A DNA stretch of 45,236 nucleotides, from positions 1 to 45,236 of the forward strand of contig NZ_JAHLPV010000021.1 of assembly GCF_018918095.1 (NCBI RefSeq). The letters are read 5' to 3'. Of the stretch, positions 1 through 45,236 are shown piece after piece. The notes below the pieces were generated by a model, which had not been told where the DNA came from, did no database searches, and saw only the letters and a list, made by a program, of their open reading frames with translations. The DNA is from Acetivibrio sp. MSJd-27. GTDB lineage: Bacteria > Bacillota > Clostridia > UMGS1840 > HGM11507. The position numbers and the translations under genes are program-made. Position 1 is the first letter of the stretch. Every line of letters starts with the position of its first letter.

Positions 1-1
1 A

Positions 2-172
2 AAAATTCGTTCCGCAATTCTGGAACTATATGCTAAATCTGAAAAACGGTTCGGCGCGTATAAAATCAGGCAGCGGCTTTGGGTTGAATATGGCATATCC
101 ATCAGCACCGGTCGAGTGTCCCGTCTGATGAAATCCATGCAGCTCCCCAAAATGTCATCCATCAAATCGTAA
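2..172 (+). pseudogene. IS3-family transposase (OrfB) N-terminal fragment
   Basis: An open frame enters from the left edge and stops with TAA at 170-172, giving 56 residues. It contains KRFGAYKIRQRL and GISISTGRVSRLMKSM, which match the helix-turn-helix (HTH_21) region that precedes the DDE catalytic domain in IS3/IS150-type OrfB transposases. In an intact transposase the rve/DDE core would follow, but here the frame ends right after the HTH block and no DDE core lies downstream. It is therefore a truncated remnant, or a stand-alone scrap of a mobile element whose 5' part lies outside the window. The family call is from motif recognition. Confidence 0.7.
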
Positions 173-300
173 CCACCGGTCGTGCCGGTGGTATGCACTG
201 CCCCCTTAGGGCTTGATACCGGCTGGGCCTATAGGCCCGCCGAAAGGTTCGCCAACCGCGAAGCTTTCACCGGCTGCCCCTAATGGGGCTTTTTTGTATC
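173..300. repeat. GC-rich multi-hairpin segment behind the IS3 fragment
   Basis: Immediately after the transposase stop comes a chain of inverted repeats: CCACCGG/CCGGTGG (173-191), GGGCCTATAGGCCC near 215-230, a larger pairing around GCCGAAAGG...CTTTCACCGGC, and finally GCCCC-TAAT-GGGGC followed by TTTTTTG, which looks like an intrinsic terminator on the plus strand. The block is far more GC-rich than its surroundings and contains no convincing open frame. It could be the structured end of a mobile element or a small structured RNA; I do not recognise the family. Confidence 0.45.
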
Positions 301-306
301 ACGAAA

Positions 307-335
307 AAAATACCGGATTATTCATCCGGTATTTT
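307..335 (-). terminator. Intrinsic terminator of the stalk-domain/propeller gene
   Basis: ATACCGGAT and ATCCGGTAT pair around a five-base loop, with A-rich and T-rich flanks that make it usable from either strand. It lies about 30 bases past the stop of the minus-strand gene ending at 364. Confidence 0.8.
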
Positions 336-363
336 CCAAATTGTGCCTGTTATCAAATTTTCA

Positions 364-3363
364 TTAACCGATGATTTTTACAGTCTGTGTCGCTTCCTCC
401 CAGTCAACTGTCGCTCCCAAAGCTTCCGCGACAAAGCGAACCGGTACCATTGTCCTATCGTTGATCAGTTTTGCTGGCTGATCTAAAAGAATATCGGCTC
501 CGTTTTTTTTGGCAATGGGATCGCCTATTTTTATGGTGATCACCGTATCGCCTTTTTTTGCGGTTACCGTTTCTGTTTCATCACTCCAGCTTATTTCAGC
601 GCCCAACACTTCAAACAGCTTCCTCATAGGCACCAATGTCCGATTGGTAGCCTCAGCCAGCACCGGTCCCTGGTCACTGCCAAAGTCAATCCGCTGTCCG
701 TTGATTTCGACTTTAATCCCGCTTGCTGATGGATTGGTGCTTACGCCGGGAATCGAATACTTATACAGCTTGGTTCTGTCAGAGACAAAGAAATTGCCGT
801 AAGGATCCTGTGCTATGTTTGATTTTCCAGGATTTTTCCGTAGGACTGCCTGCTGTTTGGTCTCAAAATCAAACTGATAGATAACCCTTCCCTGCATTGC
901 ATACAGCTTGTTGTCCTTCCCGATGGTGAATTGGGCGTCGCCCCAAATATGCCCATAGAGGTAATCCGTCATTAGCCCTGTGTACAGAACTTCCTGATTT
1001 AAAACATCAAATTCAAACAACGCTCCATCTGCCGCTCCCCAAAGCTTTCCATCCGGTGAAAAAATCAATTCGGTTATCATTTTTGCACCTAGCACCGGCG
1101 TCCATTGGGAGACGATTTTCCTGGTTTTGAGATCGAAAGCAATAAGCTGCGCCTCTCCGCTTGCCGGTCCATTCCCCAATCCGCCGTAAATGTTGGAACC
1201 GGCATAAACAATACCATCTTTATAAGCAAGGGCGGTAATAGAATGATTGGGAACGATATTCTGATAAGTGTCCGCCTTGCCAGACTCCACATCGTAGACA
1301 ACTAAAGAACCGCCATGCTTTCCGTATTTCGGTACGGTTCCCATCAGGAAGACGCCGGCCTCTTCAACCGCAAGAGCTGTCATTCCCCTATCCTGTTCCC
1401 CAAAAGAAAATCCCTCATAAACTTGCTTTGGATTTTCATTTTTCACATCCCAAGGTTTTGCAGTATCATAAATCCAGATCTTCGCATTTGGATAAGAGGT
1501 GAGGAATAGTTTATCCTTATAAGCTTGAACTTGGTCACACTGAGGCATCTTCTGACCATCTCCCAACGCCTCGACTGTGTATTCTGACGTCTCATAGGTA
1601 ACCGGATCCATATCCGCGTTTCCCCCGTTCAAGAAAGCGGTTAAATGCAGTTTGCCGTTGTTCATCATCCCCATCGTCTGGATTTCCAGCGGAACGGCGT
1701 TGATTTTCCGTTCAACAACTTTTATTTTACCAGTCACCGTATTATATTTGAACAGTCTGGCCTGCCTTGTAATACCGACCAAAGTTGTGTCTGTAAAGCC
1801 TTCCTCGTCAAGCTTTGTAAATGCAAAACCCGTTGCATATCCCCTTGTCAAAGCATTGGCATCATCATGGATGGTGTTTGTATCCAGATCATAATAACCA
1901 ATGTTGGTATCCGTTGTATAATAAACACGGTTCTGATCGGGAGATTTTTCAGAGACGTGTCTGGATCTTACAGCCGTCTGCACTTCTTCATACTGTTTCT
2001 TTTCCAAATCATAAACCGCACCGTCGCCGGGTGAATAACGCATGAACAACTTGTCCCCAACGACAGTCAAATCCCAGATAAATTTTGTTTCCGACACCTT
2101 GGGATGCAGAGGGATTTCCGTCTTGTTTCCTGTTTTCCTGTCCATAGCAATGATATATCCGGTTGACCCGGTACCCCAATATATGGTATCGCGTTTTTTA
2201 TCATAAGCCAGATTATATAAATACTGCTGCCCAGGTTTAATTGTACCATAATTTTTGACTTCCAGCGTTTTGGTATTGAATTCAAAACCTTCGCATTTGT
2301 TGTAGGAACCAGCAATCAGTATTCCGTCTGGTCCGTTGTCCATATCAAAGGTTTGTGCGCCCGGTAAATCCACCAAATATTTTACTGCCGTGTCGCCAGG
2401 AGTATAGCTGAACATAGCAGAAGGTGTGCCGGCTAAATATAAAACGCCATTGTCTATCGCCATCCCCCGAATCAATGTGGCTTTTTTTCCGGCATTTGTA
2501 TCCTCTACTGGAACCTGTATCATTTCTTCTGTCACCACATCGGTAATCATGAGTTGAACCGGATCGCCGGTGATTGCGGAAAATGCGAGCAGATTTCCCT
2601 CTTTGTCATAGCCGAATACAGAACGGCTTACCGGTGCACTGTGAATTTTCGTCCCAAGCTCCTCTACGATGGGTTCTATTTGATTGGGAAGCTGCTGCGC
2701 TTTTTTTACATCTTTGATATTTACCGCCCCTTTTAAGCTATTGCTTGACGGCTCTTTTTCTCCTGAACTTGCAGACCCTCCGGTTCCCTTCTTAAGGCTA
2801 ATCTGGTCAACCGATGCCGCCCCTGTGGAAACCTTGAATGTTACAAGCAATATCCTTGCCTCCGCGGCGCCCTCCGGCACAGTTGTGGCAAGGCTGAATT
2901 CCTTCCAGTCACCGCCTGTCGCTCCGATTTTGACCGATGGGCTTTCTACAAATCCTGTTGCAGTGGGGCTGAAACCTTTTTGAGGATAATACCTCAAATG
3001 CATTTGAACAGAGCCGGATACATTAGAAAAATATGCGGAAAGATTCAAACTTTCACCCGGGGTTACAGCAATTGCATCACTGTATAAAAAGAGCGCTGCA
3101 CCCTTTGTCTCATCCTTCATCTCCAAATGGTTTTTTCCCTCATAAGAGTTTTCGGATACAATCCCATAGGACAGACCTGCCGCTATCGGCTTGTCGCTTG
3201 CAGAGCGGTACCATCCAGGAATCTTTTCTCCTTCAAACGCTTCCTCAAAACCACTGTTTTTCACCGTATATTCGTCCGCCGCCAACGCAGTCCCCGGCAA
3301 TATCAGACTGCATATCAGCACCAGCGAAACAAATAAACTGACCGTTTTTTTCCTCATCCTCAT
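364..3363 (-). CDS. Secreted CBM-like, beta-propeller protein with C-terminal stalk domain
   Basis: A 999-residue secreted protein of unknown substrate. The start is the ATG at 3363 (MRMRKKTVSL), preceded by GAAGGAGGAAATCGCT; the longer frame upstream has no ribosome-binding site. Residues 1-29 are a signal peptide ending in PGTALAA. Residues about 32-195 look like a jelly-roll carbohydrate-binding module (NSGFEEAFEGEKIPGWY, later APGE/TPGESLNLSAYFS-type strands). Residues about 225-870 contain repeated PQQ/WD-like blades (for example TIYWGTGSTGYIIAMD and KLWGAADGALFEFD), suggesting one or two beta-propellers. The last ~115 residues are a copper-amine-oxidase N-terminal-like stalk domain with two copies of the NRTLVPMRKLFE / DRTMVPVRFVAEALGA pattern. 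The same stalk domain occurs in the gene at 4712-6523. It probably recognises a polysaccharide at the cell surface; no catalytic residues were identified. Confidence 0.85.
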   Translation of the reverse strand: MRMRKKTVSLFVSLVLICSLILPGTALAADEYTVKNSGFEEAFEGEKIPGWYRSASDKPIAAGLSYGIVSENSYEGKNHLEMKDETKGAALFLYSDAIAVTPGESLNLSAYFSNVSGSVQMHLRYYPQKGFSPTATGFVESPSVKIGATGGDWKEFSLATTVPEGAAEARILLVTFKVSTGAASVDQISLKKGTGGSASSGEKEPSSNSLKGAVNIKDVKKAQQLPNQIEPIVEELGTKIHSAPVSRSVFGYDKEGNLLAFSAITGDPVQLMITDVVTEEMIQVPVEDTNAGKKATLIRGMAIDNGVLYLAGTPSAMFSYTPGDTAVKYLVDLPGAQTFDMDNGPDGILIAGSYNKCEGFEFNTKTLEVKNYGTIKPGQQYLYNLAYDKKRDTIYWGTGSTGYIIAMDRKTGNKTEIPLHPKVSETKFIWDLTVVGDKLFMRYSPGDGAVYDLEKKQYEEVQTAVRSRHVSEKSPDQNRVYYTTDTNIGYYDLDTNTIHDDANALTRGYATGFAFTKLDEEGFTDTTLVGITRQARLFKYNTVTGKIKVVERKINAVPLEIQTMGMMNNGKLHLTAFLNGGNADMDPVTYETSEYTVEALGDGQKMPQCDQVQAYKDKLFLTSYPNAKIWIYDTAKPWDVKNENPKQVYEGFSFGEQDRGMTALAVEEAGVFLMGTVPKYGKHGGSLVVYDVESGKADTYQNIVPNHSITALAYKDGIVYAGSNIYGGLGNGPASGEAQLIAFDLKTRKIVSQWTPVLGAKMITELIFSPDGKLWGAADGALFEFDVLNQEVLYTGLMTDYLYGHIWGDAQFTIGKDNKLYAMQGRVIYQFDFETKQQAVLRKNPGKSNIAQDPYGNFFVSDRTKLYKYSIPGVSTNPSASGIKVEINGQRIDFGSDQGPVLAEATNRTLVPMRKLFEVLGAEISWSDETETVTAKKGDTVITIKIGDPIAKKNGADILLDQPAKLINDRTMVPVRFVAEALGATVDWEEATQTVKIIG

Positions 3364-3440
3364 AGCGATTTCCTCCTTCATACAAACTTGTTTCAAAATG
3401 AGAAAACAAAAAATATGCAATTTTAATATGATTCGACTAA

Positions 3441-3469
3441 ATTATATCATTATAATTATTCGTTTTCAA
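3441..3469 (-). promoter_or_regulatory. Sigma-A promoter of the propeller gene
   Basis: On the minus strand TTGAAA (3464-3469) and TATAAT (3441-3446) are separated by exactly 17 bases, about 80 bases before the ATG at 3363. Confidence 0.65.
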
Positions 3470-3542
3470 CAAAGCAGAACGAAAATTCTGAGATAATCCA
3501 AGATGTTCATAATTTCGTCCAACGAACAAAAAGATAACAAGA

Positions 3543-3572
3543 AAGACTATCCATTTTTGCACAGATAGTCTT
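3543..3572 (-). terminator. Hairpin behind the AraC gene
   Basis: AAGACTATC and GATAGTCTT pair across an 11-12 base loop directly after the TGA of the AraC reading frame. The T-tail is weak, so this is a probable rather than certain terminator. Confidence 0.55.
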
Positions 3573-3575
3573 ATT

Positions 3576-4448
3576 TCAAAAAAACATATTTCTGTATTTC
3601 TCAGGAGAAACCCCCATTTGTTTCTTAAATACCCTTGAAAAATAGGCCGGATCTTTCAAGCCTATGTTCTCCGCAATTTCTTTTAAGGAGATTCTCCTAT
3701 CCTTCATCAATTCAATGGCATTTTGTATTCGGAGATAGTTGATATATTCGGTAAATGTCCTGCCGGTAATCTCTTTAAAAATCTCTGCAAAATATGTGGA
3801 AGACATCATTGTTATCTTAGAAACTTCTGCCAATGTAATCTTTTTTCTGTAATTGATATCAATATAATCAACAGCCTTCATGATATTCGCCCTGTGGAAT
3901 TCCATCAATTTACTTTTTCGCTCGTCCTCTTTTTTATCTGATTCACGGGACAGCATGGAAAATATCTGAAAAATACAGGATTTGATAACCAGTTCAAAGC
4001 ATGGCTTCTTATGATTAAATTCCAGCAGCATCCGTTCAAACAGACTTTCTGCTTCCTTTTTCAAATTTCCGTTAAGTCTGTAAAACGCTTTTTCTTTATA
4101 GTTTCCAATAAGGCTTTGTTTTAAATAGCGGTTCATTGATTCAGAATTGCTGTATATAAAGCTTTCCAAAAAATCGCATCCAAACAAAACCAAATTCTAG
4201 AAACCATTGGAATCCAAACGATGAAATACAAAAGATGGCAAAATAGCAATGTCACCTTTTTTCAGATGATATTCTGTATGTTTAATCCAATAGGAGCATT
4301 CTCCGTTTTTCACATACCAGATTTGCATATAATCTTGAGCATGCATCAGTTGATGGCACTCAGTTATTTTATATATTCTGACAGGATATTGGTTCAGGTA
4401 CTGTTCGGAGTTGAAAAACCAATAATTCTTTTTCTCTGTCGACTCCAT
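3576..4448 (-). pseudogene. AraC-family regulator interrupted by an in-frame TAG
   Basis: The minus-strand frame from ATG 4448 (ribosome-binding site AAGGAG) to TGA at 3576-3578 has about 290 codons, the usual AraC length, but carries a TAG at 4197-4199. The first part (83 residues) is a cupin-like sensor (HAQDYMQIWYVKNGECSYWI, LKKGDIAILPSFVFHRLDS). The second part, in the same frame, carries the two C-terminal helix-turn-helices (ITLAEVSKITMMSSTYFAEIF and ISLKEIAENIGLKDPAYFSRVF). The break falls at DSNGF-stop-NLVLFGCDF; one C-to-T change from CAG (Gln) would explain it. A TTG two codons after the stop could restart a DNA-binding fragment but has no obvious ribosome-binding site. Its neighbours are the two stalk-domain genes, so it probably once controlled them. 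Confidence 0.8.
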
Positions 4449-4561
4449 ACATAACTCCTTTGCTCAGTTTATCCTTTGTCTTTTCTATTTTTTTATATTT
4501 TAACACAAATCAAAACATTTGTAAACCAAAAAGAGACAGCGAGTATTTAATTTGTATAAAC

Positions 4562-4610
4562 AAAAATGCAGACAATATGATAAACTTTCATCATATTGTC
4601 TGCATTTTTT
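4562..4610. terminator. Long bidirectional terminator
   Basis: AATGCAGACAATATGAT pairs perfectly with ATCATATTGTCTGCATT around an eight-base loop, with A and T runs on both sides. It lies past the stop of the minus-strand gene ending at 4712 and separates it from the AraC promoter. Confidence 0.85.
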
Positions 4611-4711
4611 ACATTATACTTACCACATAATTCACTGGTGGTGGTTATAATTACTAAATTAACAAATCCAATCCTTTGTACAGTATTTTATGGATAATCG
4701 CCAAGCGGATT

Positions 4712-6523
4712 CTACTGCCATCCATATTGGACACAAGCTTCATGAGCTGCTTTTTTCAAAATCATCCATTCATCCTGCGTGATCCCATTTGGGCAAAATG
4801 TATTGACGGAAATTTGATTGCCTGTCAGGCATTCATACCACAGCGCACCAATTAAATACCTCCCATATGTATAGCTTGCATGAGCGCCGTCACGGTTTAA
4901 TTTCGTGGTTTTCGTATCCCCCGACAAGGTATCAAATACCGGATTGCGGCGAGCATTTTGAAATGCAAGACCAGATGGTATAATCCGCAAAAGCTTTCCA
5001 TCTTCTGAGATTTTGGTGCCGTCATCCAAGGATAATACACTCAATTTAGCAGAAATATTGTGATAAGTGGTTTCGATTGCTTCAAACATCGTTTGATAAT
5101 TCAATCCATCCTTAAATCTACCCGATCCTTTCTCAAAAGACCAAGTTTGATGCAACAGGATCGTTGCCTGAGGCTCTACTTTTTTCAAATATTTGACGAG
5201 ATTTTCAATATAAGGTGAAAAAGTTTCCTCTTTGTAGCTGTTTGTGCTGACCTGCTGAAGCGTGATATAATCCCAATCTTCGCTTTCCAGAACTTCTTGC
5301 ATTGTAACCTTTTCTTCCACTTGCTGGTTGTTCACAGCATAAGTATATACTTTCGCATTGGTATTTGCATACTCCCAATGCTGGGAAAGATGGGAAGCGG
5401 AATAAGTCAGTTCCCCGACCGTAATAGGATATTGATCCGCAGCGGCAATATTGGGAAGATATTCGACTGCATCATTGGTAAAGCTGTTTCCGATTGCCAA
5501 TACCTTAATACTCTTTTTTTCTTCCCTTTCAAACGTACTAATGATAACTCTTTTTGTATCTTCTAGCCAATTTACCTTTGTTTCCAAAGCTTCAGCAACA
5601 AATCTGACGGGAATCATCGTCCTGTCGTTTATCAGTTCTGCCGGCTGATCCAAAGTGACAGAAGTATCATTTATTGTCGCTGCTGTTTCACCGATTGTCA
5701 AAACAATGATATGTCCGTCTTTTACAGCTTTAACAGTAGAGGTTTCATCGTTCCATTCAATTTGTGCGCCGAGGATTTCAAATAATTTTCTCATTGGAAC
5801 CAAGGTGCGGTTGCTTGCAGCAAGAACCGGCTCCTGATCATTCCCAAAATCTACTTTTTTTCCGTCAATAACAACGCTGATCGTATCATCTTCCTCAATG
5901 GGCGGATCCGTTTTTACATCAGGAGTTACCGGCTTATTGTCATTTGATTCTGTTTTATCTCCATATACTTCAATTTCTTCAACATATCCAATATTTGTTT
6001 TTGACACTGCGGACTTTATAGTCAGTTTGATGTATCTGGCTGAAACCGCAGAAAATTCAATGGATCCCATCCCATGATTAGAATTTGTTTTTATTCCGGT
6101 ATCAATGGGGCACACCGCCGGTTCCTGACCGTCTGCACTTTTCGTGCTTTCACTCACCAGCGTCCAGGCTGCATTGTCTTCGGAAACTTCAAGCTTGTAC
6201 CCAAAAAGCTTCTGCTCAGCACCATATTCAAAAACGGTTACTTTTTGAATCGTCTCGCTTTGTCCAAGATCGAGCGTAATAGAATCTCCCGATTTCACAT
6301 TCCATGTATCGCCTGTTTTGCTCACGGCTTTGTTGCCGTCTGTTACTTTTTTGTGATCTTTTCCCTTTGTCTCACGGCTAACCGTCACATTTTTATGTAA
6401 CGCAAGATTAACACTCCCGCCGCTGAACGATTCCTGTGAATTTGTCATGTAGAACGTCTGAAACATCATTGTAAATAAAATCATAAGACATAGAAAAGAT
6501 GTCTTTTTCCTAAAAAAATACAT
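4712..6523 (-). CDS. Secreted F5/8C-like, stalk-domain and SGNH-like (DUF4886) hydrolase
   Basis: A 603-residue secreted protein starting at ATG 6523 after AAGGAGGGGAAAATTAA. Residues 1-28 are a hydrophobic export signal. Residues about 36-190 resemble a discoidin/F5-8C (CBM32-like) galactose-binding fold (NLALHKNVTVSRE, SARYIKLTIKSA). Residues about 212-330 are a copper-amine-oxidase-type stalk domain (NRTLVPMRKLFEILGA, DRTMIPVRFVAEALET), closely related to the one ending the 364-3363 protein. Residues about 340-603 match the DUF4886 SGNH-hydrolase type: VLAIGNSFTNDA carries the candidate nucleophile Ser and NRDGAHAS the candidate Asp/His pair. It is probably a sugar-ester hydrolase or esterase acting on an extracellular glycan. 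The stop is TAG, showing that TAG works as a normal stop here. Confidence 0.85.
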   Translation of the reverse strand: MYFFRKKTSFLCLMILFTMMFQTFYMTNSQESFSGGSVNLALHKNVTVSRETKGKDHKKVTDGNKAVSKTGDTWNVKSGDSITLDLGQSETIQKVTVFEYGAEQKLFGYKLEVSEDNAAWTLVSESTKSADGQEPAVCPIDTGIKTNSNHGMGSIEFSAVSARYIKLTIKSAVSKTNIGYVEEIEVYGDKTESNDNKPVTPDVKTDPPIEEDDTISVVIDGKKVDFGNDQEPVLAASNRTLVPMRKLFEILGAQIEWNDETSTVKAVKDGHIIVLTIGETAATINDTSVTLDQPAELINDRTMIPVRFVAEALETKVNWLEDTKRVIISTFEREEKKSIKVLAIGNSFTNDAVEYLPNIAAADQYPITVGELTYSASHLSQHWEYANTNAKVYTYAVNNQQVEEKVTMQEVLESEDWDYITLQQVSTNSYKEETFSPYIENLVKYLKKVEPQATILLHQTWSFEKGSGRFKDGLNYQTMFEAIETTYHNISAKLSVLSLDDGTKISEDGKLLRIIPSGLAFQNARRNPVFDTLSGDTKTTKLNRDGAHASYTYGRYLIGALWYECLTGNQISVNTFCPNGITQDEWMILKKAAHEACVQYGWQ

Positions 6524-6601
6524 TTAATTTTCCCCTCCTTGATATTCTTATGTAGTATTAAAGTTAAATGAAAAAGAGCACCTCAAAACCTTTGTGGTAT
6601 A

Positions 6602-6950
6602 ATGGTTTCGCACAAAAACACATTATTCTCTAGAAAGGAAGAAGTTCTCATGCAAAAAATTATACCAATCAAGTGCCCGAAATGCAACAATTCCAAAAAA
6701 CTTTACCAATATGGTAAAACTCTCGACAGATATCAAAAATATCAATGCCGGGAGTGTTCCCACCAATTTGCTCCCAATAGACTATCGGACGTCCTGCTTT
6801 GCCCTTTGGTAAAGGCTAATATCCCTCTTGCCTCAATGCTATCTATAACAAATCACGATTATGAACTTCACACTCATTAAATTTTGTTTGTTGCGTAATG
6901 AAATTCTATGACTGCGTGCCCTATTCTTTCATTTTTACTTTACACATTCT
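6602..6950 (+). pseudogene. Decayed transposase with N-terminal zinc ribbon (IS1-like)
   Basis: ATG 6650, preceded by GAAAGGAAGAAG, begins MQKIIPIKCPKCNN and continues to YQCRECSHQFAP. This is the CxxC...CxxC zinc ribbon that starts IS1-type and related transposases. The open frame ends at 6880 after only 77 residues. Past ATNHDYELHTH-like residues, weak similarity to the next zinc-binding block continues in shifted frames to about 6950 (an FVCC...YDC...SFIF pattern), then nothing. The DDE domain is missing. A promoter-like TTGTGG...TATAAT and the region 6565-6600 probably belong to the left end of the element. Confidence 0.6.
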
Positions 6951-7591
6951 TAATATGTCATAATAATACCACACAGCGTTTTTAATGACAATAAATAAAT
7001 AGATAAAACCTCAAATAATGCAAAAAAATTTTGATATTATCCAAGACAGCAAGTCCACGGTATGAAGATCCTATATACCGTGCCTTATTGAACACATTTA
7101 TCTAGCGAATGGATCTCTTTTCTTAAGCTGGCAGCCAGTCCAATTCCGCTCTCAAAAATGATAGTTTCAAATCAGACGATTGTGGATGATGTCCATTCGA
7201 CCCGGTTCGGGCTTTTAATAAATATTTGACATCTGCAGAGAAGAAGCGCTTTTTGAGGAAGCATCACCATGATATCTCTTCTGTTTTCACTTTTTCTCTC
7301 CATTCTATTGACTATTATCCAGTCTGATTTTATGATGGGATAGTTAGAAATTTAATAAAATATTAAAACAGAAATACAGACTATATGAAATAGAACTTAA
7401 TATAACTGTTTAAAATTTTATCATTTAATTTTTATTGACTGATCTGTATTTACTATCTCCCTCCTGCCAAATTCAAACCAACAATCGTTACCCTCATTGA
7501 TTTTGGAGTGCTTTATAAACTCCTTGAAAAGGCCGTTGCACTCCAATATATAACTTATAACCCCTCTAACGCCTATGAACTTCCAATATAG
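6951..7591. other. Gene-free AT-rich mobile-element graveyard
   Basis: No frame here has a start, a ribbon of conserved residues and a stop that fit a gene. There is a short inverted repeat CACGGTAT/ATACCGTG at about 7055-7080. A stretch near 7200-7310 reads as DPVRAFNKYLTSAEKKRFLR in one frame, which looks like former coding sequence, but I cannot assign it. The last 60 bases before 7591 still read like integrase in broken frames. Confidence 0.5.
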
Positions 7592-7936
7592 AAAGCTTCA
7601 GACATCCTCAAAGCTGAAAACCGGTTCCATATGGGGGAGTCGTTAAATAGTAATCTCGTTTTCACTGATGAAATAGGCTGTCACCTTGTCCATGTCACAG
7701 TGTATAAGCAATACAAAAAAATAGTGGAATCTATAGCAAGATTTCATGATTTAAGACATTCCTATGCCGTTGCTTCTTTGCAAAATAGTGACGATGTGAA
7801 AACTGTACAAAAGAATTTAGGACACCATACAGCCGCTTTTACACTTGACGTTTACGGTCATGTGTCAGAACGCATGAAGAAAGAAAGTGCCGCCCGTATG
7901 GACGCATATATAAAAAATCTTGAAGGGTCAAAATAA
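7592..7936 (+). pseudogene. Tyrosine recombinase (phage-type integrase) C-terminal remnant
   Basis: The frame is open from just after a TAG (7589-7591) to TAA at 7934-7936; the first ATG is at 7631. It carries the C-terminal catalytic signature of tyrosine integrases: HDLRHSYAVASL (HxxR motif), LGHHTAAFTLDVYGHV (His and the nucleophilic Tyr), and a closing helix. The N-terminal arm and core-binding domains and the first catalytic Arg are missing, and three or four residues seem lost between KKIVESI and ARFHDLRH. It sits beside the 3' ends of two tRNA-Ser genes, as expected for an element that integrated at a tRNA. It is not a functional integrase. Confidence 0.85.
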
Positions 7937-7991
7937 GGGTAAAAAAATCTGCAAAGGGTAATTTAAAGGGTCAAAACGGAAAACAGAAAAG

Positions 7992-8028
7992 AAAAAAGCC
8001 GGTAAAATCAATGTTTTACTGGCTTTTT
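7992..8028. terminator. Bidirectional terminator between integrase remnant and tRNA-Ser
   Basis: AAAAAGCCGGTAAAA and GTTTTACTGGCTTTTT pair around TCAAT (one G-T pair). It can serve both the plus-strand integrase tail and the minus-strand tRNA transcript. Confidence 0.8.
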
Positions 8029-8031
8029 CTG

Positions 8032-8122
8032 TGGCGGAGAAGGAGGGATTTGAACCCTCGCGCCGGTTTCCCGACCTACACCCTTAGCAGGGGCGCCTCT
8101 TCGGCCTCTTGAGTACTTCTCC
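8032..8122 (-). tRNA. tRNA-Ser (anticodon GCT)
   Basis: Read on the minus strand, it begins GGAGAAG and ends CTTCTCC-G-CCA, so CCA is encoded. The anticodon loop is CTGCTAA, giving GCT (reads AGC/AGT). There is a long variable arm (GTAGGTCGGGAAACCGGC) as in class II tRNAs, and a T-loop GTTCAAATC. The second tRNA-Ser lies 33 bases upstream. Confidence 0.97.
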
Positions 8123-8155
8123 AAACCGAATTCCATATCAATATGAAATTTTTGA

Positions 8156-8242
8156 TGGCAGAGAGGGTGAGATTCGAACTCACGGCTCTTTCGAGTCACT
8201 GGTTTTCAAGACCAGCTCCTTAAACCACTCGGACACCTCTCC
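8156..8242 (-). tRNA. tRNA-Ser (anticodon TGA)
   Basis: Minus strand, beginning GGAGAGGTGTCCGAGTGG with anticodon loop CTTGAAA (TGA, reads TCN), a long variable arm, T-loop GTTCGAATC, and encoded CCA. The first acceptor pair is G-U instead of the usual G-C (CCTCTCT-G-CCA). It is transcribed first of the pair. Confidence 0.96.
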
Positions 8243-8257
8243 GCATTTGCATAACCC

Positions 8258-8286
8258 AGTATAACAAAAAAGAGAGTGTATGTCAA
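8258..8286 (-). promoter_or_regulatory. Promoter of the tRNA-Ser pair
   Basis: Minus-strand TTGACA (8281-8286) and TATACT (8258-8263) with a 17-base spacer, ending about 16 bases before the first tRNA base. Confidence 0.8.
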
Positions 8287-8421
8287 TAGTTTTGTGTGAA
8301 GATTCCACATTTTTTATGTTTTTCTTTTTTCGGGTAAATTCACTTTTTCCTCCGCATAACGGCACAGGAATCGTCATATATATGGGTAATAAGAGAAAGA
8401 CAAAAAAAGCAAATTTTACAC

Positions 8422-8449
8422 TTGACAGCAGGTAAAAACGGAGTATAAT
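8422..8449 (+). promoter_or_regulatory. Promoter of mgtC-like gene
   Basis: TTGACA (8422-8427) and TATAAT (8444-8449) with a 16-base spacer. It leaves an untranslated leader of about 130 bases before ATG 8587, in which I see no known riboswitch. Confidence 0.75.
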
Positions 8450-8586
8450 ATCTCCATATGCTGTTAAGCATTAAACGTTTTTTCATCCGGAAAAAGGACG
8501 AAAAGAGGAACAAACATCTTATTGTTTTGTCACTGAAAATCCGGCAGAATAAACAGCAATATCATTTCAGGAAGGAGATATTATTT

Positions 8587-9261
8587 ATGACAGAATATTT
8601 ATTATCACAGCTGGAGTTTCTTCTGCGTCTTCTGATCGCCGCAATCTGCGGAGGCATCATCGGATACGAAAGGAAAAACAGGTTGAAAGAGGCAGGGGTG
8701 CGAACCCATTTGATTGTATGTCTGGCTGCCGCGTTGATGATGATCATCTCGAAATATGGATTTTATGACATCCTCGGTCTGAACGGCTTTGGTCTTGATC
8801 CATCCCGTATTGCCGCACAGATTGTTTCTGGAGTCGGCTTTCTGGGAGCTGGAATGATCTTTATGAAGCGGCAGGAAATCAGCGGTCTGACAACCGCGGC
8901 CGGTATATGGGCAACGGCAGGTGTCGGAATGGCGGTAGGTGCCGGATTATATCTGCTTGGAATCACAGCGGCAATTATTATCATTATCGTCCAAATTTTG
9001 CTGCACAGAAACTTTAACTGGATAAAAGCACCGACCGCTGAACTGATCCATATCCAGATGGAAAACAGTGATGACGCAATCGACTATGTGAAATCCTCAC
9101 TGGAGGAGAATCAGATTGAAATTTTGCACTTTAAAGCACAGCAGTTAAAGTCTGATCTGATGGATTTAGAGATTTACGCAAAAATTCCGAAAGAATATGC
9201 AGTGCATGATTTGATGAACCTTTTTAAAACCAATCCTCACATCAAATGTATTGAAATGTAA
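8587..9261 (+). CDS. MgtC/SapB-family membrane protein with C-terminal domain
   Basis: A 224-residue inner-membrane protein. The start at ATG 8587 is supported by GGAAGGAGATATTATTT; the in-frame upstream codons back to 8458 would start too close to the -10 box. Residues about 7-140 form the MgtC domain with hydrophobic segments and the family signature GGIIGYERK, followed by AGVRTHLIVCLAAALMM and GVGFLGAGMIF. Residues about 145-224 look like a small soluble ACT-like domain (LIHIQMENSDDAIDYV). The family is linked to growth at low Mg2+ and to control of membrane ATPase or phosphate uptake in pathogens; its role here is unknown. It stands alone, flanked by its own promoter and a terminator. Confidence 0.9.
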   Translation: MTEYLLSQLEFLLRLLIAAICGGIIGYERKNRLKEAGVRTHLIVCLAAALMMIISKYGFYDILGLNGFGLDPSRIAAQIVSGVGFLGAGMIFMKRQEISGLTTAAGIWATAGVGMAVGAGLYLLGITAAIIIIIVQILLHRNFNWIKAPTAELIHIQMENSDDAIDYVKSSLEENQIEILHFKAQQLKSDLMDLEIYAKIPKEYAVHDLMNLFKTNPHIKCIEM

Positions 9262-9298
9262 AGTAATTTTCATGATTAACTGCAATTTCCTAAATGAT

Positions 9299-9335
9299 AA
9301 AAAGGAACTGCGTATCAAATAGAGCAGTTCCTTTT
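9299..9335. terminator. Shared terminator between convergent genes
   Basis: AAAAGGAACTGC and GCAGTTCCTTTT pair across a 12-base loop, between mgtC (plus) and the ABC-F gene (minus). Confidence 0.85.
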
Positions 9336-9358
9336 CCTTATTTTCACACAATCCCCAA

Positions 9359-10942
9359 TCATTCCATTTCAATAAATTCCTCATAACTGCAAACCTTATC
9401 TTTTTTTCCATCGGGCGTGAATTCTATGATGCGATTTGCAACCGTCTGTATAAACTGATGATCGTGGGAGGCAAACAGTATATTTCCCTTAAAATCGATC
9501 AATCCGTTATTGACCGCTGTGATCGACTCCAAATCCAAATGGTTGGTAGGCTGATCCAGCACCAGCACATTGGCGCCGAACATCATCATCCGCGACAGCA
9601 TACAGCGTACTTTCTCTCCTCCGGACAATACCTGAACCTGTTTCAGCACATCATCTCCTGAGAACAGCATCCTGCCCAGAAACCCCCGCAGATAGGTCTC
9701 CGTTGTATCCTTTGAATACTGCATCAGCCATTTGATGATAGATAAATCGCAGTCATTGAAAAAATCCGAATGATCCTTCGGAAAGTAGGACTGGGATGTA
9801 CTGATGCCCCATTTAAAATCACCTTCATCCGGCTCCATCTCCCCCATCAAAATCTGAAAGAGAGTGGTGTTAGCGATTTCATTCTCTCCCACAAAAGCAA
9901 TTTTATCTCCCTTATTCACCACAAAAGAGACATTGTTGAGAACCTTTACCCCATCCACTGTTTTACTGAGTCCGTTTACAGACAGAATTTCTTTTCCAGC
10001 TTCCCGATCCATCTGAAAGCCCACATACGGATACCTGCGCGAGGATGCGGGCAACTCCTCCACTGTCAGCTTTTCAATCAGCTTTTTCCTGGAAGTCGCC
10101 TGCCGGGATTTGGATTTGTTGGCGGAAAAACGTTGGATAAAAGTTTGCAGCTCCCTGATTTTATCCTCATTTTTCTTGTTCTGATCCCGAATCATTCTCT
10201 GCATTAATTGACTGGACTCGTACCAAAAATCGTAGTTTCCCACATACATCTTAATCTTGGAATAATCGATATCCACAATGTGGGTGCATACATTGTTTAA
10301 AAAATGCCGGTCATGGGATACCACAATGACTGTCCCAGGATAATCCATCAAAAAATCTTCCAGCCAGCTTATGGAAGCGATATCCAGATGGTTCGTGGGC
10401 TCGTCCAGCAACATGATGTCAGGATGTCCAAACAGTGCTTGCGCCAACAGCACTTTTACTTTTTCAGCACCGCCAAGGCCGGCCATTTGCTGTTCCAGTA
10501 TGTCGGCAGGAAGCCCCAAACCCTGAATCAGCCTGGAGGCTTCGCTCTCCGCTTCCCAGCCATCCATCTCGGCAAATTCTGCTTCCAGTTCAGACGCCTT
10601 AATTCCATCTTCATCCGAGAAATCTTCTTTCGCATAAAGCGCGTCTTTTTCTTTCATAATATCATAAAGACGCTGATTCCCCATTATGATGGTATCCAGT
10701 ACCGTGTAGGCATCATATGCAAAATGATCCTGTTTTAAGACCGACATCCGGGTCTTCGGCGCAATGGATACCTCCCCCTTTGAACAGTCCAGCTCACCGG
10801 AAAGGATTTTTAAAAAGGTTGATTTTCCGGCCCCGTTTGCTCCGATAATACCATAGCAATTGCCAGGCACAAATTTCAAATTGACATGCGAAAACAAGTC
10901 TGTTCCGTCAAAGTTCAGACTTACATCCGTTACAGTTATCAT
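9359..10942 (-). CDS. ABC-F family ATPase (YbiT-like)
   Basis: A 527-residue soluble protein with two ABC domains and no membrane segment, so a ribosome-associated ABC-F factor rather than a transporter. The start at ATG 10942 (MITVTDVSLNF) follows GGGAGGAATT. Domain 1 has Walker A GANGAGKST, Walker B IMLLDEPTNHLD and H-loop VVSHDRHFL, but a degenerate signature (LGGAEKVKV). A charged linker (about 235-310) corresponds to the P-site tRNA interaction motif. Domain 2 has a normal LSGGEKVRC signature and VLVLDQPTNHLD, but its Walker A reads GENEIANTT, lacking the Lys. Degenerate motifs are known in the YbiT branch, so this need not mean loss of function. An antibiotic-resistance role cannot be told from sequence alone. 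Confidence 0.88.
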   Translation of the reverse strand: MITVTDVSLNFDGTDLFSHVNLKFVPGNCYGIIGANGAGKSTFLKILSGELDCSKGEVSIAPKTRMSVLKQDHFAYDAYTVLDTIIMGNQRLYDIMKEKDALYAKEDFSDEDGIKASELEAEFAEMDGWEAESEASRLIQGLGLPADILEQQMAGLGGAEKVKVLLAQALFGHPDIMLLDEPTNHLDIASISWLEDFLMDYPGTVIVVSHDRHFLNNVCTHIVDIDYSKIKMYVGNYDFWYESSQLMQRMIRDQNKKNEDKIRELQTFIQRFSANKSKSRQATSRKKLIEKLTVEELPASSRRYPYVGFQMDREAGKEILSVNGLSKTVDGVKVLNNVSFVVNKGDKIAFVGENEIANTTLFQILMGEMEPDEGDFKWGISTSQSYFPKDHSDFFNDCDLSIIKWLMQYSKDTTETYLRGFLGRMLFSGDDVLKQVQVLSGGEKVRCMLSRMMMFGANVLVLDQPTNHLDLESITAVNNGLIDFKGNILFASHDHQFIQTVANRIIEFTPDGKKDKVCSYEEFIEME

Positions 10943-11205
10943 AATTCCTCCCAAACATCGTTCTCATAAAAATCGAAAAGCAAGTGATATCTGCCATCTT
11001 CAAAAGCTCTTCGTTAAGCATAGAGTCCCGTTCCGCCGTAAACACCCAAAACGGCTTCGTGTACTCCAAAATAAAAAGCAGCATACCCAAACCTCTTTCC
11101 TTTCAGCAGTCCGATATAACCTTGCCGAATTGGAACCGACGTTTTGTATACCACCATAATGCGACCTGTCATTATTTTATCATATCTCTTAGAAAAAAGC
11201 TACTG

Positions 11206-11622
11206 TTATTCTCTACTGGAAATTTTCTCTCCCGACCCGCCATCCTCTTTCAATAATATATCACTCATGGAAATCAATATACTTTTCATCTTGTGGCTCA
11301 ATTGGTTATAGTTATACAGCAATCTCTTTTCCTCTTGGGTCAAATCAGGCAGAGAAAACCCTTCCTTAAACTTACATTCTGCTTTTTCTTCCGGCGGATC
11401 CATAGACAAATTTAAGGTGATGCTTCTGTCGTCACTGAGCAGAAAATCGCTGGTTGTATCCAGCGCATATGCAATTTTTGCTACAATATCCCCTTTGGGC
11501 AAACGTTCATTATTGATATATCTGGAGATCGACGCCTCTGTCGTATGGATCATTTCAGCCAATCCTTTTTGCGTCATTTGCTTTTTCTTTAAAAGAAGAA
11601 GTACTTTATCACCAAAAGTCAC
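11206..11622 (-). CDS. XRE-family transcriptional regulator
   Basis: A 138-residue cytosolic regulator. I start it at GTG 11622 because GAGGTG lies six bases upstream; the in-frame ATG at 11643 has no ribosome-binding site. Residues about 1-60 are an XRE/HTH_3 domain (LLLLKKKQMTQKGLAEMIHTTEASISRYIN cut into its five helices), followed by ALDTTSDFLLSDD, typical of phage-repressor-like proteins. Residues 90-138 form a helical tail (LPDLTQEEKRLLYNYNQLSH), probably for dimerisation. It is divergent from a second, smaller XRE protein at 11784, and the 160-base gap carries both promoters and two ATTACCA motifs, so cross-regulation is likely. Confidence 0.85.
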   Translation of the reverse strand: MTFGDKVLLLLKKKQMTQKGLAEMIHTTEASISRYINNERLPKGDIVAKIAYALDTTSDFLLSDDRSITLNLSMDPPEEKAECKFKEGFSLPDLTQEEKRLLYNYNQLSHKMKSILISMSDILLKEDGGSGEKISSRE

Positions 11623-11644
11623 TGCAATCACCTCATTTTTATCC

Positions 11645-11742
11645 ATTATACAATACGAGGGTAAAAAACAACAATCCATATTACCAATTTTATAATTATT
11701 TCCATATTTAAACTTGACAAATTACCATTCGTTTTATATAAT
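11645..11742. promoter_or_regulatory. Divergent promoters of the two XRE genes with paired ATTACCA motifs
   Basis: On the plus strand TTGACA (11714-11719) and TATAAT (11737-11742) are 17 bases apart, a perfect consensus promoter for the small XRE gene. On the minus strand TATAAT lies at about 11645-11650 for the other gene. ATTACCA occurs at 11680-11686 and 11721-11727, 41 bases apart (about four helical turns); the second lies inside the plus-strand spacer, a natural operator position. Confidence 0.6.
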
Positions 11743-11783
11743 TTGTTTGTAAATCATCTGCTGAATTGTTAGGAGGTGGAAGA

Positions 11784-12005
11784 ATGGATACCAATCTGCT
11801 AAAAGCAAAAAGAGTGGAGCATGATGTCAAACAGAAGGATATTGCCAAGGCTCTCCATATTTCCCTTAAGACTTATTGTTTGAAAGAAAATGCGGATTCA
11901 TGCACCTTTTCGGGAGAACAAATATTAGTATTAAAAGATATGCTTGATCTCTCGCTGCTGGAAATCAACAATATCTTTTTCGATGGTCTGCTTCCCTCAA
12001 AATAG
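11784..12005 (+). CDS. Small XRE-like DNA-binding protein
   Basis: A 73-residue protein starting at ATG 11784 after AGGAGGTGGAAGA. LLKAKRVEHDVKQKDIAKAL followed by HISLKTYCLKEN is a helix-turn-helix of the kind seen in short phage-type regulators that also have a conserved ILELD/LSLLEINNIFF tail. It probably binds DNA as a dimer. It is divergent from the larger XRE gene at 11206-11622, resembling a repressor/antirepressor pair, and ends at a strong terminator. Target genes are unknown. Confidence 0.75.
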   Translation: MDTNLLKAKRVEHDVKQKDIAKALHISLKTYCLKENADSCTFSGEQILVLKDMLDLSLLEINNIFFDGLLPSK

Positions 12006-12016
12006 CTAGGGCGAAA

Positions 12017-12058
12017 AAAGTCCCGGGGAAGGCTTCTAGAAACCTTCCCCGGGACTTT
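12017..12058. terminator. Very strong bidirectional terminator
   Basis: AAAGTCCCGGGGAAGG pairs perfectly with CCTTCCCCGGGACTTT, ten-base loop, between the convergent XRE and prmC genes. Confidence 0.88.
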
Positions 12059-12068
12059 ACTATTTCAT

Positions 12069-12902
12069 TTATTTTCTTTTTCCTGTTACAACCCTGTCAA
12101 TCCCCTGCAAATCCTGATATACTGCGATCCTTTCAAAATATGGAGTCATCAGCCGGGAAACCTCTTCTGCCTGCCCAATGCCCACTTCAAATGCCATCAG
12201 CCCGCCTGCCTTCAAGTTTTTCGCATATTTTTCGGATAGGATTCTGTAAAACTGCAACCCGTTTTCAGAAGCCTCCAGCGCTAAACGAGGCTCATAATCT
12301 CTCACCTCCGGCTCCAGTGCCGAGATATCTTCCGGCGGGATATAGGGAGGATTCGAGACAATCACATCAAAACATCTCTCCATCGATTCATTCAGGACAT
12401 CCATTCTTTGAAAAACCGTTCGTTCCGCAACCTGATGCCTCCGCGCATTTTTTTCAGCGATGTGAAGTGCACCGTCAGAGATATCCGACAAAAAAACCTC
12501 CGCTTTCGGCAAATAGTAAGCGAGGCTGACGCCGATACAGCCCGATCCGCAGCAGAGATCGGCAATGTGTACCGGAGTGTTTCCAACCTGCCGGATGACC
12601 TGCTCCACTAAAATTTCCGTGTCACAACGAGGTATTAACACATTGGAATCCACATGGAAAGGCAGTGACATAAACTCACATTCCCCAATCAAATACTGGA
12701 CGGGAACATTGTGTTTACGTTCGTCTACAAGCGAATTATATCGTTTTTCTTGCTCGTCGGTTACCAAACGGTCATGATATACGAAAAGCCTTGTACGCTC
12801 CATATTCAAAACGTAGGAAAGAAGCATCTGTGCCTCCAAAGCACCGGATTCCTTATGCTTCAAATCTTCGGTTCCCTTTTTCAATAATTCTCTGATATTC
12901 AT
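12069..12902 (-). CDS. prmC: Release factor glutamine N5-methyltransferase
   Basis: A 277-residue SAM-dependent enzyme that methylates the Gln of the GGQ motif in peptide release factors. The start is ATG 12902 (MNIRELLKKG) after TTGGAGAATAT. Residues about 1-80 are the helical release-factor-binding domain; residues 85-277 are a class I methyltransferase with ADLCCGSGCIGVSLA (SAM binding) and the diagnostic SNPPYIP catalytic loop. Downstream of DUF1385, as is common in Firmicutes where the order continues to prfA; prfA is not here because a terminator and the XRE genes follow. Confidence 0.95.
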   Translation of the reverse strand: MNIRELLKKGTEDLKHKESGALEAQMLLSYVLNMERTRLFVYHDRLVTDEQEKRYNSLVDERKHNVPVQYLIGECEFMSLPFHVDSNVLIPRCDTEILVEQVIRQVGNTPVHIADLCCGSGCIGVSLAYYLPKAEVFLSDISDGALHIAEKNARRHQVAERTVFQRMDVLNESMERCFDVIVSNPPYIPPEDISALEPEVRDYEPRLALEASENGLQFYRILSEKYAKNLKAGGLMAFEVGIGQAEEVSRLMTPYFERIAVYQDLQGIDRVVTGKRK

Positions 12903-12985
12903 ATATTCTCCAATAAAAACGGACGTGCATTGCACGCCCTGAATTCGATTATTCTTCTCTTTTCCCCTGCAAAAGAAATCGTTCT

Positions 12986-13023
12986 CGCCCCCTAAGAGGC
13001 GGGGCACATCTTCATTTGGTTAT
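12986..13023 (-). repeat. Family 1 structured repeat, copy G (partial)
   Basis: Only the ATAAC end and the first hairpin are recognisable: ATAAC, ten bases, AAGATGT, then GCCCCGCC...GGGGGCG. The TAA stop of the DUF1385 gene lies inside the ATAAC. The rest toward prmC has diverged, although a palindrome CGTGCAATGCACG lies about 55 bases further on. Confidence 0.6.
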
Positions 13024-13958
13024 AACACAGCCTTCAAAGACGCAATCGCAACCTCTATCTGAGCTCCGTCCGGCTCTTTGGTGGTCAGATGCTGCATCCA
13101 CATACCAGGCATGGACAAAGCCCTTGTAAACCAATTGTCATATTTGCCCGCCAAGCGGATTAACTCGTAGGAAAGCCCGGCAACCACAGGCAATAGAAGC
13201 AGGCGATAAACCATCCTTACAGCCAGATTATCCCAAGAGATAAAGGAGAACAGAACAATGCTGACAATCATGACAATAAACAGGAAACTTGTCCCACAGC
13301 GGGGATGAAACCGTTTGTATTTCTTCACGTTCTCCACTGTCAGCTCTTCCTTGTGCTCAAAACAGAAAATCGTCTTATGCTCCGCCCCGTGATACATAAA
13401 CACGCGCTGGATATCCTTCATCCGGGAAATCAGAGCGATATAAGTCACAAAAAAAGCAATCCGGACAACACCCTCCAACAAATTCAACAATATGCCGGAA
13501 ATATCGGGAAAATGCCCTTTCAGAAATCCAACCAAATAATTCGGCAGCAGCATAAACAGCCCGATCCCTATGACAAGGGATAACAGCACAGACAAAAACA
13601 TCACATAGGTAAATATTTTATCTCCGCATTTATCCCAAAGCCATTTTTCAAATTTAGACATCTTTTCCGGATTGTTCTCGTCCTCTTCCTCCTCAAAAAA
13701 TTTTGCGGAGTACATCAGGCACTTCACACCCACATACATGGACTCAAAAAAGGAAAATACACCTCTCAAAATAGGGATTTTATTGATTTTCCATTTAACG
13801 CTCAGTAAATTGATTGGTTCCTTCTTTATCTCAATGTGCCCGTCCGGCACACGGACTGCCGTGGCAATATCATGATGCCCGCGCATCATGACGCCCTCAA
13901 TGACAGCCTGCCCGCCGATGGACGTATATTTCGTCTTCGGTTCTTTTGTCTTTCCCAT
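13020..13958 (-). CDS. DUF1385 family membrane protein
   Basis: A 312-residue protein of unknown function. The start is ATG 13958 after GGAAAGGCGAATGAA. The N-terminal signature IGGQAVIEGVMMRG is diagnostic of DUF1385. Several hydrophobic helices lie in the middle and C-terminal half (about 113-135, 155-180, 218-260), with MYHGAEHKTIFCFE and HPRCGTSFLF between them, which are conserved His/Cys-rich family motifs. It is commonly next to prmC and prfA or rpmE in Firmicutes, as here. Its stop overlaps the start of repeat copy G. Confidence 0.92.
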   Translation of the reverse strand: MGKTKEPKTKYTSIGGQAVIEGVMMRGHHDIATAVRVPDGHIEIKKEPINLLSVKWKINKIPILRGVFSFFESMYVGVKCLMYSAKFFEEEEDENNPEKMSKFEKWLWDKCGDKIFTYVMFLSVLLSLVIGIGLFMLLPNYLVGFLKGHFPDISGILLNLLEGVVRIAFFVTYIALISRMKDIQRVFMYHGAEHKTIFCFEHKEELTVENVKKYKRFHPRCGTSFLFIVMIVSIVLFSFISWDNLAVRMVYRLLLLPVVAGLSYELIRLAGKYDNWFTRALSMPGMWMQHLTTKEPDGAQIEVAIASLKAVL

Positions 13959-14052
13959 TTCATTCGCCTTTCCAATTTAAAAATCTACACTTTATTATCT
14001 CAGGAATCCAAAAGAAAGTCAATAGCGCTCCGCAATATTCACAGAATATTCA

Positions 14053-15411
14053 TCAATGCAAAAAACGCTTCAGCATCTTCAGTTTTCTGGCATAAGGCGG
14101 ATAGCGCAGACGGATATCCAGCCAGTTTCCCTTCTTCAGGATACTTTTTTCATGGCTGAAACAATCGAAGCTTTTCTTTCCATGGTAACTTCCCGTCCCG
14201 CTCTGTCCAACGCCGCCAAACGGCAGATATGGGGTGGAAAGGTGAACAATCGTATCGTTCACACAGCCGCCGCCAAAAGGGATGTTGTTCAGAAGATACT
14301 CCTCATTCTCTTTCGATGTGCTAAACAGATAGAAGCTCAGAGGCGCGTTGTTTATAATTCGAGGAATCTCATCCAGTTTTCGGTAAGTCAGAACCGGCAG
14401 AATCGGCCCGAAAATTTCTTCCTGCATCACAGAGGAATCTTTTGAAACATCCACCAGAACGGTGGGACTTATTTTCCGCTTACTTTCATCCGCTTTGCCG
14501 CCGATGAGGATGTTTCCGCTTTCCATAAGGCGGACAAGACGCTCAAAGTGCTGTGTATTTATGATTTTTGGATAATCCTCATTTTCTGTTGCATCCCCCG
14601 GCCAAAATTCATCAATCACTTTTTTCAGAGCGTCCGTCAGCGTTTTTTGCACCTTCTCCTGGCAGATGATATAATCGGGCGCCACACAGGTTTGCCCGGC
14701 ATTTAAAAATTTCCCCCATGCGATTCGCCTGGCAGCCAGAGGGATGTCCGCCGTCTCGTCCACAATACAAGGGCTTTTTCCTCCCAACTCCAGTGTCACC
14801 GGTGTCAGCGTCTGCGCGGCTTTCTGTGCAATGAGCGCTCCCACACGAGTGCTTCCCGTAAAAAAAATATGATCAAATTTCTGTTCCAGCAGACTCTGTG
14901 TGGTTCGGATACCTCCCAAAACCACATGGATATAATGAGGCTCAAATGTCTCCGCAATCATCTTTTCAATCACTTCAGCTGTAGCCGGGCTAAGTTCAGA
15001 CGGCTTGACAACCGCAGTGTTTCCAGCGGCGATGGCTCCTATAAGAGGAGAAACGGTCAGCTGAAACGGATAGTTCCACGGCGCAATGATCAGAACGTTT
15101 CCCAGCGGCTCTTTTCGGATATAGCTCCTGGAAGGAAACTGCACCAGTGGTGTCTTCACTCTTTTTATTCTGGTCCATCCTCTCAGATGGCGCCTTGCAA
15201 AACGGATCTCTTCATAAATGAGGCCGATTTCAGTTTCATAGCTTTCAAATTCACTTTTTCCCAAATCCTTCTTAAGAGCTCGGATGATCTCCGCTTCCCA
15301 GCGTTTGATTGCCTTTTGCAGGATCGCCAAAGCCGCCAGCCGAAAAGCGACTTGCCTTGTAACGCCGCTTTGAAAAAATTTTCGTTGTTCTCTCAGCATT
15401 TTCTGCCTCAT
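14053..15411 (-). CDS. Class 3-type aldehyde dehydrogenase
   Basis: A 452-residue NAD(P)-dependent aldehyde dehydrogenase, the length of the class 3 / fatty- and aromatic-aldehyde branch rather than the ~500-residue class 1/2. Visible residues are IAPWNYPFQL, the cofactor loop FTGSTRVGALIA, general base Glu in LELGGKSPCIV, and the catalytic Cys in NAGQTCVAPDY; EEIFGPILPV and PFGGVGQSGTG follow. The start at ATG 15411 has AAAAAGGA upstream. It likely oxidises long-chain or aromatic aldehydes, but the substrate cannot be told. It is in the same orientation as the YjbR gene (53-base gap), so they may be co-transcribed. Confidence 0.92.
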   Translation of the reverse strand: MRQKMLREQRKFFQSGVTRQVAFRLAALAILQKAIKRWEAEIIRALKKDLGKSEFESYETEIGLIYEEIRFARRHLRGWTRIKRVKTPLVQFPSRSYIRKEPLGNVLIIAPWNYPFQLTVSPLIGAIAAGNTAVVKPSELSPATAEVIEKMIAETFEPHYIHVVLGGIRTTQSLLEQKFDHIFFTGSTRVGALIAQKAAQTLTPVTLELGGKSPCIVDETADIPLAARRIAWGKFLNAGQTCVAPDYIICQEKVQKTLTDALKKVIDEFWPGDATENEDYPKIINTQHFERLVRLMESGNILIGGKADESKRKISPTVLVDVSKDSSVMQEEIFGPILPVLTYRKLDEIPRIINNAPLSFYLFSTSKENEEYLLNNIPFGGGCVNDTIVHLSTPYLPFGGVGQSGTGSYHGKKSFDCFSHEKSILKKGNWLDIRLRYPPYARKLKMLKRFLH

Positions 15412-15464
15412 TCCTTTTTATCACAGCGCTCTTTCCCTATTCTAAAACAATTCGAAAAGGAAGC

Positions 15465-15863
15465 TTAGCGCTTCTTCTTTGTCAAGTCATAGCTTAGATC
15501 AATCCATTTCGCTATATCCGCCATCGGTACAGTGCCGTCAAGAAGAATGGTAATCCAAGTTGACTTATTCATATGATATGCCGGAAGATAGCCGTCGTTC
15601 TGCAGCAAAGATCCAATTAAAATAGGATCGCATTTCACAACGAGAATATCCTTTGTCTCTGCTCTGCTCAATCCAAGCTTTTGTCCTGACACATTCATCA
15701 CTACCGCATACCACTTTGCGTTGGAACCGTGTCTCAGCACAGCATAATCAGGATATTTCACCCACAGATATTCCGGCTCTGTTCCATATTTCTTTTTTAC
15801 ATATGCAAAGATACTGCTTCTGCCTGTTATCCTCATTCTTCCGCTCATCCATTCAAAATGCAT
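15465..15863 (-). CDS. MmcQ/YjbR family protein
   Basis: A 132-residue soluble protein with the YjbR-like double-stranded beta fold: VKYPDYAVLRHGSNAKWYAVVMNV, then DILVVKCDP and GYLPAYHMNKSTWITILLDG, the typical family core. Members have been called DNA-binding but a function is not established. The true start is uncertain: ATG 15863 lacks a clear ribosome-binding site, and internal ATGs at 15848 or 15836 (MRITGRSSIF) would fit the usual family length. It lies between the MATE exporter and the aldehyde dehydrogenase, all minus strand. Confidence 0.8.
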   Translation of the reverse strand: MHFEWMSGRMRITGRSSIFAYVKKKYGTEPEYLWVKYPDYAVLRHGSNAKWYAVVMNVSGQKLGLSRAETKDILVVKCDPILIGSLLQNDGYLPAYHMNKSTWITILLDGTVPMADIAKWIDLSYDLTKKKR

Positions 15864-15890
15864 TGTGCTTACTATTTTTTAAATTGGTTT

Positions 15891-17300
15891 TTAAAGTTTG
15901 ATTGCCGTCCAATTGCCTTTTCGAAACCGGGCAAAGGTGATAAACAGCCTCATAAACTGATCCACAATCACTGCAAACCATGCTCCGTAAAGTCCCCACC
16001 CAACCGGAAAGCACAAAAGCCATGTCAGTATAGGGCGTACAATTGCAATACTCAGAAAAGAAGTAGCAGCGACAAATTTGGTGTCCCCGGCTCCTCTCAG
16101 GCAGCCGGAAAGAATCACCTGAGAGGTTTGCGCATGGGTGGTAAAGGCTATCATGATCATAATAACCGCCCCCTGCGCAATGATCTGCTCCTCCTGCGAA
16201 AACAATCCTACTAAAAAACGCCTTCCAAACAGAAACACAAAAAAGAGGACAGTGGAAACCACAAGCGCAAGACGCTGTGTAATACTCCCATAAAGAATCG
16301 CCTTATCCGGTCTTTTTGCCCCCAAACTCTGTCCGACCAGCGAAGAAGCTGCAACGCTGAAACCATCCCCGAATCCGAAAGAAAGGCTCAGTATATTCAT
16401 ACATATCTGATGGGTTGCAAACGCCGCGGTTCCAAGAGAAGCCACCATCTTGGCATAGACGAAAAAGCCGATCCGCAGAAACACCTGCTCTACCATCGCG
16501 CTGCTGCTGACATTTAAAACACTGCCGATTGTCCTCCGGTCAAACCGCCATGATGTTTTGGTTTGTAAATTCAAAAAACAGCTTTTTCGGAAAACCGAGC
16601 GCAAAGCCATGAAAAACGCTACAATATTTCCTAATACCGTGGCAATGGCAGCCCCTTTCACCCCTAGTTCCGGGAAAAAACCAATCCCGTTTATCAAAAA
16701 ATAGTTGAATATCACATTGATAACATTCGCTGCCACATTGGTCAGCAATGATATTTTCGTATTGCCGATTCCGCGTTGTGCCGCGTTGATGGTCAGATTC
16801 AGACTGTTAAAAAAAAGTCCTATCATGATAATCCGGAAATACTGCACCGAAAGCGCAATGACATCCTCCTGTGCCCCTGCGAACAGCAGAAGCGGACGTG
16901 CAAAAAGGATGCCCAGCACAGAAAGGACGAGTCCAAGTCCCATACTGATGAGCAGGCTCTGCTTCAGACTGCGATTGGCGGCATCCCTGTCCCCCGCGCC
17001 TTTTCTGCGAGCGACAACTGCTGTTACCCCTACATTCAGCGAAAGAATCATTGCCATTAAAATAAACCGAGGCTGATTGGTTATCCCCACCGCTGTGATG
17101 GCGTGATGTCCGATTCCTCCAACCATCATCGTATCCACCGCAGCAATGAGCGTCACAAAAACCGATTCCATTATGGATGGCCATGCAATATGTACTACGG
17201 TTTTGTATGCCGTCCGGTTATCCGGCATCTGCCCAGCTATTCTTTCCCGAGGCACCATATATTCTGTGGAAAAAAGCCGCCTTGCCGCTTGTTTTAACAT
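15891..17300 (-). CDS. MATE family efflux transporter
   Basis: A 469-residue membrane protein with about 12 transmembrane helices in two related halves, typical of MATE cation-coupled drug or metabolite exporters (DinF/NorM branch). The start at ATG 17300 follows GGGGGATACG. Helpful landmarks are WPSIMESVFVTLIAAVDTMMVG at helix 1 (the family's conserved Asp/Met motif), QRGIGNTKISLL in the first half, and CLRGAGDTKFVAATSF in the second. The substrate is unknown. It ends 28 bases before the YjbR gene start, so the two may be one transcript. Confidence 0.92.
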   Translation of the reverse strand: MLKQAARRLFSTEYMVPRERIAGQMPDNRTAYKTVVHIAWPSIMESVFVTLIAAVDTMMVGGIGHHAITAVGITNQPRFILMAMILSLNVGVTAVVARRKGAGDRDAANRSLKQSLLISMGLGLVLSVLGILFARPLLLFAGAQEDVIALSVQYFRIIMIGLFFNSLNLTINAAQRGIGNTKISLLTNVAANVINVIFNYFLINGIGFFPELGVKGAAIATVLGNIVAFFMALRSVFRKSCFLNLQTKTSWRFDRRTIGSVLNVSSSAMVEQVFLRIGFFVYAKMVASLGTAAFATHQICMNILSLSFGFGDGFSVAASSLVGQSLGAKRPDKAILYGSITQRLALVVSTVLFFVFLFGRRFLVGLFSQEEQIIAQGAVIMIMIAFTTHAQTSQVILSGCLRGAGDTKFVAATSFLSIAIVRPILTWLLCFPVGWGLYGAWFAVIVDQFMRLFITFARFRKGNWTAIKL

Positions 17301-17471
17301 CGTATCCCCCATCTTTTTTATAACTGTTATCCATTTGTTTCAGTATTGTTTATATCTAATTATTATAACAAGAAGGAAACGTTTTTGCAAGGCAAAAGCC
17401 ACAATATAAGCGTTTCAACCTTGTGAAGGGCGATATTCCCTCCGCTTGCTCTACAATCGAATTTTGCCCTT

Positions 17472-17615
17472 TTCAATAAGGGCTTGCACCGTCATTCAAC
17501 GAGGACAAGGGCACTGCATGGCAGTGCCGCGATCAGCGGGAGATTGTACTCCCGCTAATCGCGGATATGGAACCCGCCGCCTTAAGAGGCGGGGGACATC
17601 TTGCCCGCAGTTATA
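17472..17615 (-). repeat. Family 1 structured repeat, copy A (long form)
   Basis: Read on the minus strand: ATAAC, AAGATGTCCCCCGCC hairpin, the central stem AGCGGGAG/CTCCCGCT with loop TACAAT extended by CGCGAT/ATCGCG, the small stem GGCACTGC/GCAGTGCC, TTGTCC/GGACAA, and the TTATTGAA end. It is one of three long copies (with B and F). Confidence 0.85.
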
Positions 17616-17867
17616 GAATCGGTGACATAATAGCAAGGTTATATTGTTTTATCTCCTGAAAGGAATTTTATCCTTCCGTTTCCAGTGTCATACATTACTA
17701 TTTATTAATGTCAAAAACGACGTATTTCGACACTTTTTTGGTATTATTTTTGGAATAAATTAATATAATTTCCAAGTTGTTTTCACTTTGTTCTTAGAGC
17801 GCCAGTGGATTGATGATTTTTCACACTTAATAGCATTTTATCCCAATAAAATATAATGTTACAATTA

Positions 17868-17896
17868 TTGACATAATATGCGCTTTGTGTTATTCT
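17868..17896 (+). promoter_or_regulatory. abrB-type promoter
   Basis: TTGACA (17868-17873) and TATTCT (17891-17896), 17-base spacer, leader of about 55 bases to ATG 17956. Confidence 0.7.
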
Positions 17897-17955
17897 ATAA
17901 ATAGCCAATGTGACTGGTGAGAAAATAATAAAGGAAGTTGAGAAAGGAAATGAGT

Positions 17956-18201
17956 ATGATGAAATCCACTGGTGTCGTAAGAAAAGTTGATGAACTGGGA
18001 AGAATTGTCCTCCCAATTGAATTAAGGAGAAATCTCGATATCGAGATCAAAGATCCGGTTGAAATTTATGTAGACGGCGATATGATCATCCTGAAAAAAT
18101 ATCAGGCTTCCTGTCTTTTCTGCGGAAACGCGAAGGACAATGTAATCTACAAAAACAAACATATCTGCCCCAACTGTTTAGAAGAACTGAAAAAACAGTA
18201 A
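17956..18201 (+). CDS. AbrB-family transition-state regulator with zinc ribbon
   Basis: An 81-residue DNA-binding protein. The start at ATG 17956 has AAAGGA seven bases upstream; an ATG six bases earlier is also possible. Residues 1-48 are the AbrB/SpoVT swapped-hairpin fold (STGVVRKVDELGRIVLPIEL, DPVEIYVDGDMIILKKY). Residues 55-77 add CLFCG...CPNC, a small zinc ribbon found in many clostridial AbrB proteins. It probably represses stationary-phase or sporulation genes. Its last 116 bases overlap, antisense, the open frame of the carbon-nitrogen hydrolase. Confidence 0.9.
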   Translation: MMKSTGVVRKVDELGRIVLPIELRRNLDIEIKDPVEIYVDGDMIILKKYQASCLFCGNAKDNVIYKNKHICPNCLEELKKQ

Positions 18202-19264
18202 TCCATAGTGATAGCAGCGCTGCCGAAATCGGCAGCGCTGTTTTGCATAAGAAGACAAACGTCTCCGGCAAAGCAAGGTATCGTCCGGACAATCCATTTT
18301 TGCACAAATACGGATTCCATTTGCGGCGCTTTGCCCGCATCTCCTCCTGCTGTGCAAGGCAACGGGCGAAGTAATCATCCAAACGTTCGATAGAAAATGC
18401 CTCAACCAATTGCGAGGCAGTAAACTCCTCCGTCTCTGACGTAAGCAGAACAGCTCCCAGATATCCCGGATCAAAGATATCGATTTTTGATCCGTATTTT
18501 TCTTTTGCAGCTTTCAGCTTCTGTATATTTCCGTCTAAGTGTACCACCTCGTAGTCCAGATTAATCGACTTTGTCAGATATCTTGTATAGTTTGTGGTTG
18601 CGGCGATTTTTTCTCCCACCGGATTGATGACAGCACTCTCCAGATTGGCAACCGCGGACACAAAATAGCTTCTCAGTTCATAAGCCCAGAAATTCTGCAT
18701 AAAGGAACCGTGATACATCGAAGAGAATAGCATCAGATCGGGTTTTCTTGCCTTATAGAGGTTCCGTATTTCATCAAAATTCAAGTCAAAACAGATTACC
18801 GCCCCAACCCTGCCGAAATCGCAGTCGAAAATCACCGCGTCATCACCGCAGGATCCGTCAATTTCCCTCATTTCTGCGGGCACTCCATGATATTTATCAT
18901 ATACGCCGAGAATTTCCCCGTCCCTGTCCAGCATTACAGTGCTGTTTCTGTTTTTCCCGTCCCCTCCGGGCCAGATGGAGGAATAAGCGATATAGCAGCG
19001 GTTTTTTCGTGCAGTCTCTGCAAAATAAGAGAGAATCCGATCCGCGCGGTATTTGGTAAATATCGTTCGCTGTTCTGCGTTAAAACCACTGTCCCAGTCA
19101 CAGCATTCGGGAACCACAATCAAATCCGGCCGTTCACAGAGCACATTGGAGAACTCCGTCTTCCAGAATCCCAGCATACTTTCCAAAGCCTTTTCCATTC
19201 CCGCCTCAAAGCGGACAGACGAACTTTTTGCGCTGATGGTACTTACTTTTGCACGCCTTGCCAT
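18086..19264 (-). CDS. Carbon-nitrogen hydrolase (nitrilase superfamily) with odd C-terminal tail
   Basis: A 392-residue frame from ATG 19264 (after AAGGAGAGTGGGAAA). The nitrilase-fold Glu-Lys-Cys triad is visible: Glu in VVPECCDW, Lys in YDKYHGVP and Cys in AVICFDLNFDE. It should hydrolyse an amide or related C-N bond; the substrate is unknown. Family-like sequence ends at about residue 330 (EEMRAKRRKWNP). The last ~60 residues are translated through the complement of the abrB terminator and the end of abrB, so this tail is probably not native; the real stop may have been lost by a deletion or frameshift. Treat the end as uncertain. Confidence 0.75.
   Translation of the reverse strand: MARRAKVSTISAKSSSVRFEAGMEKALESMLGFWKTEFSNVLCERPDLIVVPECCDWDSGFNAEQRTIFTKYRADRILSYFAETARKNRCYIAYSSIWPGGDGKNRNSTVMLDRDGEILGVYDKYHGVPAEMREIDGSCGDDAVIFDCDFGRVGAVICFDLNFDEIRNLYKARKPDLMLFSSMYHGSFMQNFWAYELRSYFVSAVANLESAVINPVGEKIAATTNYTRYLTKSINLDYEVVHLDGNIQKLKAAKEKYGSKIDIFDPGYLGAVLLTSETEEFTASQLVEAFSIERLDDYFARCLAQQEEMRAKRRKWNPYLCKNGLSGRYLALPETFVFLCKTALPISAALLSLWITVFSVLLNSWGRYVCFCRLHCPSRFRRKDRKPDIFSG
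18215..18244 (+). terminator. abrB terminator
   Basis: CAGCGCTGCCG and CGGCAGCGCTG pair perfectly around a short loop, followed by TTTT. It lies inside the antisense reading frame of the carbon-nitrogen hydrolase. Confidence 0.85.
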
Positions 19265-19355
19265 TTTCCCACTCTCCTTACGATTGACTTAAACATATAT
19301 TAACACAAATGTACCCTCAGGGCAATATCCTCGGCGGCAGCTTCCCATATTCTGC

Positions 19356-19387
19356 AAAAACGCTTTTCAATCTGAAAAGCGTTTTTA
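19356..19387. terminator. Terminator between phoU operon and hydrolase
   Basis: AAAAACGCTTTTCA and TGAAAAGCGTTTTT pair around a three-base loop. It is placed to end transcripts leaving phoU on the minus strand. Confidence 0.8.
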
Positions 19388-19394
19388 AACGTTC

Positions 19395-19565
19395 AGCTTG
19401 TCGATAAAGTCTACAAGTTAATCTCATGCTGCGAAAGACAAAAAATGCCAATGGTTCCTCGATGGATCCATTGGCATTTTTCATAGTAGAATTCATTCAA
19501 TACACTTCTTTTCTTTCTATCTTTTCTCAGTTATTGTTTGCGGTAGACCTCGTTTCCGACAGTCT
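19395..19565 (-). repeat. Family 2 repeat, copy H
   Basis: About 171 bases, the reverse of the sequence at 30533-30706 with most positions identical. From the phoU side it runs AGACTGTCGG, GAGAAAAGATAGAAAGAAAA, the central hairpin AATGCCAATGG...CCATTGGCATT, CTTTCGCAGC, and an end palindrome CTTGTAGA/TCGACAAG. It starts 25 bases after the phoU stop. The central hairpin with T-run could act as a terminator. No reading frame. Confidence 0.8.
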
Positions 19566-19590
19566 GGGGGTATCTTATGATAAAAACGTT

Positions 19591-20244
19591 TTAATCCATC
19601 TGCTTGTGAATGCCTGTGATGTTAAACACAGCCCATTCCGCAATATTGGTAGCATGATCCCCGATCCGTTCCAGATACTTCGCAACCAGCAAAAGATGGG
19701 TTAAGCAATTGATGTCATCCAAATGCTCTTTTATCAGTCCATTGAGCTTCTCAAACAGATCCTGAAAGCCATTATCGATAACATCATCGTCCTTACACAC
19801 CTTCTGCGCCAGCTCCAAATCCTGGTAGGTGTATGCGTCCACCGCATCTTTTACCATCCCTTTTGCCGTGGCAATCATTTCATCCAGCATAGAAAGATAC
19901 GCTTCGTATTTTTCATTTTTCAAGCGGATCACAATCTTTGAGATATCCGCGGCATGATCGCATATCCGTTCCAGATCGGATATGATTTTAAGCGTTACAG
20001 TCAACACTCTCAAATCTTTTGCAATAGGCTGTTCCCTGGCGATGATACTCAGACACTTGTGTTCGATGTCCAGTTCCATTGTATTCGCAATCTCGTCATG
20101 CTCCACAATCACCTTCGCGTGATTGACATCCCCTGCCGCTAAAGCGCGGAAGGAATCGTTCAGCGCATTGATTGTGAAAGCGGCCATCTTTAAAAGTTCC
20201 AGCCGGATATCGCTCAGCTGCTGGGTAAAAAGTGCTCTGGTCAT
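19591..20244 (-). CDS. phoU: Phosphate uptake regulator PhoU
   Basis: A 217-residue all-helical protein with two PhoU three-helix bundles, each with the metal-binding family motif: ERICDHAADISK and ERIGDHATNIAEW. The start at ATG 20244 follows GAGAGGAGAAGATAT and overlaps the phoR stop (ATGA), so the two are translationally coupled. PhoU curbs Pst transport and PhoR signalling when phosphate is plentiful. It is the last gene of the phosphate operon, unlike many clostridia where phoU follows pstB directly. Confidence 0.95.
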   Translation of the reverse strand: MTRALFTQQLSDIRLELLKMAAFTINALNDSFRALAAGDVNHAKVIVEHDEIANTMELDIEHKCLSIIAREQPIAKDLRVLTVTLKIISDLERICDHAADISKIVIRLKNEKYEAYLSMLDEMIATAKGMVKDAVDAYTYQDLELAQKVCKDDDVIDNGFQDLFEKLNGLIKEHLDDINCLTHLLLVAKYLERIGDHATNIAEWAVFNITGIHKQMD

Positions 20245-21941
20245 ATATCTTCTCCTCTCTTTAAGGGCAAATTCACCGTGATCTTCGTTCCCTGATTCCA
20301 TTCGCTTTCCAAAGAAATCGTTCCTCCGTACAGCTCTACAATATGCTTCACAATGGAAAGTCCGAGACCTGTGCTCTTATTGTCCTTGGCACGGCTCTTA
20401 TCCACCTTGTAAAAACGCTCAAATACCCGCTCCAAATCCTCGCGGGGAATCCCGATCCCGGTATCAGCTATCTCAAAGACAACCGAATCTTCCCCCGATG
20501 AAAGGGAAATATCCAGACACCCGCCTTGCTTATTGTATTTGATTCCGTTGTCAATCAAGTTGATAAACAGCTGTTTTAATCGATCCGCGTTACAGCAATA
20601 GTTTACTTCCTTCGCCGCTTCAAAACGGACCTTCAGCTGCTTTTCCTCTATTTTCCCTCCCAGTAGGGACAAAACTTCTTCTGCAACCTCTCTAAGATTG
20701 ACTTCCTTTTCCTCCGCTTCCTTCTTTTTGCTCTCAATTTCAGACAAAACAAGAATGTCAGAAATCAGGGAATTGAGCCGTTTGGATTCCATATCGATGA
20801 TGTCGAGAAATTTCATTGCAACCTTCTTGTCGTTGATGGCGCCATTTTTCAAGGTATCTACAAAACCGATGATAGAGGTCAGCGGTGTCTTTAATTCATG
20901 GGTTACATTGCTGACAAATTCCGTTCTCAAATTCTCCAGCTTTTTCATGTTTGTGATGTCCGAGAGAAGAATAATACTGCCGCAGCAGTTATCCTTTTCA
21001 TTGATCATAGGACTGATGGTAATGCGGAATATCTGTTCCCCTATTACCTTCTCATACACATTGATCTGTTGCTGGGATGTCTTTTCATAAAGTTCCAGAT
21101 CCTTTGTCATCCCAAGCAGGTTTTCCCCTACCACCATCAGCTTCTCCACATCAAATATCTTCTTCGCCCGCTTGTTGATAAGGGTGATGTTCCGCTGAGT
21201 ATCCAGCGCGATAAAACCATCCTGCATGGAGTTGATCGTGTTTTTCAGATACAGGTTCTTTTGATCCAAATCATTGATATAGAAATCCAGCTGCTGTTTG
21301 ATCTCGTCAAAGGTATCCGCCACCTTCCGGATATCCTTCGGCGCTTTGCTCATCAAAAGCTGTGCCTTTTCCCCTTTGATATATTTTTGGAGGTAATTCA
21401 AAGGCCGCACCAAAAAGTAAGTCATCAGGTATGCCATCAGCAGCGCAAAGATCAGGGAAAGAAACGCGGCAATGCCGATATACTCAAAAACAACCCATTT
21501 GATTTCCTTGAGCTGTTTGTTTTCCACCGCTGCCCGAATGACATAGTCTCCCTCTCTTTTCGCTACATACCGATAAGTCGTCTGTTCGGTTGTGCTGAAC
21601 CGCTGACTGACACCTAATCCCATTTCCAGCGCCTCCTGTACCTCGGGACGAGAAAGATGATTCTCCATTCCTTCGCTGTCAAAGGTATCATAGAGAACTG
21701 TCCCATCCTGCCGGATGATAGTGATTCTGATCTGCAGCTGATTCGCGATATATTTCAAACTGGCCTCATTGTCCACGGTATCGTCCGCAAGCGTATCGCT
21801 GACCAGGGATATATAATTTTCCATACTGCGGTCTATCCTGGCAAGCTCTCCGTGATAAGACAGCACGTAAGACGAAATTCCGCTGGCTGCCACGATGAGA
21901 AAAGTGAAGAGGAATGCACAGAGTATAATTCTTTTTTTCAT
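20241..21941 (-). CDS. phoR: Phosphate-sensing histidine kinase PhoR
   Basis: A 566-residue membrane sensor kinase. It has a helix at about 8-28, an extracytoplasmic sensor (30-160), a second helix (165-190) followed by HAMP (191-245), a PAS domain (about 250-335, MQDGFIALDTQRNITLIN), the H-box SNVTHELKTPLTSI with phospho-His near residue 347, and a HATPase domain (N-box NLIDNGIKYN, G1 DTGIGI, G2 GLGLSIVK). It phosphorylates PhoB in phosphate starvation. It lies between phoB (9-base gap) and phoU (4-base overlap). Confidence 0.95.
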   Translation of the reverse strand: MKKRIILCAFLFTFLIVAASGISSYVLSYHGELARIDRSMENYISLVSDTLADDTVDNEASLKYIANQLQIRITIIRQDGTVLYDTFDSEGMENHLSRPEVQEALEMGLGVSQRFSTTEQTTYRYVAKREGDYVIRAAVENKQLKEIKWVVFEYIGIAAFLSLIFALLMAYLMTYFLVRPLNYLQKYIKGEKAQLLMSKAPKDIRKVADTFDEIKQQLDFYINDLDQKNLYLKNTINSMQDGFIALDTQRNITLINKRAKKIFDVEKLMVVGENLLGMTKDLELYEKTSQQQINVYEKVIGEQIFRITISPMINEKDNCCGSIILLSDITNMKKLENLRTEFVSNVTHELKTPLTSIIGFVDTLKNGAINDKKVAMKFLDIIDMESKRLNSLISDILVLSEIESKKKEAEEKEVNLREVAEEVLSLLGGKIEEKQLKVRFEAAKEVNYCCNADRLKQLFINLIDNGIKYNKQGGCLDISLSSGEDSVVFEIADTGIGIPREDLERVFERFYKVDKSRAKDNKSTGLGLSIVKHIVELYGGTISLESEWNQGTKITVNLPLKRGEDI

Positions 21942-21950
21942 CGTCTTCTC

Positions 21951-22637
21951 CTATTCCATCCATTTATATCCAACACCCCGCACGGTTTTGATGTACTGTT
22001 CGCTGTCGTCATTCAAATGTTTGCGGAGCTGTCGGATGTGCACGTCCACAGTCCTGGTATCACCGCAGTACTCATATCCCCATATTTTATCCAGAAGCTC
22101 ACTGCGGGAATATACCCGGTTTTTATTGCCCATCAGCAATTTCAACAATTCGTATTCCTTAAAAGTCAAGGAAATCAGCTGACCATCCTTGCGTACCTCA
22201 TGGCTTTCATCATCCAGGATGATATCTCCCGCTATCAGCTTTTTCACCGCCGGAGCCGGGTGCTGGGAACGCCGGAGAAGCGCCCGGATCCTGGCAATCA
22301 GTTCATTCACTGAAAAAGGCTTTGTGATATAATCGTCCGCACCGCCCTCCAGACCAATGATTTTATCAAACTCACTTCCCTTGGCAGTAAGCATAATAAT
22401 TGGAATATCCGGACAGGAACTGTCCTCACGGATAATCTTACAAATCTCCGTACCGCTCAGCCCTTCCAGCATAATATCCAAAAGAATTAAATCGGGCGTC
22501 TTGGTCTGAAGCGCGCTTAAAAGAGACTCCCCCTCTGAAAAGGTTCTCACCTGAAATCCTGCGCTCTCCAAATTGTAGGAGATCAACTCCCGGATATGCA
22601 TCTCATCATCCACTGCATAAATCAAATTTTTATCCAT
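21951..22637 (-). CDS. phoB: Phosphate response regulator PhoB (OmpR family)
   Basis: A 228-residue response regulator. The receiver has Asp10/Asp11 (AVDDE), the phospho-acceptor Asp54 (LILLDIM), Thr in MLTAKG and Lys in YITKPF. The C-terminal winged helix has LTFKEYELLKLLM, VDVHIRQLRKHL and the end motif IKTVRGVGYKW. It should bind the Pho boxes before pstS (26278-26333). Same operon as pstSCAB and phoR-phoU. Confidence 0.95.
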   Translation of the reverse strand: MDKNLIYAVDDEMHIRELISYNLESAGFQVRTFSEGESLLSALQTKTPDLILLDIMLEGLSGTEICKIIREDSSCPDIPIIMLTAKGSEFDKIIGLEGGADDYITKPFSVNELIARIRALLRRSQHPAPAVKKLIAGDIILDDESHEVRKDGQLISLTFKEYELLKLLMGNKNRVYSRSELLDKIWGYEYCGDTRTVDVHIRQLRKHLNDDSEQYIKTVRGVGYKWME

Positions 22638-22652
22638 ACGTCTAACCTCTTT

Positions 22653-23408
22653 TTATCCGAATCTTCCTGTGATGTAATCCTCCGTTCTCTTGTCCTGGGG
22701 AAATTCAAAAATTTTTGATGTCCTGTCATACTCCACAATATCCCCGTTCAGAAAGAAAGCGGTGTAATCCGAGACGCGGCCGGCTTGCTGCATATTGTGG
22801 GTGACCATGACGATGGTGTAGTCCTTTTTCAGCTCCAGAACTAAATCTTCAATCTTCAGGGTAGACAGAGGATCCAATGCGGAGGTCGGCTCGTCCATCA
22901 GAACAACCTCCGGAGAGATGGAAAGAGCCCGCGCAATACACAGCCTCTGCTGCTGACCGCCGGACAGCGCCAGCGCACTCTTCTTCAGCCGATCCTTCAC
23001 CTCGTCCCAGATAAACGCCTTTGTCAGCGCCTCCTCCACAATATCGTCCAACTGTGCTTTTTTCTTGATGCCATGTATTCTGGGTCCGTAAGCGATATTG
23101 TCATACACCGACATAGGGAACGGATTTGGCTTTTGGAATACCATCCCCACTTTTTTTCGCAAGTCTATTATATCATAATCTTTGTAAATATCCACATTAT
23201 TTAATTTGATTGTCCCGTCAATTTTACAGCCCTCCACCAGATCGTTCATCCGGTTCAGCGTTTTGATAAAGGTAGATTTCCCGCAGCCGGAAGGACCGAT
23301 CAGCGCAGTGATTTCATTTTGATAGATATCCAGTGTGAGATCGTGCAGTGCATGAAATTTATCATAGTATAGATTCAGATGTTCTACTTGAAATTCAATC
23401 TTTGCCAT
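22653..23408 (-). CDS. pstB: Phosphate ABC transporter ATPase PstB
   Basis: A 251-residue ATPase powering phosphate import. It has Walker [11 protein letters not shown], the PstB-typical [16 protein letters not shown]-loop, signature [15 protein letters not shown], Walker [14 protein letters not shown], and H-loop VTHNMQQ. Four bases separate it from pstA. Confidence 0.97.
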
Positions 23409-23411
23409 AAT

Positions 23412-24194
23412 CTATTTTTTCTCCCTTACAATCAGATTGGTAGCGGTGTTGACAATCAGAATAATCACAATTAACACGGTAGCGGTGCCAAAGGCCTGCT
23501 CAAAGGAAATCGCCTCTTTGGCAAGCATATACAAATGAACCGAAAGGGTTCTGCCCGAGTCCATAATACTCTCCGGAACCCGGTTGACCATACCCGCAGT
23601 CAGATAAACAGCTGCGGTTTCCCCCACGATTCTTCCGATGCTCAGAATAATCGCCGTCACAATCCCACGGGAGGTGCAGGGAAGCACGATTTTTACAAGT
23701 GTTTTGAGTTTTGTCGCACCCATGGCAAAAGAGCCCTCCTTGTATTCTGTCGGGACTGTTATCAGGCTCTCCTGGCAAACCCGGATAATAACCGGCAAAA
23801 TCATGATAGCCAGTGTAAGGCTGCCCGACAGGAGCGACCATTTAAAGTTTAAAACAGTCACAAACATGGTCATACCAAACAATCCATACAGAATAGAGGG
23901 AATCCCGGACAAACTGTCCACCGCGAAACTGATTGCCTTCACAATCTTTGAACTTTTGGCATATTCCGTCAGATAGATGGCGCACATAATCCCGATAGGG
24001 ACGGAAAACACCAGGGTCATTCCAATGATTGCAAGCGTGCTGGCAACCGAAGGAATCAGACTTTGAAAGAATTCTCGGTTCAGTGACGGAATGCCGTTTA
24101 TCACAATATATAAAATCAGCCAGATCAGAACGGCGACGCAGAAGAAAGCACAGAAACAGATGGCTCCCTTAATCCATTTATCGCGAAGCTTCAT
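23412..24194 (-). CDS. pstA: Phosphate ABC transporter permease PstA
   Basis: A 260-residue permease with about six transmembrane helices. GIPSILYGLFGMTMF and the cytoplasmic coupling loop EGSFAMGATKLKTLVKIVLP (EAA-type) identify it. Three bases separate it from pstC. The stop is TAG. Confidence 0.95.
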   Translation of the reverse strand: MKLRDKWIKGAICFCAFFCVAVLIWLILYIVINGIPSLNREFFQSLIPSVASTLAIIGMTLVFSVPIGIMCAIYLTEYAKSSKIVKAISFAVDSLSGIPSILYGLFGMTMFVTVLNFKWSLLSGSLTLAIMILPVIIRVCQESLITVPTEYKEGSFAMGATKLKTLVKIVLPCTSRGIVTAIILSIGRIVGETAAVYLTAGMVNRVPESIMDSGRTLSVHLYMLAKEAISFEQAFGTATVLIVIILIVNTATNLIVREKK

Positions 24195-24197
24195 TGC

Positions 24198-25073
24198 TTA
24201 TCCCTTCCTTTCCGACCGTGTTTTTACGATATACATCAAAATGTTCAAAAGGATGATAAATCCAAACAGAATCACTCCTGTCGCATAGAGTGCTTCATTG
24301 TGCATTCCCTCCGCATATCCCATTTCCAGCGCACAGTTTGCCGACAGCGTCCTGACTCTGGAAAGAATAGAGGAAGGCATCTGCACAGCGTTTCCCGAAA
24401 CCAGGATAACTGCCATTGCCTCGCCTAAAACACGTCCAACCCCCAAAATAACGGAGGAAAAAATACCGGATTTCGCCGCCGGAACCATAACCTTGAAAAT
24501 GGTGGTAATCTCGGTTGCCCCCAGCGCAAGAGAGGCCTCGCGGTAACTGTTGCTGACGCTTCTTAAGGAGGTTTCCGAAACACTGATGATGGTGGGAAGC
24601 ACCATGATGGTCAGAATGAGGATAGCCGCAAGCATTCCGTTTCCGCCTGTCCCCTTGGCAAGGTATTTATCAATCATGGGTACAATGGTCATGAGACCGA
24701 AAAAACCATAGACAACCGATGGGATACTGGCCAGAATATCGATGGAACGCCGCAGGAAAACCGCTAATTTTTTGGGTGCAAGATAGGACAGATACACAGC
24801 GGTCAGCACGCCGATGGGAATGGCCAGCACCATCGTCCCCAAAGTGATATACACGCTGGATACAATCATCGGCAAAATACCAAAAATTTCGGCCTGCGGC
24901 TGCCATATGGTGCCGGTGATAAACTCCAGAAAGCCAATCTTTCCAATCACCGGAGCTCCTTTATAAAACACAAAGATCAGAATGGTTCCTAAAGCCAAAA
25001 TACAGAATACGGCCGAAAGCAGGAACAGCTTCTCGATGGAAAATTCAAAGAGTTTTGTCAGTTTTCTTTTCAT
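24198..25073 (-). CDS. pstC: Phosphate ABC transporter permease PstC
   Basis: A 291-residue permease starting at ATG 25073 after TTGGAGCATAAAC. It has six transmembrane helices, IPSVVYGFFGLMTI, the EAA loop REASLALGATEITTIFKVMV, and the GVGRVLGEAMAV pore helix. It is preceded by a 259-base gap holding repeat copy B, which separates it from pstS. Confidence 0.95.
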   Translation of the reverse strand: MKRKLTKLFEFSIEKLFLLSAVFCILALGTILIFVFYKGAPVIGKIGFLEFITGTIWQPQAEIFGILPMIVSSVYITLGTMVLAIPIGVLTAVYLSYLAPKKLAVFLRRSIDILASIPSVVYGFFGLMTIVPMIDKYLAKGTGGNGMLAAILILTIMVLPTIISVSETSLRSVSNSYREASLALGATEITTIFKVMVPAAKSGIFSSVILGVGRVLGEAMAVILVSGNAVQMPSSILSRVRTLSANCALEMGYAEGMHNEALYATGVILFGFIILLNILMYIVKTRSERKG

Positions 25074-25193
25074 GTTTATGCTCCAATTTACCGCAAAAAC
25101 GGCTTTTTACAGATAAGAGATACGGATTGCTCCGCCCTGCCGCAATCCGCGGTTACAAAGTTGGGCGTCCGCAAAGGGACGCCCATTCACCTG

Positions 25194-25336
25194 TTCAATA
25201 AGGGCTTGTCCCGTCATTCAACGAGGACAAGGATACTGCTTGACAGTGCCGCAGTCAGCAGGAGATTGCACTCCTGCTGACTGCGGATATGGAACCCGCC
25301 TTCTCACGAGGCGGGGAACATCTTGCCCACAGTTAT
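25194..25336 (-). repeat. Family 1 structured repeat, copy B (long form, inside pst operon)
   Basis: It starts with ATAAC containing the pstS TAA stop (25333-25335), so it is transcribed directly after pstS. The central stem reads AGCAGGAG/CTCCTGCT with loop TGCAAT, a compensatory change relative to AGCGGGAG/CTCCCGCT in copies A and D. It ends TTATTGAACA, nine bases from a GGGCGTCC/GGACGCCC hairpin (25163-25184), with another (CGGATTG/CAATCCG, 25123-25149) beyond. Confidence 0.85.
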
Positions 25337-26205
25337 TTTGCAGAGATATAACCGTCTGCCTCAACCATTTTCTGTCCTGCGTCACTCATGATGAAATCTA
25401 CAAATTTCTTTGCAGCCGCGTCGTACTCCCCTTTGCAAACCAGCAGGAAGGGTCTTTTAATCAGATAAGTGTCATTTTTTACATTCTCTGTACTGGGTTT
25501 CACACCGTCAACAGATAAACCTTTTACCGTGTCATCCACCACCCCGAAGGAAAGGTATCCGATCGCATTCTCTTTGGTTGCAATGTTTTGCTTGACTGCA
25601 CCGTTGCTGTCCGCTGTGATAGCATCCTGGGCAACAAGGCTGATTTTCTTGCCATCCTTTTCGCTGGTTAACTTCATGATTTCCTCGAAAGCGTCTCTGG
25701 TGCCGGAACCCGCTTCACGGATAACCACAACGATAGGCTTATCAGTGCCGCCGACTTCTTTCCAGTTTTTGATTTCACCTTTAAAAATACCGATTATCTG
25801 ATCTTTTGTCAGATTTTCAACGCCGTTTGCAGGGTTTGTAACAACCGCGATAGGGTCGATTGCTATTTTTGTTTCCGTCAGTTGCGCTTTTTCGCTGTCC
25901 TTTAATTCTCTGGAAGACATACCAATCTGAGCGGTGCCGTCCTGAGCTGCTTTGATTCCGGCGGAAGAACCGACTGCCTGAATATTGATTTTTGTGTTTG
26001 CATCTGTCTTGTTGTACTCTGCCGCCATCTTTTCAATCAGCGGAGATACGGATGTGGAGCCTACCACTTCGATTTTAGAAGCTGCATCGGAAGTTGCCGC
26101 TGTACTTGTCGGAGTCGTTCCGGAAGCTGTGCTTCCATTATCCCCGCAGCTTGTCAGGAGTACTGCCGCCCCCAATAATGAAATTCCAATTAATTTTTTT
26201 AACAT
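25333..26205 (-). CDS. pstS: Phosphate-binding lipoprotein PstS
   Basis: A 290-residue extracytoplasmic binding protein, start ATG 26205 after GAAGGAGGATATTCAA. The lipobox LLTSC places the lipidated Cys at about residue 20. The Thr/Ser-rich linker ends at SKIEVVGSTSVSPLIEKMAAEY, a typical PstS phosphate-binding loop; GSSAGIKAAQDGTAQIGMSSR and REAGSGTRDAFEEI are further ligand-contact motifs. It is the first gene of pstSCAB-phoBRU; its stop lies in repeat copy B. Confidence 0.95.
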   Translation of the reverse strand: MLKKLIGISLLGAAVLLTSCGDNGSTASGTTPTSTAATSDAASKIEVVGSTSVSPLIEKMAAEYNKTDANTKINIQAVGSSAGIKAAQDGTAQIGMSSRELKDSEKAQLTETKIAIDPIAVVTNPANGVENLTKDQIIGIFKGEIKNWKEVGGTDKPIVVVIREAGSGTRDAFEEIMKLTSEKDGKKISLVAQDAITADSNGAVKQNIATKENAIGYLSFGVVDDTVKGLSVDGVKPSTENVKNDTYLIKRPFLLVCKGEYDAAAKKFVDFIMSDAGQKMVEADGYISAK

Positions 26206-26239
26206 TTGAATATCCTCCTTCGTTTTCTTGGTTCTTCCC

Positions 26240-26333
26240 TATCATAAATGTCCATTGTTAGAAAGAAATCATTCTTGTGTTAAATCTGTGTAAAATTCGA
26301 AAGAGGTTCTTCTTTCTGCTAAATTTATGTAAA
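26240..26333 (-). promoter_or_regulatory. Two Pho-box-like sites and -10 box before pstS
   Basis: On the minus strand, TTTACATAAATTTAGCA (26317-26333) and TTTACACAGATTTAACA (26278-26294) are related 17-mers 39 bases apart. Each holds two TTTACA/TTAACA-like half-sites with an 11-base period, the pattern of PhoP/PhoB boxes in Firmicutes. A TATGAT (about 26240-26246) would be the -10 box. Confidence 0.65.
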
Positions 26334-26360
26334 ATTCTAAAAACACCTCCCCTCTTGCTT

Positions 26361-26438
26361 TGCCCTGTCATTCAACGATTCAGCGGGTACTACACTCCCG
26401 CTGAATAAAGGAGGCGGGGGACATCTTTTTTTCGTTAT
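26361..26438 (-). repeat. Family 1 structured repeat, copy C (truncated)
   Basis: ATAAC, then AAAGATGTCCCCCGCC without the far arm, directly to the central stem AGCGGG/CCCGCT (loop changed), then GTTGAATGACAGGGC. The TTATTGAA end is lost. It lies between the Pho boxes of pstS and the fmdE promoter. Confidence 0.7.
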
Positions 26439-26490
26439 ATCCGTGGAAAAGCAGATCGATTAATAATTGTAAAGAAATCATTTCTCTCTC

Positions 26491-26519
26491 TTGACAGCCA
26501 TTTAATAATCCGATATAAT
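26491..26519 (+). promoter_or_regulatory. Consensus promoter of the fmdE-ABC locus
   Basis: TTGACA (26491-26496) and TATAAT (26514-26519) with a 17-base spacer; the predicted start is near 26526. Confidence 0.8.
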
Positions 26520-26525
26520 AAATAA

Positions 26526-26620
26526 CGTTGCGGCAAGAAGCCGCAATGATAAAGTTTTACCGTAAAAATTGTTTTGATTGAGTTAAGAAGGCTCACATTT
26601 TTTGTGATGCCTTCTTTTTG
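26526..26620 (+). promoter_or_regulatory. Structured leader with terminator before fmdE (candidate riboswitch or attenuator)
   Basis: The leader starts with the hairpin TTGCGGC-AAGAA-GCCGCAA (26528-26546), followed by 40 bases of single-stranded sequence, and ends with AAGAAGGC-TCACA...TGTGATGCCTTC-TTTTT (26586-26620), a terminator just 19 bases before the coding region. A terminator between a strong promoter and its gene suggests regulated readthrough. I do not recognise it as a known riboswitch class. Confidence 0.55.
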
Positions 26621-26638
26621 TTGAGAAAAAAGGAAAGG

Positions 26639-27175
26639 ATGAAGAGGATGAATCAAATGTTTTGGGATACCGCCAGAAAATTTCATGGTCATGAATGTCC
26701 CGGCTTGGCTATCGGTGTAAAAGCCTGCGAGGCCGCTGTAGAAAAAATGGGTGTAATGAGTTCCGAAGATGAGGAACTGGTCTGTGTGACGGAGAATGAT
26801 GCCTGTGGGGTGGACGCCGTCCAGGCAATTCTGGGCTGTTCCCTTGGAAAGGGCAATCTGCTTTATCACAGCACGGGAAAAATGGCCTTCAATTTTTTTG
26901 ACCGCCGCAGCGGAAAAAAACTTCGGATTTGCCTGAAAGCCCGCAATAGCGGCATGGAACGGAAGGCTTATATGAATTATCTGCTTCAAGCGCCTGTCGA
27001 TGAAATTTTTTCTTTCGGCGATCCGAAAATGGAGCTTCCCCCAAAAGCAGGACGCTTTCCCTCCATTCCCTGTGAGATCTGCGGAGAGGCGGCTCCGGAA
27101 CATAAAATGCGGCTTCAAGACGGCAAAAAAGTTTGTCTGGATTGTTTTCATGACTACAGCCGCGGTTGGAAATAA
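26639..27175 (+). CDS. FmdE-like protein with C-terminal zinc ribbon
   Basis: A 178-residue protein (ATG 26639; ATG 26648, MNQMFWDTARK, is equally likely) with AAGGAAAGG/AAAGGA upstream. FHGHECPGLAIGVKACEAA and ENDACGVDAVQAILGCSLGKGNL are FmdE-family motifs with conserved His and Cys; the C-terminus has CEICG...CLDCF, a TraR-like zinc ribbon. FmdE is named after formylmethanofuran dehydrogenase subunit E, but these stand-alone members have no proven function and are often near Mo/W genes. It is upstream of a BtuCD-type importer, which suggests a role in a metal or metal-cofactor pathway. Confidence 0.85.
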   Translation: MKRMNQMFWDTARKFHGHECPGLAIGVKACEAAVEKMGVMSSEDEELVCVTENDACGVDAVQAILGCSLGKGNLLYHSTGKMAFNFFDRRSGKKLRICLKARNSGMERKAYMNYLLQAPVDEIFSFGDPKMELPPKAGRFPSIPCEICGEAAPEHKMRLQDGKKVCLDCFHDYSRGWK

Positions 27176-27264
27176 AAATTTTTTCATCCCGAAAAACGCA
27201 GCCGCGCTTCGCACGCTGTTTCCTGAAACATGAAATTGCGCATGATTTCGCGCAATTTCCTATG

Positions 27265-27381
27265 TTCAATAAGGGGCTATGCCCCGTCATTCAACGTTTT
27301 AGCGGGAGATTGTACTCCCGCTGAAAAAAGTAAGTGGAGCCCGCCTTCTCACGAAGCGGGGGACGTCTTGCTTTTCGTTAT
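27265..27381 (-). repeat. Family 1 structured repeat, copy D (short form)
   Basis: ATAAC, AAGACGTCCCCCGC hairpin, central stem AGCGGGAG/CTCCCGCT (loop TACAAT), end stem GGGGC-ATA-GCCCC, TTATTGAA. It lacks the GGCACTGC stem. It is antisense to fmdE and the following lipoprotein gene, and a perfect ten-base hairpin GAAATTGCGC/GCGCAATTTC (27232-27259) lies five bases beyond its end. Confidence 0.85.
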
Positions 27382-27411
27382 AAAAATGACCTGTCAAAAG
27401 GATTTGATCTT

Positions 27412-28512
27412 ATGAAACAAACTCGAAACCTTTTTTGCCGGACGCTTCTTCTCTCGCTTCTGTTTTGCTCTCTGCTAAGCGGCTGCTCCTCCCGGAGCAC
27501 TGAAATTCCGCAAAACACTGGGCGCACGGTTGTTGATATGATGGGGCGGCAAGTTGTCCTTCCGGCTGAAATCCGCACCATCGCCTCTACAGGAAGCGCT
27601 GCCCGCCTGCTGACTTATGCCGGATGCGCGGACAAGCTTTCCGGCGTAACCGATATGGATAAAAAGAATGATATCGGAATGCCCTACACGGTAGTCAATG
27701 CCGGACATTTTGCTTCTCTTCCCTCCGTCGGAGCCGGCGGAAGCAAGGATATCTGCTATGAAGAGGAGCTTGTAAAGCTGTCTCCCGATGTAATCTTCAG
27801 CAATATGCCTTTGGAAACCGTATCTTCCCTGCAGGAAAAAACAGGAATCCCCGTCATCGGCTTGTCCTATCAAGGCATCTTTGACGAGAGTGTCTGCAAT
27901 GCAATTGATTTGGTGGGTTCCGTCATGGGGACGCAGGAAAAATGCGCGGATGTCGTCCGCTCCATGCAGCAATGGAAAGCAGACTTGGACAGAAGAACAA
28001 GAGATATTCCGGATGAAGAAAAGCCCTCCGTATATACTGGCGCGGTGAGCTTCAAAGGCCCCCATGGCTTTGAGGGCACCTATGCCAATTACCCTCCTTT
28101 CACAGCCATCCATGCGAAAAACGTGGCGGACGAAACCGGCAGGGACGGAGCGCTTAATATTGATCTGGAACAGGTGCTTATCTGGAATCCGGAACTGATT
28201 TTCTTAAATCCCTCCAATCTATATCTGGTCAATGAGGACTATTTGGAAAACAAAGCTTTCTACGAGAATCTTCAAGCCGTGAAAAACGGAAATGTTTATG
28301 CGCAGATATCTTACAACTACAATTCCACCAATATTGAATTTGCCATCGCCGATGCTTACTATGCGGGAAAAATAATGTTCCCGGAGAAATTCTCCGATAT
28401 TGACCCCGCGAAAAAGGCAGATGAAATTTTTGAAGTGATGCTGGGACAGCCTTTTTACAGCCGGCTGGAGGACGCCGGTATCGGCTTCGGAACACTTCGG
28501 ATTGGAGAATAA
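27412..28512 (+). CDS. Metal/chelate-binding lipoprotein of BtuCD-type importer (MolA-like candidate)
   Basis: A 366-residue secreted lipoprotein, start ATG 27412 with AAAGGA upstream. The lipobox SLLSGC gives the lipidated Cys near residue 25. The rest is a class III (TroA/BtuF-type) binding fold: DMMGRQVVLPAEIRTIAS at the start, LSPDVIFSNMPLETV and NPELIFLNPSNL, with a long backbone helix between the lobes. It is closest in kind to FepB/BtuF/MolA proteins, which bind iron chelates, cobalamin or molybdate/tungstate. The fmdE neighbour favours an oxyanion or metal cofactor. Four bases lie before the permease start. Confidence 0.82.
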   Translation: MKQTRNLFCRTLLLSLLFCSLLSGCSSRSTEIPQNTGRTVVDMMGRQVVLPAEIRTIASTGSAARLLTYAGCADKLSGVTDMDKKNDIGMPYTVVNAGHFASLPSVGAGGSKDICYEEELVKLSPDVIFSNMPLETVSSLQEKTGIPVIGLSYQGIFDESVCNAIDLVGSVMGTQEKCADVVRSMQQWKADLDRRTRDIPDEEKPSVYTGAVSFKGPHGFEGTYANYPPFTAIHAKNVADETGRDGALNIDLEQVLIWNPELIFLNPSNLYLVNEDYLENKAFYENLQAVKNGNVYAQISYNYNSTNIEFAIADAYYAGKIMFPEKFSDIDPAKKADEIFEVMLGQPFYSRLEDAGIGFGTLRIGE

Positions 28513-28516
28513 TCCT

Positions 28517-29563
28517 ATGACACAAAGCTATCACAACTATATCCGCAGGAAGATCTGGATCATTGGCGCTTTGGCTCTGCTTTCCATACTCACGGCTCTG
28601 CTCGCCCTGCAGACGGGATCGGCGGCTCTGTCCCTTCGCGACATTTTTTCTGCACTGTTAGGCAATGGTACGGAGAAAACGGCCGCTGTGGTTTGGAACA
28701 TCCGTATGCCGCGGATTGCCGCTGCCGCGGTAGGCGGTATCGGGCTCGCGGTAGTCGGCTGTGTGATGCAGAGCATCCTGAAAAATCCGCTGGCCTCCTC
28801 CTCTACACTGGGTGTTTCCCAAGGAGCGGCTTTCGGCGCATCCTTTGCTATCATCTGTCTTGGTGCAGGTATGCAAGGAAGCACAATGGAATCCATGACG
28901 ATTCAAAATCCGTATCTGGTTTCGATATGTGCATTTGTCAGTTCCATGTTTTCCACACTGATCGTGCTGACGCTTTCCCGTCTGCGAAAAGTATCACCGG
29001 AATCTTTAGTGCTATGCGGCGTAGCGCTCAGTTCACTGTTTTCCGGCGCAACCACCCTGCTGCAATATTTCGCGGATGATGTAAAATTGTCCGCCGTCGT
29101 GTTTTGGACCTTTGGCGATCTGGGTAGGGCGTCCTGGAAGGAGGTCGGCATGATGGCTGCAGTGGTTCTTCTGGCTCTCGTCTATTTTTATTGGAACCGC
29201 TGGAACTATAATGCCTTGCAAAGCGGTGAACACACTGCTAAAGGTCTGGGTGTCAATGTGGATTCCATGCGGATTGTGGGAATGCTTATCTGTTCTCTGA
29301 CCGCATCTGTTATCGTGTCCTTTGTGGGAATCATCAATTTTATCGGACTGATTGCTCCCCACCTGGTACGTCGTTTTGTTGGAAGCGATTACCGTTATCT
29401 AATACCTGCCTCCGCACTGGCTGGCGCCCTCCTTCTGCTGGTGAGCGACACTGCCGCCCGCCTTGTCATCTCTCCGGTAATCCTGCCCATCGGGGCAATC
29501 ACTTCTTTCTGCGGTGCCCCTTTGTTTCTCTATATACTATTCAAGGGAGTGGGAAAAAAATGA
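28517..29563 (+). CDS. FecCD/BtuC-type permease
   Basis: A 348-residue membrane protein with about 9-10 transmembrane helices. The start at ATG 28517 follows GGAGAATAATCCT. Family landmarks are MPRIAAAAVGGIGLAVVGCVMQ, NPLASSSTLGVSQGAAFGA, and FIGLIAPHLVRRFVGSDYR (the L-loop that docks the ATPase). It imports the ligand of the upstream lipoprotein. Its last bases overlap the ATPase start. Confidence 0.93.
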   Translation: MTQSYHNYIRRKIWIIGALALLSILTALLALQTGSAALSLRDIFSALLGNGTEKTAAVVWNIRMPRIAAAAVGGIGLAVVGCVMQSILKNPLASSSTLGVSQGAAFGASFAIICLGAGMQGSTMESMTIQNPYLVSICAFVSSMFSTLIVLTLSRLRKVSPESLVLCGVALSSLFSGATTLLQYFADDVKLSAVVFWTFGDLGRASWKEVGMMAAVVLLALVYFYWNRWNYNALQSGEHTAKGLGVNVDSMRIVGMLICSLTASVIVSFVGIINFIGLIAPHLVRRFVGSDYRYLIPASALAGALLLLVSDTAARLVISPVILPIGAITSFCGAPLFLYILFKGVGKK

Positions 29564-30324
29564 TTCGCACGCAACACTTGGAATTTGCTTATCAGCCAGA
29601 CAAAAAAATATTGGATGATATCTGCTTTCAAGCGGAAGCTGGCTCCTGCACTGCTATCTTAGGAAATAACGGTGCGGGAAAGAGCACGCTTTTGAAATGC
29701 CTGAACCATATTCTTGTTCCAAAGAGCGGAACCGTCTATTTAAACGGCAGGGATCTGCAGCCAATGCGGCGCGGAGAAATCGCCCGCAGCATTGCCTATG
29801 TGGCCCAGCATGCGGAAACCGCTCGGTTCACCGTCTATGACACCGTTCTTTTGGGGCGGAAACCCTATATCAAGGTCAATCCCACATCGCAGGACTATGC
29901 GCTTGTGGAATCCATTTTAAGCCGGATGGCACTTTCTTCCATGGCTCTGTCCTATATCGATGAACTAAGCGGCGGGGAATTGCAAAAGGTCATGCTGGCA
30001 AGAGCGCTTGCACAACAGCCGAAGGTTCTCCTGCTGGATGAACCCACCAGCAGCCTGGATCTGAAAAATCAATATGAAACCCTCAAGCTGGTTAAAAAAA
30101 TGGCGGAAGAAGAAAAGTTCTGTGTGATTATGGTAATCCACGACTTAAATCTGGCGCTGCGCTATTGTGACAAATTTGTATTTTTAAAGAATAACCGGGT
30201 TTTCTGTCACGGCGGACTCGACTGTATCACCTCTGAGGTAATCGGTCAGGTCTACAGTATCCCAGCGGTTATCTGGCAATTTAACGACATACCGGTCGTC
30301 GTGCCGCTTCCAGAAAAACAATAA
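29560..30324 (+). CDS. ABC transporter ATPase (FepC/BtuD type)
   Basis: A 254-residue ATPase starting at ATG 29560, overlapping the permease stop (ATGA). Walker A GNNGAGKST, signature LSGGELQKVMLARALAQ, Walker B VLLLDEPTSSLD, and H-loop MVIHDLNLALRY. It drives the same importer. A hairpin terminator follows. Confidence 0.95.
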   Translation: MIRTQHLEFAYQPDKKILDDICFQAEAGSCTAILGNNGAGKSTLLKCLNHILVPKSGTVYLNGRDLQPMRRGEIARSIAYVAQHAETARFTVYDTVLLGRKPYIKVNPTSQDYALVESILSRMALSSMALSYIDELSGGELQKVMLARALAQQPKVLLLDEPTSSLDLKNQYETLKLVKKMAEEEKFCVIMVIHDLNLALRYCDKFVFLKNNRVFCHGGLDCITSEVIGQVYSIPAVIWQFNDIPVVVPLPEKQ

Positions 30325-30325
30325 C

Positions 30326-30364
30326 GGCGGAGTCGTCATTTCAAACGATCCGCCGCTTCTTTTT
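30326..30364 (+). terminator. Terminator of the metal importer locus
   Basis: GGCGGA-TCGT and ACGA-TCCGCC pair (one bulge) around an eight-base loop, followed by TTCTTTTT. Confidence 0.75.
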
Positions 30365-30377
30365 CAGTATGAAAAAA

Positions 30378-30495
<118 letters not shown>

Positions 30496-30501
30496 TATTA
30501 T

Positions 30502-30529
30502 ATTATATCATAAATAAAAAATATGTCAA
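30502..30529 (-). promoter_or_regulatory. 5S rRNA promoter
   Basis: Minus-strand TTGACA (30524-30529) and TATAAT (30502-30507), 16-base spacer, seven bases before the 5S start. The upstream edge touches family 2 copy I. Confidence 0.75.
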
Positions 30530-30532
30530 GTC

Positions 30533-30706
30533 AGACTGTCGAAAAACTTCGGTCTACCGCAAGCAATAACCGAGAAAAGATAGAAAGAAAAGAAATAGAC
30601 TGAATGAATTTCACTATGCAAAATGCCAATGGCTCCATCGAGGAACCATTGGTATTGCTTGCTTTTCGCAGCCTGCGATTCAGCTTGTCGATAAAGTCGA
30701 CAAGCT
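30533..30706 (+). repeat. Family 2 repeat, copy I
   Basis: About 174 bases, the inverted partner of copy H (19395-19565). It starts AGACTGTCG, has GAGAAAAGATAGAAAGAAAA, a weaker central hairpin AATGCCAATGG/CCATTGGTATT, TTTCGCAGCC, and ends with the palindrome CTTGTCGA-TAAAG-TCGACAAG. It lies between 5S rRNA and the EamA gene, one base from the latter's stop codon. Confidence 0.8.
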
Positions 30707-30707
30707 G

Positions 30708-31610
30708 TTATAATGTAGTATTATTATCTGTTCTTTTATGGATAGAAATCACCAGTACCCCTGCAAAAATCAGTATGCAGCCCGCAATTTTTGTGACGGA
30801 TAACGTTTCTCCCAGAAGAATCCAGCCAAACAGAACACTGGTCATCGGTTCAAAGGTACTGAGAATCGCCGCAGCAGAGGCTCCCACATGTTTGATTCCA
30901 AGCTGAACCAGGCAGAGTGCCACAACGCTGCACAGGATAGAAAAGACGGCGGAAAGAATCCAGGCCTTTGGCGTTAATGACGAAATGTTCAGATTCCCGG
31001 ATAAACTCCCTGCAAAAAACATCCAAAGTGCCGCTGTCGCTGCCAGATAAAAGGTCAGCTTAAACGGATTCATGTGGGAAAGCCCGCTCTTATCCAAATA
31101 GATCATATAAAAGGCGTAGGTAGCGCCGGATGCCAGAGCAACGGCAATCCCCAAAGCCAGGTTCCCCGTGCCATTCTTCTTCGGTCCGAAAACAAAACAC
31201 ACAATCCCCGCACAAGCCAGAACCAGCGCCGCGGCTTTTTTCAAAGTCAATTTTTCACGGAAGAATACCGCGCATCCCAAGGTGACAAATACCGGATAAA
31301 CAAAGTGCAGCGTTGTGGCTATCCCAACGTCAATCAGGGAAAGAGCCAGATTCAAGAGCAGATTTGTCAGTGTCATCCCCACTGTTCCCAAAATCAAAAT
31401 TTGACAGAGTTCTTTCTTGTTCAGCCGAAAGGATATCTTTTTCACCCACAGAATAAGCAAAAAAATTGGAAGGCAGATCGTGTTGCGCAAAAAAGTCAGC
31501 ATGACAGGATTTCCCCCGCCCTCCCCATAGATCATGGGTGCAAGTGTAAAGGCAAATCCAAATGTCATTGCTGAGAGTATGGTCAACAACATCCCTTTTG
31601 TTCTGTGCAT
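30708..31610 (-). CDS. EamA/DMT-family transporter
   Basis: A 300-residue integral membrane protein with about ten transmembrane helices in two EamA repeats. The start is ATG 31610 (MHRTKGMLLT) after AAAGGGGAACGGAAAT. Repeat 1 has FTLAPMIYGEGGGNPVMLTF...LRN, repeat 2 FEPMTSVLFGWILLGETLS, the standard family motifs. It probably exports a metabolite or amino acid. It is downstream of recA on the same strand with repeat copy E between. Confidence 0.9.
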   Translation of the reverse strand: MHRTKGMLLTILSAMTFGFAFTLAPMIYGEGGGNPVMLTFLRNTICLPIFLLILWVKKISFRLNKKELCQILILGTVGMTLTNLLLNLALSLIDVGIATTLHFVYPVFVTLGCAVFFREKLTLKKAAALVLACAGIVCFVFGPKKNGTGNLALGIAVALASGATYAFYMIYLDKSGLSHMNPFKLTFYLAATAALWMFFAGSLSGNLNISSLTPKAWILSAVFSILCSVVALCLVQLGIKHVGASAAAILSTFEPMTSVLFGWILLGETLSVTKIAGCILIFAGVLVISIHKRTDNNTTL

Positions 31611-31696
31611 ATTTCCGTTCCCCTTTCCCGTATAATGGAGCATTCACACAAAAATAGGCACGGCTTTCCGCATCAAATGCAATATCCGTACCTATT

Positions 31697-31810
31697 TTCA
31701 ATAGAGGCGAAGCCTCGTCATTCAACGTTTTCAGTGGGAGATTGCACTCCCACTGAAAAAATGAAGTGGAACCCGCCGCCTCTAAGGCGGCGACATCTTA
31801 ATTTAGTTAT
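31697..31810 (-). repeat. Family 1 structured repeat, copy E (short form)
   Basis: It begins ATAAC eight bases after the recA stop. Central stem AGTGGGAG/CTCCCACT (loop TGCAAT) and end stem GAGGC-TTC-GCCTC are both compensatory variants of copies A-D. Its CTATTGAA end runs straight into a hairpin AAAATAGG-ACGG/CCGT-CCTATTTT (31651-31698). Confidence 0.85.
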
Positions 31811-31817
31811 ATTGTCC

Positions 31818-32834
31818 TTATTTTTCTTCCGATTCCGCGGTTTCACCGATTCCGTGCGCCGCTTTCACCTTAGCCTCAATCTCGGCAAACAGCTCGGGAT
31901 TCTCGGCCAAATATTTTTTCGCATTTTCCCGGCCCTGTCCCAGTTTCTCCTCGCCATAGTTGAACCATGCGCCACTTTTGTTGACGATATTGTCTTCCAC
32001 AGCGATATCCAGCACACAGCCGTATTTGGAAACACCCTCCCCGAACATCATATCAAATTCAGCCGTTTTAAAAGGCGGAGCCATCTTATTTTTCACAAAT
32101 TTAACTTTCGTACGGCTTCCGATAATGTCCGAACCGTTTTTGATTGCTTCCCCCTTGCGCACTTCAATCCGCATGGAAGCATAAAACTTCAAGGCGCGGC
32201 CGCCCGTTGTCGTCTCCGGATTTCCGAACATGACGCCAACTTTCTCACGGATCTGGTTGATGAATACAACGGTCGTTTTTGATTTATTCACAATACCGGT
32301 CAGTTTCCGGAGTGCCTGTGACATCAGTCTCGCATGCAGTCCCACGTGAGAATCCCCCATCTCGCCGTCAATCTCCGCTTTGGGAACCAGTGCGGCAACG
32401 GAATCGACCACAACGACATCGATGGCGTTGCTTCGCACCAGAGACTCCACGATCTCCAAAGCCTGTTCCCCGGTGTCCGGCTGGGAGATGATCAATTCAT
32501 CAATATCTACCCCAAGCTTTTCCGCATAATTGGGATCCAGAGCATGCTCCGCGTCGATGAAGGCCACCTCACCGCCGTTTTTCTGCGCCTCCGCAATAAT
32601 ATGCAGGGAAACCGTCGTCTTACCAGAAGATTCCGGCCCGTATATTTCGATAATCCTGCCCCGTGGAACACCGCCGATCCCTGAAGCGATATCTACTGCC
32701 ATAATCCCTGTAGAAAGAGCATCTACCCTCATTTGAGCCCGGTCGCCCAAACGCATGACAGCCCCTTTTCCGTAATTTTTTTCTATCTGCGCCATAGCCG
32801 CGGCAATGGCCTTCTTTTTATCATTATTATCCAA
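31818..32834 (-). CDS. recA: Recombinase RecA
   Basis: A 338-residue recombinase for strand exchange and SOS induction. The start is a TTG (32834; [10 protein letters not shown] as first codons read Met), supported by AAAGGGGCGG eight bases upstream and by the usual RecA N-terminus; no upstream ATG exists in frame. Walker [10 protein letters not shown], Walker [13 protein letters not shown], and the L2-region [20 protein letters not shown] are all intact. It ends with an acidic tail (ESEEK). Confidence 0.98.
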
Positions 32835-32976
32835 ATGATCCGCCCCTTTTCCTTTATCATTTTATGAGGTTATCTATCATGCAACAATGAAGATGGCAGT
32901 TTGTCATCGGAATATTGCATTTCAATGTTCTTAAGAAACTCTTGGCATTTTTAATGCCTTAGAGATTCGTGAGGTT

Positions 32977-33029
32977 ATTATAACATATTACATTTCAAAT
33001 AGCAAGCATTTTTTACGAACATTTGTTTA
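32977..33029 (-). promoter_or_regulatory. recA promoter with an SOS-like box
   Basis: Minus-strand TTGCTA (33000-33005) and TATAAT (32977-32982) are 17 bases apart. Just upstream is CGAACATTTGTTTA (33016-33029), matching the Gram-positive LexA box CGAAC-N4-GTTCG except at the last two positions. The leader to the TTG start is about 135 bases. Confidence 0.6.
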
Positions 33030-33098
33030 TATGACTGAGAATTCATTTCGTTTTCTTCTCGCTCCCAATGTTCAGACAATAAATTTATGCTTAAGGCA

Positions 33099-33127
33099 TT
33101 GACAAATGCTGTTTTTTCCGATACTTT
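33099..33127 (+). promoter_or_regulatory. Promoter of the SLH protein gene
   Basis: TTGACA (33099-33104) and TACTTT (33122-33127), 17-base spacer; leader of about 55 bases. Confidence 0.6.
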
Positions 33128-33187
33128 AAACCTTAGAGGATTTAAATTTTTAGGGAAAACAAATAAAATAAAAAAGGAAGATGTATC

Positions 33188-36100
33188 ATGAAGAAGAAAG
33201 CGCTTTCTCTGCTTCTGGCTTTTGTGCTGTCTGCTGCGGCTTCGCTGACCGCGGAAGTTTCCGCAAAGGAAACCATTCTTTTCTCCGAGTCTTTTGAAAC
33301 AGACTTTTCCGATTTGCCGCCCGGATGGAATTATTACAGTGTTTCCACCACTGCGGAAAATATAAAAGCAGACAGGGAGTATGCTTCCGACGGACAGCAA
33401 GGTCTCCGTCTGACCAAAACGGTGGACACTGTCCCGGCGGGAATTTCCTGCAGTAAAATAACGGCAGAGCCGGGTAAAACTTACACGGCACAGACCGATG
33501 TCTATCTGCACAGCGGATCCTGCTCCCTCTATCTGAAATTTCACGACGGTGCCGGAAAGGAAGTCGGCACAAAATCGGTTTCCGCCGTCTCCGCAGGCAA
33601 TTGGGAGGAGCTGTCTGTCTCCATGGAGGCTCCAGAAAATACCGCTTTTACATTTGTTATTCTATATATCAATAAGGCTTCCCTGGGAGACGCAACTTTT
33701 GACCGTGTCCGGCTTATGGAATTGTCTCAGAGCACGGTTCTCCAAAACGATCCGGTAAACAGCAGACTGGTTGTTCCCTCCGATTCCGCCTTGACTTATC
33801 CTGCCTATAACGAGCAGGGAGACAAACTGTCTGATTTTTCCCATGCGGGATTTTACGCGGGAGCAGTGGAGCTTCCAGTCACCGAAAATTTGCCTGTGGC
33901 GGTCACCGTTTCTCCGTCTGCTGACGCCAGCGGGGATGACAGAATCAGGCTTCAGAATATTATCAATGAGACGGCCGCGGCGGCGGACCCCTCCAAGATG
34001 ACCGTCATCAAGCTGGAACCCGGCCGTTACAACATCAGTGCTCCCGGTATCACATTAAAAAGCGGCATTGTTCTCTCCGGATCCGGCCAGGGTCCCAACG
34101 GCACGGTTCTCTATGCCTCCAGCGCCCAACAGTACTCCGCGGTAAAGCCTGCGGGTTCCGCACTCAAAAAAACGGGCGCTGATATCAACATCATAGACAA
34201 TTATGTGAAGGCCGGCAGCAATATCCTCCATGTGGAGGATTCCTCCTCTCTGCAGGCAGGCGATCTCATCACCATCGTCCACCCTTCCCCAGCGGAATGG
34301 TGCAAGGGAATGGAGATGTCGGCAATCCGTAATGTATACGGTGATGATACCTCCTGGGGAGAGGGCAAGGTGGATATGTCCACCGAGCGAACCATCCAAT
34401 CCATACAGGGCAACCAAATCACACTGGATTTTCCTCTTTTTGTTCCTCTGAATAAATCCTATGCGCAATCCTATCTCTATAAAACAGACGAGTCCGGACG
34501 CATTGAAAATTTCGGCGTGGAAAATCTGCGGATCGAATCCTATTATAACGGAAATCCGGACGATGAAGCGCACGCCAGCGCGGCAGTCAATATCTCCTAT
34601 GCCAAAAACGGTTTTATCCGAAATGTCAGCGCGAAATATTTCGTGTTAAATGCGGTGGCATGCGGCAGAAACAGCAAACAGATCACGGTGCAGAACTGCT
34701 CTTCCCTCCAGCCGGTCTCCCAAATGGCAGGCAGCCGCCGTTACTCCTTCGCCTGTTCTACCTCCGCCCAGCAGATTCTGATCACCGGCTGTTATTCCTA
34801 TGACGGAAGGCACGATTTTGAAGCCAGTTATCCCGCCACGGGCCCCCTCGTCTATCTGGACAATATCGCAGACTCCTCCAATACCGCAAGTGAAACCCAC
34901 GGAACCTGGTCAACCGGTCTGCTCTATGACAACCTCTATCAGGTCGGTGCTGGGAGCAAGGGCTTCATTGCCATGGCCAACCGGGGGGTTTACGGAACAA
35001 AGCTCAGCCAAGGGTGGAGCGCCGCGGGATGCGTAGCTTGGAACTGTCTAAGTTCAACCATCATCGCCCATAAACCGCCCCTCTCCTACCAGAATTTTAT
35101 GATTGGCACCTGGGGCGTCTATCAGGATTCTGCCTCCCAGGCAATGAAAAATGCAAATCTCCGCTCTTATCAGGGGATCTACCGCACCGACAGCGTTTAC
35201 ACGGCAGACTCCTCCTATTTTGAAACAAACAGCAATACCCCCTTTGCAGGCGACGCCTATCGGGAAGCGGAATCCAATCCAGTGGAGCCGAGAAGCTTGT
35301 ACAAAGCACAGCTGGCACAGCGGATGACCGGCGATTACCGAAACGTCCGTCCCAACGCTCCCATTCTGCTCACTCCAAGAGCAGAGGAAGAGCTGACCGG
35401 AACCGTAATAAAGCTGAATGGTATTTATCAAAAAGGTGCTTCCGCCGTCACGGTTTATATCGATGATGAACCGCACCAAGCGGTTTTGCAGGAGGATGAC
35501 AACACCTTCCAACTCTCGCTTCCCCTTTCACAGGGATGGCACAAGGTCTATTCCACCCAAACCGTTGACGGGCTGGAAAGCACCAAAAGTGCCGACCGCT
35601 TTGTCAAACTGGGAGACAGCGGGGAAGATTATACCACATCAAGCAGTTATCCGCGGGAGAAAACCTCTCTTATTGCTAACGACCCGCGTTTTTCCTTTGA
35701 CCGCCTGGGCAGCACGCCGGAGACGCTGACTGTCTCCGCCCCGCAGGAACCGCTTTATGAGGGCGTTCCTTTCGATTTGACACAATTGTCTCTGAACGCG
35801 GCGGACAAATCCGGAAATCCGGTTCTTCTCACCGCTGCACAGAAAGCGTCTGTCACATGGCAGCTCTCCTCCGAAAGTGAAATTACGGCTGGGAAGATCA
35901 CTTTGCAAAACGGTGTTCTGACCGTATCGGAGGATGCCTTGAAAGACGGAGAGGAAAAAAAGCTTTTCATTACCGCATCGCTTTCCGATAGCGAAGCCGG
36001 AAAGCCGGTTGTCTCGCCCGAGATTACATTGCGTGTGCGTCAGCGATCCAAATGCGCAAAGCTGACCGTGGAGAATGCACCAGACGGCGCTTCCTACCGC

Positions 36101-37420
36101 AGTACTCTGGCGCTGAATACGCTGACAGTCAAAGCTCTCGATCAGTACGGTGCGGAAATGACAGCACCGGATAATCTTGCGTGGGAGCTCACAAACAATG
36201 GCAGTCAGGCAGTTATGTGGGAAAACATTCTTTCCTTTGGCTCTGTCCGCGGCACGGTCACCCTAACCGCGAAAAGCGGTGAAATCCGCTCCTCCGGGAT
36301 TTCGATTCCGGTAGGGCCGGACGTGAAGCAGCTTTCTGCTTCCAGAACCTCCCTTTCAGCCAGCGGGGGAACCGTGAGCTTTTCTCTGAGCGGAGAGCGG
36401 CTGCAGGATTCCGTAACGGTGAGCGCTTTTTCGGGGAACAGCGAAACGCCGCTTCTATCCTCCTCCAGTGAATGGAACGGAAAAACAGCTTCGGCAAAAT
36501 TGACCTTCCCTGCCAGCACTTCCTCCAAACAAACGGTTTACACCGTTCGCATTTCCTACGACGGCACCCTCTTTGAAGTTTCACCCTCCGTCTCTGTCAC
36601 CGTGGCAGCCTCCACCGCCGGCGGAAACCACGGAGGCGGTGGAGGAGGAGGCGGCGGGGGCGGCGGAATTAGACCTACTGCGACACCCACCCCTGCTCCA
36701 ACTCCCACAGCAGCACCGTCCATCTCACCTTCTACCGAACCCGTTAAAGCATCGGATCGCTTTGAGGATGTAAATAAAACCGACTGGTACTGCCCTGCTG
36801 TGAACTTTGTCTATGAAAAAGGGCTTTTCACCGGAACGGACGAAACGCACTTTGAACCGGAAAGTCCAATGACTCGTGGCATGCTGGTCACCGTTCTCTA
36901 TCGGCTGGAAGGCTCAGAGGAGAAAGCCGCAAGTGTCTTTTCTGATGTCGTACCTGGCGAATGGTATGCCGCGCCTGCAAGCTGGGCGGCAAAAAATAAT
37001 ATTGTCACCGGTGTAGGCGATAACCGGTTTGCACCGGAAGACAATATCACCCGTGAACAGTTGGCAACCATTTTTTACAAATATGCTGTTTTTATAGGGC
37101 AGGACTTCCTCATTTCCCAAACGGAACTGCCTTTTTCTGACCGGGAACAAATCTCCGGATGGGCGAAAGAAGCATGTATCTGGGCAGTGAATGCAGGTCT
37201 GCTGTCCGGCAAGGAAAACAATCTTCTTGATCCGGGCGGAGATGCCACAAGAGCCGAGGTTGCCGCTGTGCTTCAGCGCTTTATCGCTTGGCGGGCACAG
37301 CCTGTCACCAGCGCAAGCCTGCTTCCGCCTTCTTTTACCGGACTTCTGTTTCAAAAACAATCGCATCATTTGGCTGACAAATTTTTTGAATATGCTATAA
37401 CTGTGGGCAAGATGTCCTAA
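33188..37420 (+). CDS. Giant SLH-anchored beta-helix protein with CBM-like domain
   Basis: A 1410-residue cell-surface protein, start ATG 33188 after AAAAAGGAAGATGTATC. Residues 1-26 are a signal peptide (ending AEVSA). Residues about 28-170 are a CBM4/9-like jelly roll (SESFETDFSDLPPGWNYY). Residues about 235-710 form a pectate-lyase-like parallel beta-helix (DRIRLQNIINETAAAAD, TLKSGIVLSGSGQG). Ig-like domains (about 740-1140) follow, then a run of 12 Gly and a Pro/Thr linker (1145-1180). Three SLH motifs (FEDVNKTDWYCPAVNF, FSDVVPGEWYAAPASW, SGWAKEACIWAVNAG; about 1191-1367) would anchor it to the cell wall. It may bind or cleave a polysaccharide; no catalytic site was identified. About 32 residues beyond SLH3 are unusual and the last seven codons come from repeat copy F. 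Confidence 0.9.
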   Translation: MKKKALSLLLAFVLSAAASLTAEVSAKETILFSESFETDFSDLPPGWNYYSVSTTAENIKADREYASDGQQGLRLTKTVDTVPAGISCSKITAEPGKTYTAQTDVYLHSGSCSLYLKFHDGAGKEVGTKSVSAVSAGNWEELSVSMEAPENTAFTFVILYINKASLGDATFDRVRLMELSQSTVLQNDPVNSRLVVPSDSALTYPAYNEQGDKLSDFSHAGFYAGAVELPVTENLPVAVTVSPSADASGDDRIRLQNIINETAAAADPSKMTVIKLEPGRYNISAPGITLKSGIVLSGSGQGPNGTVLYASSAQQYSAVKPAGSALKKTGADINIIDNYVKAGSNILHVEDSSSLQAGDLITIVHPSPAEWCKGMEMSAIRNVYGDDTSWGEGKVDMSTERTIQSIQGNQITLDFPLFVPLNKSYAQSYLYKTDESGRIENFGVENLRIESYYNGNPDDEAHASAAVNISYAKNGFIRNVSAKYFVLNAVACGRNSKQITVQNCSSLQPVSQMAGSRRYSFACSTSAQQILITGCYSYDGRHDFEASYPATGPLVYLDNIADSSNTASETHGTWSTGLLYDNLYQVGAGSKGFIAMANRGVYGTKLSQGWSAAGCVAWNCLSSTIIAHKPPLSYQNFMIGTWGVYQDSASQAMKNANLRSYQGIYRTDSVYTADSSYFETNSNTPFAGDAYREAESNPVEPRSLYKAQLAQRMTGDYRNVRPNAPILLTPRAEEELTGTVIKLNGIYQKGASAVTVYIDDEPHQAVLQEDDNTFQLSLPLSQGWHKVYSTQTVDGLESTKSADRFVKLGDSGEDYTTSSSYPREKTSLIANDPRFSFDRLGSTPETLTVSAPQEPLYEGVPFDLTQLSLNAADKSGNPVLLTAAQKASVTWQLSSESEITAGKITLQNGVLTVSEDALKDGEEKKLFITASLSDSEAGKPVVSPEITLRVRQRSKCAKLTVENAPDGASYRSTLALNTLTVKALDQYGAEMTAPDNLAWELTNNGSQAVMWENILSFGSVRGTVTLTAKSGEIRSSGISIPVGPDVKQLSASRTSLSASGGTVSFSLSGERLQDSVTVSAFSGNSETPLLSSSSEWNGKTASAKLTFPASTSSKQTVYTVRISYDGTLFEVSPSVSVTVAASTAGGNHGGGGGGGGGGGGIRPTATPTPAPTPTAAPSISPSTEPVKASDRFEDVNKTDWYCPAVNFVYEKGLFTGTDETHFEPESPMTRGMLVTVLYRLEGSEEKAASVFSDVVPGEWYAAPASWAAKNNIVTGVGDNRFAPEDNITREQLATIFYKYAVFIGQDFLISQTELPFSDREQISGWAKEACIWAVNAGLLSGKENNLLDPGGDATRAEVAAVLQRFIAWRAQPVTSASLLPPSFTGLLFQKQSHHLADKFFEYAITVGKMS

Positions 37421-37524
37421 GGCGGCGGGGTTTATATCCGCGTTCAGCGGGAATACAATCTCCCGCTGAACGCGGCACTGCTATGCAGTGTCCTTGTTGA
37501 ATGACGGGACAATCCCTTATTGAA
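37397..37524 (+). repeat. Family 1 structured repeat, copy F (inside the SLH gene end)
   Basis: Starting ATAAC at 37397, it supplies the last codons and the stop TAA of the SLH protein gene. GATGTCC leads directly to CTAAGGCGGCGGGG, so the first hairpin has lost one arm. The central stem is AGCGGGA/TCCCGCT with outer CGCGTTC/GAACGCG; the end stem is GGGA-CAA-TCCC. It ends TTATTGAA at 37524. It is the only copy on the plus strand. Confidence 0.85.
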
Positions 37525-37537
37525 AATAAGAAATAAA

Positions 37538-37566
37538 TTGACGGATGAAAAAAATCGTGATAAACT
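37538..37566 (+). promoter_or_regulatory. Promoter of the secDF operon
   Basis: TTGACG (37538-37543) and TAAACT (37561-37566) with a 17-base spacer. The flanks AATAAATT (37532-37539) and AATTTATT (37568-37575) form a hairpin around the promoter, just past repeat copy F. Confidence 0.5.
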
Positions 37567-37610
37567 GAATTTATTATGAAGGATTGTACAAAGCGGAAGG
37601 GGGAGAGAAA

Positions 37611-38048
37611 GTGAAACGGCAGAATCATTCAAAAAAGCTGCGGACAACAGCGCTTTTATTGGCTGTCCTCATGCTTTGCCTGTTCGCCTTTGAGACGGTT
37701 GTCTCTTATGAACTGTCTGCCGAAATGCCGGCAAACTCCGCATCCGATCACTTTTCCCGTTTTCCCGATCTCTGTATCGCCCCTTCCGTTGTCAATTCCG
37801 GAAGTCTGGAGCGCTCCTCCCAAGAGTTCCAGCCATCCCGTTTTTTCAATCTGAGAAGAACTTCTTCTTCCTATCTGCGCGAATTGGCCAGCCCTTTCAA
37901 AATGCCGGTGCTTCAAAAGGTCATGCCGGACGGGCGCGCTCACGACTATTGTATGCCAATTTATCTATCTGCCTTGACCCTTGCGGAAAAGGTTGTCTCT
38001 TATGTCCATAATCAGAACGGCCCGAAAGATACATTCCTCTTCTTTTAA
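37611..38048 (+). CDS. Unknown single-pass membrane protein before secD
   Basis: A 145-residue protein of unknown family. I start it at GTG 37611 because GGGGGAGAGAAA lies just before; a longer TTG start (37584) has no such site. It has a basic N-terminus (KRQNHSKKLR), one hydrophobic segment (TTALLLAVLMLCLFAFETVV), and about 110 residues outside, rich in Ser/Phe/Arg, ending DTFLFF. The secD start is 33 bases downstream, so co-transcription with secDF is likely. No motif known to me is present. Confidence 0.6.
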   Translation: MKRQNHSKKLRTTALLLAVLMLCLFAFETVVSYELSAEMPANSASDHFSRFPDLCIAPSVVNSGSLERSSQEFQPSRFFNLRRTSSSYLRELASPFKMPVLQKVMPDGRAHDYCMPIYLSALTLAEKVVSYVHNQNGPKDTFLFF

Positions 38049-38081
38049 CTTTTTTATTAAAAAGAATGGGAGGAATCTATT

Positions 38082-39350
38082 TTGCGTGCAAAGAAATATA
38101 CATGCGTTATCATTGCACTGATTGTTGCAGTGATTGTTTCCGTCGCTTTTTTCGGACTGGATTTTGGTCCTTTGAAAATCAAGGGTGCCGATGAAATCCG
38201 TTTCGGCATTGATATCCGCGGCGGTGTGGAGGCTGTCTACGAGCCTAAAGATCTGGACAGAGCCCCCACTTCTGAAGAAATGGAAGCGGCCCGTGCGGTA
38301 ATCGAAAACCGTATGGACACTCAAAATATCCTGGACCGTGACGTGACCGTGGATAAATCCACCGGTCAGATTTTGGTCCGTTTCCCCTGGAAATCGGATG
38401 AAACCGATTTCAATCCTCAGAATGCCATCGCCGAGCTGGGAGAAACCGCCCGTTTGACCTTCCGTGATCCGGACGGCAATATTGTGGTGGAAGGAAAAGA
38501 CGTGAAAAAAAGCACTCCAAACGTGGACCCGCAGACCAATCAACCGGTGGTTCAACTGGAGTTCAACACCGAGGGAGCCAAGTCTTTTGAGGAGGCAACC
38601 GGTCGCCTGGTCAACCAGCGGATTTCCATTTATATGGATGAAACCCTGCTCTCCGCCCCCAATGTCCAGCAAAAAATTTCAGGCGGTTCCGCTGTTATAA
38701 CCGGAATGGAAAGTTCAGAGGCGGCAAAAGAGCTTTCTGACAAAATCAATTCCGGCGCACTGCCCTTTTCCCTGGTTTCCAAAAATCACAGCACCATTTC
38801 CCCCACATTGGGAACCGGCGCTTTGAACGTTATGCTCCAGGCAGGGCTTCTGGCGTTTATCCTGATCTGTCTGTTCATGATTTTTTATTACAGGCTGCCA
38901 GGCTTTGTGGCCTGCATCGGCTTGCTTTTACAGCTCTCCTGCCAGATGCTTTTGGTATCGATCCCCCAGTTTACCCTGACGCTTCCCGGCATCGCTGGCA
39001 TGATTCTGTCGGTGGGTATGGGCGTGGATACAAACGTGATTATTGCAGAGCGAATCAAGGAGGAGCTCAACACCGGCAAAACCTTGGCGGGCGCGATTGA
39101 TATCGGCTATCACAGGGCTTATTCTGCCATTGTGGACGGAAACCTGACCACCGCAATCGTGGCCGTTATCCTGATGATCTTCGGTTCGGGCACCATGCTG
39201 TCCTTCGGCTATACCCTTCTCACCGGAGTTATTTTGAACTTTATATCCGGCATCACACTTTCCAGGTATATGACCTCTTCGCTGAGCCAGTATCATATCT
39301 TGAAAAAGCCCGGTTTATACGGAAAAAGGAGGGTGGCAGACCATGATTAA
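38082..39350 (+). CDS. secD: Protein translocase subunit SecD
   Basis: A 422-residue membrane protein of the Sec accessory complex. The start is TTG 38082 after GGGAGGAATCTATT. Helix 1 is at about 7-27, followed by the FGIDIRGGVEAVYE motif, a large extracytoplasmic domain (about 40-260), and five helices with GMGVDTNVIIAERIKEEL and the GSGTMLSFGYTLLTGVI loop. It uses the proton gradient to help exported proteins leave SecYEG. Its stop overlaps secF by eight bases. Confidence 0.95.
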   Translation: MRAKKYTCVIIALIVAVIVSVAFFGLDFGPLKIKGADEIRFGIDIRGGVEAVYEPKDLDRAPTSEEMEAARAVIENRMDTQNILDRDVTVDKSTGQILVRFPWKSDETDFNPQNAIAELGETARLTFRDPDGNIVVEGKDVKKSTPNVDPQTNQPVVQLEFNTEGAKSFEEATGRLVNQRISIYMDETLLSAPNVQQKISGGSAVITGMESSEAAKELSDKINSGALPFSLVSKNHSTISPTLGTGALNVMLQAGLLAFILICLFMIFYYRLPGFVACIGLLLQLSCQMLLVSIPQFTLTLPGIAGMILSVGMGVDTNVIIAERIKEELNTGKTLAGAIDIGYHRAYSAIVDGNLTTAIVAVILMIFGSGTMLSFGYTLLTGVILNFISGITLSRYMTSSLSQYHILKKPGLYGKRRVADHD

Positions 39351-40278
39351 ATTTTATAAAAACCGCTATAAATTTTTCGCCATTTCCTTGGTTCTGATTG
39401 TCCTGGGATTTGTTTTCCTCGGCATCAACGGTATGGATCTTTCCATCCAGTTCAAGGGCGGTGCAATTTTAAAGTATACATACCAAAACGAGATCGACAC
39501 GGAACAGGTGGCTGCGGTTGTCAGCCAGACTTTGAACCGCAGCGCCGATGTGCAGCTCACCACCGACCTGGCAACCGATACCCAAAAGGTAGTTATCAGT
39601 CTGGCCGGCACCGAGGGCGTATCCGCACAGGATCAGGAAACGCTGGATAACGCGCTGAAAGCGGCTTTCCCGGATAACGGCCTGAATCTGTCCGAATCCA
39701 ACATTGTACAAGCGTTTATCGGAAAGAAATTCTTGCAGAACAGCATGATTGCATTGATTCTTTCCTCCATCCTGATCGTCATCTATGTGGCGATTCGTTT
39801 CCAAAAAATTTCGGGGCTGTCCGCAGGGGTGATGGCGCTTGTGGCTCTCTTTCACGACGTGGCCATCGTGTTTTTCACCTTTATCGTGTTCAAGCTTCCC
39901 ATCAACGAGTCCTTTATCGCGGTGGCGCTGACCATTATCGGTTACTCTATCAACGACACCATTGTCATCTATGACCGTATCCGCGAAAACAGCCTGGCAA
40001 ACCGGAAGATGTCCCTTGCGGATCTGGTGGACAAGAGCATCAACCAGTCCCTGGTCCGCTCCTTAAACACCTCGCTGACAACGGTTGTCAGCATCACCAT
40101 CGTCTATATTTTCGCTTCTGTTTACAATATTGAATCCATTAAAGTATTCGCCCTGCCTATGATGGTCGGCCTGATTTCAGGCGCTTACTCCACCATCTGT
40201 ATCGCAGGCCCCCTGTGGGTCATGTGGCAAAACCACAAGACAAAAGCAAGGGAAACCGAAGCGAAAAAAGTCCACTAG
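39343..40278 (+). CDS. secF: Protein translocase subunit SecF
   Basis: A 311-residue partner of SecD, starting ATG 39343 inside the secD end. DLSIQFKGGAILKYTY is the SecF signature; six transmembrane helices follow with LFHDVAIVFFTF, GYSINDTIVIYDRIRE and TSLTTVVSITI. It forms the SecDF complex with the upstream product. Confidence 0.96.
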   Translation: MIKFYKNRYKFFAISLVLIVLGFVFLGINGMDLSIQFKGGAILKYTYQNEIDTEQVAAVVSQTLNRSADVQLTTDLATDTQKVVISLAGTEGVSAQDQETLDNALKAAFPDNGLNLSESNIVQAFIGKKFLQNSMIALILSSILIVIYVAIRFQKISGLSAGVMALVALFHDVAIVFFTFIVFKLPINESFIAVALTIIGYSINDTIVIYDRIRENSLANRKMSLADLVDKSINQSLVRSLNTSLTTVVSITIVYIFASVYNIESIKVFALPMMVGLISGAYSTICIAGPLWVMWQNHKTKARETEAKKVH

Positions 40279-40299
40279 CGCATAAGTGTCCGTATTACA

Positions 40300-40340
40300 A
40301 AAGCGGCATTCTTCTTTGGAAGAATGCCGCTTTGCTTTTT
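40300..40340 (+). terminator. Terminator of the secDF operon
   Basis: AAAGCGGCATTCTTC pairs with GAAGAATGCCGCTTT around a short loop, then GCTTTTT. Confidence 0.85.
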
Positions 40341-40433
40341 ACATGAGAAAATAAGAAAAAATCCTAGGCGACAAAAGCTTTATGATGATCTCCAAAAAGA
40401 AAGGAAGGGGTGTACCGTTTTTCGAACATTTCA

Positions 40434-40536
40434 CCACTTCCCCACGCACGACTGCCCAAAGACAGAGGTACATGAATCATTATACACTATGTACTCTATG
40501 TTTTTCAAGGCGTTGTGACGAAATTCAGGAGGAAAA
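40434..40536 (+). repeat. 103-bp direct repeat, left copy
   Basis: Nearly identical to 40859-40961. It holds CCACTTCCCCACGCACGACT, an imperfect palindrome GTACAT...ATGTAC, and ends in a ribosome-binding site (AGGAGGAAAA). In this copy no start codon follows the site, whereas the right copy leads straight into the DUF6809 gene. Confidence 0.85.
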
Positions 40537-40582
40537 TATACATTTACAATAGATCAATTGACAAGCCTATATAAATATTTAA

Positions 40583-40629
40583 TTGGCGGTAAAATAATAA
40601 TTGATTTTTTGGCGGTAATATATTATAAT
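40583..40629 (+). promoter_or_regulatory. Promoter with two TTGGCGGTAA sites before the RHH gene
   Basis: TTGATT (40601-40606) and TATAAT (40624-40629), 17-base spacer. TTGGCGGTAA occurs at 40583-40592 and 40609-40618; the second is in the spacer, so binding would block the polymerase. They are probably operators for the RHH protein encoded next. Confidence 0.55.
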
Positions 40630-40656
40630 ATAGTTGTCGGCAAGAAGGAGGTGAGC

Positions 40657-40824
40657 ATGCCAAAAAAACAGCGAGGGCGCCCTACAACATCCGATCCCAA
40701 ATGCGAACGTGTTGATGTTCGGCTTACAAAAGATGAATTAGATAAATTAGACGAATACTGTAAGAAGAAAAACATTTCGCGGCCTCAAGGATTACGCGAT
40801 GGATTAAAAGTGCTCAAAATATGA
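40657..40824 (+). CDS. Small ribbon-helix-helix (CopG/Arc-like) protein
   Basis: A 55-residue DNA-binding protein, start ATG 40657 (MPKKQRGRPTT) after GAAGGAGGTGAGC. The basic GRPTTSDPK start and the strand RVDVRLTKDELDKLDEYC followed by ISRPQGLRDGLKVL form a ribbon-helix-helix, as in CopG and Arc. It is most likely an autorepressor binding the two TTGGCGGTAA sites before it. It sits between the two 103-bp repeats, so it looks like an inserted cassette. Confidence 0.75.
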   Translation: MPKKQRGRPTTSDPKCERVDVRLTKDELDKLDEYCKKKNISRPQGLRDGLKVLKI

Positions 40825-40858
40825 AAAGAAGCGGCGCTTTGTCGGCAAACATACTGCG

Positions 40859-40961
40859 CCACTTCCCCACGCACGACTGCCCAAAGGCAGAGGTACATAA
40901 ATCATTATACACTATGTACTCTATGTTTTTCAAGGCGTTGTGACGAAATTCAGGAGGAAAA
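40859..40961 (+). repeat. 103-bp direct repeat, right copy (promoter/RBS of the DUF6809 gene)
   Basis: Matches 40434-40536 with a few changes. It ends in AGGAGGAAAA, five bases before ATG 40966, so it carries the translation signal, and perhaps the promoter, of that gene. Confidence 0.85.
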
Positions 40962-40965
40962 AAGA

Positions 40966-41220
40966 ATGAAAAAAATTTTAGAAGACTTATTTTTTGGCGA
41001 ACTCCAACCGAATGTAATGAATCCCAGCATTCAAAAATGCATTCAAATTATGGACGAAAAGGAAGAAACCCTGCTGAAGCTTTTGGAAGGAAAGGAACGG
41101 AAGCTGTTCCTCGACCTGATAAACGCCCAAAGCGAGTTGGACGGCAACTGTGCTGTTGAACAATTTATCAACGGGTTTAAACTGGGTGCGAGAATGATTG
41201 CAGAAGCTATCATAGAATGA
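40966..41220 (+). CDS. DUF6809-like small protein
   Basis: An 84-residue, mostly helical cytosolic protein with an acidic middle. The start at ATG 40966 follows AGGAGGAAAAAAGA. It resembles the small DUF6809-type proteins that start MKKILEDLF and carry GFKLGARMIAEA at the end, common in clostridial accessory regions. The function is unknown. It is upstream of a terminator and follows the right copy of the 103-bp repeat. Confidence 0.7.
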   Translation: MKKILEDLFFGELQPNVMNPSIQKCIQIMDEKEETLLKLLEGKERKLFLDLINAQSELDGNCAVEQFINGFKLGARMIAEAIIE

Positions 41221-41239
41221 CAGAAAAAATATAGCCACT

Positions 41240-41272
41240 AAAAAATCTCTGTATTTATTACAGGGATTTTTT
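41240..41272 (+). terminator. Terminator of the DUF6809 gene
   Basis: AAAAAATCTCTGTA pairs with TACAGGGATTTTTT (one G-T pair), short loop. Confidence 0.8.
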
Positions 41273-41347
41273 GATATACCGAGAAATCTCAAAGTTTTCG
41301 GCAAAAATAGAAAGACCAGAGTGTTGAAAACGACTCCGGTCAACAAA

Positions 41348-41468
41348 AAATAACCATAAAGAGCTATACTCCTTATGGTTATTTGTCATGAAAGTAGTGA
41401 CCTATTCTGATACGAAATGCACACCCTTTGAACCTTTCGTGTAAAGGTTCAAAGGGTGTGCATTTTTT
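41348..41468 (-). terminator. Two hairpins past the recombinase
   Basis: AAATAACCATAA/TTATGGTTATTT (41348-41384) and the very strong AAATGCACACCCTTTGAACC.../...GGTTCAAAGGGTGTGCATTT (41415-41468) with T/A runs. The second ends the minus-strand recombinase transcript. The 336-base gap 41221-41556 holds nothing else that I can identify apart from a further GACCGC/GCGGTC hairpin near 41500-41535. Confidence 0.75.
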
Positions 41469-41556
41469 AATTATTCCCCAAGGCAGCAAAAGAAAGACCG
41501 CAAACCGTTCACCCCAAAAGGTGTGCGGTCTTGCGGTCTCACTCGTTTCGGTGCGG

Positions 41557-43101
41557 TTACACTCCGACCTTGATTTCTGTGCCGTTGGCAAATACAAAAG
41601 TGATTTCGCCGTTCCTGTGGACGATGGCTTTTTCAATCATCACCGTCCAGATGGTGTCGTTCCAGTCGTGCATTACCTCCGGCTGTTTCTTGAGGGTGCG
41701 GATGTAAAGTGCCATCTTCTTGTCCTGCTGGCTGCGGGCGGTGCGTAGGCTCTGCAACCTTTCCAATTCCGCAGCCGCTTTCTCATACCGCTCGGTGAGG
41801 GCTTCGTACTTTTTGAGGTAGGCTTCCTGGGACTGTGCCGTGGATGCGTTTTCCTTGACTGCTGCCTTGACCAGTTCGGCAACCACCTGAGTTTCTTCAA
41901 GCTGCCGTTCAATGTCGGCATCCAGTGTTCCGAAGTCCATCAGCTTCTGTCGCCATGCTTCTATTTCCTTTGCAATCTGCACCCGATCCTGCATCATCAG
42001 ATTGTAGGCCTTGATGAAAAGGCGCTGTATGGTTTCTGTGTCCAATACAGGGATGCGGCAGTGTTTCTCACTTGCGAATTTGCCGTTGCACTGCCAAATG
42101 GTACGGCGGTACTGATCGGTGGAGTGCCAGACCTTTGGGCCGAAGAAGGCACCGCAGTCCTCGCAGACCAGTTTGGCTGAAAGAACACTTTTGCCGCTGT
42201 AGGCTTTCCCCAGGGTCTTTCGTCTGGCAAACTCTGCTTGCACCTGCTCCCATTCGTCCGGCTCAATGATGGCGGGGTGGCTGCCCGTCACATAATACTG
42301 CGGCACTTCGCCCTCGTTGGGTTTCATTTTCTTTTCCAAAAAGTCGACTGTGAACTTCTTCTGGAGCAGCGCATCACCCTTGTATTTTTCGTTCTGAAGG
42401 ATACTGGTGACCGTAGACTTGCTCCATTTTGCTTTGCCGCCCGGTGAGGGGATGCCCAACTCTTCCAGGTACTTGCAAATGCCTGCTTGGGTCTTGCTCT
42501 CAAGGAAAAGACGGTAAATCAGCTTCACAACCCTGGCTTGACTTTCGACAACCGCAGGCCGTCCGTCCTCGCCCTTTTCATAGCCGAGGAAGCGTTTGTA
42601 CGGCAAATGCACTTTGCCATCAGAGAAGCTCTTGCGCTGTCCCCAGGTGATGTTTTCGGAAATGTTGCGGCTTTCTTCCTGCGCCAGAGAGGACATGATG
42701 GTGATGAGCAGTTCGCCCTTACCGTCAAAGGTGTAGATGCCCTCTTTTTCAAAGTAGCATTCTACGCCGTTCTCTTTCAGCTTTCGGATGGTGACCAGGC
42801 TGTCTACCGTATTTCTCGCAAATCGGCTGACCGACTTGGTAACGATGAGGTCAATTTTGCCGTCCAGTGCATCGGTGATCATTTCTTTGAACCCCTCACG
42901 GCGCTTGGTGTTAGTGCCGGAAATGCCCTCGTCGCTGTAAAGCTTGTCAAACTGACTCTTGCTTCCGAATAAAAATGTATCAACCTTTTTCTCTACAATT
43001 AAATTTTCAGCAACTTCTTTCAGACGATTAACCAAATCATCTGTAACTTCTATCTTCCTGTGTCCAAAGAAACTACAGGTGTATTTTTTATTATCTTTCA
43101 T
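41557..43101 (-). CDS. Chimeric serine recombinase with a SLOG/DUF1273-like N-terminus
   Basis: A 514-residue frame, start ATG 43101 (SD GTGAGGTTTATGTT). Residues 1-54 (YTCSFFGHRKIEVTDD, VDTFLFGSKSQFDKL) are the start of a SLOG-superfamily (DUF1273-like) protein. From residue 55 (YSDEGISGTNTKRREGF) it is a large serine recombinase: VTKSVSRFARNTVDS, Recombinase domain (about 165-270), zinc ribbon (CEDCG...CNGKFASEKHC), and a coiled coil (about 390-460). The N-terminal segment that normally holds the catalytic Ser (YCRVSTD) is missing, so the enzyme should be inactive. The recombinase part is GC-rich and the first 150 bases AT-rich, agreeing with a fusion of two sources near 42950. Confidence 0.85.
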   Translation of the reverse strand: MKDNKKYTCSFFGHRKIEVTDDLVNRLKEVAENLIVEKKVDTFLFGSKSQFDKLYSDEGISGTNTKRREGFKEMITDALDGKIDLIVTKSVSRFARNTVDSLVTIRKLKENGVECYFEKEGIYTFDGKGELLITIMSSLAQEESRNISENITWGQRKSFSDGKVHLPYKRFLGYEKGEDGRPAVVESQARVVKLIYRLFLESKTQAGICKYLEELGIPSPGGKAKWSKSTVTSILQNEKYKGDALLQKKFTVDFLEKKMKPNEGEVPQYYVTGSHPAIIEPDEWEQVQAEFARRKTLGKAYSGKSVLSAKLVCEDCGAFFGPKVWHSTDQYRRTIWQCNGKFASEKHCRIPVLDTETIQRLFIKAYNLMMQDRVQIAKEIEAWRQKLMDFGTLDADIERQLEETQVVAELVKAAVKENASTAQSQEAYLKKYEALTERYEKAAAELERLQSLRTARSQQDKKMALYIRTLKKQPEVMHDWNDTIWTVMIEKAIVHRNGEITFVFANGTEIKVGV

Positions 43102-43137
43102 AACATAAACCTCACTTATAAAGTAGTATTTTGATAT

Positions 43138-43203
43138 ATTATACCATTTATATTGGTGTACGACAATATAAATGAGATTTGTTAAGTGGCATTTTTACCA
43201 CTT
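43138..43203. promoter_or_regulatory. Divergent promoters and operator between recombinase and XRE genes
   Basis: Minus strand: TTGTCG (43161-43166) and TATAAT (43138-43143), 17 bases apart, for the recombinase. Plus strand: the inverted repeat AAGTGG-N8-CCACTT (43184-43203) lies over the -35 region of the XRE gene, with TATAAT near 43218. It is a likely operator of the XRE protein. Confidence 0.6.
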
Positions 43204-43240
43204 TTGTGAGTTAAAATATAATATAAGGAGGGTGAATACT

Positions 43241-43552
43241 ATGGAAGAAAAGGAAATTTCATTACGTCTTGCTACTCTTCGTACCAAGAAAAAAGTTTCA
43301 GCACGCGAAATGAGTTTAGCAATTGGCCAAAACCCTAACTATATAAATCACATTGAAACCGGAAGTGCTACTCCCTCTTTATCAGGATTATCGTATATCT
43401 GCGAATATCTTGGAATAACCATGAGTGAATTTTTCGATTTCAATTCTACCAACCCCACAAAGTTGAACAAAATTAACGAATACTTAAAGAAGTTAGATGA
43501 TGAACAACTTGAAGTAATTGAAAACCTCGTCAAAAACTTAGCCAATAAATAA
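43241..43552 (+). CDS. XRE-family regulator (SinR/phage-repressor type)
   Basis: A 103-residue protein starting at ATG 43241 after AAGGAGGGTGAATACT. Residues about 6-62 are the HTH_3 domain (LRTKKKVSAREMSLAIGQNPNYINHIETG), followed by GITMSEFFDF and a helical tail for dimerisation. It is divergent from the recombinase with a shared operator, the usual layout of a mobile-element repressor. Confidence 0.87.
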   Translation: MEEKEISLRLATLRTKKKVSAREMSLAIGQNPNYINHIETGSATPSLSGLSYICEYLGITMSEFFDFNSTNPTKLNKINEYLKKLDDEQLEVIENLVKNLANK

Positions 43553-43556
43553 AACT

Positions 43557-43591
43557 AGCCGTCTACAGAATCAAATCTGCAGACGGCTTTT
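43557..43591 (+). terminator. XRE gene terminator
   Basis: AGCCGTCT and AGACGGCT pair with extra pairing in between (AGA/TCT), followed by TTTGC. Confidence 0.75.
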
Positions 43592-43673
43592 GCTTTCATT
43601 ATGTAAAACTGTTTATGAAACAAACATCTATTGCAACAAAAATTATAAATACAAAATTTAAAATCAGATGTAA

Positions 43674-45134
43674 TTATATTAGGTTTTGTATGACATACTT
43701 AGATATAAAACTTATATTTTTCATTTTATCCCATGAATCTTGCAATCTTCTTTTTAACTCAAATGCATCTTCGTAGTCATCTCCTATGACCTTTACAATA
43801 GTTTCTACATCTCTTTCATAAATTCCTAAGTCTACCAACATTTTTCTTTGTTTTGATGAGGCAAAATAAAGAAAATCTATGGGTTCTATAATTTTTTTAT
43901 TTAAAATATCCACCAGATTCTTATCAATTTTGGATAGTTTCATGAAATATATTATTAACAGAACTTTGGGATAAAAAATATGTTCAATATAACTTGATTT
44001 CATCCTTATAGTTGTAGAAATAATTGTATCAATATTTGCAGTTGTATAGTATTTACGAACTTCATCAACAACTGTCTTGATTTTTAGTCTATTCATATTT
44101 AGCAGTTTATTAATGATATTTGAATTCATCGGATTAGGTCTACTTTCGATTATTTGATACAATTCACTCACAAGATGCAATCTTCCGTTTTGCGGATTGT
44201 CTATAAATTTTTGTAACTCTGAAATTAATTTACTACAATTAGTTTTATAGCGTCCATATATTTCTTTAACAGTTTCAAACCTTGGTCTACTACCAATATT
44301 TTTTTGATATTCCTCAATCGTAATTCCAAGTTCTTCCAAAAAATTCATGACATCTTCGTAGTGTTCCACGTTTCCTTTTTGAATATCTACATCTTTACTT
44401 TCGTCTGTAATTTCAAACTTTACACTTCTTATCGCATCTATTTTATTATAATCAGGATCGCTTGGCGCCTTCAAATAATATGCATTGCCAACATAATGCT
44501 GATTCAACCTTCCTGTTCGTCCAACCAAATTGAAAAAATCGAATGCTGAAAAATCTGCATCGTTATTATTACGTTCAGACATTCGGGAAGGTTTTGTAAT
44601 AATAATATTTTTTGCTGTAGTATTTACTCCTTCTAACAATGTAGAAGTACATAGTAATCTGTTAAAAACGCCTTCTTTTTCATAATTATCTAATTGAAAC
44701 ATTCGTGTTCCCATTGGAATTTGTCCATTGTGAATTAAATAGCCTCTCTCCATCGCCTTAATTACACACCAATCTTCATGTATTTCTTCCCTTGCCCATA
44801 ACAAAAAATTCTTTGTAACAGCATCTAGTTCTTCAATACAAGGCTCATTAATTAAAAAATTGTTTACATAGTTATATATACCTACAACTGTTGGGAAGAA
44901 TACTAAAGTTTTATCATTGCAATCTATTTCTTTAAGCAAGTTTTGACACTCTGGATATCTATCTTCATGTCTTAGAATTTTTTTAACTTTGACATCATTT
45001 ACTACAGGGGAATACATAGTATTATAAAATACAGGCTTTTTTTCAAGCATTTCAATGTCTTCTATAGAATTTATAAATGGTGCTAATAAAACATATTTTA
45101 AAGCTCTTTGAGCGAGATGACTAACTATTAAAAG
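43674..45134 (-). pseudogene. C-terminal half of a Ski2-like DEAD-box helicase (HamB-like)
   Basis: The frame is open from 45134 (a TGA lies at 45135-45137) to TAG/TAA at 43674; the first ATG is 45050. It has the second RecA-like domain of an SF2 helicase: LVFFPTVVGIYNYVNNF (motif IV), LLCTSTLLEGVNTTAKNIII (motif V), and FDFFNLVGRTGRLNQ (motif VI), followed by a ~250-residue helical C-terminus. Walker A and the DEAD box are missing because the first half has been lost. Family resemblance is to Ski2-like helicases, including HamB of the Hachiman anti-phage system, but HamA is not in the window. It cannot work as a helicase in this form. Confidence 0.7.
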
Positions 45135-45236
45135 TCAAGACATTTTTAAAAAAATTAAGTAATTGAAAAATAGGCGCACTTAAACAAGCCCTATGTTTCA
45201 AGGACTAAAAAAATATTAGATAAAGATTATCTCAAA
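45135..45236. other. Edge of an insertion that cut the helicase
   Basis: The last 100 bases are AT-rich and are not helicase in any frame. One minus-strand frame reads like the tail of another protein (KHRACLSAPIFQLL), perhaps a transposase C-terminus, but it cannot be identified from so little. Nothing more certain is seen. Confidence 0.35.

Follow-up and report, generated by a model that had tools for sequence, protein, structure and literature searches.

A candidate nickel-responsive RNA attenuator with tandem ANGAA hairpins upstream of fmdE and nickel-uptake operons of Clostridia

Analysis of the fmdE operon of Acetivibrio sp. MSJd-27, contained in a 45,236-nt stretch of contig NZ_JAHLPV010000021.1 (referred to as the window), revealed a leader RNA with two small hairpins sharing one pentaloop, the second of which is mutually exclusive with an intrinsic terminator. 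Since the same leader precedes nickel-uptake genes in many relatives, it is probably an RNA switch for nickel supply and not part of a molybdenum/tungsten system. On balance, we favour the view that it represents a class of nickel-responsive RNA attenuators of Clostridia, whose tandem ANGAA hairpins are read by a putative antiterminator protein or by nickel itself, and which would govern FmdE-ABC, NikMN, NikABC and Lar operons, supplying the missing NikR-independent control. This view starts from the anatomy of the leader, the exclusion between its second hairpin and the terminator, its conservation and covariation, and the membership of the regulon, all observed by computation; from these we infer binding by a protein, action at nickel scarcity, and nickel as the metal concerned.

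Anatomy of the leader and the fmdE operon

The features identified in the window are as follows.

26491–26519, + strand: sigma-70 type promoter TTGACA-17-TATAAT (consensus scan, 12 of 12 matches), driving the leader
26526–26548, + strand: P1 hairpin, CGTTGCGGC-AAGAA-GCCGCAATG, 9 bp, pentaloop AAGAA, at the predicted extreme 5′ end of the transcript
26579–26595, + strand: P2 hairpin, TGAGTT-AAGAA-GGCTCA, 6 bp, pentaloop AAGAA, proposed antiterminator
26585–26620, + strand: intrinsic terminator, 5′ arm common to P2, 27 nt upstream of fmdE
26648–27175, + strand: fmdE (PF02663, E 1.8e-33), with a C-terminal C4 dksA/traR zinc finger
27412–28512, + strand: lipoprotein substrate-binding protein (SBP; PF01497), nearest solved structure 2etv (E 2.1e-81)
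28517–29563, + strand: FecCD/BtuC-type permease (domain search, PF01032)
29560–30324, + strand: ABC transporter ATPase (domain search, PF00005)

The consensus scan, folding and domain searches thus bear out the overall arrangement proposed in the initial annotation, i.e. a promoter, a hairpin and a terminator followed by fmdE and the SBP, permease and ATPase genes. The first hairpin is present as described there, but it extends over 26526–26548 and not 26528–26546. P2, whose loop is identical to that of P1 and which shares sequence with the terminator's 5′ arm, does not appear in that annotation.

The leader occupies approximately 120 nt between the promoter and fmdE; the terminator stem spans 26585–26616 and its T tract runs to about 26620. 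The 127-nt leader fold has an energy of −37.7 kcal/mol (z −5.15 compared to shuffled sequences). Folding also demonstrated that P2 and the terminator are mutually exclusive in the window leader, with energies of −33.3 kcal/mol with the terminator and −21.7 kcal/mol when P2 is forced. In simulations with a growing transcript, P2 appears once the RNA reaches position 26596 and is later replaced by the terminator. Since the terminator displaces the earlier-formed P2, the latter requires a partner in order to persist, and in this folding model it has the properties of an antiterminator-like element dependent on such a partner. The terminator itself would be expected to function in vivo.

A simple terminator scan of the region gave 12 terminators compared to 10.0 expected from shuffles, i.e. 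no excess, and the signal is therefore carried by the tandem loop together with its conservation, not by the terminator alone. Within the 1.59 Mb (52%) of the host genome that was scanned, the window copy was the sole tandem ANGAA-plus-terminator element, with no second tandem leader detected.

FmdE of the window contains the features typical of its family: an FHGHxC motif which, with a distal Cys, forms an HHCC metal site (H13, H15, C17 and C53), and a C4 treble clef. These four residues, as well as C142, C145, C163 and C166, are unchanged across 30 sequences. By position, H13/H15/C17/C53 correspond to His15/His17/Cys19/Cys55 of a Desulfitobacterium homolog, whose crystal structure contains Zn and Ni at this site (PMC2954224). 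The lipoprotein SBP, FecCD permease and ATPase encoded within one operon constitute a BtuFCD/FecBCD-type importer. The lipoprotein family contains a single invariant histidine (H218), and R46 and R65 are also invariant; these residues would suit a metal chelate, which in itself proves nothing.

Conservation and covariation of the tandem-hairpin leader

FmdE relatives were identified in 35 of the 391 genomes of the class Clostridia (28 of 222 genera), with none in other members of the window's order, few of which have been sequenced. The fmdE-SBP-permease-ATPase set is kept in these relatives, with variable gene order. A single-protein query retrieved none of the relatives' contigs, but an alignment-based query succeeded, yielding loci of Syntrophomonas, Desulfosporosinus, Sporomusa, Eubacterium, Acetivibrio, Clostridium, Spirochaetes MAGs and others.

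Hairpins with an ANGAA pentaloop were overrepresented in the first 39 upstream regions (16 found, compared to 2.6 expected from shuffles). We scanned 1.23 Mb of sequence from 105 loci for the complete pattern, in which a P1 stem of ≥5 bp and a following P2 both carry the ANGAA loop and the terminator comes next, overlapping P2. All of the 24 matches obtained lie directly upstream of genes of the fmdE operon: fmdE, a SAM-methyltransferase gene where this comes first and, in one case, the SBP gene. No tandem match was found in the reversed sequence of the same 1.23 Mb, and when 13 other loop patterns were applied to it, 12 gave no match and ANGGA gave two; as the scan pattern had been derived from the scanned loci, these other-loop controls carry more weight than the raw count.

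The architecture common to fmdE operons of Clostridia comprises the ANGAA loop, a Y-R closing pair, and a P2 that is exclusive with the terminator. The distance between P1 and P2 ranges from 12 to 81 nt, and in many relatives P2 consists of merely 2–3 bp. This conservation in orthologs, whose failure had been named in advance as a reason to abandon the leader hypothesis, was accompanied by the covarying structure that the hypothesis called for. In alignment A2 (14 leaders), 5 of the 7 pairs of P1 change on both sides, with a covariation score of 0.344 compared to at most 0.127 with the partners slid. In alignment A4 (53 model-fitted matches) all 7 pairs change on both sides and the score is 0.484 (at most 0.143 when slid), but because A4 was fitted to the structure it favours the model, and some of its matches are weak. 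All types of base pair occur in the stems of the 55 distinct ANGAA hairpins. Fifty-three of these hairpins are closed by C-G, U-A or U-G, and within the loop only position 2 varies freely. Free stems, a Y-R closing pair and a fixed loop are what would be expected if the loop is recognized.

Rfam covariance-model searches, which included the NiCo and Moco riboswitch families, assigned no family to these leaders. A search of the open-access literature (FmdE, nickel and ABC transporters; nickel antitermination or RNA motifs) returned no published description of the element. The suggestion that the leader is a regulated attenuator of a new kind thus gains support from ortholog conservation, covariation and absence from Rfam, and to our knowledge this putative tandem-hairpin attenuator has not been described previously.

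Genes behind the leader and the substrate of the importer

A covariance model (R1), trained solely on fmdE leaders, was run over the 391 Clostridia genomes. It produced 26 matches at a cut-off of E≤0.001, this being a rough value for R1. Seven of these are fmdE operons, while 10 precede CbiM/NikMN-type ECF transporters, several of which contain a PDGLE domain, and three are located upstream of NikA-type binding-protein genes. Single matches were found ahead of (i) a DUF3842 gene followed by nikA, (ii) larE in a larEBC-ABC-fmdE operon, and (iii) a gene for an ECF S component with a methyltransferase; the remaining three (G023:C43, G379:C21 and G260:C36:50873) lack a nickel gene downstream and were left unassigned. 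The fmdE loci themselves also contain nikABC-type genes, encoding NikABC(DE) (12–14 loci), as well as larBCE (4–5) and cbiM (5).

When R1 was applied to the host genome of the window, it missed the window's own leader, which belongs to a divergent subtype with the terminator AAGAAGGC..GCCTTCTT. R1 also gave four weak matches in this genome, which we set aside; three of them were inspected, and all three precede unrelated genes.

CbiM-type transporters are able to carry cobalt. The composition of the regulon and the gene neighbourhoods point to nickel, although some CbiM members might instead transport cobalt, and the regulon evidence does not separate the two metals. The host genome encodes LarC (E 1.2e-141) and LarB, parts of the nickel-pincer cofactor pathway, but no leader was found upstream of their genes, and a CbiM search of this genome gave no match.

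The substrate suggested in the initial annotation was molybdate, tungstate or a molybdenum cofactor, a reading prompted by the family name FmdE and by the fold common to MolBCA-type importers. We now regard it as highly improbable. The neighbours and the regulon consist of nickel/cobalt genes, the orthologous and co-leader operons containing NikABC(DE), CbiM/NikMN and LarBCE, and the metal site of the FmdE homolog holds Zn and Ni. The C-terminal domain of MoaA (Mob_synth_C) was undetected in the host genome, whereas 11 of 14 control genomes were positive, and there is therefore no evident Moco pathway in this genome; together with the presence of LarB and LarC, this leaves the molybdenum/tungsten reading unsupported. 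In addition, the majority of PF02663 genes adjoin metal-ion transporter genes and few adjoin those of formylmethanofuran dehydrogenase (PMC2954224). Molybdenum use of a different kind in the host is conceivable.

Judging from the regulon and the neighbourhood, nickel is most likely the substrate of the importer, and FmdE-linked BtuCD-type importers annotated just as "iron/cobalamin" transporters probably carry nickel as well. A comparable system is NiuBDE of Helicobacter pylori, an ABC importer of the FecD/FecE type and a NikR target; annotated for iron, it transports nickel, cobalt and bismuth (PMC5140060). Its homology to the transporter of the window is at the family level only, and neither FmdE nor such a leader has been described there.

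Candidate factors and proposed mechanism

The closest structural parallel to the leader is provided by the targets of ANTAR proteins (the EutV/eutP, NasR/nasF and AmiR/amiE leaders), in which a pair of small hairpins, conserved in their loop bases but free in stem sequence, precedes an intrinsic terminator whose 5′ arm is overlapped by the second hairpin (PMC3369931). An ANTAR protein might accordingly bind P1 and P2 and antiterminate like EutV, and such proteins are encoded in 15 of the 20 carrier genomes, including that of the window. However, ANTAR targets have a hexanucleotide loop with the consensus AxxGxx, i.e. A1 and G4 (PMC3369931, PMC8934654), whereas all 55 hairpins identified here have the pentaloop ANGAA with G3. 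Moreover, the spacing of P1 and P2 is as variable as noted above, the regulon concerns nickel/cobalt import, and no ANTAR match was found in the other five carrier genomes, G148, G037, G200, G321 and G353 (97–100% complete). By analogy, the leader would function like an ANTAR target, yet it is not one, and we consider control by an ANTAR protein very unlikely.

CsrA was also rejected as the universal factor. CsrA/RsmE sites have hairpin loops of the same ANGRA form (ANGGA), but CsrA requires GGA, whereas the loop here contains GAA, ANGAA dominating by 24 matches to 2. In addition, PF02599 is absent from the genome of the window (G000) and from G321. Autoregulation by FmdE, in which this zinc-finger metal protein binds its own leader, would agree with fmdE being the commonest gene behind the leader and with the RNA-binding or metal-sensing role suggested for the zinc finger (PMC2954224). 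This idea is weakened by the 13 of 20 carriers (most of them >97% complete) that have the leader at other nickel genes yet lack PF02663, and little probability can be given to it. FmdE, ANTAR proteins and CsrA are thus each excluded as a universal factor, since each is absent from some carriers.

Given that no candidate protein was found in all of the carriers tested, the leader could itself be a metal- or ligand-sensing riboswitch, whose tandem ANGAA hairpins would bind a nickel cofactor, Ni2+ or Co2+ unaided by a protein. Guanidine-II RNAs are two-hairpin riboswitches, direct recognition would agree with a loop that is repeated and fixed in sequence, and the controlled genes are metal importers. 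Against this, each hairpin is tiny, the spacing between the two varies widely, and free stems with a fixed loop resemble a protein site. Furthermore, P2 stabilized by Ni2+ would switch the importers on when nickel is plentiful, which is the wrong direction. Holding P2 means ON, and importers are wanted at metal scarcity, so a factor active in the metal-free state fits better than direct Ni2+ binding; the riboswitch is, in our opinion, an unlikely alternative. The NiCo (czcD) riboswitch is likewise a cis-acting RNA tied to nickel/cobalt homeostasis in Firmicutes, but it governs efflux, has a different fold and has no Rfam match at these leaders.

The explanation that we consider somewhat better than even is that a nickel importer operon is controlled by a tandem-hairpin attenuator, read by a trans-acting factor at nickel scarcity. 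The operon would encode an importer of nickel (possibly of a nickel/cobalt chelate), and FmdE would be an auxiliary protein that handles nickel. In the default state, P1 would form first in the nascent leader, the terminator would follow, and transcription would end ahead of fmdE. At nickel shortage, a trans-acting factor, most likely a metal-free protein, would recognize the ANGAA pentaloop in each of the two hairpins and, once bound, stabilize P2; since P2 occupies the 5′ arm of the terminator, polymerase would read through. In relatives, NikMN/CbiM, NikABC-type and larEBC operons under the same leader would form one regulon.

Many Clostridia rely on nickel enzymes. In NikR regulons, nickel import genes are likewise controlled by nickel supply, but through protein-DNA and not RNA control. 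NikR is missing from more than half of the organisms with NikABCDE (PMC2667541), so NikR-independent control is to be expected. A conserved RNA element marking nickel-uptake operons offers a direct handle on this missing control. It also suggests a probable role for FmdE, a protein with solved structures but no assigned function, and searches for more nickel genes can already make use of the element.

Surroundings of fmdE in the window

The fmdE gene is flanked on both sides by an element beginning TCATTCAACG[A/T]TT[C/T]AGCGGG, present in two copies. The gap between fmdE and the SBP lipoprotein gene, in which the second copy resides, is strongly structured (z -5.6). No further copy was identified in the fetched loci, which included approximately half of the Acetivibrio sp. 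MSJd-27 genome.

26368-26440, repeat copy 1, upstream of fmdE
27287-27390, repeat copy 2, downstream of fmdE, in the fmdE-SBP gap
30378-30494 (-), 5S rRNA gene

The minus-strand 5S rRNA gene, whose end lies about 54 nt past the ATPase stop codon, has a promoter of its own (30529-30502; 12/12).

Leader subtypes in relatives

In syntrophs and Oscillospirales (loci L070, L073, L076, L077, L084, L085 and L087), a leader subtype was observed in which a long P1 is followed directly by an extra hairpin (e.g. GCAGAT-ATGAA-GTCTGC) and then by P2. This subtype is nearer to that of the window than to R1, the covariance model built from fmdE leaders. The Desulfosporosinus leaders 5' of fmdE (L098-L104, L128, L129) contain hairpins of the form AGACC-ATGGA-GGTCT, whose ANGGA loops resemble CsrA sites.

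Genes linked to fmdE and the leader

A class I SAM-methyltransferase gene is a regular companion of fmdE (33 loci, including L040-L048, L057-L059, L084 and L091), and it frequently leads the operon, directly after the leader.

The same leader precedes an ECF S component gene at three loci (L184:5086-5625, L215:5207-5746 and L216:5176-5751), accompanied in L184 and L215 by a methyltransferase of another type than the partner of fmdE. This S component is possibly a new importer of nickel or a nickel chelate. Since the DUF3842 (PF12953) gene is preceded by its own leader copy (L199:6464-6874) and adjoins fmdE loci in several genomes (L080, L131 and others), this uncharacterised family acquires a putative link to nickel.
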